Shown: piece after piece, positions 1-64,000 of the stretch
Position numbering within the stretch: position 1 is the first letter of the stretch
Layout: every line of letters starts with the position of its first letter
NCBI GenBank assembly: GCA_022264855.1
Contig: JABYQU010000001.1
Span: 1,736,001-1,800,000, forward strand
Source of the DNA: Lenzites betulinus
Taxonomy: Eukaryota; Basidiomycota; Agaricomycetes; Polyporales; Polyporaceae
Length of the DNA stretch: 64,000 nucleotides
Direction: 5' to 3'
Program-made: the position numbers and the translations under genes
Notes under the pieces: generated by a model
Told to the model about the DNA's origin: nothing
The model's input: only the letters and a program-made list of their open reading frames with translations
Databases searched by the model: none

Positions 1-3000
1 TTTCGACTACCCCATACAGCAATGGCCCAGCAGTACGTTTCGATCTACACTGCATCGCGTTTTCTGTCAGACGATGTATTGATATACGTCCCAGATGAAC
101 CGCCTAGCATAGGTGGCTTTCGCGGCGGGGGGAACTTCCGAGGAAGAGGAAGAGGCCGAGGAGGCCAATACATACCACTTGCAACCGGAGCGAATGCCTA
201 TCCGACCCGAGGTGGCTTTTCTTCGCGCGGCGGCGGCCGTGGGCGAGGCGAAGAAACTATCCAAGATAGCACCTCGCGGGCGTACAGAGATGTTCGAGCT
301 TCGGTGTCGAAGCTCAGCACGAATGCCCCACTGGCGAAACAGCTCTATCAGAGCAATATATACCTCAAACCGATCAAGTTCGTGCGTTCCGTGCACACCG
401 CAACGTTGTTCACGCAGGAAGAAGACATATTGAAACCACTGGTAGAAGCTGCCGGTTGGTTTTCCGTTTTTCCACTACTCGTGCTGCTAGCACTCGCTGA
501 TGCTCGGTGTAGTGGAAGGCGATGAGAAGAGCCATGTCCCTACAGCGGATACGGTGTCGCGGGTGTTCAAGCTGATCCCTGAGAAAGAACCCCAACACTC
601 AATCAAGGAGGAAGAGCTCGAGGAAATCGACTTCGCGGATATCGGCCGGCTCCAGGCCGAAGTCGATGCCGCAGCTGTAGCAAACGCAGGCATGGAGGGC
701 ACCCCGACCGTAACGGCACAGCAAGAGGTGTCGTTCTTCGTAGACACTACTCCCACCTCGATCACAAGTGGTGCACACCAACACCGCATCGAAGTGGACC
801 AGCTTCAGGGCGCGTTGGGAGAGATGGACGACGACGATGACGATGTCATCGTATATGTCGCCCCTCACCCTCGCCCACAACGGCCGGCGGTCGTCGATAG
901 GGAAGAACGCACCGAATCAATCATACCGACCCTATCGACATCTATACTCACCGGTCTCAGCATCGGAACCACCGCGCTTAGCGCACACGCGTCACTCCCT
1001 GAACTTCAATATGAGGCAGCTACCAATCCAAGACCACCCTCTGTTATGCTGTCGATGGACACACTGTTCCCGGAGGATGCCCCACTTCCCTCGGAGTTCT
1101 CCCCTTCTCAGGCCGCCCCCGATCCTGCAGACCTCCCCCCACCCCCGTCCTTTGGCGACGTCTCATTCTCCTTCGACCAGACCCCCGTCAAGAAACAAAC
1201 CCGCCGCGTATTCCAAGTCGGTGCGCCCCGCTCGCTCCTCGCACACTCGCGCAAGCCGCGCAGAAAAGCCCTGCGCGGGTTCGGGGCCTACGGCGCGATG
1301 CACGAGGAGGCGCTGCTGCACGAGGTCGACCCGCGGCGCGACGAGCAGCGGCGCGGGGACTCGGACGTCAACTGGGGGACCTCGGACTCGGACGACGGCG
1401 TGGAGGAGGTGTCGGCCGGGGTGGGCGGCATGGACATCGACGAGGGCATCAGCCTGTCGGCGATGAAGAGCTTCGTGCACGGCATGGGCGCGGAGGGCTC
1501 GCGGCACGTCACGATGGACGACATCGCGGACACGGAGCTCATGCGGCAGGAGGATGAATATGTGCCGATTCGCGGCCCGGAGTCCGCGGACGAGGAGGAG
1601 CGCGAAGACGGGGGCGCACACGGGGGCCCTGCGGCGAGCGACGAGGAGGAGGACGAGGCCGAGTCTGACCACTCGAGCGAAGATGATGAGGTGGAGGCGA
1701 TCCTGAGGGCGGGGGAGGCTGAGCTCATTGGTGAGGACGGAGACGAAGACATGCCTGGTCAAGGCAGCGAGAGCGCCGCCATGGAGGGCGGAAGTGACGC
1801 AGGCGAAGACGAGGAAGAGAGCTCGGATGAGGAGGACACGCCTAAACGGGGGTTCCAGACCAGACTTGAACGCATGCGCGCTAGCGGGAACAGCGGCAAG
1901 GACAAGGGCAAGGGCAAGGCGAGGGCCACGGGCTCGGACGACTCCAGTGACGAGGCCATGTCAGTACAGATGACATGGGCAGACGAAGACGAAGAATACC
2001 TCCATACCATTCAAGTGAGCAGCAGTCATGTTATCTGGCACACAGGAACTAAACGCCTCGTAGAATCTACTGAACGAGAACCAGCATATGCTGAACGCAA
2101 AGGGGCTGAAGGCGCAAGAGGAGCTGTTCGCCGCTATCCAGAACGGGCAGTTCGATAGTGATGACGAGTTCGCCGACGCGATGTCTCCAGCCAGTACGTC
2201 CTTCATCGCGACTCACCGCACCGCCCCCTCACACGCCCCTTCAGAGCGCGGCAAGAACAAGGACGTGCCCCCCGAGCTGCGCGCGCAGTGGGAGAAGGAC
2301 CGCGCGAAGAAGGCCGAGAACAAGCGCAAGCGGGCGCTCGAGCGCCTGCAGCTCGCCGCGGACCCGCTCGCGCCGCACAAGGGCGGGAAGAAGGGCCAGA
2401 AGGCGATGCTCGCCGCGGCGCGCGCGGACGCGGACGCGGACCTCCCGCACCGCGTCGTCGACTTCGCGGCGCTCGAGCAGGAGATCCGGCGCTTCCTCGC
2501 GGACCCCGCGCGCACGACGATGCCGCTCCCGCCCGCGGACAAGGAGACGCGCAAGCGCGTGCACGAGCTCGCGACCGCGTTCAACCTGAAGAGCCTGAGC
2601 AAGGGCGCGGGCAAGGCGCGGTATACGACGCTCGCGAAGTGTCCGCGGAGCGGGCTCGGTATCAGCGAGCGCAAGATTCGCAGCATTCTGCAGCAGGCGC
2701 AGAGCGGGCACTGGATCGCGCCGGATTTCAGGAAGGGCGGGGGGAAGCCAAGGGAGAGCAAGGCGAAGGGGGCCAAGGGCGACTCGAAGGCGGCGTCGCT
2801 TGCGCACCATCGGGAGGGCGAGGTCGTGGGCAAGGTCCGTGTCGCGGTGGTGCTCGGTCATGAAGTTGGCGGCGACTTACTAAGTGTGTGTTTAATTTTG
2901 CAGGAAGCACCGAAGATTGGCGCGTCGAACATTGGCTTCAAGATGCTCGCTACGATGGGCTGGAGCGACGGGGACAGGATCGGGCTATCGGGCGGGTTGG

Positions 3001-3068
3001 ACGTTCCGCTCACTGCGATCATGAAGAAGACGAAGCTCGGGCTCGGGGCGTCCATGCAGTACTCATAA
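1..3068 (+). CDS. SQS1: SQS1-like R3H and G-patch protein (5' partial)
   Basis: Probable homologue of yeast Sqs1/Pfa1, a nuclear G-patch cofactor of the DEAH helicase Prp43 in splicing and ribosome assembly (family knowledge). Exons: ..454, 513-2014, 2064-2834, 2904-3068. The order seen is an N-terminal Gly/Arg (RGG) stretch, a long acidic Ser/Glu/Asp region, an R3H-like segment (HELATAFNLKSLSKG, about residue 810-845), a basic linker, and a C-terminal G-patch (IGFKMLATMGWSDGDRIG) close to the stop. An ATG exists at 22 and would give 956 aa, but a strong GTACGT donor at 33 with an acceptor at 94 joins an upstream frame from base 2 to the RGG exon, so the true start is probably outside the window. 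The last intron (2835-2903, 69 nt) is in frame and stop-free. Confidence 0.85.
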
Positions 3069-3813
3069 GTACTAGTGCTAGGGTCGGCAACGGAGTACCT
3101 GGTAGAGAGCCCCATATTTACCGGCGTACTCACGCACTGTGTGTGCCACCATCTCCGGATCATCGTGTGCTAACACGGCGTTACGGCAGGGCTTCAGGTG
3201 GGCGGGACCGAGAACTCTAGCGGAGCTTTTCAGCCCTCAGGGTCGTCTGCGTTCTGGACGCCCCCGGTGGTAAAACCCCCGGATGCGGGTCACGATCAGT
3301 AGCTCTTTTCTGGGAGTGGTGGTGTCCCCGCGACGGGGCAGTCTCAGAGTCTCAGACTCGTCGAGCTCTGCAAGTCAAATTGTACGCATTGGATATTTCC
3401 GTAAGCTAACCAAGGCGCGCCCGCACCTGATGCTGCGAAGAAAGGAAACGGGCTAAACATACTTGGACCGCTTATAATATATAAGGGTCTGCAGTGTTCC
3501 TTGAAGACCGGGCGGGCTCGTTTGACTGTTGGCACCGTTGCTGCTATCTCCTTGAGTTCTTGCGCAGATGTCGCGCAGCTAGTGTCCGCGGCGCTCGGTC
3601 AAGGCGGCAAATATAAACCTACTAAGTTCTTACCGAGCAGCGCCTTACGCCATTCTTATATACTTGCCTTTTTGGGATTGTTGACGCAACAGGCGCCTGA
3701 GTCGGCGTCTGCGCGCTCGCTCCGGACACCCATCACCTCCTCGTCTTCGTCCTTGTGCGTTGGGCTACACTGCTTGCTCGTTGCTTCTAGACTGCTGTAT
3801 TGCAAGTAAAACG
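3069..3813. other. Intergenic region, no gene recognised
   Basis: 745 bp between the SQS1-like and MMTAG genes. No convincing spliced or unspliced coding frame is seen. It contains an AT-rich TATAATATATAA stretch near 3473-3484 and a GC-rich block (3130-3340) that I compared by eye with U1-U6, 5S and U3 and could not match. The C/T-rich part just before 3814 probably belongs to the next gene's promoter and leader. Confidence 0.4.
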
Positions 3814-4704
3814 ATGTTCGAGCCCGTGCGTGGAGGGACGCGTGGCGGCCAGGCCGAGTTCAAGTGGGGAGACGTGGCACAGGACAAGGACCGCGAGGTG
3901 AGCCACAGCCCTAACCACGTTTAGTCCTAGCGTGCTCATTCGCTGCACTTGTAACTTGTAGAACTACCTCGGGCACAGCATCAACGCGCCGACGGGGCGG
4001 TGGCAGAAGAACAAGGATATTCATTGGTACTCGCGCGACCACGAGGAGACGGAGGCGGAGCGGCTGGAGGAGATCCGCAAGATCAAGGAGGCGGAGGCGG
4101 AGGCCATCGCGGCTGCGCTGTACGTGCACATACTCTCACCTACTTCTTGTTAGTGTGTGCTGACTACTGATTGCTGCACAGAGGCTTCGCACCTGGAGCT
4201 AAACCCGCTGGGGCGGCAGCGGCCAGCGGTTCAGGGACGGGCGCGAACGCCATCGCGGTCCCGCCGAAGGCGACGGCGCTGGACGAGCTCGACCCGGAGA
4301 AGGAGGAGCGACGACTCCGGAAAGCGCAGAAGAAAGAGGAGAAGCGGCTCAAGAAGGAGAAGAAGGAGAAGCGGCGCGCCGAGCGCCGCAGGGAGGGCGG
4401 CGACGCGTCGAGCGACGGGGAGGATGTGCGGAGGCGCCGCCATTCGCGCTCTGTTTCGCCTCCGAGGCGGAGGGACGCGTCGCCGCCGCGTTCTCCGCGG
4501 CCCAGGGATCCAGTACTGCGGGGTGGAGAGAGGCGGTATAGAGACAGAGACGCGGACCGCTCGCGGTCGCCGCCTCCGCGCCGGAAGGTGGACGAGCGGG
4601 ACTATGGCGAGGAGGAGCGGAACAGGGAGCGCGAGAGGGACCGGCGGCGCTGGGAAGACAATGCGCGGAGGGACCGCCCGGGGGCGCGGTGGGGACGACC
4701 GTGA
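3814..4704 (+). CDS. MMTAG (kinase phosphorylation) domain protein
   Basis: Three exons: 3814-3897, 3962-4119, 4182-4704; 254 aa. The N-terminus matches the multiple-myeloma-tumour-associated protein 2 family. MFEPVRGGTRGGQAEFKW is followed by a YLGHSINAPTGRWQKNKD block and then HWYSRD (first ~70 residues), the conserved RGG..GG..F.W...YLGHS..AP.GRW core. After residue ~80 the protein is a Lys/Glu-rich coiled-coil-like helix (EKEERRLRKAQKKEEK) and then an Arg/Ser-rich tail with SRSVSPPRRR-type repeats, as in spliceosome-associated proteins. The nuclear role is inferred from the RS-like tail; the biochemical function of the family is poorly known. Both introns (64 and 62 nt) have canonical ends and all three exons join in frame. 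Confidence 0.85.
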
Positions 4705-6579
4705 TCGAGATGTGCTCTCATCTGTGCGTGGTGTGCTCTGACTTGGCTCTGACTCTGAGTCTCCGAAACTACCCTCTGTAATGCTATGCATATGGGCAGA
4801 CAGCTTGGTTTCTGCATATCGAACCTCGGTGCGTCGACGCGCCCTGAAACCCCAAATTTGGTTTTCAAATACACAAGCCCGTGTCTGGCAGGCTCTGACG
4901 TTTGCACCACTCATCAGTACTCAGTATTCAATTGCGGTCGCCAGGTGATTCCTGCATTCACGTTGGGATGGCTCTTTGGCAGGCGGGATGGAAGAAGACA
5001 CGCAGAATAACGTGTTTCTCTCACCCGGAGCCTACGATGGAGCCCGGTGGTTGTGACAGCTGAAACGACGGAGCTCGAGTAAGTCTAGGGCGCGTTTCTT
5101 GGTGCTCCATCCCTGCAGCGGCGCAAGACCCGTGCCGCCCTCTGGTTCACGGCGGATTCTGCGAATTAGCCCCGCGCAGACATGAAGCCTCGCTTGCGCC
5201 GCCAGGCTGGTCGATCGCTGCCTGGCGCTGCCTGACCATCAGCGCGCAGCTGTGACGGGGATATAAAAGGCGAGGCGGCACTCCCGGCAGCACAGAGCAG
5301 TGGCAGGACGCATTCAGTAAGGACATCTTCCAGGTGAGCAGTACGGACCCGGTCGCAGCTTGGGTAGCGCGCCTGACTAAATGCGGCGAAGGCGCTGGGC
5401 CCGCCCGCCGTGCCTGTCCAGGGTTCCAGGGTCGTGTGCCGTGCCGAGTCCGCAAGCGCAGGTGTGCAGGCCGTGCGCGAGCTGCGCAGCGCGGGGTGTG
5501 GCAGCGCGCGCGGAGGGTCCAAGCAGGCCCGTCAGGACCATGCCACAAGCAGACGTTGGGGGCGGCCGCGTCGCAGCCGGTGGCCTCGAAAGGATACATC
5601 GTTCTGTCGGGAGCGCGGTGGTGGGACTTGGAACGTGATGGAGATAGACTCCGCGACGATCCTCGCCTATGCGAGCGTCCGAGCCGTGTTTGCATAGTGC
5701 GCCGCGGCGCGCCAAGCCCAGGGCGCGAGCTTGGTGCACTGAGTCGCGGGTGCACATATTGCCATGGAATGTGGCAGCGGATGTTGTACGCGCGCGAGGG
5801 CGCGGTGCGACGGGGAGTGTGTGCGTGTATTTGGATTTGCCACAAGGGAGCAGGACGTGCGTGTGGATTGTGTAAGGATGTGTATGCGCACGGCGAGGGC
5901 ATCGGGGTGTCTGTATCTGAGATTCGGCACAGGACTGCATGTGATGGCGATGCGCAGCGTGCAGCGTGCAGCGGGGTGATGCAGCCGAAGGGGCGGGGCG
6001 AGGGTGGAGGAGCGCATGGAGGGCGTGTTTCATCGGGCGAGGGCGACGCAACAGCCGGGCGGATCGTCATGGCATCCGGCGCGGACGGGCCGAGGCGAGA
6101 GGGACGGCGAGGGGCGGGGCTGGTGCGGCGGAGGCATGAACGCTCTTGCTGCTGTTTCGTAACCGCGACGTGGTGGGCGGCGAAAAACAAGCGCGGTCGG
6201 GACGCAGGGCGGGCGCTAGCGTAGGCGCCGGCGGCGTTGTGTGCGCGCAGGTCCATATATAGACTAGGCCAGCACCAGCAAGCGCGACCCAGCTCTCTCT
6301 CTCTGACCACGTCCTCGAGCCCCCTCCGGCTCGGACGCGCCCTCTCCCGCTATATATCCCCCTTCCTCTTCCTGCGCCCACACGCCGCCCCCTCGCCCCG
6401 GCTCCCCGCGCCCCCTCGTGCCCCCGCTCTCTGCTCCTACCGGCTTCTTTCTAATCAAACTCGCTCGGCCCCTTTACTCCGTAGCCTTCGCCCTCCTTTC
6501 TCTCGCCGCCGAACCCCTCGCCCTCTCGCGCCCCACGCCCCCCCGCTCTCTCTGTGCACCCACCCCGTCGCCCGCCGCC
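4705..6579. other. Long promoter/leader region with two TATA-like sites
   Basis: 1.9 kb before the DUF6593-like gene. The last 330 bp (6250-6579) is a C/T-rich leader behind a TATATATAG site at about 6253, the look of a strongly expressed fungal gene. Further upstream is a second TATA box (GATATAAAAGG, about 5259-5269), followed 60-70 bp later by a consensus donor (CAG/GTGAGC at 5333). The 5330-6240 stretch is GC-rich and open in several frames on both strands, which makes those frames uninformative. I recognise no protein here. Confidence 0.45.
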
Positions 6580-7323
6580 ATGTCCAACTTCGGCCTGCCC
6601 TTCTTCCTCGAGGACACCACCGGCCGCCTCACCGGCTCCGACTTCGTCGACCTCCACAACCGCATGCACCTCCGCCTCAAGCAGACGCTCAACGACGTCC
6701 ACCACGTCGCGTACATGATCTACGACCTCCAGTCCCAGCAGCCCGGCCCCGGCCGCATCGGCCTCATGGCCCCGCTCGCCATCCTCGACTTCCCCACCAA
6801 CGCCCTCGGCACCATCAAGATCGGCGACGGCGAGCACGTCCAGATGGGCCAGTACCTCTCCAAGTCCAGCGGGTGCGTGCGCGGCCCCCTCTGCCTCGTA
6901 ATGCGCTTTGAGCTGACGCGTTCCCGCTCCCGCGCCGCAGCACCCACAAGTCGCGCAAGTTCCGCGCCTCCGACGGCCAGGACTACCGGTGGACGCTGCA
7001 GGCCAACGGCGAATGGCAGGTACGCCCCCGCGCGCGTTTCAGAGCGTTCTAGCCGTTCATTCGCGCCCCGTTTACGCAGTGCACCAACGCGCGCAGCGGG
7101 TACCACATCGCGACGTATAGCATGAAACCCGCGGGCGAGCCGCAGTACGCGGCCTCGTCCGGGTGCATGCTCACTGTCGAGGAGGCATATCCCAATCTCG
7201 TCGGAGGTACGTGCTGGTCCGAACGCGGTGCGCGGGTGCTGATGCATATGCGTTCCTCTCTCCCTCACAGAGCTCCTCGCGTCGTTAATCATCATGCGCT
7301 ACATCGAAGAGCACAACCTGTAA
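6580..7323 (+). CDS. DUF6593-like conserved Agaricomycete protein
   Basis: Four exons: 6580-6872, 6941-7019, 7080-7206, 7271-7323; 183 aa. The ATG sits after a GCCGCC context behind a long C/T-rich leader. Visible features are an N-terminal segment with HHVAYMIYDLQSQQPGPGRI, a central FRASDGQDYRW motif, a CTN..GYHIATYSMKP strand-like segment and a helical C-terminus ending MRYIEEHNL. The S.GQEYRW-type motif and the alternating beta pattern resemble DUF6593, a domain of unknown function common in Agaricomycetes. The family assignment is from memory and moderate; no catalytic residues are evident and there is no signal peptide or membrane segment. A second protein of the same general type lies at 32870-33640. 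Confidence 0.82.
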
Positions 7324-8062
7324 GCGGAGCTCCGCCCCGGCGGCGTCCTGAGCCCATAGCCCACAGCCGTCCCCCGACCCGCTGCCCGCGCACGCGCCGC
7401 GCCCGTGTCCCCGTCGTTCCTTTCCGTTTCCGCCAGCCCGCTCTACTACACTAATCACGGTGGGCCCCGCCCCGGCCGGGGCCTTTTCTACTGCTACAGC
7501 ACCCTCGCCCTATAATCCCGCCCGCGCGCGTACTGAGCCGCTCTAGTGAAAGCAAACAGCGAAAAATAGCCTAGCCTAATGTAAGCATATGTATACTTGC
7601 CACACCTGACCACCACTACTGTAGATAGCTTCGGAACCGGTATACTTACGTGCGCTGCCGCCGTGCTAACACTAGCTACTCCCATACGCTACTTTACCAC
7701 CATATTTCGTGTACAGAACAATTGAATACGTTTGCTCGTTGTGAACCTTTGAGCTTCGCCGTGAAGGATAATTCCCTGACATTCTGATATTCAATATTCA
7801 ACGGTCGTCCTGCCAGTGGTGAAAAAAGTTGTGGCCGGTTTCGTCTCAGTTTGTTGCCCCCTAAGCGGAGGCAAATATTGCTCTCCTTGATCAGGCGTTT
7901 GGTACCCGGTATTTATAGACGGTGAGTCTTACTCTACAGTAGACGCCGCCTCGGAGCCGTAGCTGGACTCATACGACTCGAATATATACAGTGCACCTGC
8001 ACGGCGCCGTGGTCTCGCCAGGTTGTCCGCAACCCCCATCATCGTCGCCCGGACGTAGTGAA
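7324..8062. other. Intergenic region (3' UTR and promoter)
   Basis: 739 bp holding the 3' region of the DUF6593-like gene and the promoter of the P-loop gene. Features seen are an AT-rich stretch near 7690-7760 and a TATTTATAG site near 7910-7918. I see no coding frame. Confidence 0.4.
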
Positions 8063-9278
8063 ATGGCCTCAATCGTGCAATACATTCGACTCGGAAGCAT
8101 CTTTGGGGGGCCAGCGCAGGGCCAAAACACATGCGGCGCGGCGGACCCTACCCAGCCTGAGCCTCTCCCCCGGCCTCCTTTGCTTGGTGATGCAGAGGGC
8201 CATTTCCGTGTCCGGATCGTAGGGAACTCTGGTACGCACCACCATCTTACCAGTTCGGAAACCCGCCTGCCCGGTCGCTCATGCTCGAGGCACCACAGGG
8301 TCCGGGAAGGTAAGCAGCACCCGCCGCGCCGCACCCTAAACCACGCCCATAACGCTCTGGCACGCCTCTCACGACTGCGAGACAGTCGACGCTCGGCGCC
8401 GAGCTCGCCGCGCTCCTCGGCGTGCCGCACATCGCGCTCGACGAGCTCTTCTGGGAGCCCGGCTGGCGCAAGACGCCCGCGGACGCCTTCCGCGCGAAGG
8501 TGCGCGCCGCGATGGCGCCCGCGCGCTGCCCGCGCGGCTGGGTCGCGGACGGAGACTACACGCGCAGGCTCGGGGGCGTCGTGTCTAACGAGCTTGGGGC
8601 GACGGACGTGATCTGTGAGCACGCTTTCCCGCTGCCCGTCTACGCTGACCCCCGAGTCCCCGCGCCGTGTCAATGCAGGGCTGGACCCGCCGCTGCTGCT
8701 GTACTTCCCGAGGCTCTGCTGGCGCACGCTCGTGCGCCTGCTCGGGTGGGGGCCGCCGTGCAGCCCCGGGTGCGAGGAGGCGGTGAGCAGGGTGTTCTCC
8801 GAGCGCGACAGCATCATCTGGTGGTACGTACGTCCCCGCACCCCGTCCGTCCGCTTCTGTGTTCTATTTCCTGTATTCTGTTTCCTGTGTTCCGTGTCCT
8901 TTGTTCTGCGTTCTGTACCACAGGCGGCTGGCACGCGGCCGCCTGCGCGCGTTCATCTCCGCGCGTCTGCGGCGCGCGGGAAGCACGGAAGCACGGGAGA
9001 CGGAAGCACGGCGTGCTGGCGCTGACGCTGACGCCCGTTTCATTCGCGATCGCGCGCGCAGGTGCCTCACGAACCACTGGACGGCGCGGAAGCGGTACGC
9101 GGAGCCGTACCGCGTGGACGGCGTGCACGCCGGCGGGAAGCTCCGGCGCATCGGCGGGTGGGGCGGGGAACTCGACGCGTGGAAGCGGGACGTGCGCGCG
9201 ATGGTTCTGCGCCGCGCGCAGGGGACGGATGTGCCCCTTGCCGGTGCGGACGGGGGCGCTCCGGGGTCCGATGAGTAG
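8063..9278 (+). CDS. Small P-loop nucleoside-triphosphatase/kinase-like protein
   Basis: Five exons: 8063-8231, 8299-8309, 8386-8614, 8679-8823, 9062-9278; 256 aa. The Walker A motif GNSGSGKST is assembled across three exons, one of them an 11-nt microexon that supplies GSGK, which strongly supports the model. After it come LGVPHIALDELFWEPGW, typical of the adenylate-kinase-like FlaR/topology-modulation family, then VADGDY and an Arg-rich LPRLCWRTLVRL-like helix. The C-terminus reads DSIIWWCLTNHW. The family consists of small P-loop kinases of uncertain substrate, so no reaction is assigned. The last intron (238 nt) is long for this window and holds a TGTTCT/TTCCTG-rich run before an internal acceptor-like CAG at 8930-8932; alternative splicing there is possible. 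Confidence 0.8.
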
Positions 9279-9711
9279 GCTAGAGTGCCGCGGACACGGT
9301 TGCTTGCGCTGTGATATTGGGTATTGGGTATTGTGTTATTGTGTGGTTCGGACTTGCTCTACAGAGCGGAATGTGCAGAACGTCACATTAAAGGTCGTCG
9401 CGTGGTATATGGGGCCGGGAGGCTCAGGGGATATCAGAGGGTAGGCATACATGGGTCCGAGCGGGATCGAAACTGGTATACTGAGCGAGTGGGGTAAAGG
9501 GGTAAGAGTCCTGGACGTGGATACCAACGAACGTGTGGCGGGTGATACACAATCAGATAGGCTACAAAGGGATATGTGGTATAAGGAGTGGCGTTACGGC
9601 AGAGCGATAGGGATGCGCGCGGACGGCGAGATCGGCGAGGGGAAGGGAATGTACATGTGCGTGACAATGGTATATGGGCTTCGGAGCGGTGCGGTCCGCG
9701 CAGCATGCGGC
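9279..9711. other. Convergent intergenic region
   Basis: 433 bp between two convergent genes. There is a short simple repeat (ATTGGGTATTGGGTATTGTGTTATTG, about 9313-9340). Nothing coding is recognised; it probably carries both 3' UTRs. Confidence 0.4.
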
Positions 9712-12700
9712 TCAGAGACGGCGCAGGATGGGCGGCAGATTGGCTTCGACGGGCGGGGGCGGCGGTTGGCCCGCAGCGAGGCATGCGGCGTGCAGCTTGC
9801 GACGGAGCACGTCCCGGTGAGAAGCCTGCTCTGCGGGACATGGAGGTCGCCGTGTGAGAAAGCACACGCCAGCTGAGACGACGTGACGGCGCGGCTCACC
9901 TGGGCACGGCCAGAGGGCGTTGAGCGCGTCGAGCGGGACGAGGAGGTCTTTCGCGAGGTTGAGCGCGCGCATGAGCTGGTGGTCGTACTCCCACAGCCCG
10001 AGCGCCATCGTGACTTGGTTCGCGAACCACGAGACCTGGAAGGGGCGGCGCGAGAGCAGGTGGCCCTCGGCCTGGCCGAGCTGGGCCACCGAGGCCCGCG
10101 CGCGCGTCGCGACCTGAGCTTGATAGAACACTGGGTGGGAACGGGCGTAGCGCATGAGCTCATCGTGCGCGATGACGCGACGACCATAGTGACAGGGGAA
10201 CTCACGCCACTCCTCTGCCTGGCGGCGGTTGAATATGGGCGGAAGCGAGGATACGTCACCGTCCTGCAATCTGCCAACGCCGTTCAGGGTTGAGAAAAAG
10301 TGGACAGATGTGGGAGGGGGCTTACCTGCGGAACTCGTACGTAATGGTCATACGAGTGCTGTACGAACGGCAGGGCACGGCGGCAAGCGTCAACTAGGCA
10401 CAGCCCGGAGGAGCGGTAGGGACGGAGGACGCACTCGTACAGGTACTCCCGGCAGACGTACATGAGGCCGGTATCTAGGTTGCACACGTGCATCGCAAGC
10501 GCGTCTTGGATATCTCGCGTCTCGCGGAAGACGTCAATGGCCAACCGCGCGCGCTGCTCGGAGGGGAGCGAGTCCTCGCGATGGATCCAGTTGGAGCTGT
10601 TCCACAGAAGCATGCTGCGGCAGTACAGCGCCCACACGGAGTCCTTGGGAGACTGGCCGGACACTTGCTGGTTTCCGGGCATGCGCTCGTGTGCTTCGCC
10701 CGGGAAGAGCAGGGCGTACTATCAGATAACAGCACCCACGCACATGAGTACCGCGAAGTTCGGTGAGCGATGATCAAACGTACGTTGGCTGGGTCCGCGA
10801 GTGTGAGTTCCACAGGCTCGATTTGGAAAGCGGAACACTGCGCAGTGTAAGCGGAGACGAGTGTGAGGGCACACCAGCACAGACGACGACACTCCTCCAT
10901 GCGGATCTCGGTTTCGGACCAGCGGTCGTCCCAGGGCAGCTCGCACGAGTAGGACTGGGAGTGGTCATGTCCTAGCAGCGATGACGGACCCGATGTGTAA
11001 CCGATGCACGAGCAATGTTTTGGCCGACGATACCCGTTCCCTAAATCGACCATGGGGGCCGTCCGAGGACGAAAGGAGCTGGCTGAGGGGTCGTCGCGGT
11101 CCATCGCAGTGAGTGAAAGGACATGGATGATCCGATCGAGAAGCTTCAAGGCACTGGCAGCTCTGTCAGAAGAGTAGAGGGGATGGCTGGATGACTCGAA
11201 CAACGCCATCATCTGTACCATCGGTCAGCTAAAGAAATGTGGCGGCGGAGGGAACGATACACACCAGCGCGGCCTCTGCAAGGGTATAATCGAAGGTCTG
11301 GCTGCGACAGGCTGATTCCAAGCAAGCTTGGGCACGGGCGTGGAGAGACAGGGCAATGTCGCGTCCGGGAAGGCCGCACTCCAGATCGCTCGACTTCATG
11401 AGCATAGCCATTGCGAGAGTAGACATTATCAGCGGCTGCATGTAACTCCTCCTGTCAGGGTCGCCGAGGTCGCGAAGGAATGTACGTAAATTGATGAAAG
11501 AAAGCCAGTAGCTGCTCGTGGTGAATCTACGCCAATCACTTTCGTCAGTTCTACCGTTAACTGCCCGAAGGGATGTGGAACGCACAGAAATTCAATATCG
11601 GATCTTATATCGTTCAGGCTGACGGGAACAAGTGAGAGGATGCGACCGAGGCGGGGGAGACAGCGCCTACGATTGTTCTCTGGAGTTAGGGTTGTATTGG
11701 TCGAGGAGTTCGTCCCACCATGTAGTGGGACCATAGTTGAGAGCAGAGTTGTCGGAGACGGGGTAGTCCATGATTACTGACGAGCGACGGAACGATGGGG
11801 CCAGCTCATCCTACCGTCGACTGAATAAATACTTCGCGTCGAACATATTCCTCACGCAGGATAGGCGGTAAGACTCACTTTTGGGTAAATTACATCGGTA
11901 CTGGTGCCGCGGAGAGGTATCGAGGTGTTGATGTACAACGATCCTTGCGGGAGCATGTGCGTCGCGTTCAGATCATCCATTGCACCTCGCGACGAGAGCT
12001 GGGCACCCCTGGCGCCACCTGTTACGTTCTCCTTCACATTGAAATCGAACGAGAGCATACCGCTCTCACCCTCAGCATTCGTCTTTCGCTTCTTCTTGGC
12101 TGACCCGGTGGCGGGGTCTGAGTCCGGCGGCCGCTTCTTGCACGAGCGTTGTCTGGTTCCGGGGCGTTTGTCGGGCCCACGTCGCTTCGGAACGGCGTCG
12201 TACACGCATTCGTTGTTCCGCCGCAGACAGTTGTGGCAAAACGGCCGAGTAGAGTCGCAACGTATCTTCCGGGCGCGGCTGGGATGTCAACAGATTCAGG
12301 GCTCGCTCTTTTAATGAAGCGCAAAGTGGCAAAGGTGCTCACCACTGCCGGCAAGCGATCACAACGGTAGAGGCCTCTCTTCTCGGCGGACGACTCTGGC
12401 TCGTGTTGCTGCCCGACGGCGTATTCCTCGGCGGACCAGAAGCAGATGGAAGAGAAATCTGGGGTTTCGACTCCGTCGAAGACATACCGGTGGAGTGTCT
12501 GGAAGGCAACGAGGGCGCCGGATCGCTAGACATTCGCAGCTGTTGCTCTGGAAGCCTAGCCTGAGACAAATGCATAGAATATTCTGACGGAGAGTTCACG
12601 ACAGCTGACTGAAGGCGAGACGACGGGCCACCCAAATCCAGCATCGGGTGTCCATGATGAAGAGCAAGGTCGGCAGACGGATGAGAGGCGGAGAGGTGAT

Positions 12701-13060
12701 GGTGAATGGTCGTCGGGCTCGGGACTTGTAGTGTCTCCAGGAAATGGGGATCTCGGCCCTGTGGGTCCATCCCCGGCACGGAATAGCGAGCGTCAAAGGT
12801 TGACGATGGCGGTAGCAGCTGGGTGTCGCAGTCGAAGTGACCAAGGTGATCGGGATACCGGCCTTTTTACAAGAAACGCGCATGTGAGCGACGGACGACC
12901 CAGAGCCAGATAAGGTGCGCGTACCGGTCGGCGTAGCGTAGGCGTGTTCATATATAGGCGAGTGGAGCACGGAGCCCTCTTCGCTGGACTGGACGCCCTC
13001 TTCCAAGGGAGGCATGTGCTGGAACGGACTGTAGGGGTCGCCGTTTGCACTGATGACCAT
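9712..13060 (-). CDS. Zn2Cys6 fungal-specific transcription factor
   Basis: Ten exons (minus order): 13060-12925, 12862-12343, 12278-11879, 11810-11671, 11618-11586, 11526-11265, 11212-10784, 10718-10326, 10263-9900, 9830-9712; 931 aa. The binuclear zinc cluster spans an intron: CRQCRARKIRCD (split at the second Cys) then FCHNCLRRNNECVYD, giving all six cysteines, followed by the RRGPDKRPGTRQRSCKKRP linker common in Agaricomycete regulators. Upstream is a 200-residue Pro/Ser/His-rich region; downstream is a helical middle-homology domain (TTSSYWLSFINLRTF, EECRRLCWCALTL, DSVWALYCRSMLLW). The start is the ATG of MVISANGDPY at 13060, after a C/T-rich leader. Target genes are unknown. One exon is only 33 nt. 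Confidence 0.88.
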
Positions 13061-16000
13061 GCTGGGAGGGAGAGGTGTGTGGCGGACGGCGGACGGAAGG
13101 GTCAGCGGCGTCAAAACATGGGGAGTTGAAGAGGGAGGGGATTGATATGAAAGCCACGCGAGAAGTGCCTATGAAGCCAGAGCAGAGTCTCATGCCCACG
13201 ATGGGCACGGGTGAGGAACTCGCGCAGGCGCGCAGATAGATCTGCTAGAAGCCGGGAAATATCAACAACTTTGACAAATTCTTCACGTACAGCGAGATGC
13301 TCACCGGCATGGGAAGTGGTCAAAAAGAGGAGGTTGGCACAAGTTGTCCCGCATCCCGGGAATCTCCTGAGATTGAGAACGATAACCTTGCCCTCCGGGA
13401 TTCTATCCGCGCATGTCCTGGCGGTCTCGCCGCCTGGCGAGTGCCGACACCGTGGTGCCGCCAACGACGCCGTGGTGGCGGCGGTTGGGATCATGGGGTG
13501 CGCGCCCTGGACGGTCCCCACGGCAGCCTGCTGGCAGCTGGGAGAAAACATGGCTCGCAATGCCTGAGCGCTGTTTTGCGATCTCAGTTCAGGAATATGG
13601 CATGATGTCTTCCGCGAGAGGCGAGCGGACCACGAGGCGATTGGATACCGTCGCGGTGCGGGGGAGCCGTAAGCGAGGGCCGACCGAGATTCACGCGCGG
13701 AACCTTCGTCGGGGGCGTGGCTATCCTCCTCCCCCGCCCCCGGCTCCGTCCTCCTCTGATCAGAATGCGCGAGCAGGAACGGCTCTGACTCGTCTGGCCA
13801 AGGCACTCACTGATCCCGCTCTGCGTATATTTGTCGCCATCTCGCCCGGCGACAGCTGATCCTCTGCGCGCACTTGGCCTCGCCATCCCCCGCTGCTTCC
13901 CACGACGGCAGCCTGGCCATCCGCGCGACGTTTCCCCACGGATTTGTATGGGTAACCAACCGAGACTCCAAAGCAGAATATCCGTCTGAATGGCTTGCCA
14001 AGCGGCCGGCATCGACCCCGCGCGCTCGCCGTTTCTGGGAGCAGAAGCTCGACGGCCGCCGTCGCATTCCCGACCGCCACTGCCCTCCGAGGCTGCAGAC
14101 CTCCCCTGGCCGCGTGGCATGCTCAGCTAGGACATCCCTTCTCCCACTGGCGCTGCGCAGTGTTCATGCATGACCTCGGGATGCCCTGCTGGCTGACGCC
14201 ATGAGCCTGCCAAACTCCGCACATCCAAGCCAGCGCTCTTTCTCTCACGTTGTGCTCCAGAGAAGGCTGCTCAACGTGCACTAGCCTCGTTATCTCCGAC
14301 TCCTGGAGGTACGCAGCAGCCCACTGCGCGCCCTTTGTGCACTAGAAGGCTCATTCAGTGGCTTCGTTTAGGCTTTGAAACAGTTCGCGGCCGGTCATTT
14401 CCTGTATCTCCGCGTGAGGCCCCCTTGTCCGCCTCCAGCTGGCTATCGGGTGCACCGCGAACCGACTAGGGTACCACAGGAGCTTACTTGCCGAAACGAG
14501 CGCAGTCCGATGCTCGCAAACCGTGTTCATTTTTGCGTGGTTCGACCTTCATGCCACCTGCAAGGAAGAACGTTCTCAAGGTGCGCTCGAATTATCGTCG
14601 GCCTGTTGGAAGCTTTATGCTTCGATACCAGTGATTTGGTCTTGGCTGCTCACGTGGCCGCCGCCCGCATCCCGCAAGCATTCAATGTACACACCAGCTT
14701 CTGTCTTCCGTCGTGGACACAGCGGGACGGAGATCGTGGCATCGGGAAGGTGCCACGTGAAACTGCTCGGCGGGGAGCTCATGTCAGTCTTTCTACGACA
14801 CGCCACTGCTGGGACAATGTTCTAGCTAAGTTCCTTCATGCGGCTAACATATTTCCCTGACAATCCTCAAAATTCGGACAACGCGCCATTCCTCTGATTC
14901 GGTACTGCACAGTATCGCACTTGCGTCGAGGCCGGACTTTTACCACAACTGTCGCTCTTGACGGTTCCCTCAGCGCGGCATAAGCGTGACAATATCGATG
15001 CCGGAACCCAGGGCCGTTCATACTCCCCGTTTGTCTTAATTCGCTCGACAATAGCCCTGGCACCTCAACGTGTTGCCGGACAAGGAAAGTATAATTTCGA
15101 TCCTCGCCCATCTCCGAGACCCCGAGCCGGGTCACCGTGGAATCCGCTCCGGAGTCGGCCTCGGTGCACCTCCGAGACATCCTTGCAAGCACTCCTCGCG
15201 CAATGCGCGCTGCCCTAAAGTCGAGATGTGCGGGCTCTGCGGGCTCATTTTCGGCTGCCGGGTCATCGATAACCTCTCCGTCAACCGGCCTACGGTCCAC
15301 CCCTGGCGTTATGGTGATAGTGCCGCGCCCATACTGCTGCGAGTATTCCTTCCATCTCAGCTCGAGGCTTCTAGGAAGGAGAGAGCTCGGCTTCGCGGCG
15401 GAGTGGCCGATAGAAATCGCTGAGCTCCCTCTTTTCGTGCGCGGCAGCGATCTTCGCACCCCATGGTGGGAAGTGGTGCTTGCCGAGGGTTCTTGTGCAG
15501 TTGATGGCTGAATCCGCAGAGGACACCTCCGGTGAGCAGCCATCTCGCGTACTCCCACTGACCCGCGGACACTCCCTCTCTTCCAGCGTGCCTTTGTCGG
15601 TACCCTGTACCCAGCGCGCTCCGCATCAAATGTCCACCTGCGCGCTCGGTGGCAGTAGAAGCCAGGCCGGGGAACAAGCCAGAGGCTGTGTGTCACCTTC
15701 CCGCGTTCTCCTGATCTTCGAAGCTGGCCCAAGCAGGCAATCCGCAAGCAAGGCCGCCGCCAACTGAATGGCGACAAATATATCACCGCCCGGCTTGGCA
15801 GGTGCCATGGGAGTCTGGATGCCGCTTGCTCTCGCGGATCATTGGATGGGAGCGGCGCGCGCCTCTCACCCGTCGGCGGTGGTATCGGATCCTGCCTCGG
15901 GCGGACAGCGAACCTGCGCCCTCGAGCTCGGTACCGAGCTCCACTGCACGCAAGGTTCGCGCGTCCCCGCCTCGACCCCGACGTCGTCCCCTCGCCTGCA

Positions 16001-18056
16001 GCCTGGCGCGCCGTCACCGCCATGGTGTCGAGGTGGATTGGCTTTGACTGTTATAGGCATATGCAACAGGTAAGTTTCGCCTGATAATCACCGCAGCCAG
16101 GACCGCTAAACAGATGCTGTCCAAACAGTCCATCAGCAAACTCGTCATGGCGAAGTCGCCAGCGCCCAACAATTCGAGCGGGTTGCCGTCGATGGAAATA
16201 TCATACGGCTATTGTGGTGGTCTCTCGCTGTCGCTGCAAGGGTGCACCAGTTTGGCCCGGCGAATAAAGGCGGGTGATCTGTCGCTCTCTGTGTCCGAAG
16301 GTTCTCCGTTCATCCGAGCTGTCGTGCGCGTTCGTTATTTACTCGAACATACAGAGCTCTCTTGCCCTGTCCGAGGTGAGCTGTTTAGCACGTCGGGTAC
16401 TGAGCGTTAGGATATCCAACTATCAAACTTATCTGTCAGCTTCGATCCTCCGCGTTAGAACCGCTGCCTACATCTGGTGTCCCAGGAACAAAGTAGTCTC
16501 GGTCCTGTTTCAACATCCACTCCCGCCCCTTTCGCGAGGCCGAAGCTGCGCCGGACGCTGAGAACTTCCGACAGGCCGCCCTGCTTCCAGGCCAGAGCTG
16601 TCAATGTACGAAAGCGGCGGACGCCTTACGAAGGGCGGCCGACGCCTGGAAGACTCCCTAGACGCGTCACACACTCGACACGACCGTGGTTTGCGGGGTG
16701 GGGTCGCTGTGGGGGTTCCGCCGCGAAGCCCTGTCACCGGACCCTCTACACATCGGGTGCGTGTCAATCTTGCAACACAGCGCGCGCGAGATCGTCTGTG
16801 GAAGCGTATCTGGGGCACCTGTAATGGCGGATGAGTGAGCATTGTCCGAGAATAAGCCTCGCGATTTCCCCACTGCGGTGGAGTTGTGCGAAGGCGCGTC
16901 GCATTGAGCAGCGATCGTGTGCAGGACGAGGCCTCCGTGAACTCACGCCCAGCGAAAGTCTGGTGCGCCCATGGTCTTTCGTCATGACATGTGCTGCGGC
17001 CGAAGATCCTTCTGGTGTGACTTTGGGGCCCAGATACTTCGAGCAACTCCTTCTGACGGATTCCTCGGGCGGTCATTAGTACGTATGGTGCGTCGGCGAT
17101 TGGTCAGGAGCGACGCAGTGAAACGCCGAGTCCTACTTTGACAACCTGGAGGGTCTGTGACCCATTTTGAAGCATGTGGCACTGCCGCCATACTGCCGCC
17201 ATGTACATTAGCTGAAAACGAGTGCCAGTGATGAGTTCAATGTCATCACATCGAGGCGCGCCATCAGCCAACCATAAGCGAGCCGTGCCTCATCCTTGCG
17301 CGTGCAGTAAGTAGCGTACCTTCGCTTCTTCATTGTCCATGAGAGGACCATCTAACGACATGCGGCCTGTGCTTCCCGTCCGCGTGGAACCAGGGACAAG
17401 CGTCGATTTGGCGCACGAAATCGGCCTTATTGTGCCGGCTGCAATCGCGTGCAAGAGTGGTGGGAGGCTTCGAGCTTAAATGCAAGCTCTTTTTGGGCCT
17501 TCGTATGGTTGAGTCGCGCCGACGCATTTCTTGACCATGGACGCTGTCCCAGTATTTGAAACACGGCAGGAGGGCCTTTATCAGCACATCGATATCATCT
17601 CAATGTAACTTACACCTGCTCATTTCCCATTAACACATGACTACGCGTGGGTGACGACGTCCAGCGTTTTCTATCTCCCATTGGTGCTGACACTTCAAAT
17701 GCGGGGGTTTGCCCGGAGTAGAATTGCTTGGTGATGATAGTCATGGCGCTGGGGAGCTCCATGCTCCGGCCGGAGAGATATATAATCATCTGGCGCCAGA
17801 CTTGGCCATTGGTGGGCTAGACTGTCGCGACGGAGCGGCAGACGGGGAGAGAGCGACAAATGTGGCGGGCGTTGAGTACAAGGACCCGGGCGGGCCACTC
17901 AGCACTGTGGCGTCGATCACTCTCGATGCGGGAGAGCGGGCCGAAGTAGCCGGGGGGCGGCTCCGCCCAAAATAGTCGCTAGCGCCGGAAGTTGCCCCTT
18001 GTCCACTGCTCTGTGCCTCTGCCTCTCCGTCTCTCCTCGTCGCACTCTGCGACGCC
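13061..18056. other. 5-kb interval without a recognisable gene
   Basis: Between the divergent starts of the transcription factor (minus) and the 18057 gene (plus). I read all frames. There are long open frames (for example 14836-16023 minus), but none shows a domain, a signal peptide, a coherent splice chain or resemblance to a family I know. The last 60 bp (17995-18056) is a C/T-rich leader for the plus gene, and an AGATATATAATC site lies at about 17775-17786. The rest may be extended regulatory DNA, a lost gene or a decayed repeat; the sequence alone does not decide. Confidence 0.4.
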
Positions 18057-19088
18057 ATGGCTTCAGTTGCTCGATATGTCTTCGGGTGCTGCATACGAGG
18101 GCAGTCTCCCGGTCCAGTAGGTGCCGATATGTTGGACGGGGCGGGCGGAATACTGAAGTGACAATGTAGAAGGAACCGGACGAGCGCACGCCATTCATTC
18201 AGCCTACTACGGACGAAGTTCCTCCGTGAGTTGTAGTCTTCATATCCGCACCCCGAGAAACCTCATTTCCACCCCCAGACTACGATCCTATACCGTTGAC
18301 CATGACCGGCTGAACGAGCAGCTTGGTACAATCGTCCGCGCCAAGGAAGGGTACGCAATCTTTCCCTCTCCCCCACCCTTGCTCTTATCATTTTCTTATT
18401 ACGCTTGGGTTCGTCCCTTAGGAAAATGGTCAATGTAAACCAACCGCTTCCATTCAATTTGCATGGCCGGCCACATGCACGCTTTGACCGCAGCGTGTCT
18501 GCAAACACAACCCCTCCACGTGCATCGTCATCTGCAGCGTACAGGGATGCTCCGCACGGGCATGCACATGCCAACCGTGTACCATCATACTCGAACTCGC
18601 GAGAGCCATCTCCGTCTATCCAAACGAGCCGCTCAACATCCTCGCTACATCCTGGCGACGCGTCCTATCTTCCACCTGAATCTGACCCGGAGGGCGGCAG
18701 CAGAAGGCCGATTCTAAACGTGAGGCTGGTGCGGGGGCCCGGTGGATTCTTCGCGGGCTCGAAGCCACGTCTAGGATCGGTTTCCCGCGGACGTCCGGGG
18801 CGGCCTGGCGAAGAACGTGGTCGGGAGAACGGCAATGAAGCCGAGGGCACAGTCCAGGCGGAAGACATTGGCAAGGGAGTTACCAACGGCGCCAACGAAG
18901 CGTCAGACACGACGTCTTCGACCTCCGAGGAAGGGTCCAATCACGCCGGCGTATCCGAGGCGGCCGCCGTCCGCAACGGTCACGCCTGGGACGGGGGCGC
19001 TGCTGCGCAGGAGCACGAGAGCTCTGCTTTCGACTCCGACTTCAAAATTGAGGACGTTGGCGACATTGCCCAGAGCTGGGGAGACTAA
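18057..19088 (+). CDS. N-terminally dicysteine protein, possibly LAMTOR1/Ego1-like
   Basis: Four exons: 18057-18116, 18170-18225, 18279-18350, 18422-19088; 284 aa. The N-terminus MASVARYVFGCCIRG has a Cys pair typical of palmitoylation. It is followed by an acidic DERTPFIQPTTDEVPP stretch and a helix RLNEQLGTIVRAKEGKMVNV, then a long Ser/Pro/Arg-rich disordered region and an acidic C-terminus ending DVGDIAQSWGD. Lipidated N-terminus, DERTP-like segment and short helix resemble LAMTOR1/Ego1, the vacuolar anchor of the TORC1-regulating EGO/Ragulator complex. That is an inference from layout, not a firm match. The model is supported by in-frame joining at three introns (53, 53 and 71 nt) and by the leader just upstream. 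Confidence 0.75.
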
Positions 19089-19503
19089 CGCCCCGCTCTG
19101 GCGGCCTCCTCTCACGCACACCGTTCAGCCGTCGTCCGGCTGCGGCGCCCACTTTCCTCATGACTTTCTCTTTGGGTTTCGAGTCGATCTTGTTGACGAA
19201 TACTCACGATACCGCTTCGCTCCCATCTACGTCCGCCGCCCGTCCCCCGCACTACATTCATTCATGGACTAGTACCACTACTTACCCGCTCGCCCTCGTT
19301 ACTTGTCCGTGTCAAGTCTAGCTAGTTTGGTACGATAACAACCACACCATTATCATCGGTATCTCTGGCGCCCCATAAGGGGTGTCTCTTGTATAATGTA
19401 GCGTCTAGTCCCTGCAGCCCCTCGACATTGAACACGCATAGGTATCGAATGCACTCCAGCGTCGGTTGAACAAGACACTCGTACAAGGGATCTGCATGCG
19501 CAT
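19089..19503. other. Convergent intergenic region
   Basis: 415 bp between the 3' ends of the plus gene and COG3. I see nothing beyond probable 3' UTRs. Confidence 0.4.
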
Positions 19504-22500
19504 TCACGTACTACTACTGCCGCCTGCAGAAGCGGCACGGCTTGCAAGAACCTCCGCGAAGCGGTATGGTATCGGGGGCGTCCAATACACCCAGTCCTCT
19601 TTGGATCCTTTCACGACCATCTCCCTGATCATTTCCTCCGTTGGAAGGCTGTTGCGAACCCGGCCGTGGTAAAGGTCCCATACGATCTCCCTGAAGTACA
19701 TCCAGTGGCCCACAAGCCGCTCCTGGGCGTGCTTCAGGAGGACCTCGACCGTGCGCTCGTCCTCGATGTACAGCCGTAGACGCGTCGCGTACTGGTTCAC
19801 TTCGCGCTCTAGGCTGTACGGAATCGCGTTGATAATGCTAATGGCGGCGGACTCGCCGGCCCAATTGTTCTCTATCGAGTAGTCCATGCGAGGGATCGCA
19901 GTCTCCCCATCGGGCCCGACGGGGTCGTTGTCGAGCGCGTACATCATCCGCACCCGCTCCGCCCAGCTGCGGAGCGAGCCGCTCACGTCGTCTGCCGCAG
20001 TCTTGATCACGTCTTCGCAGGCCTGCTTGAGCAGCTGGTCGATCCCCTGTCAAATGCAGCGCATGGGAGAGATGTTCCATTTAGCGGTACCGCGCCTCGG
20101 GCGCGGGGGCAATAAGGGCACTCACGTGGCGCACGTCGGACGTGTCCTCGTCACGCGGCATCCCGAGGGAAGTGAGGAGGGCGTTCGGGAGAAGAGACGT
20201 CGTCTTGCCGAGCACCGAAGCCAGCGACTCTGGGAGAAACGTGAGCGAGGCGGGCAGCGCGTGAGAGCGCGTCGGACTTACCAGGAACTCCTGAGAGGTC
20301 GATGCCCCGGTCCACGTTTCGGTGCACGAGATCAAGGTTTTGGGTCATCTCTTTTAGGATGAGGAGGTGCCGAAGTAAGAACAGGTGTCCATCCAACACC
20401 GAATTTGGTGGATTCTTGGAGCGCAGTGTCTCGGCCGCACTGAGGAGGGTCTGCAAGCAGTACTTGATCGCCTCTTGCGCGAGCTCATCAAAGATAGCGG
20501 GCTGCTCTCAAGGTCAAGAATACATCGGGGAGGGAGTATGACGCAACGACAGACCTTCACGAATTCATGGAGCTGGGAGAGCACCCAGACCGTCTTCTGC
20601 AAAGTGGGGTACCACGTTTCCTGCTTGTCCCAGGACTTCACTTGGAAAATGCGGCTGACGCTCTGCTTCTCCCTGATTTCCGTGCCAGACACCGGCTTCC
20701 GCGCAGCTTCTCACATGATCAGGGCCTTCGCCGGGACAACGATCAAGCACCGACACCCACCTACTAGTTTGTCCGGGTACGCCAGGTCCTCAGGCTTGGG
20801 GACGTAATAGCGGATCTCAGATTGAATAACCGACTGGGCCTTGAAAAAGAGCCGAGTCTGCGCGTCCTGGAGAACCATTTGGAGAAGGTGGCTGATGTGT
20901 AAGGTCCGGAGCCCCCTGTGTGGCTTCAGATGGTCGAGGTCCAGAGGGAGCTCATCCAGGTCCTTCTCGTCGTCCGAAGACGTTTCGGGCACTGAGGGAA
21001 CGTCGAGGACCATGAGTGCCTGGAGCACCGTGCAGACTTCACACAGAGCGGTGAGACGCGGCTCATGAAGTATTCGTGGTCGCAAGTCGTCATAGAGATA
21101 GTCGCAAAGGTTCTCCAGGTATTGGCTGGCAACGTTGAATCGGTCAGCAGTACCCAGGGAATACAGGGAATGTCAGGGAGACGCACTACAGCTGTTCTTC
21201 CCCTGAGTTGAAGAATGAGCGGAACAGAGTAAATTCATCCGTACACAATTGCTTGAGGTAGCTACATCCGGCTCGAGTCTAGCACGATGGTCAGCATCAA
21301 CAGGCAACTATTCACCGTGACCACACTTACAAGCTCCACAAGCTCCGTTCGTGCGGGGTCGAGGCCCTTGATCTCCTCCATGAGGCGGCCAACGAGGAGG
21401 CTCTTGCGGGCAGAGAAATACGCCGTATGACACTCAGCTAGCAGCGCAGATAGCTCATCCGGGTGCGCCTGAGCACGTCGCTCGAGCTCTGCTAGAAGAG
21501 GCGCTAATGGTCCTGACACTGTATGGAATCTTGTGTAGAGCAGGTGCATCTGCGCGACCGTCGATACATCCTGTCGAAAGTGCGTGAGCACCGTCTCATG
21601 TAATGGGGAGGACACGACCGCTCACTTTCTCCGACAGCCGCTTGTGCACGTCGGTGGTCAGCGCCCGCAATGAGCCAACGAAATACATCTTGATCAAGGT
21701 CATAGCTCGCGTCATGCATTGTTGGAAGCGAAGCAGATAGATTTCGGCCTCCTTGAAGTGTCGCTGGAATTTGGGAAGACGGGAGATGAGCCACGGGAGG
21801 CGGGTTTCCACGGTGAGATTACCTTACATGTTCTTTCAAGTAGTCGATGCAAATGTCGACGCGCTCGACCATGTAAAGGAAGTCTGTTTGGAGGACAAGA
21901 GATTCTCCCGGGTGGTTGAGCATACGTGTTGCCTGCTCGAGTTCTTGGAAGTATTCTAGCCTCTCGTCAATCGAGACGGTCATATCCAACAAACGGTCCT
22001 ATACGCGCGCATCGGTGTGTAAGGATTCACCATGCCGTTGTTCTCAAAATGAAAGAACGTACCCGCTCTTGAAGGAGTAGCTCGCATGCATCCTTCAAAC
22101 TCTTGCCACTCTCCTCTACAGACCGCCACCCTTGCAGCATATCATCCAGCTCTTGGTCGATCTCATCTATTCGCCGAATTAACCTGTCGCACGTTTCTAG
22201 ATGGTCCGACACGCTCTCTAGGTGGGCGCGTATGTGGGATTCCTGGCTGTGGGTGACCGAGCGGTCGATGAGGGAGAACCAGTCGTAGAACTGCTGGGGT
22301 GTCTGAATGGGTTGCTTGGGATGTAGCGCGTGCGACGCCGTGTGGCGGTGAGCGGAGGAGATATTGGGGGTGGAGGGACGTGAGCCTTGCCCCAATTTAC
22401 CGCGAATAGTGGGTGTGGACGGGCGAGAAGACGAGCCTGTGTCTTCCACGCTGAACTTGACACGTATAATTATGACTGATATGTTGCACATAGACAGATA

Positions 22501-22685
22501 TGTGTACGCACCTTCGGTGGTAAAGCGGATCGCTCACTCGCTGCTTGAACGTGATTTACACTCTTGACCTCGACGTCTCCGATTGGCGCAATGGCCTCCC
22601 ATTCTTCTACACTGATGACAGTAGCAGGCTTTGTAGGTGTAGCTATAGTGTTCAAGTTCGGCGGTCGCTTGCCTGCAGAGGCCAT
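19504..22685 (-). CDS. COG3: Conserved oligomeric Golgi complex subunit 3
   Basis: Eleven exons (minus order): 22685-22512, 22455-22063, 21998-21828, 21763-21626, 21570-21331, 21278-21190, 21125-20761, 20709-20555, 20501-20282, 20229-20126, 20046-19504; 863 aa. COG3/Sec34 is a lobe-A subunit of the COG tether that captures retrograde vesicles at the Golgi. Recognisable segments are FYDWFSLIDRSVTHSQESH, a KSLKDACELLLQER helix, FKEAEIYLLRFQQCMTRAM, the YFSARKSLLVGRLMEEI block and TWYPTLQKTVWVLSQLHEF; the tail ends in the PPIPYRFAEVLASRA region. Length is normal for the family. All junctions keep frame; introns are 51-79 nt. It starts head to head with ELP6, 335 bp apart. Confidence 0.93.
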
Positions 22686-23020
22686 GAAAACGTATTGTTC
22701 CCTAGTAGTATGTACTACCCTGGCTGCACGCGTGCGAGGGACGCTGACGCGACAAAGACTGAACTAGAGGCTTGATCGCACAGACACAGCAGTCCAAATT
22801 TTGCGAGTCCTGAACGCAATGAAGGAAGCCCAGTTCACCAGAAAGAATGCTGTAATACTAAAGACGGTTGTTCACCACGGTCGTAGCCCGCCACAGAAGG
22901 TGTTTACATGTGTTAGGCTACAGCCTTAACTCTATTTCCACTTTTGGAACGCGGTCGGTTAACCGACACCTCTGCTACCGTCTCCTTCAAACAGCCATCC
23001 TCCGGAGTCCGAAGACGGAC
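22686..23020. promoter_or_regulatory. Divergent COG3/ELP6 promoter
   Basis: 335 bp separate the start codons of COG3 (minus) and ELP6 (plus), so both promoters must lie here or overlap. No clear TATA box is seen on either side, as expected for housekeeping genes. Confidence 0.5.
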
Positions 23021-23925
23021 ATGTTTCCTCCTGTTGACCTCCCCCTGCCTGCTGAAATTCTTGTGATTACGGATGAATTATCTGCTCCTGCCGACTTCCT
23101 GCTGCATCGACATCTGGTCGACAATCTGAAGAATTCTTCGAACGCGAAATGCGTATTAGTGGCTGTTTCGGAGGACCTTGGAAGATGGAAGTCTTTATGT
23201 CAACGCTCTGTATGATACTTCTTTTACCTATATATTCAATGAGGAAGTCAGCTGAATAAGGTATCGTCCAGAATCTCAATCTCAGCCAGTATCTTGACTC
23301 CGGAGTCCTAAGTTTCGTGGACGTTATGCGGCACACATCCTCGTCCTTGAATGGAGAAACCGATGCTTCACTAAGGAGCTTGTTTTGGGAACTCAAAAAG
23401 CAGATAACGGTGTCATCTGAGAATTCCCATGTCCCCGTATCAGTGATCCTAGACAACATCGCTTCGTTGGAGTGGATGGGTATCCTGACACTGGACTTAA
23501 CGCGCTTTATTCGCGCACTTAGTGCGTTATGCAGAAAGGTACATCAGAAACGCAAACTTGACGGCATGCTGAACTCAAAAGCTGTCTAGAATAACGCATC
23601 CCTAGTGATCCGACACCACATCACGACATCTGGGGAACGTGACGACATCCTGAGGCATCTGCTGCAGCTATGTACGTACCATCTGGACGTGTTTCCGTTA
23701 TCAAGCGGACGAAGCGGGTCTGTCAGCGGCCAGGTGAGAAGCTTCACTTCTGGTTGATTAGGTGCGGTATTAATACGCCAATGTTCACAGGTGGCGTTAC
23801 ATTGTGGCCCTGGCACCACAAAACCAACACATCGCCTGATCCCTCGGAGTGCCGCGGTCCAATACCGACTGACCGACTCGGGAAGCGTCTTTTTCGACAG
23901 AGGGACTGGAAGCGGCGTTCTGTGA
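23021..23925 (+). CDS. ELP6: Elongator complex protein 6
   Basis: Four exons: 23021-23209, 23272-23538, 23590-23733, 23791-23925; 244 aa. Elp6 forms the Elp4-5-6 RecA-like hexamer of Elongator, which makes the wobble-uridine modifications (mcm5/ncm5) of tRNA. The N-terminus (MFPPVDLPLPAEILVITDEL, then SAPADFLLHRHLVDNL) and the segments CVLVAVSEDLGRWKSL, GVLSFVDVMRHTSS, LVIRHHITTSGERDD and YRLTDSGSVFFDRGTGSGVL are typical for the fungal protein. As in other Elp6 proteins there is no Walker A motif. The ATG chosen is the first that starts the conserved block. Introns are 51-62 nt and all are phase 0. Confidence 0.9.
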
Positions 23926-24152
23926 CCTTCTATGTTCCGTCAGTCCGCGATGGCAAACATCCCTGTCACCCTGCGACAACACATATGGATGTCGATTGAG
24001 TTTGTACAATTAGCGTGAGTGGGCATTACATGAAACCGGACCTCGTGAGTTCATAAAGTACTGTCAGGCAGCGTTCAATATAGTCCGTTCCGACTTCATT
24101 GCCGCCAAGCAAATCCCCGGGCCGCGTCTGTCATGCAAGGCTCCTCCGACTT

Positions 24153-24768
24153 TCAGGCGGATATGGGCTTCGGGTCCCAGAGCTGCAGGTGTTGAAGCAC
24201 ATCATTGCATACATCCAGAACCACCTGCAAATCGACGTCATCGATACAGTGGCAATTGAAAGGTGCTGGTCTGTCGATGACGTACGGTTACGCCCTTCGC
24301 AGCCCTTCCAAGCGTGATGCAATTTCCGTCAGCATTGGAAACAGTAGCGGGCTCTTCATTAATGGTCCAAAGTTGAGTGGGATCGCTGGAGTCGCAGTCC
24401 GTGACAAACAGGATTTGTGTCGCGGTGCCGGGGACGACGCCATCCGACGTGATGCAGAAGTCGCCGTAAGCGATTTGGGTAGGTACGCCTGTCCCGTGGA
24501 TGGCGGTAAGGGCGGTTATGTCGGCGGAAGACCCATCGCCGGGATTCGCGGCAACAAGGTCAGCCCCGGAGCCTGCAAATTCAGGCGCGAAGACGAGCGT
24601 CGGATCTGTTGACCCCAGTGAGCAACGCAATCCTAAACAATAAACTCGGGATGACTGACTCTGAGACGTGAAGAAGTGGGCCGCGCTGCCTGCGGGGATG
24701 AAATCGGCAGTAACACCGGTGGCGAGTACCGCCAAGACGGAGGTGAGGATGGCGTTGAGGGCAAGCAT
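24153..24768 (-). CDS. Small secreted protein with QxW motifs (ricin B-like trefoil?)
   Basis: Two exons (minus order): 24768-24286 and 24224-24153; 184 aa. A clear signal peptide (MLALNAILTSVLAVLATGVTA) starts the protein. The mature part has CLGLRCSL, FCITSDG, DPTQLWTI, NCITLG and, in exon 2, VCNDVLQHLQLWD. The repeated Cys spacing and two QLW motifs suggest a degenerate ricin B-like beta-trefoil, as seen in many Agaricomycete secreted proteins. Sugar binding is not shown. The donor is GTACGT after a Val-Thr codon pair, and exon 2 supplies the last QxW. A toxin role is not implied; no catalytic chain is present. Confidence 0.75.
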
Positions 24769-24841
24769 ATTGGTACTTGTAGGCGTTAGTGGGCGCTGCG
24801 AGTGGCGTTCGATGGGGGGTCTGTGTTAGTGGCGGCCAAGC

Positions 24842-24849
24842 TTATATAT
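24842..24849 (-). promoter_or_regulatory. TATA box of the secreted QxW protein
   Basis: TATATAA read on the minus strand, about 75 bp before the start codon at 24768. The spacing fits a fungal core promoter. Confidence 0.45.
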
Positions 24850-25540
24850 GGTATAGAGGACGCCTCTGCCTGCGCATTACCTCGAGCATATGACCTTCAA
24901 TCTGGCCTGGACAGACCGTGCCAAGCGCAATGCGAGAACCCCAGACGGTGACCAGGTCATTCCAGCAACACAGCCATCACATGAAGTATGGATAGTCGGT
25001 CTGTAGAGCCCGTCAGGACGCTGCACTGGATTGGTTCCTGAAGGGGCTGCTGTCGTTCTTTATTACGTGTGGCCAGACTCGCTTCACGCAGCGACTGCGA
25101 GTCCTGAATATACCTCTGCTCTAGACTGACGGAAAGCACTACTGGAGTGATGGTGGATCCAGCTGAAGGATCCGAGACGCCCACGTGCCATCATGGGCGC
25201 TTTTGCGGGAGCAACCCGTTCATGTGCATGAACGCCATCGACGTCTTGTTCTAATCTTACACCAACCTCCTCCTCGTCCTTGCTGCCCAGACTCTGTCTT
25301 CCACAACTCCATACCCTCAGCATCAGAGATAACCTCTGTACACAACTCGTACAAGCAACGACGATCCATCAATCAGCCTCGTAGAACGAGACTTCGCCAT
25401 CGCATCAACAGACGCTCAGGGTCCTCCACATTGCAGCTCCCCGCCATCGGCCTCCTCACACGCCCTAGAACACACCCGGTCAGCGCAGTCCATTGTACCT
25501 TGGGCTTTACCGCAAATCGCATACACCCGCCTTGTAACGC
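24850..25540. other. Promoter region between divergent genes
   Basis: About 690 bp upstream of the SEC2-domain gene. A C/T-rich stretch (25255-25310) looks like a leader. From about 25340 to 25640 one plus frame stays open and, with a GTGGAC donor near 25600 and the CAG at 25640, could join the SEC2 coiled coil. The true 5' exon of that gene may therefore lie here instead of starting at 25541. Confidence 0.35.
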
Positions 25541-27118
25541 ATGATCCACATGCCGCTACCATCTCACTTCCAGTCCAGCAACCGAAGTCTCCCACGTCGC
25601 GTGGACAGCCTGAAAACTACCAAGGGCTCATTCTTCGCAGAGCTCGAGGATGAGCTTGTTGATACCAGGCGCGTACATGCACAGGGACAAGAGGAGGATC
25701 TACGGTATGCTCTGAGCAGGACAATCAACAGAGTCGAGGAACTCGTATGCATCGACCCTTTGCCCGTCGCGTGTACGCCTGCTGAGACCCATAGGAACTC
25801 TTAGACATTGATGCTCAAGGAGGCCTACAAAGCACAGGCAGACCTCCAGACTGAACTCACGCTGGCCAAGTCAAACCTCTCATTAGCCCTCGCGAATAAC
25901 GAAATGCTCGAGGACGCTCTGAAGCGGGATCCCGGCTCCTCTCGTGATGTCGGCTGGCGACGCATGAGTGCTCGTGAACAGAGTCTCAAGGCAGAAGCAG
26001 AAGTAGATCGCAGACGGAGTACAGACAGCCTCGCCTCCGCCGAGCTCTCTGCGGCTTCCCCAACATTTCCCCCCTACTCCCCCGCACCAGAGCACTCCCC
26101 CATGCCCCCACGGTCTGCGACCGTACCCTCCCCAGCTCCTGGTGCTGAGAACCGATTCTTCCGATTCCGGTTTGGGAATGGGAACGGGCCGATGTCCGCC
26201 AGCCACCCCTCCTCACCGCGACTATCGGGCACACAGTCCCCAAGCCTTAACGGCTCGCATCTCACGTCGGCGTCGCTACCATCGCTCGTACCAGCCAAAG
26301 ACTACGAAAAGGAGATCGAGGATATGCACAAGCAACTCGAGAAGGAGCGGAAGGCGTACAAGGACGCGTGCGACGCGAAGACGGCGCTGGAGGGCGAGCT
26401 AGAGTCCCTCTCGCAAGCGCTCTTCGAAGAGGTGAGATCTCCATCAAATCCTCTTTTGTCAGTACATCACACTGACTCCGTCACACAGGCGAACAAAATG
26501 GTGGCCACCGAACGGCGGAAACTCGCTGAGACGGAGGAAGCACTGCGGGAAGCGCGCGAACAAGGCGAGGCGTTGAAGAACGTCCTCCGTCTCTTCGAGC
26601 GGGATAGCGCGCGAACGAGCACATCTTCGGAGTCGTCGCGTTCCGCCGTGCAAGCCGCCCCGCTACGTTCCCGTCACCGTGCGACATCGTCCGCGGTGGG
26701 CATCAAGTCGCTCCCCGCGTCGGGAGCGGCGTCACCACGTTCGCGCCCGACATCCCCGGCCCTCCCGTCGAGTGAACTCCCATCGTCGGCCGGGACCATT
26801 GTTCCCGAGACAAACCGTTCACATCCTCCAAACCCCCACACGGACAGCGATGCCGACATACCTATCATTACGACCCCAGCAGACGAACACGAAGCCGCCA
26901 CTCCAGAAGAGCCCCCACAGTCTGGAACACTGTCTGGGACACCGCTGCAGACGTCGCCAGGGACCTCCCGCTCGCCGACACCCTCGCCAGATCCGTCGCC
27001 GGTGTCCGCCCCAGGACAGTACGCATTCGGCAACGGACGTCCGATCGACTACTTCGATGGCGAGGAGTCCCCATGGGCAGACGCGACGTCCGCGACGTCC
27101 CCGAGGATTACTTCATGA
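25541..27118 (+). CDS. SEC2: Sec2p-domain coiled-coil protein (Rab GEF-like)
   Basis: Three exons: 25541-25744, 25805-26431, 26489-27118; 486 aa. The Sec2p/Rabin coiled coil promotes GDP release from Sec4/Rab8-type GTPases during exocytosis. The coiled coil starts at about residue 30 (AELEDELVDTRR) and continues with LKEAYKAQADLQTELTLAK. After a Ser/Pro-rich insert comes the Sec2p signature region (ESLSQALFEE joined to ANKMVATERRKLAE across intron 2). The C-terminal ~190 residues are Pro/Ser-rich and disordered. Intron 2 (26432-26488, 57 nt) is in frame and stop-free, so its retention would add 19 residues inside the signature helix. The 5' exon is the least certain part. Confidence 0.78.
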
Positions 27119-27842
27119 TCCTGCAAGGACGGATGACTTCTCCGCCTTCTGAATCACTCCAATCGCAGCGATGCACGAGTACTCTGGATATCCCACCTCT
27201 GTCGCCCGCTTTCTGTTCCGCCGTACCCCCGTCCGATGTACCACTCCATATTCATATTCATGTGCCGTATCAACCGCAATGACCATGTGTTACCCCGTTG
27301 GCAGTCGTAGTCAACACCCACAAGAATATCCTGTCTGTTCGTGTCTCTACATTTGTCGGGAACGCAAGGTCGATTATGTACAGTCTCATAATAACATACT
27401 TGCCGCCCGCGTGGGACGCCACATACAAGCCATGCCCGCCGCCACGTCTCGTTGCATGGCGAGACGGCAGCTGTTACATTCCACGTAGGTAGTACTAACG
27501 CATAACAGCAGGGAACGTGGATGTGTGGGGGGTGGGCGATGGCGGAACGGGTGAGGGCGGGGAAAAGCACAGTGCGGACACAACTAGACAACTTCGCGAT
27601 GGGGGGTGGACGGGAAGAAAGATATAGGATACAGGGGAGCAGACGTACAACCGGCAACAAAATAGGCGGCCCGTCGAAGTGTGCACTCGGCAGGACGTTG
27701 GGAAGCGGGGCAAGGAGGAGAGCACAGCGCATCGGGAGAGGCAGGAGCAATTTCGGGGGTGTCGCACGCGGCGGGTGCGGCGGATCTGTGGGTTGGGCGG
27801 TCGGCTGGCAGGTGAACAGATGGCGCATGCGTCGCTGCCCGC
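27119..27842. other. Convergent intergenic region
   Basis: 724 bp between the 3' ends of the SEC2-domain gene and the PWWP gene. No coding frame that I can support. Confidence 0.4.
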
Positions 27843-29588
27843 TCATGCGGCCTCCGACATCGTGACGTCCGCGAGCATCGACTCGTCTGCCGCGCCGTTA
27901 GCGGACACATCGTCCGCGGGCTTCGCGTCCGCGTCAGTTACGGACTCCGCCGCTGGCTCGGCCTCGCCCTTCGCGTCTGCATCAACCTCCATGGCCGCGC
28001 CGTTTGTCTTCGTCTCCGTGCCATTCTCCTCTGTCTTTCCGTTCGTGGTAACGGCAGCATCTTCTGCATCGGCTGGCTTGCGGGTGCCATTCGTTGCGGG
28101 CTTGGATTCAGGGGCGGTGTTTGTCTTCAGAATGTCGTGCCACTTGTCGACTAGGACCTTGGCGCGGTCCCGGAACTTGAACTCTTCGTCGCGAGGCACC
28201 TTGTCAGTGCCGAGGGCGTGTATGTGACGCATGACCTTGCCAATCTTCGAGAACTGGAGGGGGCGGGGAGCGGGACGGGCAAATGATCAGCCACACTGCC
28301 AAACAGGCGCACAACAAACGGCGACATCGCGAACCGAACCGCGCGGGAACGCGCTGTGCCACGCGTTGCCAGCAAAGCACGGCGGGGAGGGTCGCACACA
28401 GTGACAATGACAACTCAGTACTCACCGTCAAATATTCAATCGTCATGTGCTCGTAGGTTTCAACTGTCGTAAACAACTGGTCCAGAGCCGGCATGTCCTG
28501 TGTAGCAGCATGAGCTATGTTACATTGCATGGAGACGATTGCAAGGCGTCTTACATCTTCCTTCGGAAGGGCCTTGTTGTTCAAAAATGCCTTCTGGAGC
28601 TTGTGCCTCCACTCCCGGACCTTGATAGCCTCGGGATCGTTGTTGAGGGGTGCTTCGTAGGAGCAGGGCGCATAAGAGAGTTGGATAGGACGCGAGGAGT
28701 GTCGAATACTCACAGTCGGCATCGTCGTCCTTATCACGTTTCGCCTTCTTGGCCGGGGGCGGCGAGCTCCTTTTGCTGGGGCCCGAACCTTCCCGCTCGC
28801 CATCCTCTGCAGCACCCTCGTCCTCGGATTCTACCACTGCCTTAGACTTGGGGCCGTTCTTCTTGCCCTTGGGGGCAGCTGCTGGTCGTTTCTTCACGGC
28901 GGGTTCCGTAGAGTCCTTTTTCGCCTTGGCCTTGGTCTTAGGAGCGACCTCTGAATCGCGTTTCCTCTTCTTGGTCCTCTTCTTTGGTGCCTCATCGTCA
29001 TCGTCTGCTTCTGCCTCACCGTCGCTGTCCAGCTGATCGACCTCGGCCTCGGCCTCCGCTTCCTGGGCCTCGACTAACGCCGCGTCGCGCTCGTCCTCCC
29101 ATGGCTTGGGGTCGAGCGCGATGCGATAGCCCTTCATGAGCTCGCCAGAGCGTTTGTGGGGCTCCGAGATGAATGCCTCTATCTCATGATGCTGCAGCCG
29201 GGAGATGTCCTTGGGTACCATCCAAGCGCTAGAGAGAAGGTCACGAATATTAGGATCGATGCTGTGGGGAGAGCGCGTGGAAAGGCGTACTAGTCACCCA
29301 CAGGGAAAAACCGTACGCAGTACCAGTTCCCCTTTTTCGTCTTCGCGTTCGGACGCTCCTTCGCGACCGACGCCGGCACGGAGTCGGGGTCAACAATCTA
29401 CGCGTACCAAAGTGCAAGTATGAGTAACCAGTGGGGCATTCCGTGCAGGGCTCGCGCTGTGACGCGAGTGGGAGGGGAGCATTTACCATGCCAGGCCATG
29501 GGGGAAAGCCGCGGACTTTGGCGAGGACGATGTCGCGTACGCTGTAGGACTGGTCCTTATTCTGGGACTGTGCGCCCTTTTTGCTCAT
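27843..29588 (-). CDS. PWWP-domain protein with LEDGF-type C-terminal domain
   Basis: Six exons (minus order): 29588-29487, 29397-29291, 29228-28714, 28652-28555, 28497-28426, 28253-27843; 434 aa. The N-terminal PWWP domain reads YSVRDIVLAKVRGFPPWPGM, NWYCVRFFPVGDY and AWMVPKDISRL, joined across two introns. A long acidic and lysine-rich linker (DSDGEAEADDDDEAPKK, KKRTKKRKR) follows. The helical domain WRHKLQKAFLNNK, DMPALDQLFTTVETYEHMT and IGKVMRHIHAL has the pattern of the LEDGF/HDGF2 integrase-binding domain. Such proteins read H3K36-methylated nucleosomes and recruit partners, so a chromatin role is inferred. The acidic tail ends with MSEAA. Intron 5 is 172 nt, the others 57-89 nt. Confidence 0.88.
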
Positions 29589-31130
29589 GGCTGGGGTATG
29601 GGACGCGTCGGGGAGGGGACGGCGAGGGATGCGGCAGAAGGGTGCGAGAGCTCGCAGAGGAGTTGGTGGTCGACAGTAAAGGTTCAACCCCTTTGCCGGC
29701 AATCCCCGAGGCGCGGCATCCGGCAAAGAGCCCGTCGGAAGGCCCGTGCGTCCCCTCTCCTTCTCTCGCCCGTTCCCCTCTCTCGACATACTGCCGTCCA
29801 TTACGCACAGCGGGCTCGTACAGTACACAATACACACACCACCGTGCTCAACAGGTCCCGCCAAACACCCTCATCACCCTCGAGCTCCTCGTCGACTGCC
29901 GTCGGCGCTGCGATAAGCGCGAACGCCCGCACTGAAGCCTCGACAGGGCCTGAGAGCACACGGGTCCTGCGCCGCCGGCCTGTGCAACGATAACGCGGGA
30001 ACGGCGAACGGCGCGCACCACACATGGACGGCGGGCGCGCCGCCTGTCATCGAGCGTCGGCGACCGCGCGCGACCCCGTGCTCGCTGCCTCAGTGGAACC
30101 GCGGGCGACGGCGGGGCGCTGGTAAGGCCTGTGCGGCTGAGGGCTCAACACGAGAATGTCTCAGCCAATTGTTTCAGACGCTCGATTGAGGTTCTCCCGC
30201 ACGGTGCGAAACATCGTATGGTGATTGCTTAATCAAGCATAAGACCCATCGTTCTGCAACAGCTCGGTCAGCCTTAGGGAACGTGGATGCGATTTTGTAA
30301 AGGGCGTACCACTATTATCCCTTGAACTCGGTAGGTAGTGTATTCCCACTGAGTGATAGAACTAGTGTAGGACGCGCAGGGGACCGTCTTGCCTTGCAAC
30401 AGTGCCGTAATAGGCGTACTTTTCACAACACAACGATTCAGCTGCACCCACAATATGTACCCGCAATTTTTCTGTGGCGTTGTCGTCGAGCTGAAAGTGC
30501 ACCATGCTGAGCCCCGCGCCCGCCCGTCGGCCCCATCCCGGTAGCTCAACAGGTTGAGGAGCGTCGTCCTGTTCAAATGCCGCCAGGTTCGCCTGTATTC
30601 ACATAGTAGGTCCAGCGTGTACAGAAACAAGATACCACCGAGCACATATGATGTGGTAAGAGCAAGGAGAGAACAACTGCGGCCGAGGCTATTACAACTT
30701 GAGTTGCCATGATTAGGCGCCCATCGACCGAGTCGAGCCGATTCAGAGGCGGCCGTCGACAGCTTCAAGCTGCTTGGGAAAGTCAACGTGATCATTCACG
30801 TTCACCATCGAGTACATTTTTTCTGGACCACAACAACAATTGCCTCATAAATCATGTCGGCCGCCGACCAGCCAGGAACCTCGATATCAAGGCGCTTCTT
30901 GGCTCGGAATGAGAATGATTCTGAGCATCCCCATATGCATGATGTTCCTACGATCGCGTCATCTTTAGGCTGCGGGAGGCCGGCTCATGACCACGCAAAG
31001 ATATACTCATGTGAGTCCGAGCTACATCGCATACTTATAGCGCAATCGCGCATTACTTACTGGCACCTTGCTGCCCCTCTTCTCCAGAAACCTCCACACC
31101 GCTTATTTCGCGAGGCCCACGTTCGTAAGC
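29589..31130. other. Divergent interval with one weak minus-strand frame
   Basis: 1.5 kb between the PWWP gene (minus) and the oxygenase gene (plus). The first 600 bp is GC-rich and shows nothing recognisable. 30274-30795 (minus) is an open frame listed separately. The last 100 bp contains the oxygenase promoter and leader. Confidence 0.35.
30274..30795 (-). CDS. Weak candidate: 173-aa membrane protein fragment
   Basis: An unspliced frame from an ATG with one hydrophobic helix (LLALTTSYVLGGILFLYTL), then LCEYRRTWRHLNRTT. The pattern helix-TLD.E..R.TW is vaguely like DUF6533 membrane proteins of Agaricomycetes. The rest of the frame has no known motif and may run into non-coding sequence. It could be a gene remnant or chance. 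Low confidence. Confidence 0.2.
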   Translation of the reverse strand: MITLTFPSSLKLSTAASESARLGRWAPNHGNSSCNSLGRSCSLLALTTSYVLGGILFLYTLDLLCEYRRTWRHLNRTTLLNLLSYRDGADGRARGSAWCTFSSTTTPQKNCGYILWVQLNRCVVKSTPITALLQGKTVPCASYTSSITQWEYTTYRVQGIIVVRPLQNRIHVP

Positions 31131-32609
31131 ATGGCTCAGGATGCGTCTGTGCCGGCTAGTTTCTCTAGCGTTCCGATACTGGACTGGTCTCTCGTAGAGA
31201 CTGCAGGCGGCAAAGCTAAGTTTAAAGAACAACTACGACATGCCCTCGTCAATGTCGGATTCCTTTATCTCTCCAATCCTCCCGTCGCGCGGGCGGACAT
31301 GAACGCGCTCATCGACTACACCCCGCGTCTGTTCGATCTCCCGCAGGAGGAAAAGGACGCCATTCGCATGGCGAATTCGCCACACTTCTTTGGCTACTCT
31401 CGGTTGGGCGCGGAGCTCACCAAGGGCAAGACCGACCAGCGGGAGCAGTTCGACTTCGGAACTCCATATAACTCCCATTGGAGGCCCGGAGACCCAGAAT
31501 ATCTCAAGCTCTGGGGCCCCTCGCAGGTAAGTGATAGAAGATTGTCCAAAAAGGTCTCCTGATAATAAATCGATTGTTTAGTGGCCGAAAGAGGAGCTCG
31601 TTCCTGGCTTCAAGGACGTGTACCTGCGCTATCTCGCACAGGTAGAGCAGCTCAGCTACGACTTCATTACGCTGGTAGCGGAGGTATTCGAACTCTCCGA
31701 TGAGGCGCTCAAGCCGTTCTTCCCCGGAGGTTCTAGACCGAGGCCCGGCTTATTACAACATCGCTCGAAGATCGTGAAGTATCCTGCGCGGAAGGAGGGC
31801 GAATCGGACCAGGGCGTAGGACCTCATTACGACGGCGGCTTCCTCACTTTCGTCAGTATGCGCTATGCTGGCTGGTCTACCCATACTCACCTGGTTGCTA
31901 TAGTTAGTACAAGCTTCCGACCATCCAGGGCTACAGGTCCAGAACCTTGCGGGGGAGTGGATCGACGCCCCACCCATTCCTGGCACGTTCGTCGTTAACA
32001 TCGGAAAAGGTGCGTCCACCTCGGATGCGCGTGCTCGTGGCCTTCTAGTTCTCATCGCGTGCTGTAGCACTGGAGACTGTCACGCAAGGTCTTGCGCGCG
32101 CCACGTCGCATCGCGTTCTATCTCCGGCTCCAGGGTCTACCCCGCGGTACTCGATTCCATTCTTCCAAAACGTCGCCCAGGAAATCTGTATAGGCGACTT
32201 CGTGCTCGATTGTAAGTCGCTCTCCAGTGTTATAACGTCATCAGGCTCACGGTATGGACCAGTGAAACCAGAGATTTTGAAGCTCAAGGACGCGCGAGGA
32301 CAGGTCGGGGTAGTGGACTGTGAGGCGTTTCCGCTGCTTCCCTCCGAACATCCACGGCTCTGACATGGCTTCTGCCACTGACAGCGGTCAATTATGCGGA
32401 GTATGGACAATACCCGACCGGGTACGTGAATCTCATCGGCCGTGTCAAGTGCGTACATTTGTTTCTTGAAGCTATGCACTGCTCCGTCTGACCTTGGCAT
32501 CTCCGTCGAAATTTGCAGGAGCCATCCGGACGTTGCGGAGCGCCATTATCCAGACATGTTCAAGCAGTTTTTCCCGGACGGATTACCCGCCCAAGGTAGT
32601 GCATACTAG
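31131..32609 (+). CDS. 2-oxoglutarate-Fe(II) dioxygenase, isopenicillin N synthase-like
   Basis: Seven exons: 31131-31526, 31582-31851, 31904-32009, 32068-32211, 32263-32319, 32385-32448, 32519-32609; 375 aa. The N-terminal DIOX_N domain contains VPILDW, VNVGFLYLSNPP and FFGYSRLGAELTKGKTDQRE. The iron-binding HxD is in GPHYDGGFLTF, the distal His in RATSHRVLSP and the 2OG-binding Arg/Ser in PRYSIPFF, so all catalytic residues are present. Substrate is unknown; fungal members range from secondary metabolism to ethylene-type chemistry, and no biosynthetic cluster surrounds it. Exon 5 has two possible acceptors; the one giving a 51-nt intron was chosen over a 33-nt one. Exons 5 and 6 are only 57 and 64 nt. 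Confidence 0.87.
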
Positions 32610-32869
32610 GCGCTGCAGATCATGTTCGGGCGAAGCTCAGCGCTACACACACGACGAGTTGGATCAAAGAAATTCCCGGGCAATACTGGGTAGGATGTTC
32701 GAGGAAATGCTGTGCGAACGTGTATTATTGTACGATTGAGGTGGCCAATTACAGACAGACAAGACACATTCTCCTGAATGCCGGGGCTTACAATTCAGAT
32801 AGGTTATCCCAAGGCGACCAGGAAAGCAGAATATGATAAAGAAGCGAAGACCCTAAGATGACGATCTGC

Positions 32870-33640
32870 CTAGTTCGGCTGCAGCTTCACTTTGATACGA
32901 GAGTCCCTCCGCCGCCTCTCGACCAACAGGTAGCTCGCTACAAAAAAAGCCTGGTAAGACACCGAGAGTCGTTCTGTTCCATAGGGTGACGTACCAATGA
33001 ACTTGTCGATAGCCTGCGTGATCTCCGGAATAGGCTGGAGATCAAAGTAGGCGTGTTTCGACATCCGGAAGACGAAGAAATGCCTCTGGTGCGGGTGAAA
33101 CTCGGCGAGGACCTTCTCGGGGTCGTCAGATTTGATGAGCTGCATGCAGATACGGCGGAGGAAGAGGATGAGCGGCTGTTCTCGTGAGTCCGGAATGGAA
33201 AGGATGCGCACCTGGAAGCGTCCCTTGTGCGTCTTCCATCGGTATTCAGTGTCCTCGGTCCCTTTGAACGTCCCGCCGCTGCTTATGATATCATGACCAT
33301 TAGCACTGGCGTTGCGGACGGACGACTACACAGCAGAGGGCAGGACTCACGCGTTCTCAGGATCATACTTCAGGAACTCTGACGAGGACATCCATTGGCC
33401 CTTGTCTCCGCCAAACCGAACGCGGGGCTCCTTGGTCTGCAGACCCTCAATTTCGGCGACGGTGATGAGCTCACGCGTCTCCATGTCGAACTTGTTGATC
33501 TTGGTCAGGTTAGGGTGCCAGAACCGCGTGACGATCTCATAGTGCATCGAGTCGTCGTCTGTGGAGAGCGTCGTGTTGCGCAACGAGTTCATCGTGAACT
33601 CGAGCTTTTGCGGCGGCTGCGGCTTTGCGGGGGCGGGCAT
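32870..33640 (-). CDS. DUF6593 domain protein
   Basis: Three exons (minus order): 33640-33351, 33281-32995, 32937-32870; 214 aa. The sequence has the DUF6593 pattern: LEFTMNSLRNTTLSTDDDS, HYEIVTRFW...LTKINKFD, a central EYRWKTHKGRF motif and a C-terminal hydrophobic-basic helix (ASYLLVERRRRDSR). The domain is widespread in Agaricomycetes and its function is unknown. The last intron (57 nt) ends at the GTAG after a T7 tract; using the earlier CAG would shift the frame away from the conserved tail. No signal peptide is present. Confidence 0.82.
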
Positions 33641-35357
33641 AGTTGATCGCTAGCGCTGGGTAGAGTTGGAGAGAATAGTCTGAGAAGACGGTGGCTGCGG
33701 AGGCGGAGGGGCGGGTGTAGGGAGCAACTGCAGAAGAATGAGACGGCGGCCTGCCTGGTTTATAGGAAGCGGCGCCCGAAGGAGCTCCGAGCATGTTGCG
33801 ACACACACGTCAATGGGAGCTGCCACAGCCTGGGGACACTCCCGTGCGATTGGTAAAGTCCGAACCCACGGAGGTGGGCTGTCTCTCACAGCGGGCAGGA
33901 ACGGCAGCGCATACCGATGTCGGGGGCCCAGTTGCCGGGGGAGTCATTGACGTTTGCGACGGGGACTGCGACCGGGTTGGCTGTGCGTGAGCGCGCCGGC
34001 GTGAGATAGAGGGCTCCGAGGGAAGAGAGGGAGTGGTGGCGGGCCAGAACGGACGCCGCCACAGCCTTCAAGGGGTCGGATAGTCCCACAATTGGTGATA
34101 TAGCGAGGATCTGTGAGAGCTTTGACGTAGAAAACGAGCTGCCGTGAGAAGCCGTGCAGACGCCTCATGGGCATGGACAACCAGGACTCCCGTAATACCA
34201 GGACCGGGCACCACGCAAACTCATCCTTGTACAAGTTCACTGCTCGTTTATATTCTGCTAGGGCTATTGCAGTTGCTGGGGCCTGAAACGCTTCTCATGA
34301 GCATGAGCGGGAGCAAGACAGAGATGTGGCACTGCAGCAGTTCCGCCAAGCCATGCTGCGTCGACAAGGCTTCACAACATCAGTGTGACACTGCATTTTA
34401 TTGCGACTCGCACGGTACTTCTAGGCACCGATGGATTGTTGGTTCTATGCGAGAATCACATTAGTACGTACTCGTGCAAATAGCCTGCCGCGCGAGTTCG
34501 GCAGATAAAGCGACGAGAGAAGATAGTATGGTAGTGCGCCGCCGTGTTCTGACCTTGCGAGGTCGCTGTTGGACCTATCTCAAAGTCAAACTTTCTCGTT
34601 CCCTGCTACGCGCTGATACGACCCTCCAATGTGGATGATAGCGGCGGTAGCGAGATCAAGCTCTTCGTCTTCTCCTTGATTCTCATGTACTCCCCGTGTA
34701 TGTAGTTCTCGAGAAATCCTGCCTTGCTAGTCTTATCAGCACCCCATTTATTCCAGGGCCATAATGGCGCTTACATTCTGCGAGGTTGTCTTGCCTGACC
34801 TGAGGTGCCTCACACATTCGACGTATGCCATTGTGAGCAAACTTAGCACAACGGTCCCGTACCTATCTGCCGACATTGTATCTGGAACTCTTTGCCCACC
34901 GCTGGGGGATGTATTCGTCGTGCGACCGCAAGAACATCTAACAAGTTGTCCATGTACCGTCTTGGTCTGGGGAGGTGCGTCTTTCTTGCTCGCCGCACGA
35001 TAAGCGGGCTTTGTGAGGGTTTATTGGACTTGGTTCGAAGGCCGACATGTGTGGACACCGGTATCGTGCGCACGAGGTGAGATGAGAAGAACCTTTTCAA
35101 AGAGAATGGCGATACGATGTCATGACGTCAAGCGGCACATCTTGCATCATGGGCGTCTAGGCGCTCATTCTATGGCATCCCGAATTAGGTGATTGTAATC
35201 CTTCTTCGACCATTACCACTGCCAGTGCCACCTGCTCGATGTAGATCAAGTGCCGTTCGCGCGTGTTGTTGTGAAGTAATTAAAAGTGAATTAAAGTGAG
35301 CTACGTCATACCTTTTCGTCGAGAGATTGGCTGATCACGAATGAAACCGCTGGCAGA

Positions 35358-35364
35358 TATAAAA
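35358..35364 (+). promoter_or_regulatory. TATA box (TATAAAA)
   Basis: A clean TATAAAA about 40 bp before the ATG at 35404, with a short leader. It is the main support for a small gene there. Confidence 0.4.
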
Positions 35365-35403
35365 TGTATACTGGTCTGAAACTGCTAACTTCTTCGATTG
35401 AAC

Positions 35404-35825
35404 ATGGTGTTCTTCGAGGGGTCGTACTACCCGCTAACGCTGCAGTACGATACGAAGCTATATCCTCATGTACGTCATGACGACTACCATGAATGCCGTA
35501 TAGGCCCCCATGCCCTGTGTGATGCCCGCCACGGTCCAGCCACGCGCTACCTGGAAGGGTATACGACACGCCTTCATCAATACAACTTGGCCACGATATG
35601 CTCTTATCTGCTGAGCGCCGACAGTCAGGTGGCTACAGGACCTCAAACTATAGTCTACGGCTCACCTCCCTGCAAATGGTTCTCCATGTCGCTCGGACCA
35701 TCACAAGCTTCCTGGGCGTTTTTTCGTTGGACGTTGACAGGGGCATATCCTCATTCCAGTATCGTTGTTCTCTTTTCTATCTATCTAGTGTCATGGGTCC
35801 TCCTATCGAGGTCTTTCCGTGCTGA
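35404..35825 (+). CDS. Weak candidate: small spliced gene upstream of ATG22
   Basis: Starts MVFFEGSYYPLTLQYDTKLYPH behind a TATA box. GTACGT at 35470 and several acceptors allow splicing toward SNYSLRLTSLQMVLHVARTI and SFLGVFSLDVD, which reads like a membrane-protein segment, ending at a stop at 35823-35825. I could not fix a unique exon chain or identify a family. It ends about 220 bp before ATG22. Confidence 0.22.
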
Positions 35826-36042
35826 CTTGACACCCTCAGCTCCGCATCGAAACTATGCAACGGTACATGCGTTCGTTGGGCTCGCTATTGCCGCTGTCTG
35901 CCCTTCGAACTGACACGCTCAACACACACCGTAGGCTTTCCTATCGCATCTTGCGGGCCGATGGTGCTCGCCGTGAATTTTTGACGCCTTCAAGTCATAA
36001 AACCGCGCTTCGAGAGTGTGATTCTTGGCACCCTGCAACGAA

Positions 36043-37198
36043 ATGTCGCTCAAAATCCTCCCACACATTCCTGAAGTATCGCTCGTACCAGTGCTCAGCG
36101 ATGTCAGCGATGGGGATGATGAAAAGCTGAGTTCACCCGCAGAGTCTGACATCGTGGTAGAGATTGCGCCAGTCTGTAACAATGAACCTATTGTTACTCG
36201 CAGAGTGCGCTAAGTTCCTACTACGAGTCCGCTCGACAAGTGCTCACGTTGATTGGACAGGAATTGTGGAGTTATTACCGTCAGAGACTTCAGGTCATCA
36301 TCATGTTTGGAGTACGCTGACCGTCATTGTGTGCAGTGTATTACAACAGAGATAACGTACGTTTCCTTGCCCGACATCTCTACTTCATGGCGCTGATGAG
36401 CCACTACTTTGTCCAGGGAGTCGGGCCTCTGGGTTCGCGATTCTGTCTAGTGATTCTGTTTACACATGCTCATCTTGCTGTTGATATAGGATACTCCATG
36501 ACGTTGTTCCAATCGCTAGCCGTCCGGGCTGGATACGATCCCGTGAACGGCCCCGGGTCTAGCTGTTCAGCCCCAGATGCCTCGGGGAAATGTGTCCTTC
36601 CCTGGGGCAAGGGGACCAAGTCTGTCAACTCCACTGTACTGGTCGCCAATGGCGCGAGTTTCGCAGTACGTCGTCGCATTCGCGATGGCCATTCATCTAA
36701 ATTTATGTGCCTCAACACAGATTATGACTCTCCTATTCACCACGGTGAACTCCATCGCGGATTACGGCTCTTTCGGACGATGGATCTTGCTCGTATTCAC
36801 CGTCCTATGCTGGGGCGCCCAGTTCGCGAGCATGTCATTAACTAGTAAGCTGCCACTCACGTTCGTTCGGACTAATATACTGACCCTACCATCAGCACCC
36901 GATAGATGGGGCCTTGCCATGGCTCTGTATATGCTTGGGTTTATCAGCTACGGTGCCACTCTTGTCTACTACGCGGCACTCTTCCCGCGCTTGGCTCGGA
37001 ACACGCCCCATGCACGTCGTCTGAGGGAGCAGTACGAGCGAGGTGAGATCTCTGCTGAAGAGTACCAGAGAGAGGAAAGCATGGAGACGAATCGTATCAG
37101 CAATATCAGCACGGTACGCATGTGCTTCACTCACCATAACTGAAGCTGACGGTGTCATGGGGCACGTAGGCGCATAGTAACATCGGATACATCATCAC
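36043..37198 (+). pseudogene. ATG22: ATG22, 5' part, interrupted by a retrotransposon
   Basis: Exons: 36043-36204, 36261-36279, 36337-36356, 36417-36432, 36490-36665, 36721-36844, 36896-37113, and 37170-37198 (first 29 nt of exon 8). Atg22 is a major-facilitator-type vacuolar membrane permease that exports amino acids after autophagic breakdown. Seen are the cytosolic N-terminus (MSLKILPHIPEVS...EPIVTRR), the ELWSYYLYYNRDN motif built from two tiny exons (19 and 20 nt), MTLFQSLAVRAGYDP, and several membrane helices (IMTLLFTTVNSIADYG, LYMLGFISYGATLVYYAALF). The frame reaches SNIGYIIT, where the LTR begins. Up to that point it is intact with no mutation, so the break is the insertion itself. 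Translation would run on into the LTR to a stop at 37482-37484. Confidence 0.9.
37194..37198. repeat. Target-site duplication, left copy (ATCAC)
   Basis: ATCAC before the 5' LTR; the matching copy is at 44539-44543. A 5-bp duplication is normal for Ty3/gypsy integrases. Confidence 0.92.
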
Positions 37199-37563
37199 TG
37201 TTACAACCGTACGTGCTTCAGTGACGGTTGGTCACACGATTATGTCTGGGATCGGTCACGGACTCTGCCTCGTGGTTACCATGTGTTTTGGATACGTGTT
37301 TCGGTGCCTCATGGCTACGGTGTGTTTCTGCTACGCGTTTCAGTACCTTATGGCTACGGTGTGGTTACCTGCAGGCTGCGCCTCATGGTTACAGAGTGTC
37401 TCACATGTATATATACGAGTAGGAGAGCTGAGGAGAACCTCAGCTCGACCTGGTTATCTATCGCCCTTCGAACCTCCCCACTGAACCTCGATCCCTCTGT
37501 GTGAAGCGAATAAGTCCCTGTGCTGAAAGCCTAACAAGCGAACCACTGGGCGTCGTCTTAACA
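37199..37563 (+). repeat. 5' LTR
   Basis: 365 bp, identical to the 3' LTR as far as I can read. It contains about 3.5 degenerate copies of a ~39-bp tandem unit (starts near 37268, 37307, 37346 and 37381, each CCTYRTGGYTAC-like), a TATATATA box at 37408-37415 and a perfect 9-bp inverted repeat GAGCTGAGG/CCTCAGCTC around 37425-37447. The 264-nt open frame inside (37221-37484) is a by-product. Confidence 0.96.
37408..37415 (+). promoter_or_regulatory. LTR TATA box
   Basis: TATATATA about 34 nt before AGCTCGACCT at 37442, the proposed transcript 5' end inferred from complementarity to the primer-binding site. Confidence 0.5.
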
Positions 37564-37564
37564 T

Positions 37565-37575
37565 AAGGTCGAGCT
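37565..37575 (+). other. Primer-binding site, self-priming type
   Basis: AAGGTCGAGCT lies two bases after the 5' LTR. It does not resemble a tRNA 3' end (no TGG start). Its last ten bases are the reverse complement of AGCTCGACCT at 37442-37451 in the LTR, just where the transcript should begin after the TATA box. That is the Tf1/sushi arrangement in which the mRNA 5' end primes its own reverse transcription. Confidence 0.6.
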
Positions 37576-38104
37576 CTCCCCATCCGTCGATCTACCAGGA
37601 TCTAGACAACCAGCTGAAACCCGACGAACCCGAACCTGAACCGCTGCTGAAAAGCGAGCGGTAACCCGACGAATCGACACGGAACCAGTCCCGAACGAAT
37701 CAGAAGACTGGTCCTTTGACCCCAGCACTGGGTTAATCTACCACGAAGAACACCTAGTCTACCCAGTAGGAAACGACAAGTGGAGATACGTAAACCAAGA
37801 ACGAACAGACGTAACTATCGACGAACTCCGAGCAGAGAACCCTAACTACGACGAACGATACTATCGCTTCACTGGAAGAGAAGCCCCGAGACTAAGAGTC
37901 ACACCGAACCCGACCCCACTCGACCAGATCGCACAGGAAGATCCTGTCCCAAGAGAGCCAGAACCCGAGAACTCCGAGAGCGAATCAGAGCAATCTCAGC
38001 ATAGCTTCGACACCCCCACCCCACGAACCACCGGAGAACTTCCTGCATTAACAGACGCAGTAGCCACTATCCATATCCACGAAGAACCCCGACCGCAACC
38101 CAGA

Positions 38105-39022
38105 ATGGCAGACGAAGTCAAGCTCAAGATGCCGCCGACCTTCGATGGCAAACGAGAAGAGCTCATCGGATGGACCCAGAAATGCGCTCTCTACTTCAAG
38201 TTCTACGAAACCAAGTTCAACACCGACGAGAAGAAAATAACATTCGCGCTCATGTTGATGAACGAAGGAACGGCAGGACAATGGGCCAGCGACTTCATCA
38301 CTGAAGCTGAAGCTCGGAATCCCGTCAACTATGGCACTTGGAATGCCTTCAAGGACGCGCTTAAAGCTTCGTTCCAAGACGTCGATATGGCCGCCAGCGC
38401 CAGAGTCCTGCTACGGAACCTCAATCAGGGCAAGAAGACAGCGGAAGAATACATTCTCGAGTTCAAGAATGTCATCAGTCGATGCGGAATCAAGGACTTC
38501 AACGTTATCGCCGACTTCTTCTATCAAGGGCTGAACAAACCCCTGAGAGAAAAGATGTTTGCATTGGCCACTATGCCAGATGACGCCAGCAAGCTCTACT
38601 CTCAAGCAGCCCGCCTCGAACAGCAATGGCGACTAGGCCAAGCCTACGATAAGAACTCGACGAAGAAGCCAGTATTCTTCCCAAAGCGCTACTCGAGCCC
38701 AAAAGAGAAGGACCCTGACGCCATGGACGTTGATTGCATGACCACCGAAGAAAGAGACCGACACTACAAGGAAGGACGATGCTTCACCTGTCATGAAATT
38801 GGACATCTCTCTCGCCACTGCCCAACCAGGAAGAACAAAGGGAAGCAGCCAGCACGCAAGATGCGGATGACCGAAACAGAGGAGGAAGCCGAAGAAGAGG
38901 GCGACGAAGACGGGAACACTCGCACTGTTACAACAGCCAGAATTCGCACTGCACTCAGAGGAGTTACCAACCCAGTTGAGAGGGACTCGATGGTGAAGGA
39001 CATCCTGGAGGAGGGTTTTTAA
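38105..39022 (+). CDS. Retrotransposon Gag
   Basis: 305 aa from the first ATG of the element. Capsid-like helices (LIGWTQKCALYFKF, FALMLMNEGTAGQWASDF, LRNLNQGKKTAEEYILEF, FYQGLNKPLREKMF) are followed by one CCHC zinc knuckle (CFTCHEIGHLSRHC, about residues 225-238), a basic stretch and an acidic tail. The frame is open upstream for a further 155 codons (37640-38104) but without any ATG. The stop overlaps a GGGTTTT heptamer, and Pol is in the -1 frame. Confidence 0.9.
   Translation: MADEVKLKMPPTFDGKREELIGWTQKCALYFKFYETKFNTDEKKITFALMLMNEGTAGQWASDFITEAEARNPVNYGTWNAFKDALKASFQDVDMAASARVLLRNLNQGKKTAEEYILEFKNVISRCGIKDFNVIADFFYQGLNKPLREKMFALATMPDDASKLYSQAARLEQQWRLGQAYDKNSTKKPVFFPKRYSSPKEKDPDAMDVDCMTTEERDRHYKEGRCFTCHEIGHLSRHCPTRKNKGKQPARKMRMTETEEEAEEEGDEDGNTRTVTTARIRTALRGVTNPVERDSMVKDILEEGF
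39013..39019 (+). promoter_or_regulatory. Candidate -1 ribosomal frameshift heptamer (GGGTTTT)
   Basis: G GGT TTT in gag frame is immediately followed by the gag stop TAA at 39020. After a -1 slip the frame is open from 39019 through 39075 and continues straight into pol. It matches the X XXY YYZ rule. No test of efficiency or downstream structure was possible. Confidence 0.5.
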
Positions 39023-42000
39023 GAACGTGGTCCGAAGCGACGTCGAAACCACGCACGCAGGTCCGTGCTGTAATTATGGCAGACACCACCAAGCAATCCA
39101 TGAGGATACCGCTGGCCATAATCACGGACCGAATCGTCGAAACCCAAGCCCTTATCGACACGGGAGCACAAGACTCCTTTGTGGACTATCGATATGTCCT
39201 AGAAAAGAAACTGCCGATACAACCCCTCAAGGTCCCTATCCGAGCCCTCAACGCCGATGGAACCCCAAACAAGCAAGGGACAATCAAAGACTGTTCAGTC
39301 CTAGAAATCGAAGCTGGAGGACATCGACATCTTGTCCGCATGCTTGTCACCTCTCTAGGAAAGGAGAAGATCATCTTAGGGCTTCCTTGGCTACAAAGGG
39401 TCAACGCCGAAATTGACTTCACCCGAGGCTCCCTTCACATCGACCCAGCAAAAGTGAATCTACAGCTCTCTGAATGGTTGCGACAGCTCTGGTTCCCAGA
39501 ACAGAACCACTTCACCGGACGAATCATGCGGAAGACAACCATAGAAGATATTCCTGAAGACAATACGCGCCAACAGTCGGAAGAAGGCAGTATCATTGCA
39601 CAACAGGACACCATGAAAGCACCCTTTGCAGAATTACCCACGCCAAACGACGATCACCAAGAACAATGCACCGATAACCTGATACTAGCGTACCTGGACA
39701 AGACCATTGAGCACCACGGGGACTACCTAAAGCTAGGAGACAAACTCACCACAGAAAACCCTAGTGAGGAAGAAGACCAGCGAGTCCGTCCCCGCCCGCG
39801 AATAGGACGAATCTATCGAGCACCGGAAGGAACAAGCTTCATCTACTCTATGAATCTCTGGATACGGGCCAAGATCAACCCGGCTATGGCGCTCGCACAA
39901 CAAGCGTCCGAGAATAACCAGAAGATCCTACCTGAAGCATACCAAGAATTTGCATCGGTGTTTGAGAAGAAAGCGGCGGAACGATTCCCATCCTCCAGAC
40001 CCTGGGACCATGCCATTGAACTGAAACCGGATTTCGTGCCTAAGGATTTCAAACCATATCGGCTGTCTCCACAGGAGCAACAAGCAGCCGATGAATTCAT
40101 TGATGAAAACCTAAAGAAAGGCTATATTCGCGAATCCAAATCCCCAATGGCATCACCACTATTCTTTGTTGGCAAGAAGGACGGATCTCTACGGCCATGT
40201 CAAGACTACCGCTATCTCAACGAAGGAACCATCAAGAACGCTTACCCGCTCCCGCTAGTAGCCGAACTGGTTGACAAGCTGCAAGGTGCCAAGATCTTCT
40301 CCAAACTAGACTTGTGATCAGGCTACAACAACGTGCGAATCAAAGATGGTGATCAATGGAAAGCAGCTTTCAAGACCCACCGAGGACTATTCGAACCCAT
40401 GGTCATGTTCTTCGGACTATGCAACTCCCCAGGAACCTTTCAGGCAATGATGAACGCCCTATTCAAAGACATGATCGACGAAGGATGGCTTGTGATCTAC
40501 ATGGACGATATCCTCATCTTTTCGAAGGACCAGAAGACACACAAAGAACGGACACGAAGGGTGCTGCAAAGGCTATAAGAAAATGACCTGTTCTTGAAGC
40601 TGGAGAAATGCACTTTTGACGCACCAGAAGTGGAATATCTTGGGATGATCATCCGGGAAAACCAGGTAGCCATGGACCCTATCAAGCTGAAAGGCATCCA
40701 GGATTGGAAAGAACCCACCGACGTCAAAGGAGTACGGTCATTCTTGGGCTTTGGTAACTTCTACAGGCGTTTTATCGATCACTTTTCGGATATTGCAAAG
40801 CCGCTGAACGACCTAACCCGAAAGAACACCAAGTGGGAATGGACACCAGCCTGTCAGCAAGCCTTTGATACCCTGAAGAACAGATTCACCACAGCACCCG
40901 TCCTGCTAATGCCTGACACCTCCAAACCATTCTTCATCGAATCAGACGCATCGGACTTCACATCAGGAGCCGTCCTCCGACAACGAGACGAAAATGGCGA
41001 CCTCCATCCATGCGCATATTTGTCCAAGGGATTCAACGAAGCAGAACGAAACTACGAGATCTATGACAAAGAACTCCTAGGGATAATCCGATCTCTACAA
41101 GAATGGCGCCACTACCTCCTCGGAGCACCTCATCCAGTACAAGTCCTTTCTGACCACAAGAACCTGACCTACTACCGTGATGCCCATCGACTGAACCGAC
41201 GGCAAGCAAGATGGCTACTCTTCCTATCCGAATTCGACATCCAGCTACACCATGTCCCAGGAAAAGACATGATCCAATCCGACACCCTGTCCAGACGACA
41301 CGACCTTGGCCATGATAAGAAGAACGATAATAATGACCGCGTCCTCCTACCCGAACACCTCTTCGTCAGAATGATTGACTCCGAACTGCAAACACGCTTC
41401 AAAGAGTTTGTCATCAAGGACCAGATATTCCAGGCAATACACATGGCGCTGAAGACCGGAACACTTCCCCCCATCAAGTCTGCACTATCAGATTGGGAAG
41501 AACGGGACGGAATGGTATTCTTCAAGAACAGATGCTACGTCCCCGCTGATGAACAACTTCGGAGAGACCTAATCCAACGCTACCATGACACCCCGGCAAT
41601 GGGACACCCCGGACGCTTCAAGACACTAGAACTCCTACGACGCGACTACTGGTGGCCAGGAATGCACACAATGGTGTCTCGCTACGTGGAAGGGTGCGCG
41701 GAATGCCAGCAAAACAAGATCAATACGCATCCCACCACACCACCGCTGAACCCCATCTCGGCTGACGGCGTCACACGACCCTTCCAGCAAATCTCTGTTG
41801 ACTACATCACCGATCTACCGACATCTGACGGTTTTGACTCAATCATGGTCATGGTAGACCACGGCCTTACAAAGGGGGTAATCCTTACACCGTGCAACAA
41901 GACCATCGACGCCATCGGAACAGCCGCGCTCATGTATCAAACCGTATACCGACGTTTTGGCCTCCCAGAAAAGATCATCTCCGACAGAGGACCACAATTC

Positions 42001-42834
42001 ACATCACACGTCACCAAGGAACTAGGAAGACTCCTGAAGATCACGCTTTCTCTCAGCACCGCATACCACCCACAGAGCGATGGACAAACAGAAAGAGCCA
42101 ATCAGGAACTTGAAGTCTATCTCCGGATCTTCTGCACAGGTCGACCAGACACCTGGTCAAGACATTTGATCGACGCAGAAGTAGCGCACAACCAACGAGC
42201 CCATGCAGCCAGAAACGCCTCCCCCTTCTACCTCATGATGGGATACAACCCGTCCTTGATCCCCATTGCCTACCCAAGGACCAATGTTCCCCTGGTACAA
42301 GACCGCCTAACTGACCTGCAAAAGGCACGTGACGAAGCACTAGCGGCACATGAGTTAGCCCGGCAAATAATGAGGGACCGCATTATGGGAAAGTTCATCC
42401 CCTTCAAGAAAGGGCAGAAGGTCTGGCTCGAAGGCAAGAATTTGAAACTGTCATACGCCACCAGGAAGCTTGCGCCCAAACGAGAAGGACCATTTGAAAT
42501 CCTCGAAGTCATCGGCACCCTCAATTACCGTCTCAAGCTACCTGAAACATGGAAGATCCACCCCGTGTTCCACGCAAGTTTCCTCACCCCTTATAAGGAA
42601 AACGAAACACACGGCCCCAACTACACGCGCCCTCCACCTGATCTGATCGACGATCAAGAAGAATACGAAGTTGAGGCCATCGTGGGACACAAGAAGCAAC
42701 GAGGCGGAATCAGTTACCGAATCAAGTGGAAAGGATACTCCAGTGCCGAAAATACATGGGAACCGGAAGACATGCTGCTGCCTCATGCCCGAGAGCTCTT
42801 AGAAGGATATAAGCGGGCCAAGAAATTGGCCTGA
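39019..42834 (+). pseudogene. Retrotransposon Pol with chromodomain, two in-frame stops
   Basis: One frame (-1 relative to gag), with an internal ATG at 39076. Domains: aspartic protease (ALIDTGAQDSFVD, about 39148-39186); reverse transcriptase (SPLFFVGKKDGSLRPCQDYR, FGLCNSPGTFQ, YMDD at about 40499); RNase H ([24 protein letters not shown]); integrase with an HHCC finger (GHPGRF...CAECQQNK), catalytic Asp in SVDYITDLP, Asp in [10 protein letters not shown] and Glu in TERANQELE; and a C-terminal chromodomain ([20 protein letters not shown]). Stops at 40315-40317 (TGA, where relatives have Arg in LDLRSGYNN) and 40576-40578 (TAA) break the reverse transcriptase. The three pieces stay in one frame, so there is no indel. 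Confidence 0.92.
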
Positions 42835-42842
42835 ACCTCAAC

Positions 42843-43013
42843 ATGCTCGCACTCCTCGTACTCCTCTGTCTCTACATTCTCGCCCTCTTCGCCATCTCCC
42901 TCGCAGCCATCGCCTACATCCTGCGAGAGTTCTCTCAACGACTACTCGAGAGGACCCTCCTCTCCAGGGACTACCCCCCCAAGAAGGACGACTTCAACGC
43001 ATGGGGAACATAG
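42843..43013 (+). CDS. Small hydrophobic ORF after pol (56 aa)
   Basis: ATG eight bases after the pol stop. A strong membrane helix (LLVLLCLYILALFAISLAAI) is followed by a basic tail (REFSQRLLERTLL). Its end overlaps the start of the next small ORF. Function unknown; position is that of env in other elements, but there is no env-like feature such as a signal for surface export or a fusion peptide. Confidence 0.45.
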   Translation: MLALLVLLCLYILALFAISLAAIAYILREFSQRLLERTLLSRDYPPKKDDFNAWGT

Positions 43014-43216
43014 TCGCCGTCCTCATCACCACCTTCACCGCATTCCTCTTCGCTCTTGCCTTCCTCAGATACGTTTCCCAACTCTACTTCTCACTCCTCC
43101 AACACCTCCTCGACCACCGCGACCCACTCTCTCCCACCACCGTCGAAGACACTGCGACCAGCCATGGGGATGGAACTCCCATTCTCGCGCAATACCTGGG
43201 TCCCGACTCGGCCTAA
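43001..43216 (+). CDS. Second small hydrophobic ORF after pol (71 aa)
   Basis: Starts inside the last codons of the previous ORF (overlap of 13 nt) and begins MGNIVAVLITTFTAFLFALA, again one membrane helix, then a His/Asp-rich soluble part. It overlaps the next frame from 43164. The stacked overlap of three starts suggests coupled or leaky translation, which is inference. Confidence 0.4.
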   Translation: MGNIVAVLITTFTAFLFALAFLRYVSQLYFSLLQHLLDHRDPLSPTTVEDTATSHGDGTPILAQYLGPDSA

Positions 43217-43943
43217 CACACCCGTCGAAGACACCGCCAGTTACGTGTTCGTCGACGAAAACATCGCACCCACTCAATCGTCGAACTCGTCGGAGGAAAC
43301 TCTTCACGAATCTGAAGCGGTACAATTGTCGGACCCACGGATAGAAGCTTTCGCTGTGGCCTATGCACGAGCCGTAGACACTCAAAACGAGCTCGAAGAC
43401 ATAGTTGACGAAACCCTTTCGAGACGCAACTACAACCTGTGGGTAGTGGTCAGTCAGGAGTTCTACCAAAGGCGCGTAATCCGTCACCTCGAAGCAGTAC
43501 AACAAGCATTGGAGAATGTCCCCGGGGAAGAAGCGGCACACGCGCTCTACCACCTCGACGAAGGGATGCAACACCTCTCGGACGCACGAGAGAACATCGA
43601 CCATGCCCTCTCGTGGCCCACCAACCGACACCGCCTCCAACAGTACTTTGGACGAATCGTACCGGAACTCGGTGAACCAGAGCCAACCGAGCATCCGGGG
43701 GTCCAGCATCGTCTCGACGAACACGCGCGCTATCCCCGGCCCCTGAAGCACGATATGTTCGACCTCGCCTCGAACAGATCCAGCCCCTACGACCTCGTCC
43801 CGACACCCCCAGACCCGTACCTTGGCAAGCACCACTGCCAATCCCTCCTCCACCGCAGCTATCAATCCCATTCTACGCCACTCCGGTACCTGTCGCTGCG
43901 GAAAACACGACTACTAGCCGATACCCCATCCTCGACGCAATAG
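43164..43943 (+). CDS. Third retrotransposon ORF, helical protein of unknown function
   Basis: 259 aa from ATG 43164 in a different frame from pol. The middle is helix-rich and acidic (DPRIEAFAVAYARAVDTQNE, LHESEAVQL, HLEAVQQALENVPGEEAAHA). The last ~90 residues become Pro/Arg/Ser-rich and lose coherence. In the same DNA the -1 frame (43676-44134) stays open and after about 43800 looks more coding, running through Pro-rich sequence into two Cys/His knuckles. A single-base shift or a frameshift event near the C-run at 43801-43808 could join the two. I recognise no family. Confidence 0.5.
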   Translation: MGMELPFSRNTWVPTRPNTPVEDTASYVFVDENIAPTQSSNSSEETLHESEAVQLSDPRIEAFAVAYARAVDTQNELEDIVDETLSRRNYNLWVVVSQEFYQRRVIRHLEAVQQALENVPGEEAAHALYHLDEGMQHLSDARENIDHALSWPTNRHRLQQYFGRIVPELGEPEPTEHPGVQHRLDEHARYPRPLKHDMFDLASNRSSPYDLVPTPPDPYLGKHHCQSLLHRSYQSHSTPLRYLSLRKTRLLADTPSSTQ

Positions 43944-44134
43944 CCAATGAACAGTTCTGCCTCAACTGCGTCATCGTCGGCCACGGAACGCTATACTGTC
44001 CCCAGAGACAGTGTCGTTGGTGCAGGATGTGGGGTGCAGGACATCTCGATGCGGACTGCCCTTGGTTCGGAACTGCGTCCCCTCGCTCTCCTCCGCGCTC
44101 ACCGGAGACTCGACACTTCCGAGACAACATCTGA
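43676..44134 (+). CDS. Overlapping -1 frame with two zinc-knuckle-like motifs
   Basis: Open for 152 codons without its own convincing ATG. It encodes a Pro-rich stretch (APLPIPPPPQLSIPF), then CLNCVIVGHGTLYC (CX2CX4HX4C, a canonical retroviral knuckle, 43958-43999) and CRWCRMWGAGHLDADC (CX2CX6HX4C, to 44059). It ends at TGA 44132-44134, shortly before the polypurine tract. It is most likely the C-terminal part of the third ORF product after a frameshift or indel. Confidence 0.5.
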   Translation, partial: TRANRASGGPASSRRTRALSPAPEARYVRPRLEQIQPLRPRPDTPRPVPWQAPLPIPPPPQLSIPFYATPVPVAAENTTTSRYPILDAIANEQFCLNCVIVGHGTLYCPQRQCRWCRMWGAGHLDADCPWFGTASPRSPPRSPETRHFRDNI

Positions 44135-44160
44135 AGAAGTCGAGGGCGACTTCCTACCAT

Positions 44161-44170
44161 AGAAAGGGGG
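44161..44170 (+). other. Polypurine tract
   Basis: AGAAAGGGGG three bases before the 3' LTR, in the position of the plus-strand primer. Confidence 0.6.
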
Positions 44171-44173
44171 TTA

Positions 44174-44538
44174 TGTTACAACCGTACGTGCTTCAGTGAC
44201 GGTTGGTCACACGATTATGTCTGGGATCGGTCACGGACTCTGCCTCGTGGTTACCATGTGTTTTGGATACGTGTTTCGGTGCCTCATGGCTACGGTGTGT
44301 TTCTGCTACGCGTTTCAGTACCTTATGGCTACGGTGTGGTTACCTGCAGGCTGCGCCTCATGGTTACAGAGTGTCTCACATGTATATATACGAGTAGGAG
44401 AGCTGAGGAGAACCTCAGCTCGACCTGGTTATCTATCGCCCTTCGAACCTCCCCACTGAACCTCGATCCCTCTGTGTGAAGCGAATAAGTCCCTGTGCTG
44501 AAAGCCTAACAAGCGAACCACTGGGCGTCGTCTTAACA
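44174..44538 (+). repeat. 3' LTR
   Basis: 365 bp, the same sequence as 37199-37563, followed at once by ATCAC and the rest of ATG22 exon 8. Identity with the 5' LTR dates the insertion as very recent. Confidence 0.96.
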
Positions 44539-44543
44539 ATCAC
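44539..44543. repeat. Target-site duplication, right copy (ATCAC)
   Basis: Second copy of ATCAC directly after the 3' LTR. Confidence 0.92.
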
Positions 44544-45982
44544 ACTGGCTCTCAATCTAACGATTCTCCTGCCACGGGCGAGCGATCCCAAGGTGAACAA
44601 CTATGTGCTCGTTTTGTAAGGACCCTACATGCACTAGGCTTTTGGGGATCGTAACTGACTTTTAATAGGACCAACGGGTACTGGGTACTTCTAGGTGTCT
44701 GGTGGTGTACGTATATCCTCAGTGTACACGAAGCTGCTCCTTATAATGCTCCCCGCAGTCATATTTCAACAGCCACGCCCAGGGCCCCCGCTTCCCGCAG
44801 GGGAGCACTACGCGACCATAGGATGGAAGCAGGTGCGCAACGCCGCTTCGGTCGTACTATGAGACCAAGAGCTGGCGCTGAACCTGTAGCAGATCTTGAT
44901 GGTGCTCAAGCAGTACAGGCAACTCCCCTACACGTTCGTATACTTGGCGGCCTTCTTCCTTCTTGCTGATGTACGTGTATTCACCGTGAAGCATTATGTA
45001 CTACTCACATTCTGCGAACAGGGTTTCAATACCTCCGGTACCCTCGTGTACCTCTGTCAGAACGACAGATTTCAGTTCTCCTTCCTTCAGAACACATACC
45101 TCGGGCTACTACAAGCCGTCGCATCCACCACGAGGTAGGTTTTGATTGAATCGTAAGCCTCGTCGATATGCCCACGTTTTTTCTCTTCAGTACTTTGGGA
45201 TTCTGGTACATTCAGCGGCACTGGAAAATCCCGACCAAGAAGATGGTATGTTCTACATCATCAACGCTCACCGCGATATATTCGGTGCTCATATCGTCCT
45301 AGTTCGCAGTGACTAATATTGTCACCATTCTGATTCCCCTGTGGGGGATGATTGGGATCTGGTCATCGAACTTCGGGTATGTCGTTCCATCATATTCTGC
45401 CTTGAGGCTCTTCAAACATGGTTCCCTCTCCACGCCCAGATTCCGCAATGTGTGGGAGTTCTGGGCTTACAATGTTGTCTCTGGGCTGTTCCAAGCGCCG
45501 TACTATGCGTTCTCGCAGACAATGATGGCGGAGCTCACTCCCCCGGGATTCGATAACATGGTGTGTTCCCCTCTGCAGTGCATCATTATGAATGACTTTC
45601 CTAACGAGCACCGATCATGCCCTGCAGTTCTTCGGCCTTTTTGGCCTCTCAAACCGCGCGTCGAGCCTCATAGGTCCTAACGTGGTGCAGGCGATCATTG
45701 ACCAGTCGGGAGACAACTGGAAGGGGTTCCCGTTCCTCTTCGCACTGTGCACCGCCGCATGTCTTGTGCTCTGGATCGGTGAGTGCGACCACTGCTTCCG
45801 GCGTGTGTAGCACTACGCGCTGACAACTCTGTTACGTGATGTTAGGCGTGGACATGAAGAAGGGGCGGCACGACGCCATCGCGTGGGCGGCGAAACAACG
45901 CGCGTATGTTCAACGACAGCAGGGAGCCGGGTCGGATTCAAACATAGATGCAGCAGACAAGTCCGAGCCGGAAAAGATATGA
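44544..45982 (+). pseudogene. ATG22: ATG22, 3' part, downstream of the retrotransposon
   Basis: Continuation of the interrupted exon 8 and later exons: 44544-44615, 44669-44706, 44759-44832, 44893-44970, 45022-45134, 45191-45245, 45303-45376, 45440-45560, 45628-45778, 45846-45982. With the element and one copy of ATCAC taken out, the frame joins exactly and the 17 exons would encode 558 residues. Visible Atg22 segments are RQLPYTFVYLAAFFLLADG, FLQNTYLGLLQAVASTTS, VTNIVTILIPLWGMIGIW, APYYAFSQTMMAELTPPG and FGLFGLSNRASSLIGPN, plus the last helix FPFLFALCTAACLVLWIG. No stop or frameshift is seen in this half, consistent with a very recent disruption. Confidence 0.9.
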
Positions 45983-46402
45983 AGCAGTGCCCTGACATCC
46001 AACGTTTCTTCCAGTGGCAGTAGTATCAATGTACAAGTAGTGCGTAGTTCAGGCGAGCAGTCCGCTTATGAACAACACGATGTGATTGACGGTCAAGCTC
46101 GGAGGGGCGGGACCATTCAGGATCGCTATTATTGTTCCCAGTATCTCCCGCGTTTGGCAAGTAGCAAGGATATCGTTGCATGCGTTGAATGTTCCAGTGG
46201 TTCGACATAAACCGATATTAGGGTTAGGGGCAAACATGTGCGAGGTGATGATGTCAAGGGTCGCCGCTAGGGTTTACGATTCCTCAACTTACGAGTCTAC
46301 GACGACCACGAGCGACCACGTCCGCAGGCCAACTCAGCTGGGCTTCCGACATCGGACGGTGGACTCCGATCCACGCGTCTCATATCTCTCTTTGTTCCCG
46401 TC
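45983..46402. other. Intergenic region
   Basis: 420 bp: ATG22 3' UTR and LRO1 promoter. It contains a chance TTAGGGTTAGGGG at about 46216-46228 and no coding frame. Confidence 0.4.
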
Positions 46403-49400
46403 ATGACCCTTACGCACCGGCTGAAGCGCAACCAGTCCGACTCTATCCTGTCTCAGCATGATCGCCCGGACCAACAAGACGACGAAGGAAGCCCCAAGAG
46501 GCCTCATCCCATTCAGGAAGATGCTGATGAGAAGTTGAAGATAGCTAAGGAACATGTAAGGGCATCCCATGATCTGAAGAGAGTGCACCGAGCGCGTCTC
46601 TGACTTCGGGATCGACCATGAATGCATGACAGGCAGGACGACACTTCTATACTACACGTCGCTTCCTCTTCCCGCTCGGCCTAATTCGTGAGTAACCTAA
46701 ATGCCTATGTCTACAAAGCACTGACGTATAACGCAGTGGGTATCTTACTCGGCTTTATATACGTGCAACCCAGCGACTTTCATGACCTTCAGACGCATCT
46801 CGCTCTCCTCATGGATGAGTTCGAAATCAGCATGCCAGAGTTTCCAGCCATCGACCTACCCCAACTTGATCTTTCGCGTGTCGAGCTGGAGTGGCGCAAG
46901 CTATGGAGCAATATTCCCGAGCCGTGGAAGCTGAATAACAACGGCCTAGAATTCACGGTGGGCGAAAAGATAGCACAACGCGGTCTTAGCGCCAAGCACC
47001 CAGTGGTTCTCGTCCCAGGAATCATCTCCACTGTAGGTGTACATGGTATCTGTGCGGTATTCCATCACTCATATTCCCTGTCTTGCGCAGGGTCTGGAGT
47101 CGTGGTCCACCTCCCCGGATTACAGGGCATTCTTTCGCAAGAAGGTTTGGGGAGGGTTCTCCATGATCTCCCAGGTCACCTTCAACCGCGACAAGTGGAT
47201 AGCAGCACTTATGCTGGACCCTGTCACCGGGCTCGACTCACCCGGCGCAAAGGTCCGAGCTGCTGAGGGTATCGATGCGGCAAGTAGCTTCATTCAAGGG
47301 TACTGGCTATGGTGCGTCGCAACTCGTACCTATGCACGCATACAAAGTAGTGCCAGGGCCAATATATTTACGTACCTCGCTCGCATCAGGTCGAAAATCG
47401 TGGAGAATCTGGCAGTTGTCAACTATGACACGAACAACTTGCATCTTGCTCCGTATGACTGGAGATTGTCCTACTACAACCTTGAAGAGCGCGACGGTTA
47501 TTTCTCGAAACTCCGTGCCACAATCGAGGGTTTCGTGTGAGTTTCCGTCTCGTCGAAAGCGCTAGGCTGGCTTGTTGGTGTGTGAGATACTAAGGAATCA
47601 TATCTGTAGAGCACGAGAAAAACGCAAGGTGGTATTGACCGCTCACTCAATGGGTAGCACGGTCGGTATTTTTTGAATTCTCAATACGCCGAGGCTCATA
47701 TCTAACATTCGCCTGTTGACGAATAGGTTATTCTGGTACGTTGTATTCTCTCGATTGCTTGGTTTGTCTATGCTCATCCAATTCCCTAGTATTTGTATGT
47801 TTTGGTTTCAGGTTATGTGCTCACAATACGTTATTTACATGCCCGTCTAGCTTCAAATGGGTTGAATCACCAGAACATGGTCGGGGAGGCACCGACTGGG
47901 TCGAGGTATGAGGCGCGTCACCCGCCTAGTTATTTAGCGTTGAGGCGAACAAATTTAGAACCACATCGAAGCATTTATCACCGTCGGAGGAACCCATCTG
48001 GTACGTTGGAGCGTTGCAACCAGTCTGCCTCACTTACTGATACTTGCATCTATTCCCACAGGGAGTGGTACGTTCCGGTCGTACATGTGCAATGTATACT
48101 GCATTAAACCACTCGGACAGGCTAAAGCTATGGCCGCAATCCTCTCGGGAGAAATGAAGGATACCGTGCAGATCAACCCCGCAGGCGCATATGGTCCGTT
48201 CCTCTTCTCAGCTCGCTAGCGCAGTCCCTTACGCATCTCCTAGTCCTGGAGCGGTTCTTCTCTCGCAAGGAGCGACAAAACCTCTTCCGGAGCTGGGCCG
48301 GTAGCGCCAGCATGTGGATCAAGGTACACACACCTTGCTCCTCGCTCCGTCCAACTCTGCTGAACGAAGCTCCCTTTTGCTCATTAAGGGCGGCGACGAC
48401 GTGTGGGGCAACGCAACATGGGCCCCCGATGACCTCGACAACATCACCCACAGCCACGGCGCGCTCATCTCGTTCCGCGAGAACTCGCCCGCGCTGCAGG
48501 GCGAGAACGGCTTGTACAACATGACGTCGCAGGACGCGGGCACTTGGATCCTCGAGCGCACGCCTACGACGTTCCAGGTGAGTATACTGCTGCATGGGTA
48601 GGAGAGCGCGATACTAACCGAGGTCGTGCACAGAAAATGATGGAGGGCAACTACTCGTTCGGGATCGAGCGCGACGTCGAGAAGCTCAAGGCGAACAACG
48701 TGGACCCCACGAAGTGGTCGAATCCCTTGGAGGTCCAGTCAGTCATCGGCAGGCGGCATTCAGGGTGGATGTATGCTGATGCGTTTGCAGGCTCCCCCAC
48801 GCGCCCTCAATGAAGATGTATTGCGTGTACGGACACGGTAAAGAGACCGAGGTAAGCATCACGGATTCGCTCCTCCGTTGTCGCGCGCTCACCCGCCCGG
48901 CAGCGCTCGTACTGGTACACCCAGCAGGAGTACGAGTACGACGACGTGCAGCCGGACCAGCCCTCCGCGATCTGCACCGAAGACCCGCCCACGTCCCCCG
49001 CGTCGTCCGGGTCCCCCGACACGACGCAGCAGAACTGCACGTCGCGCCGCGCGGCGCTCGCGCTGCCGCTCGCGCGCACGACGCACATCGACGCGGAGTA
49101 CACGGACGACGGCGCGCGCCCGCGCATCCTGAACGGCGTGAAGATGGGCGAGGGCGACGGCACGGTCAGCCTCCTGAGCCTCGGCGCGATGTGTGTCGAG
49201 GGCTGGAAGCGCGAGCGGTGGAACCCCGCGGGCATCAAGGTCGTCACTGTCGAGGTGCGTGCTTTCCTTGCGAAGTCGAGTATCTCGCTGACACGTAAGC
49301 TATTCGCATAGCTGCCGCACAACCCGGTCGCGACGATCCCGCGCGGCGGGGGCACGACGAGCGACCACGTGGACGTGCTCGGCTCGCTCGCGCTGAACGA

Positions 49401-49497
49401 GATCATCCTCAAGGTCGCGACGGGCGCGGGCGACGAGGTGCAGGACGCGTTCGTGTCCGACATCCGCGAGTACGCGCGGCGCATCAAGTGGGACTAG
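46403..49497 (+). CDS. LRO1: Phospholipid:diacylglycerol acyltransferase (PDAT)
   Basis: Eighteen exons: 46403-46555, 46633-46687, 46737-47032, 47091-47311, 47390-47536, 47610-47661, 47727-47735, 47790-47794, 47851-47905, 47959-48000, 48062-48067, 48121-48193, 48244-48323, 48389-48577, 48634-48737, 48791-48851, 48904-49254, 49312-49497; 694 aa. Lro1 moves an acyl group from phospholipid to diacylglycerol at the ER, making storage triacylglycerol. Seen are a cytosolic N-terminus, one membrane anchor (FLFPLGLILGILLGFIYV), HPVVLVPGI, the lid tryptophan in GLESWS, the nucleophile Ser in TAHSMGST, Asp in GDGTVSLLS and His in SDHVDVLGS. The motif ILYFFKWVESPEHG exists only if microexons of 9 and 5 nt are used, and GTHLGVAKAM only with a 6-nt exon. 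Confidence 0.92.
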
Positions 49498-50049
49498 GGA
49501 CTAGCTGAGGGTGCTCTGGGGTGGTTGGGGGTGCTGTGGGTGGGCTGGGGACGGCTGGGAGGAACAGGGAGGAGGAAGGGGGGGGGGCCGTAATACATAC
49601 CTATTCTACGGACGCGCGATATCGGTGTTGGATACAGTACAGCCTACCTATAGAGATGTATCTCCCTACTTTTTGACTTGGCATACATTTGCGTACTCTG
49701 GACGAGACGCTCACTCATACATCATACACTTATGCTGGATTTCAAAGCTTCAACGCTTCACGAGACGGACGGAGGGCAGTGCGCGTGCGGGGCAAGGTAT
49801 AGGTATAGATACAACAACCACGAGAGCGATGCAGGCAGAAAGACAGACAGACAATACAGCGGCAAGAGTATCCGGGTATACGTATCCCACGACCAAAGCG
49901 TTCAGACGACAAACGACAAACCGAGAGCGCAACCCCAGAACGAAAGCGGACGGACGCATAGGTAGACATAACTTATCCTCCACTCCCCTCCTCACCCTCT
50001 TCACATCACCAGCCCCCTCACCCACCTCTCACCAGAACCCCGGCGGCAC
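49498..50049. other. Convergent intergenic region
   Basis: 552 bp between LRO1 and the halogenase gene. The start is G-rich with a run of about ten G near 49578-49587. Nothing coding is supported. Confidence 0.4.
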
Positions 50050-55151
<5,102 letters not shown>

Positions 55152-56469
55152 ATGTCGACCACCGCAGCCGACCCTGCGTCGAGCCCACTGCTCCAGGATC
55201 CCTCGGCACCAGCTTTGATTCTGTCAACGACACCGCCGTTGGACCCACCGCCACCTTACCCCTCTCGCCGCTCCCGACAGACGCGCAGCGGACGCAGACG
55301 ACGCAACGCTCCCGACGTCAGCGAGTACTCGCATAACCAGGCCCCCTCCGACGAATATGATGCACCAAATAATGTACTAGGGAACCCGTATGTCGACGGC
55401 GCACCGGACGACACGGATCCGACGGAGACAACTCCCCTGTTGAGCCCGAATTCCAACTCTCCGCTGCCTCCGGGCACGGCAATGCGCCGCCGACGTACTC
55501 TATCGCTCACAAGCACGCTACGCTCGTCGACATCTCTGGCGCCATCTTTTGCGCAAACGGTCTTCTCAGCTTTCCATCCCGAGCGCGACTTGGACCTCGA
55601 CCCGGAGTGCCGCGACGAAGACGACGATGTAGAGCAGGAAGAGGTGGACCCAGAACACGATAGCCCCGTAGTGCGGGATTACGACCCCGAGCAGAGAGCG
55701 TTGGCTGCGGAATTGTCAGGGTACTCTCAACGACACGCGCAGCGGCACCACCATGTATCTGCGGGGACGCGTTGGCGGCGGTACTTCCACCCGGTTTCGC
55801 GGCGGGCGTACTACTCCGCGCTCTTCCACCTCCTCGTCCTGAACTTCCCCTACGCACTCCTCTCGTGGATCTTCCTCTTCGTCTTCACCCTGGTGCGTAC
55901 CCCTTCCATCCCCTCCGCGCGCGTGCCCGCGGTAACGCGGGGCCGCGCCGTTGACGCCATGCGCTGACCCGGCCGCGTTATCGCTCTGCGTCTGACAGGT
56001 CGGCACATGCACGCTCATGGCGCTCCCCCTCGGCGCGGTGCTCTGCTTCGTGGACCTCTTCGGCGCACGCGTCCTCGCGCGCGGCGAGCTCGCGCTGCAG
56101 GCGACGTTCCACGGCCCGCTCGCGTACGCCATCCCGTGGCCGCCGATGCCGATCTTCACGCGCACGCGCGCGCCGACCGCGGCGCAGGTCGAGGCGGGCA
56201 CTGCGCCCGCGGGCGCAGGCGTGCCCGAGGGCTCGTTCTACAAGAACGCGTACGCGATGTTCACGGACCCGACGTCGTACCAGGCGCTGTTCTACTTTCT
56301 CGTGCTCAAGCCGGGCATTACGGTGCTGATGTCGCTGTTTTTTGTGGTGGTGTTTCCGGTCGCGGTGGTGCTGGTGCTCCCGCTGCCGGCGGTGCTGCGG
56401 CTCGCGAGGCGGATGGGGATTTGGCAGGCGAATGTGGCGGTGGAGGGGCTTTACTTTGCTGCCCGGTGA
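55152..56469 (+). CDS. Multi-pass membrane protein (sensor-domain-like)
   Basis: Two exons: 55152-55892 and 55999-56469; 403 aa. The N-terminal 210 residues are Ser/Pro/Asp-rich and disordered, with a TETTPLLSPN stretch typical of endomembrane proteins. Four hydrophobic segments follow: SALFHLLVLNFPYALLSWIF with LFVFTL, CTLMALPLGAVLCFVDLF, QALFYFLVLKPGITVLMSLF and FVVVFPVAVVLVLPLPAVL, with LARGELALQATF between them. The layout resembles the bacterial-type putative sensor domain found in some Agaricomycete proteins; I hold this as tentative. An in-frame ATG at 55026 exists, but 55152 follows a C/T-rich leader and is preferred. Confidence 0.75.
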
Positions 56470-57083
56470 GCGGAGGGCGAGCTGCGAGCGAGCGCTGGGG
56501 CGTCTTCGTCCCACTCTAACGTACTGTAAGATAATGTATGTTGCTTTTTCTTTTACGTCGCTTCGGGCACAATGCCGCATCCCTTACTTGCTTGTGTCAT
56601 TCCCTGAGTCGACCCTGCAGCTCGCAGCGACATTAAGATCATGGACGACTAGTGGGCGTCGGGCGAATTTGTATTTGTGCAGCAAGGGTTAGGGTTACAA
56701 AACACCACAGCTGACTGACTCGATTGAGATGGACAGGCAACTCTCCTCCTTCTTGCGCCCCTTGACACAACCGTTACCTCACCTCCGACCCGGACATCTG
56801 TTGTGGCCCTATATTCTCTGCGGTCGCAGCACGTCTCTCGCGCGGCAGGCGAACTAAGCTTAGGCCGACCGCCCACCCTTGCTATCCAGGGCTCATCTAC
56901 GCGGACTCCAAGAGCGCCCTTCTGTTGTTCTGAAGACTGAGCGGAGGTTATAAGCTCGCTGGCCCCCTCGCCCCTCTGCCAGCACACATCCTAGCCATCT
57001 ACCCATCGCGATCGCCCCGCATCCCCGTCTGTGTACCCCACCCGACCCCGATCGCTACTACTAGTACCACCAGCACGACAGCC
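56470..57083. other. Intergenic region, TRP1 promoter
   Basis: 614 bp. It has a GGGTTAGGGTTACAAA stretch near 56684-56699 and a C/T- and C/G-rich leader before 57084. No coding frame is supported. Confidence 0.4.
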
Positions 57084-60000
57084 ATGGCGCTCGTGCTCCC
57101 GCTCGAGCTCACGCGCGCGCTCGACGTGCTGCTCATCGACAACTTCGACTCCTTCACGTGGAACATCTACCAGTCGCTGCGCCTGCTCGGCGCGGACGTG
57201 ACCGTCGTGCGCAACGACGCGCTCGCGCCCGCCGCGTTCCCGCTCCTCAAGCTCAACGCGCTCATCATCTCGCCCGGGCCCGGGCACCCCGCGACGGACG
57301 CGGGCGTGTCGCGCGACGCGATCCGCTATTTTGCGGGCAAGGTGCCTGTGTTGGGCGTGTGTATGGGGCTGGAGTGTATTGTGGATGTGTTCGGGGGGAA
57401 AATTGGGTGAGTGCGGTTTGGTGTGGATCTGGGAGAATGATAATGTGGGGAGGGGTGAGTCCCCGCGAAGGTGGATGGGGATGGCCGATGTGGGCGCGAT
57501 GCGCAGCTCGGGTCGCGGAGGCTTGCGCGATCGGCAGAGGAGGGCCTTGCTCGCCTTGAAAATACGGCCTATCCTCGCATCGGGCAACTGCGCTGGTTAA
57601 TCTACGTTTGTGCAAAGAACTCGTGCCGAGCCCGCCGTACGCAGCGAAGTTGCGAGGCCATGGAAGAGGTTCTGCGAGCATCGCCGATGCTATCGACCTG
57701 CGAATCGCGCGCACGAAAAGAGGGCCTCGCGCGGGGCGGAATTCCCCTCCGCCCCCCGCGAGGACCCTTTTTGCTGGGCTTCCCGGCTGGCGGAGCCGAG
57801 TCGCCTGCGCGCGACGGCGGGCTGCGTATGGGATCTGCATGGCTTGGGATTGTCAAGTCGGGAGCCTGTTCGGGTGCAGGGCCTGCTGTCGAAGGATTCT
57901 AGCTTTGCGCAGGCTGCGTGCCTTCCTCGCGTCCCCGAAAGCCGCGGATGCATGGTGTGTGGAAGACGAGCCTTACGTACCCGCAAGCAAGGCAGAATCC
58001 TTCGGCGGAGGCCGACTCGTCGTGGCGTTCGCTGCGCGAGGCGTTCTCCCGATGGTCAGAACGGCTTGCGTTCTATTCCTTCTCTGCGACACAACCCTGT
58101 TCTGCGTAGAGTTCAGCGTGCTGACGGCGCACGCCATCTAGCTATGCGGGGGAGACGATGCACGGGAAAGTGAGCGCGATCCGGCACGACGGCCGGGGCT
58201 GCTTCAAGGACATCCCGCAGGGTATCAAGTCCACCCGCTACCACTCGCTCAGCGCGGCCATGAGCACGTTCCCCCCGGAGCTCGCGATCACTGCCATCAC
58301 CCAGGACGGCGGCGTCATTATGGGCGTCCGCCACCGCAAATATACGCTCGAAGCGGTCCAATACCACCCGGAGAGCATCCTCTCCGAGGGTGGAGACATC
58401 CTCTTCAAGAACTTCCTCGCCCTCCGGGGCGGCACCTGGGACCTCAACCCGGCGTTCCGTGTCGCCGACGAGACGCTCCCCGCGTTTGGGCTTGAGGGCA
58501 TCGCGAACGTCGTCGAGCCCGCGACGAATGGTGCCAGCGGGAGCACCCCCTCCAAGGTGCCCACCATCCTGGAGAAAATCTACGCGCAGCGCCTTAAGGA
58601 CGTCGAAATTGCGAAGAAGACCCCGGGGACGACCCCGGAGGACCTCGACACGCTGCTCGCGCTCAACGTCGCGCCCGCCCCCGTGTCGTTCGTTCAGCGC
58701 CTCAAACAGTGTCCGACGAAGCCTGCCCTTATGGCCGAGATCAAGCGCGCGAGTCCGTCGAAGGGCCCCATCGCGATGACCACAAATGCGGCCCAGCAGG
58801 CCCTCACTTACGCGCTCGCGGGCGCGTCCGTCATCTCCGTGCTGACTGAGCCGACGTGGTTCAAGGGAAGCCTACTGGACATGCGGCTCGCGCGCCAGGC
58901 GATCGACGCGCTCCCGCACCGGCCGGCGGTCCTCCGCAAGGACTTCATCTTCGACGAATACCAGATCGCGGAGGCGCGGCTGCACGGCGCGGACAGCGTG
59001 CTGCTGATCGTCGCGATGCTGCCCGTGCCGCGCCTGCACGCGCTGTACGAGTACGCGCGCGGGCTGGGCATGGAGCCGCTCGTGGAGGTGAACAACGCGC
59101 GCGAGATGGAGGCCGCGCTCGCGCTCGGCGCGCGCGTCGTCGGCGTGAACAACCGCAACCTGCACGACTTCCAGGTCGACATGGGCACGACGAGCCGCCT
59201 CGTCGACATGGTGCGCGAGCGCGACGTCGTGCTCTGCGCGCTCAGCGGCATACAGAGCGCGCAGGACGTGCGCACGTACACCGCGCAGGGCGTCGGCGCC
59301 GTGCTCGTCGGCGAGGCGCTCATGCGCGCGGCGGACACCGGCGCGTTCATCCGCCAGCTGCTTGACTGGCCCGAGCCCGCCGCGGACGCGAAGGGCGCGG
59401 CGGCGGAGGCTGCCCCGCTTGTGAAGATATGCGGCATTCGCACCGAGGACGAGGCGATGGCCGCGATCGAGGCGGGCGCAGACATGCTCGGGCTTATGTT
59501 CGTGCCCTCCAGCAAGCGCGCCGTCTCGCTCGAGCAGGCGCAGAAAATCTCCGCCGCGGTGCACGCGCGCCGCCTGGTCCGCCTGCCCCCCGCCGTCACC
59601 CCCGCCGAGACCTCCCCCGCAGAACAGCTGAAGAACGAGACGTGGTTCGCGGCGCACGCGCGCCGGCTCGCTGCGTCGCCCACGCGCCCGCTCGTCGTCG
59701 GCGTGTTCCAGAACGCGCCGCTGGAGAGCATCGTGCACGCGGTGGCGGCCGCGCAGCTGGACATGGTGCAGCTGCACGGCGCGGAGCCGACGGAGTGGGC
59801 GCGGCACATCCCCGTGCCGACCGTGCGCGTGTTCCACGTCGCGGAGGGCGGGCGCGGGCTCGCGGGCATCGCGCGCCCGGGCGCGCACCAGTTCGTGCTG
59901 CTCGACGCGGTGCCGCAGGGGAGCGCGAGCGGGCTGAGCGGCGGCTCGGGCGCGCGGATCGACGTGCAGGTCGTGAGGGAGGTCGTGGAGCGCGGCGAGG

Positions 60001-60185
60001 TCGGCGCGGGGGAGCGGCTGCCGGTTATTCTGGCGGGTGGGCTGACGGTGGAGAACGTGCGGGAGGTGGTGGAGGCCGTGCGGCCGTGGGCGGTGGATGT
60101 GAGCGGGGGCGTGGAGAAGGCGGACGGGTCGGGGAAGGATCCGGAGAAGGTGAAGGCGTTCATCGACGCCGCTAAGGGGCTATAA
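57084..60185 (+). CDS. TRP1: Trifunctional tryptophan biosynthesis protein (GAT/IGPS/PRAI)
   Basis: Two exons: 57084-57406 and 58142-60185; 788 aa. In order it carries the glutamine amidotransferase subunit of anthranilate synthase (LLIDNFDSFTWNIYQSL; nucleophile Cys in VLGVCMGLE; His-Glu in QYHPESIL), indole-3-glycerol-phosphate synthase from about residue 250 (ALMAEIKRASPSKG, VLRKDFIFDEYQ, LVEVNNAREMEAAL, VGVNNRNLHDF) and phosphoribosylanthranilate isomerase from about residue 530 (VKICGIRTEDEAMAAIEAGA, LGLMFVPSSKRAV, VQLHGAEP, PVILAGGL). All three active sites look complete. This fusion order is the usual fungal one. The single intron is 735 nt, ten times the local norm, and splits the amidotransferase at GGKIG/YAGE. 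Confidence 0.93.
57716..57773 (+). other. Long hairpin inside the TRP1 intron
   Basis: CCTCGCGCGGGGCGGA (57725-57740) pairs with TCCGCCCCCCGCGAGG (57748-57763) with one mismatch over 16 bp and a 7-nt loop. Past a single bulged A, the stem extends by about eight more pairs (AAGAGGG-type against CCCTTTT-type). Role unknown. Confidence 0.6.
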
Positions 60186-60542
60186 GTTCGGGTTGTGTGA
60201 CTAGGTCTCGTTGTATGTGCATAATGAGGTGTAGGAACATCTGGTTTGACTTCACCAGTCACTGCGTGAGACTCCCTTCTCACGAGATTTCCTCGTGGCT
60301 GTCATCAACTCGTACAAGCCCACGTCTGCTAATACAGTACCAACTCGTCGCGTACATATCCGTGACCCCTGCGCTAGAAAGGGGCCTAACGCAGTGAATA
60401 CGCTATATGATGCCATGCCTGCGAGGCCTGCAGGAAGGGGGTTCATAGTACCATACTCGCAAGATTTGTATCCTGGAGTTGTGCCTCCATGTAGAGAGCA
60501 CATATGACGAGCTATGTAAAAGCCGCAAAGCATATGTCGTAA
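60186..60542. other. Intergenic region
   Basis: 357 bp between TRP1 and the tRNA gene; TRP1 3' UTR and nothing else recognised. Confidence 0.4.
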
Positions 60543-60635
60543 GACACTATGGCCGAGTGGTTAAGGCGACAGATTCGAATGTGTTCGACTATCTGTTTCG
60601 GTCTCCGAGCGCAGGTTCAAATCCTGCTGGTGTCG
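60543..60635 (+). tRNA. tRNA-Ser (anticodon CGA), with an 11-nt intron
   Basis: Acceptor stem GACACTA pairs with TGGTGTC (G discriminator at 60635). Box A is TGGCCGAGTGG and box B GGTTCAAATCC. The anticodon stem ACAGA/TCTGT encloses TTCGAA, giving anticodon CGA, followed by an 11-nt intron (TGTGTTCGACT) at the normal position after base 37. The long variable arm (GTTTCGGTCTCCGAGC region) is of serine type. T-runs at 60655-60672 can end Pol III transcription. Decodes UCG. Confidence 0.88.
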
Positions 60636-61515
60636 TTCTACACCGTTGAACGAATTTTTGGGTGCTTTTTTGCAACGCGAGGCCCGAGACGGACCTTGCT
60701 CGACTACATTTGGCAACGGCACGGCGGTAGACATCAATATTTCATACCTCTCTGGCCGCAGTCAGCCATACACACGCGCACGCAGGTATCCGGGAGGGAC
60801 AGGCTGTACTTAGGGAGGTATACGAGTAGGGCCGGGCCGTATATGCCAGAAGGAGATGAGCATCCTATGTAGCGAACTATCAAGAGGAAGGAACATGAAC
60901 GGATGAGAAAGGCCGGCACACAACGGGTAACACTAAGTGGGGCATAAGGGGGGGGAGGGGAGAGCGGCCGCCGGAGGGGAAGAGGAAGGGCGGGCGTGGG
61001 AGACGGTACAGAGGCGATCCAGACACAACCAGACATGAGCACAACCATCAGAAGGTGACAAAATGGAAAGAAGAGGCGTAAGAGGGTCGCAAGGCAGTAA
61101 AGCGTCATGGATCGGGAGGAAATATCGGATAGGAGAGGGCTGCTTGGGAGATCGCAGCCGTTACATGGGGGGGCTCGGTGGCGTGGAAAGAGCGGCGCGT
61201 GGTGCCATGGTGCTGGCGAGAGTGGCAGGAAAACATTTCCCAACTATGTACAGTAGTAGTAGTATTGCAGTGCTCCTGGCGGACGTCGCGCGGCCCCGAA
61301 CAGGCGGGCGCGTGGACGAGCGCCCCGGACGGAAGGAGATCATGATGGGCGAGGACGTCGCCGGTAGGACCGCTGAGGAAACAAATGACAAAAGGAGGCG
61401 CAGGACAAGGCGGAGGCCGAGGCAGAGACGAGGCAAACAGGAAGATGGGTGCGCGCGGTAGCATCAGGATCCGCCGGCCGGACACCACATGCCCAGACGG
61501 GGCCCGTCCACCCAT
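60636..61515. other. Intergenic region after the tRNA
   Basis: 880 bp: tRNA terminator T-runs, then the 3' flank of the G-alpha gene. There are G-rich runs near 60940-60965 and 61166-61172 (plus). No coding frame is supported. Confidence 0.4.
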
Positions 61516-63116
61516 CTATAGAAGGCCACATTCCCGCAGATGCAACTGCAGCAGGATATCTTGGATGGCGCTCAAGACGACTGCATGAGCAACAGTCCGA
61601 TGTGTTACCGGTCAGAAGTGCATCGGGGGAATGATGGGAACAACGAAAGCCGGATGGTGGTGTAGCGCGACATGGCGGTGGCACATCAGGATGGCAGCGT
61701 GTGTAACATAGGATATGTAAGGGGGTATCATTAGCGCCGCGTCAAGCTTCTGACAGAGACCGAAACACGTACACTTGATCTGCTGGGTGTCTGTTGCACA
61801 GGTGTAGTGTGCGTAGATCTGCTTGGTCGCCGCGCTCTGATTGAGCGAGACGAAGCGGTGGAGCAGGTAGTTGCATGCTGCGTCGTAGTCATCGCCGCCG
61901 TTGTAGTCGGGGAAGTAGTCGCCTAGTGGTGACCGTGGCAGCTTCTCCGCGAACAGATCAATCTTGTTAAGGAAGAGGATCTAGAGAAGACGTCCGTTGT
62001 GTCAGTATCCCTCAACTGTGCTCTTCGCGAAGCAAAGTTCCGCTGCAGTAGGCAATGGCACTTACGATCGAGGTCTTGACGAACCACCTCGAGTTGCATA
62101 TTGAGTCGAACAGGGTCAACGCTTCCTGCATACGGTTCTGCGGGCGGAGGGGTTAAAGTTGGTCACAAGGTCTCGCAGCAGCGCGAATAAGGACATACCA
62201 CGCTCTCGTCCTCGTACAGCATCTGGTCGTACTCGCTTAGTGACACCAGGAACACCAGCGCAGTCACGTTCTCGAAGCAATGAATCCACTTCTTACGCTC
62301 CGACCGCTGACCTCCGACATCGAACAGCTTGTACGTGAGCTCGCCGACCTTGAAGGTGGTCTCCGTGATACCAGTCGTCTTAACACGCGAGCGCAGGATA
62401 TCCTGGTCGGTAGGCATGTAGTTCGGTGCGGACATGCGGTCGATGGCGTTGAAGTAGTATACGGCGGAGTCGTTGAGCTGGAACTCGCGCGAGCGACGCA
62501 CGGCTTCCTTCACGCTGGGGTCCTTCCACAAACCACGGATGGCGTCGGCGAGGTCCCGCGGCATCACATCACCTTCTATCTGGCCAGGCAGAGAGAGGAT
62601 GATGCTTCGGCGCGCGTCGTTTTGGGGAGAAAGCTGGATGTCGAGATGCGGCATCGCCTCCAGAATGGCACTGTGGGGAGCGGAGCAAGTTTAGCGTTTG
62701 GTTGCGAGGGCTTCGGGAAGAGACAGGGAGTGGACGTACCGCATAGACTGGATAGTGTTGGAATAGATAATCTCCTTGTACGAATCGCGCTCCTGCTCGT
62801 TGTAGCCGCCGTGGTGGATGAGCTTCATTTGCTTGAGCACAGTCGACTGGGGGAGGGAGGGGGGAGGGAAAACGCGTAAGGATTTGGCTGCGTCAGCAAA
62901 GCAAGGGCACCAACCTTGCCAGACTCTCCGGCACCCAGCAGCAACATCTTGATCTCGTTCTTCGCCATCATGCGGTCGCGCTTGAGCTGGCTCTCAATCT
63001 CGTCATTGCCTGAGGGGGAGGAGGAGTGAGCGGGAGAACAACAGAGGGGGAAAAGACGACGGATACGCACGGGCCTTGGCCTCGTCGTCGATGCCGGTGG
63101 ACTGGACGCAACCCAT
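61516..63116 (-). CDS. Heterotrimeric G-protein alpha subunit
   Basis: Seven exons (minus order): 63116-63071, 63009-62915, 62846-62740, 62670-62199, 62137-62066, 61980-61773, 61580-61516; 354 aa, the standard length. MGCVQSTG gives the myristoylation (Gly2) and palmitoylation (Cys3) sites. P-loop GAGESGKST, switch I with the catalytic Arg in RSRVKTTGI, switch [18 protein letters not shown] with the catalytic Gln, NKID and TCATDT are all intact. The C-terminus ends LRECGLL, with the Cys at -4 that marks the Gi-like class coupling to seven-helix receptors. In basidiomycetes such subunits signal for nutrients or pheromone. The last intron is 192 nt, the others 61-85 nt. Confidence 0.94.
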
Positions 63117-63695
63117 GTTTGGTAGGAGTAGGGTGGGCGGGGAGGGGGTGGCGAAGGAGAAAGAAAAGAGCGGCGGGCTGGGGCGGCAGAAGCCTAGAGG
63201 GCGGTGGTGGAAGAGGAGGAAGAGAGGCGGAGGGAGAAGGCGACGGGGGCGGCCAGACGCTCGCCAACAACAAGCATCCGCCCTTCTGCTTCCGCCACGG
63301 CGTCTACCGCTCCGGCACCATCCAACAGGCGCCCGCTCCGTCTCACTCTCATGTCTGATTGGCGACCACTCTCCATCAAGACCCGCCCGCGCGACGCGCT
63401 CGCATCTGCCCTCGAGTCTCGCCGTCTGCACTGTGCAAATTGTGATCGACATTAGAGAGCGTAGCTAAAGAGCAGTAACCGTGTGCAGGGGGTGTTCAAG
63501 ATGCGGTAGGTAGGATATCTATGCAAATATTTACGGGACGGTGCGCGCGCAGGTACGTTTGACAGTCGCTGTATACTTGTACACGGCCATCAGAACAAAT
63601 TGCCATGGCACACCTCCAGGCCGAGGCACAGTGCGTGGGCAAGCGCTAGCGCCGCCCGCTGCTGCCCCGCCGCGGGCCACCAGGCATCCTCGACG
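63117..63695. other. Intergenic region, G-alpha promoter
   Basis: 579 bp. C/T-rich leader (read on minus) up to about 63240, then the promoter. No gene is supported. Confidence 0.4.
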
Positions 63696-64000
63696 TCAAC
63701 GTCCAAACAGTGCGAGCTGCAGCAAAACATACACATGAAGCACATAAAACTCGACCATCGGAAACACCCTCAGGACGGCAAAGCCGCCCGCGTGTCGGCG
63801 CGCCACCGTCTGCAGCACCGCTGTGGCAGCGGGCACAGCTGCGGCTGTCCCGCCCGTCACGGATCGATCGTCCTCGTCTGCCTCGCCGCAAATCTCGTCC
63901 CACTCCGAGTCCACCGAGCGTCCCCCATCGCCACCCTGGGCAGGAGCGACGACGGAGTCCGACAGCGATAGATCCTCGAAAGCGGCGCAGCAGCTGTCGC
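63696..64000 (-). CDS. 3' end of an unidentified gene (partial at window edge)
   Basis: A minus-strand frame open from the right edge to a stop at 63696, about 101 codons. It reads DSCCAAFEDLSLSDSVV, SVDSEWDEICGEADEDD, an Ala/Thr-rich helix (GTAAAVPAATAVLQTVARRH), then FPMVEFYVLHVYVLLQLALF as a C-terminal hydrophobic segment. A tail-anchored or membrane protein is suggested. Family not recognised; the rest lies outside the window. Confidence 0.5.
   Translation of the reverse strand, partial: DSCCAAFEDLSLSDSVVAPAQGGDGGRSVDSEWDEICGEADEDDRSVTGGTAAAVPAATAVLQTVARRHAGGFAVLRVFPMVEFYVLHVYVLLQLALFGR

What the first reader, a model, noticed from the sequence alone, without database searches (positions are those of the whole stretch)
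37194..44543. Very recent chromovirus insertion cuts an otherwise intact ATG22
The two 365-bp LTRs read as identical, the 5-bp duplication ATCAC is perfect, and both halves of ATG22 have clean exons that join in frame when element and one ATCAC are removed. ATG22 exports amino acids from the vacuole after autophagy, so this haplotype should lack it. In a dikaryon the other nucleus may carry an uncut allele.
Basis: partly seen in the sequence, partly recalled or inferred. Interest (0 to 1): 0.82.

Follow-up and report, generated by a model that had tools for sequence, protein, structure and literature searches.

The report
Retrotransposon inside a duplicate ATG22-like gene
In a wood-rotting bracket fungus a jumping element has landed cleanly inside one of four ATG22-family transporter genes, but the broken gene is a fast-changing spare copy, so the cell most likely keeps its main vacuolar amino-acid exporter.

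Summary
A 7,340-bp chromodomain Ty3/gypsy element (LTRs 37199-37563 and 44174-44538, identical over 365 of 365 bases; duplication ATCAC) interrupts exon 8 of an ATG22-family gene. Without element and one ATCAC the gene reads as 17 exons and 559 codons with no lesion. The genome is very probably Lenzites betulinus. The functional claim does not hold: of three other ATG22-family loci, a canonical-type ATG22 (C31) and a conserved sister gene (C2) read as intact; C61 was not resolved. The cut gene is a fast-evolving duplicate, full length in three of the four other species of its clade in my tree. 'Very recent' is only bounded: one LTR change per about 1.3 Myr is expected at a rate used for fungi. 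The inserted copy has two stops in its reverse transcriptase, absent from eight other full-length copies, and a one-base deletion downstream, absent from the five other young copies. Private LTR changes of young copies are shared by both LTRs in 10 of 11 cases, so this element was probably defective before it landed and was moved by proteins of another copy. Behind pol lie two conserved small hydrophobic ORFs and a cysteine-rich ORF without detected relatives. Overall: well supported but ordinary, with one side lead.

The parts
36043..37198 (+). 5' half of the ATG22-like gene (C1): exons 1-7 and the first 29 bp of exon 8, i.e. codons 1-254 and two bases of codon 255
   Evidence: gene model with GT-AG introns; PF11700 match E 1.2e-18 for a frame of this half
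37194..37198 (+). target-site duplication ATCAC, left copy
   Evidence: 5-bp duplications also flank 8 of 8 other full-length copies examined
37199..37563 (+). 5' LTR, 365 bp, TG...CA
   Evidence: identical to the 3' LTR, 365 of 365
37408..37415 (+). TATATATA, possible TATA box of the LTR
   Evidence: position only; promoter use is inferred
37442..37451 (+). inferred start of R; its 10 bases are the exact complement of the primer-binding site
   Evidence: 10-base match, seen in about 0.1% of 2,000 shuffled LTRs
37566..37575 (+). primer-binding site, self-complementary to the LTR (self-priming type)
37640..39022 (+). gag frame (460 codons) with a CCHC zinc knuckle
   Evidence: PF03732 E 7.9e-12; knuckle read by eye
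38980..40317 (+). pol frame, first part (protease to RT); ends at a stop inside the RT domain
   Evidence: PF08284 E 1.8e-8; stop absent from 8 of 8 other full-length copies
40318..40575 (+). pol frame between the two stops, middle of the RT domain
   Evidence: PF00078 E 6.6e-15, profile positions 77-177 of 205
40576..40578 (+). second in-frame stop in the RT domain
   Evidence: absent from 8 of 8 other full-length copies
40579..42834 (+). pol frame, last part: RNase H, integrase (H2C2, rve), chromodomain
   Evidence: PF17919, PF17917, PF17921, PF00665, PF24626, PF00385
42843..43013 (+). ORFa, 56 codons plus stop, one strongly hydrophobic stretch
43001..43216 (+). ORFb, 71 codons plus stop, one strongly hydrophobic stretch; its start overlaps the end of ORFa
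43014..44134 (+). ORF3, one 373-codon frame in 6 of 8 other full-length copies; split here by a 1-bp deletion near 43696 not seen in the five other young copies; Cys-rich C-terminus
44161..44170 (+). polypurine tract before the 3' LTR
   Evidence: sequence
44174..44538 (+). 3' LTR
44539..44543 (+). target-site duplication ATCAC, right copy
44544..45982 (+). 3' half of the ATG22-like gene: rest of exon 8 and exons 9-17, to the stop codon
   Evidence: gene model (there the right part of exon 8 is numbered 9 and the rest 10-18); PF11700 E 1.6e-11 for a frame of this half

Best explanation
A member of a young chromodomain Ty3/gypsy subfamily of the polypore Lenzites betulinus integrated, in sense orientation, into exon 8 of a duplicate (probably dispensable) member of the ATG22 family and broke that copy. 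Shown: structure, duplication, intact flanking exons, four ATG22-family loci, and faster protein evolution of the cut type. Inferred: reading from the 5' half continues about 95 codons into the LTR and ends at a stop (37482-37484), giving a protein cut in a hydrophobic stretch; skipping exon 8 (101 bp) would shift the frame; the remaining ATG22-family genes keep vacuolar export. Also inferred: the element was probably already defective when it landed (two stops in RT, a frameshift in ORF3) and was reverse-transcribed and integrated by proteins of another copy.
For: Structure. Paralogues: PF11700 rings at C1, C2, C31 and C61. The C31 protein, joined by eye, finds 'autophagy-type protein 22 [Lenzites betulinus]' (P0121, 93% identity over 100%), whose contig length of 444,837 equals that of C31; P0121 maps back to C31, and one search shows no stop or frameshift there over the part aligned. 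C2 has start, stop and no lesion in a spliced alignment and is 93% identical to a T. versicolor protein over 503 residues. Tree of 37 rows: C1-type clade of 5 rows, support 100/99, end branches 0.17-0.43, against 0.014-0.093 in the five C2-type rows of the same 10-row group. Tajima counts with Daedaleopsis as outgroup: C1:C2 87:22, T. cingulata 96:15, T. versicolor 55:15. Timing: in six young copies 10 private LTR changes are shared by both LTRs and 1 is in a single LTR, so an estimated 5% (95% limit 26%) of private changes postdate insertion. If all 83 internal private changes were post-insertion, 9.2 LTR differences would be expected; 1 was seen, P = 0.001.
Against: Gene conversion between LTRs could also erase single-LTR changes. 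For the window copy alone, no LTR change with 9 internal private changes is unremarkable (P = 0.37). No expression data. Yeast Atg22 itself was not aligned, so C31 as the orthologue rests on names, N-terminal motif (recalled) and PF11700 score. C61 was modelled with a frameshift that may come from the 300-bp intron limit of my script. The fork that joins C1-type and C2-type rows is weakly supported (92/65). [quoted passage not shown] and a duplicate kept in several species probably has some function.
Confidence: 0.85

Rival explanations
1. One reading: the only ATG22 is cut, so this nucleus lacks vacuolar amino-acid export after autophagy.
For: The cut gene matches PF11700, and some sources name its relatives 'Autophagy-related protein 22' or '22-1'.
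Against: Three further PF11700 loci, the best-scoring one annotated as autophagy-type protein 22. In Beauveria bassiana, which has four Atg22-like proteins, their ablation did not block autophagy (PMC9959203, abstract and two sections seen).
Confidence: 0.05
2. Assembly artefact: the element was joined wrongly into an intact gene.
For: Six nearly identical young full-length copies exist, this one included, which can confuse assemblers; reads were not available.
Against: A perfect 5-bp duplication at exactly the base where the exon rejoins in frame, and a private LTR change present in both LTRs of this copy, are not expected of a misjoin.
Confidence: 0.04
3. The element's stops and frameshift arose after it landed; it was a competent copy when it inserted.
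For: For this copy alone about one LTR change would be expected and none is not surprising (0.99 expected, P of none 0.37). 6 of 8 private C-to-T/G-to-A changes lie in CpG, as expected of a copy sitting methylated in DNA.
Against: Pooled over six young copies, private LTR changes are shared by both LTRs in 10 of 11 cases.
Confidence: 0.2
4. The gene still works as two half-transporters, the 3' half driven from the 3' LTR.
For: Gene and element are on one strand, and the LTR has a TATA-like stretch.
Against: The cut falls in a hydrophobic stretch (residues 246-268) in the first half of the protein; the first in-frame Met to the right of it lies some 65 residues on (read by eye).
Confidence: 0.03

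Closest known systems
Fungal chromoviruses of the Tf1/Sushi group (Ty3/gypsy, Metaviridae)
   Same: gag, protease, RT, RNase H, integrase, chromodomain at the end of pol; 5-bp duplications; self-complementary primer-binding site, a trait of the Tf1/Sushi group (passages of PMC6317226)
   Different: Three further frames after pol, two of them small and hydrophobic. Additional ORFs of unknown function are named in a figure legend for fungal elements (PMC2864245, passages), so extra ORFs as such are not new.
ATG22 family, vacuole effluxer Atg22-like (PF11700)
   Same: a frame of each half is above the curated cut-off
   Different: The cut gene is the fast-evolving duplicate; the canonical type is another locus, C31.
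Four Atg22-like genes of Beauveria bassiana
   Same: four PF11700-type genes in one filamentous fungus (PMC9959203, abstract and sections 3.1 and 4 seen)
   Different: Gene-by-gene orthology with Lenzites was not tested.

Membership tests
Chromovirus (Ty3/gypsy with chromodomain) | chromodomain C-terminal to integrase | tested here: met
   PF00385 E 3.5e-16 behind rve and H2C2
Chromovirus (Ty3/gypsy with chromodomain) | order protease, RT, RNase H, integrase | tested here: met
   protease, RNase H and integrase in order; RT found in the piece between the two stops of the window copy (PF00078 E 6.6e-15) and in the matching piece of another copy (E 1.5e-31)
Chromovirus (Ty3/gypsy with chromodomain) | position in an RT/integrase tree | not tested
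   no tree of pol was built
Tf1/Sushi group | self-priming: primer-binding site complementary to the transcript's 5' end | tested here: met
   10-base exact complement 37566-37575 / 37442-37451; about 0.1% of 2,000 shuffled LTRs do as well; the transcript start itself is inferred
Tf1/Sushi group | position in an RT tree with Tf1/Sushi elements | not tested
   no tree of pol was built
Recent LTR insertion | identical LTRs and perfect target-site duplication | tested here: met
Recent LTR insertion | absent from other haplotypes of the species | not testable with these tools
   no second Lenzites assembly or reads; only other species could be compared
ATG22 family PF11700 | match above curated cut-off | tested here: met
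   67.5 and 44.1 bits against 24.1
Orthologue of yeast Atg22 | closest relative in this genome to canonical ATG22 | tested here: inconclusive
   against: C31 scores higher (best exon 141.8 against 59.1 bits) and carries the name; but yeast Atg22 itself was not aligned
Orthologue of yeast Atg22 | vacuolar location and amino-acid efflux | not testable with these tools
   needs an experiment

The most novel reading that the evidence does not exclude
The element family carries an accessory cassette behind pol: two overlapping small membrane proteins (ORFa, ORFb) and a cysteine-rich protein (ORF3). All look kept by selection, none has a detected relative, and together they could be an env-like or particle-release module of a fungal chromovirus.
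Probability: 0.25. Interest if true: 0.6.

Novelty: new member of a known kind. Interest (0 to 1): 0.3.

Why it matters
It shows how an 'autophagy gene knocked out by a transposon' shrinks once paralogues are counted: the element sits in a fast-evolving duplicate, where selection may tolerate it. The copy is also a usable case for asking whether defective chromovirus copies are still moved in trans. The conserved small ORFs behind pol are a lead for what some fungal chromoviruses do besides gag and pol.

Tried and rejected
Empty allele: DNA searches with both flanks (1,452 and 1,799 bp) found only the locus itself at 100% and, for the right flank, the C2 paralogue at 65% and 83% in two pieces. 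Two other stretches also gave one hit each, so no second haplotype is held for these four stretches. Rescue by exon skipping: rejected, exon 8 is 101 bp. Split transporter: disfavoured. ORF3 relatives: none at E <= 0.001 in the protein database (7,774 candidates), none in viral contigs; 21 matches in the own genome, all at 92-100% identity, hence copies of this family. Pfam at E <= 0.5 gave three matches for ORF3 and one for ORFa, all under their cut-offs, and none for ORFb. Target preference: the joined flanks of eight other full-length copies gave one clear context, another retroelement's pol (L026); the frames crossing the site in L027, L028, L029 and L030 had no Pfam match, those of L031 and L033 were not scanned, and L032 had no crossing frame. 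The same test sees only a 42-codon frame at the window's own site, so it misses intron-rich genes, and no claim about targeting is made. Literature: papers used came; searches gave nothing that I used (one search lists PMC2864245 and PMC5689174 again).
Full report
What is there. The finding is real at its coordinates. The two LTRs (37199-37563, 44174-44538) are identical over all 365 bases and run TG...CA; ATCAC flanks the element on both sides. Leaving out the element and one ATCAC, the flanks give a gene of 17 exons and 559 codons with 16 GT-AG introns and no internal stop. The insertion lies in codon 255, in the 101-bp exon 8. In the 11 proteins aligned there, C1 itself included, the residue and its neighbours are ungapped in all 11. 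A frame from each half matches Pfam PF11700 above the curated cut-off; two shorter pieces of the right half, scanned alone, had no match.

Which organism. The window is C1:1736001-1800000 of a 37.4-Mb, 108-contig genome. The ATG22 protein of contig C31, which I joined by eye, retrieved 'autophagy-type protein 22 [Lenzites betulinus]' (P0121; 93% identity over 100%) from a contig of 444,837 bases, exactly the length of C31, and that protein maps back to C31 in pieces. Lenzites betulinus is a species of Polyporaceae; that it is a wood-decay fungus is recalled.

Which gene. PF11700 rings at four loci of this genome: C1 (this one), C2, C31 and C61. C31 has the strongest match and an N-terminus (GWFSYAFASEVFV...) of what I recall as the canonical form. 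C2 has a start codon, a stop codon and no lesion over the spliced alignment, is 72% identical to C1 and 93% to a Trametes versicolor protein. C61 was modelled with one frameshift that I attribute to my 300-bp intron limit; this is not resolved. In one search, 525 of 7,999 scored candidates passed E <= 0.001 and 120 were listed; I used 34 of those 120 in a tree with three Lenzites sequences. C1 falls with Trametes maxima, T. cingulata, T. versicolor and Cubamyces in a clade of 5 rows (support 100/99). The fork that joins this clade with five C2-type rows is weak (92/65), and the C61 outgroup is a very long branch. End branches in the C1-type clade are 0.17-0.43, in the five C2-type rows (two Trametes genes with a C1-type partner in their species or genus among them) 0.014-0.093. 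Tajima counts of unique changes, with Daedaleopsis as outgroup, are 87:22 (Lenzites C1:C2), 96:15 (T. cingulata) and 55:15 (T. versicolor); with Fomes 85:19, 96:12 and 55:12. So the element cut a fast-evolving duplicate, not the conserved gene. C1-type proteins are 559 aa in T. maxima, 550 in T. cingulata and 543 in Cubamyces; the T. versicolor model is 479 aa and lacks the N-terminus. All four are continuous across the insertion point, so the insertion is not shared by these species.

Function. In Beauveria bassiana, which also has four Atg22-like proteins, their ablation did not block autophagy; the proteins differ in location, and the one closest to yeast Atg22 was on lipid droplets. All four do contribute to starvation response and conidiation (PMC9959203: abstract, section 3.1 and discussion seen). 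I therefore do not accept that this haplotype lacks vacuolar amino-acid export, but loss of one member could have an effect. The predicted product of the cut gene is the first 254 codons plus about 95 codons to a stop at 37482-37484; this is inference.

Dikaryon. Four stretches of the window each have one match at 100% (the right flank also finds the C2 paralogue). The assembly holds one haplotype there; whether another nucleus carries an empty allele cannot be told.

The element. Pfam finds gag, protease, RNase H, integrase and chromodomain; the piece between the two stops is the middle of RT (PF00078 E 6.6e-15), and the matching piece of another copy scores E 1.5e-31. A 10-base primer-binding site close behind the 5' LTR is the exact complement of LTR bases 37442-37451, 34 bases behind the start of a TATATATA; about 0.1% of 2,000 shuffled LTRs do as well, and the one older copy looked at has it too. 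Self-priming is a trait of the Tf1/Sushi group (PMC6317226, passages). The LTR has 41 matches in the genome, a lower bound (40 of 49 candidates scored). Eight other full-length copies were compared: five at 99.1-99.5% identity to this one and three at about 95.8%. All eight have 5-bp duplications. LTR pairs are identical in five of six young copies, this one included, and differ at one base in the sixth; the three older pairs differ at 1, 5 and 4 bases.

Age. With 0 of 365 differences and 1.05e-9 changes per site per year (rate in a passage of PMC5689174), one change is expected after 1.3 Myr and the rule-of-three bound is 3.9 Myr. 'Very recent' is compatible, not shown. The intact exons agree with youth.

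Dead on arrival? The window copy has stops at 40315-40317 and 40576-40578 in RT, absent from 8 of 8 other full-length copies, and a 1-bp deletion near 43696 that splits ORF3 and is absent from the five other young copies. Among the six young copies, changes private to one copy and lying in an LTR are shared by both its LTRs in 10 cases and confined to one LTR in 1. A change shared by both LTRs predates insertion (or was spread by gene conversion). This puts the share of private changes that came after insertion at about 5%, upper limit 26%. If all 83 internal private changes were later than insertion, 9.2 LTR differences would be expected; 1 was seen (P = 0.001). The window copy by itself gives no power (0.99 expected, 0 seen). 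Three of 8 other full-length copies keep an open 1,284-codon pol frame, so proteins in trans are plausible. Private C-to-T and G-to-A changes fall in CpG in 6 of 8 cases here and 42 of 64 over six copies (3 of 9 in one of them, L026; LTR changes counted once per LTR), against about 24% expected from the base counts (pooled P = 2e-12). That is the pattern of methylated DNA; methylation itself was not measured.

Extra frames. Behind pol lie ORFa (56 codons) and ORFb (71 codons), each with a strongly hydrophobic stretch (best 19-residue mean 2.9 and 2.6), ORFb starting within the end of ORFa, then ORF3 (373 codons in 6 of 8 other full-length copies). Over 14 copies (of 15 considered; L043 covers only part and was dropped), 17 of 24 variable codons in ORFa and ORFb vary only synonymously, against about 35% expected under a mutation spectrum that I chose (P = 3e-4; the two frames share a few bases). 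Against this: of 11 copies in which ORFa was read, 7 have 56 codons, 3 run on to 80 after a change in a C run, and 1 stops at 27; ORFb has 71 codons in 11 of 11 (2 of 13 copies were not found by the anchor). Two of the 14 aligned copies, or one copy twice, have a stop codon in ORFa. dN/dS between one young and one older copy is 0.32 for gag, 0.09 for pol and 0.19 for ORF3. The C-terminus of ORF3 has a CX2CX6HX4C motif (by eye). No relative was found at E <= 0.001, in viral contigs or in Pfam above a cut-off. Additional ORFs of unknown function are named in a figure legend of a survey of fungal Gypsy elements (PMC2864245, passages), so the kind is known; whether these particular ones are described I could not establish.

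Verdict. The insertion is clean and probably young, but in a fast-evolving spare gene. Interest is modest; the conserved small ORFs and the probable movement of a defective copy are the parts worth following.

Noticed in passing
window 42843-43216: Two overlapping small frames behind pol (56 and 71 codons), each with a hydrophobic stretch, conserved between two subfamilies of the element.
   Followed up: partly
window 43014-44134; L028:1408-2526: ORF3 of the element: 373 codons in 6 of 8 other full-length copies, dN/dS 0.19, cysteine-rich end, no relative in the protein search.
   Followed up: partly
L026-L030 and window element: Private C-to-T/G-to-A changes of the six young copies fall in CpG in 42 of 64 cases, suggesting methylated source copies.
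   Followed up: partly
L032, 1-1000 and 8356-9350: Flanks of this copy have a CpG observed/expected of 0.08 against 1.08 for the window, as if strongly methylated for long.
   Followed up: no
L026 flanks: This young copy sits inside the pol gene of another retroelement (RNase H and integrase domains).
   Followed up: no
L042, L043: Rearranged or nested older copies: the pieces are split, repeated or inverted relative to the window element.
   Followed up: no
window 58125-60185: Long frame that looks like a multidomain tryptophan synthesis gene of the TrpC kind (by eye, recalled); one match in the genome.
   Followed up: no
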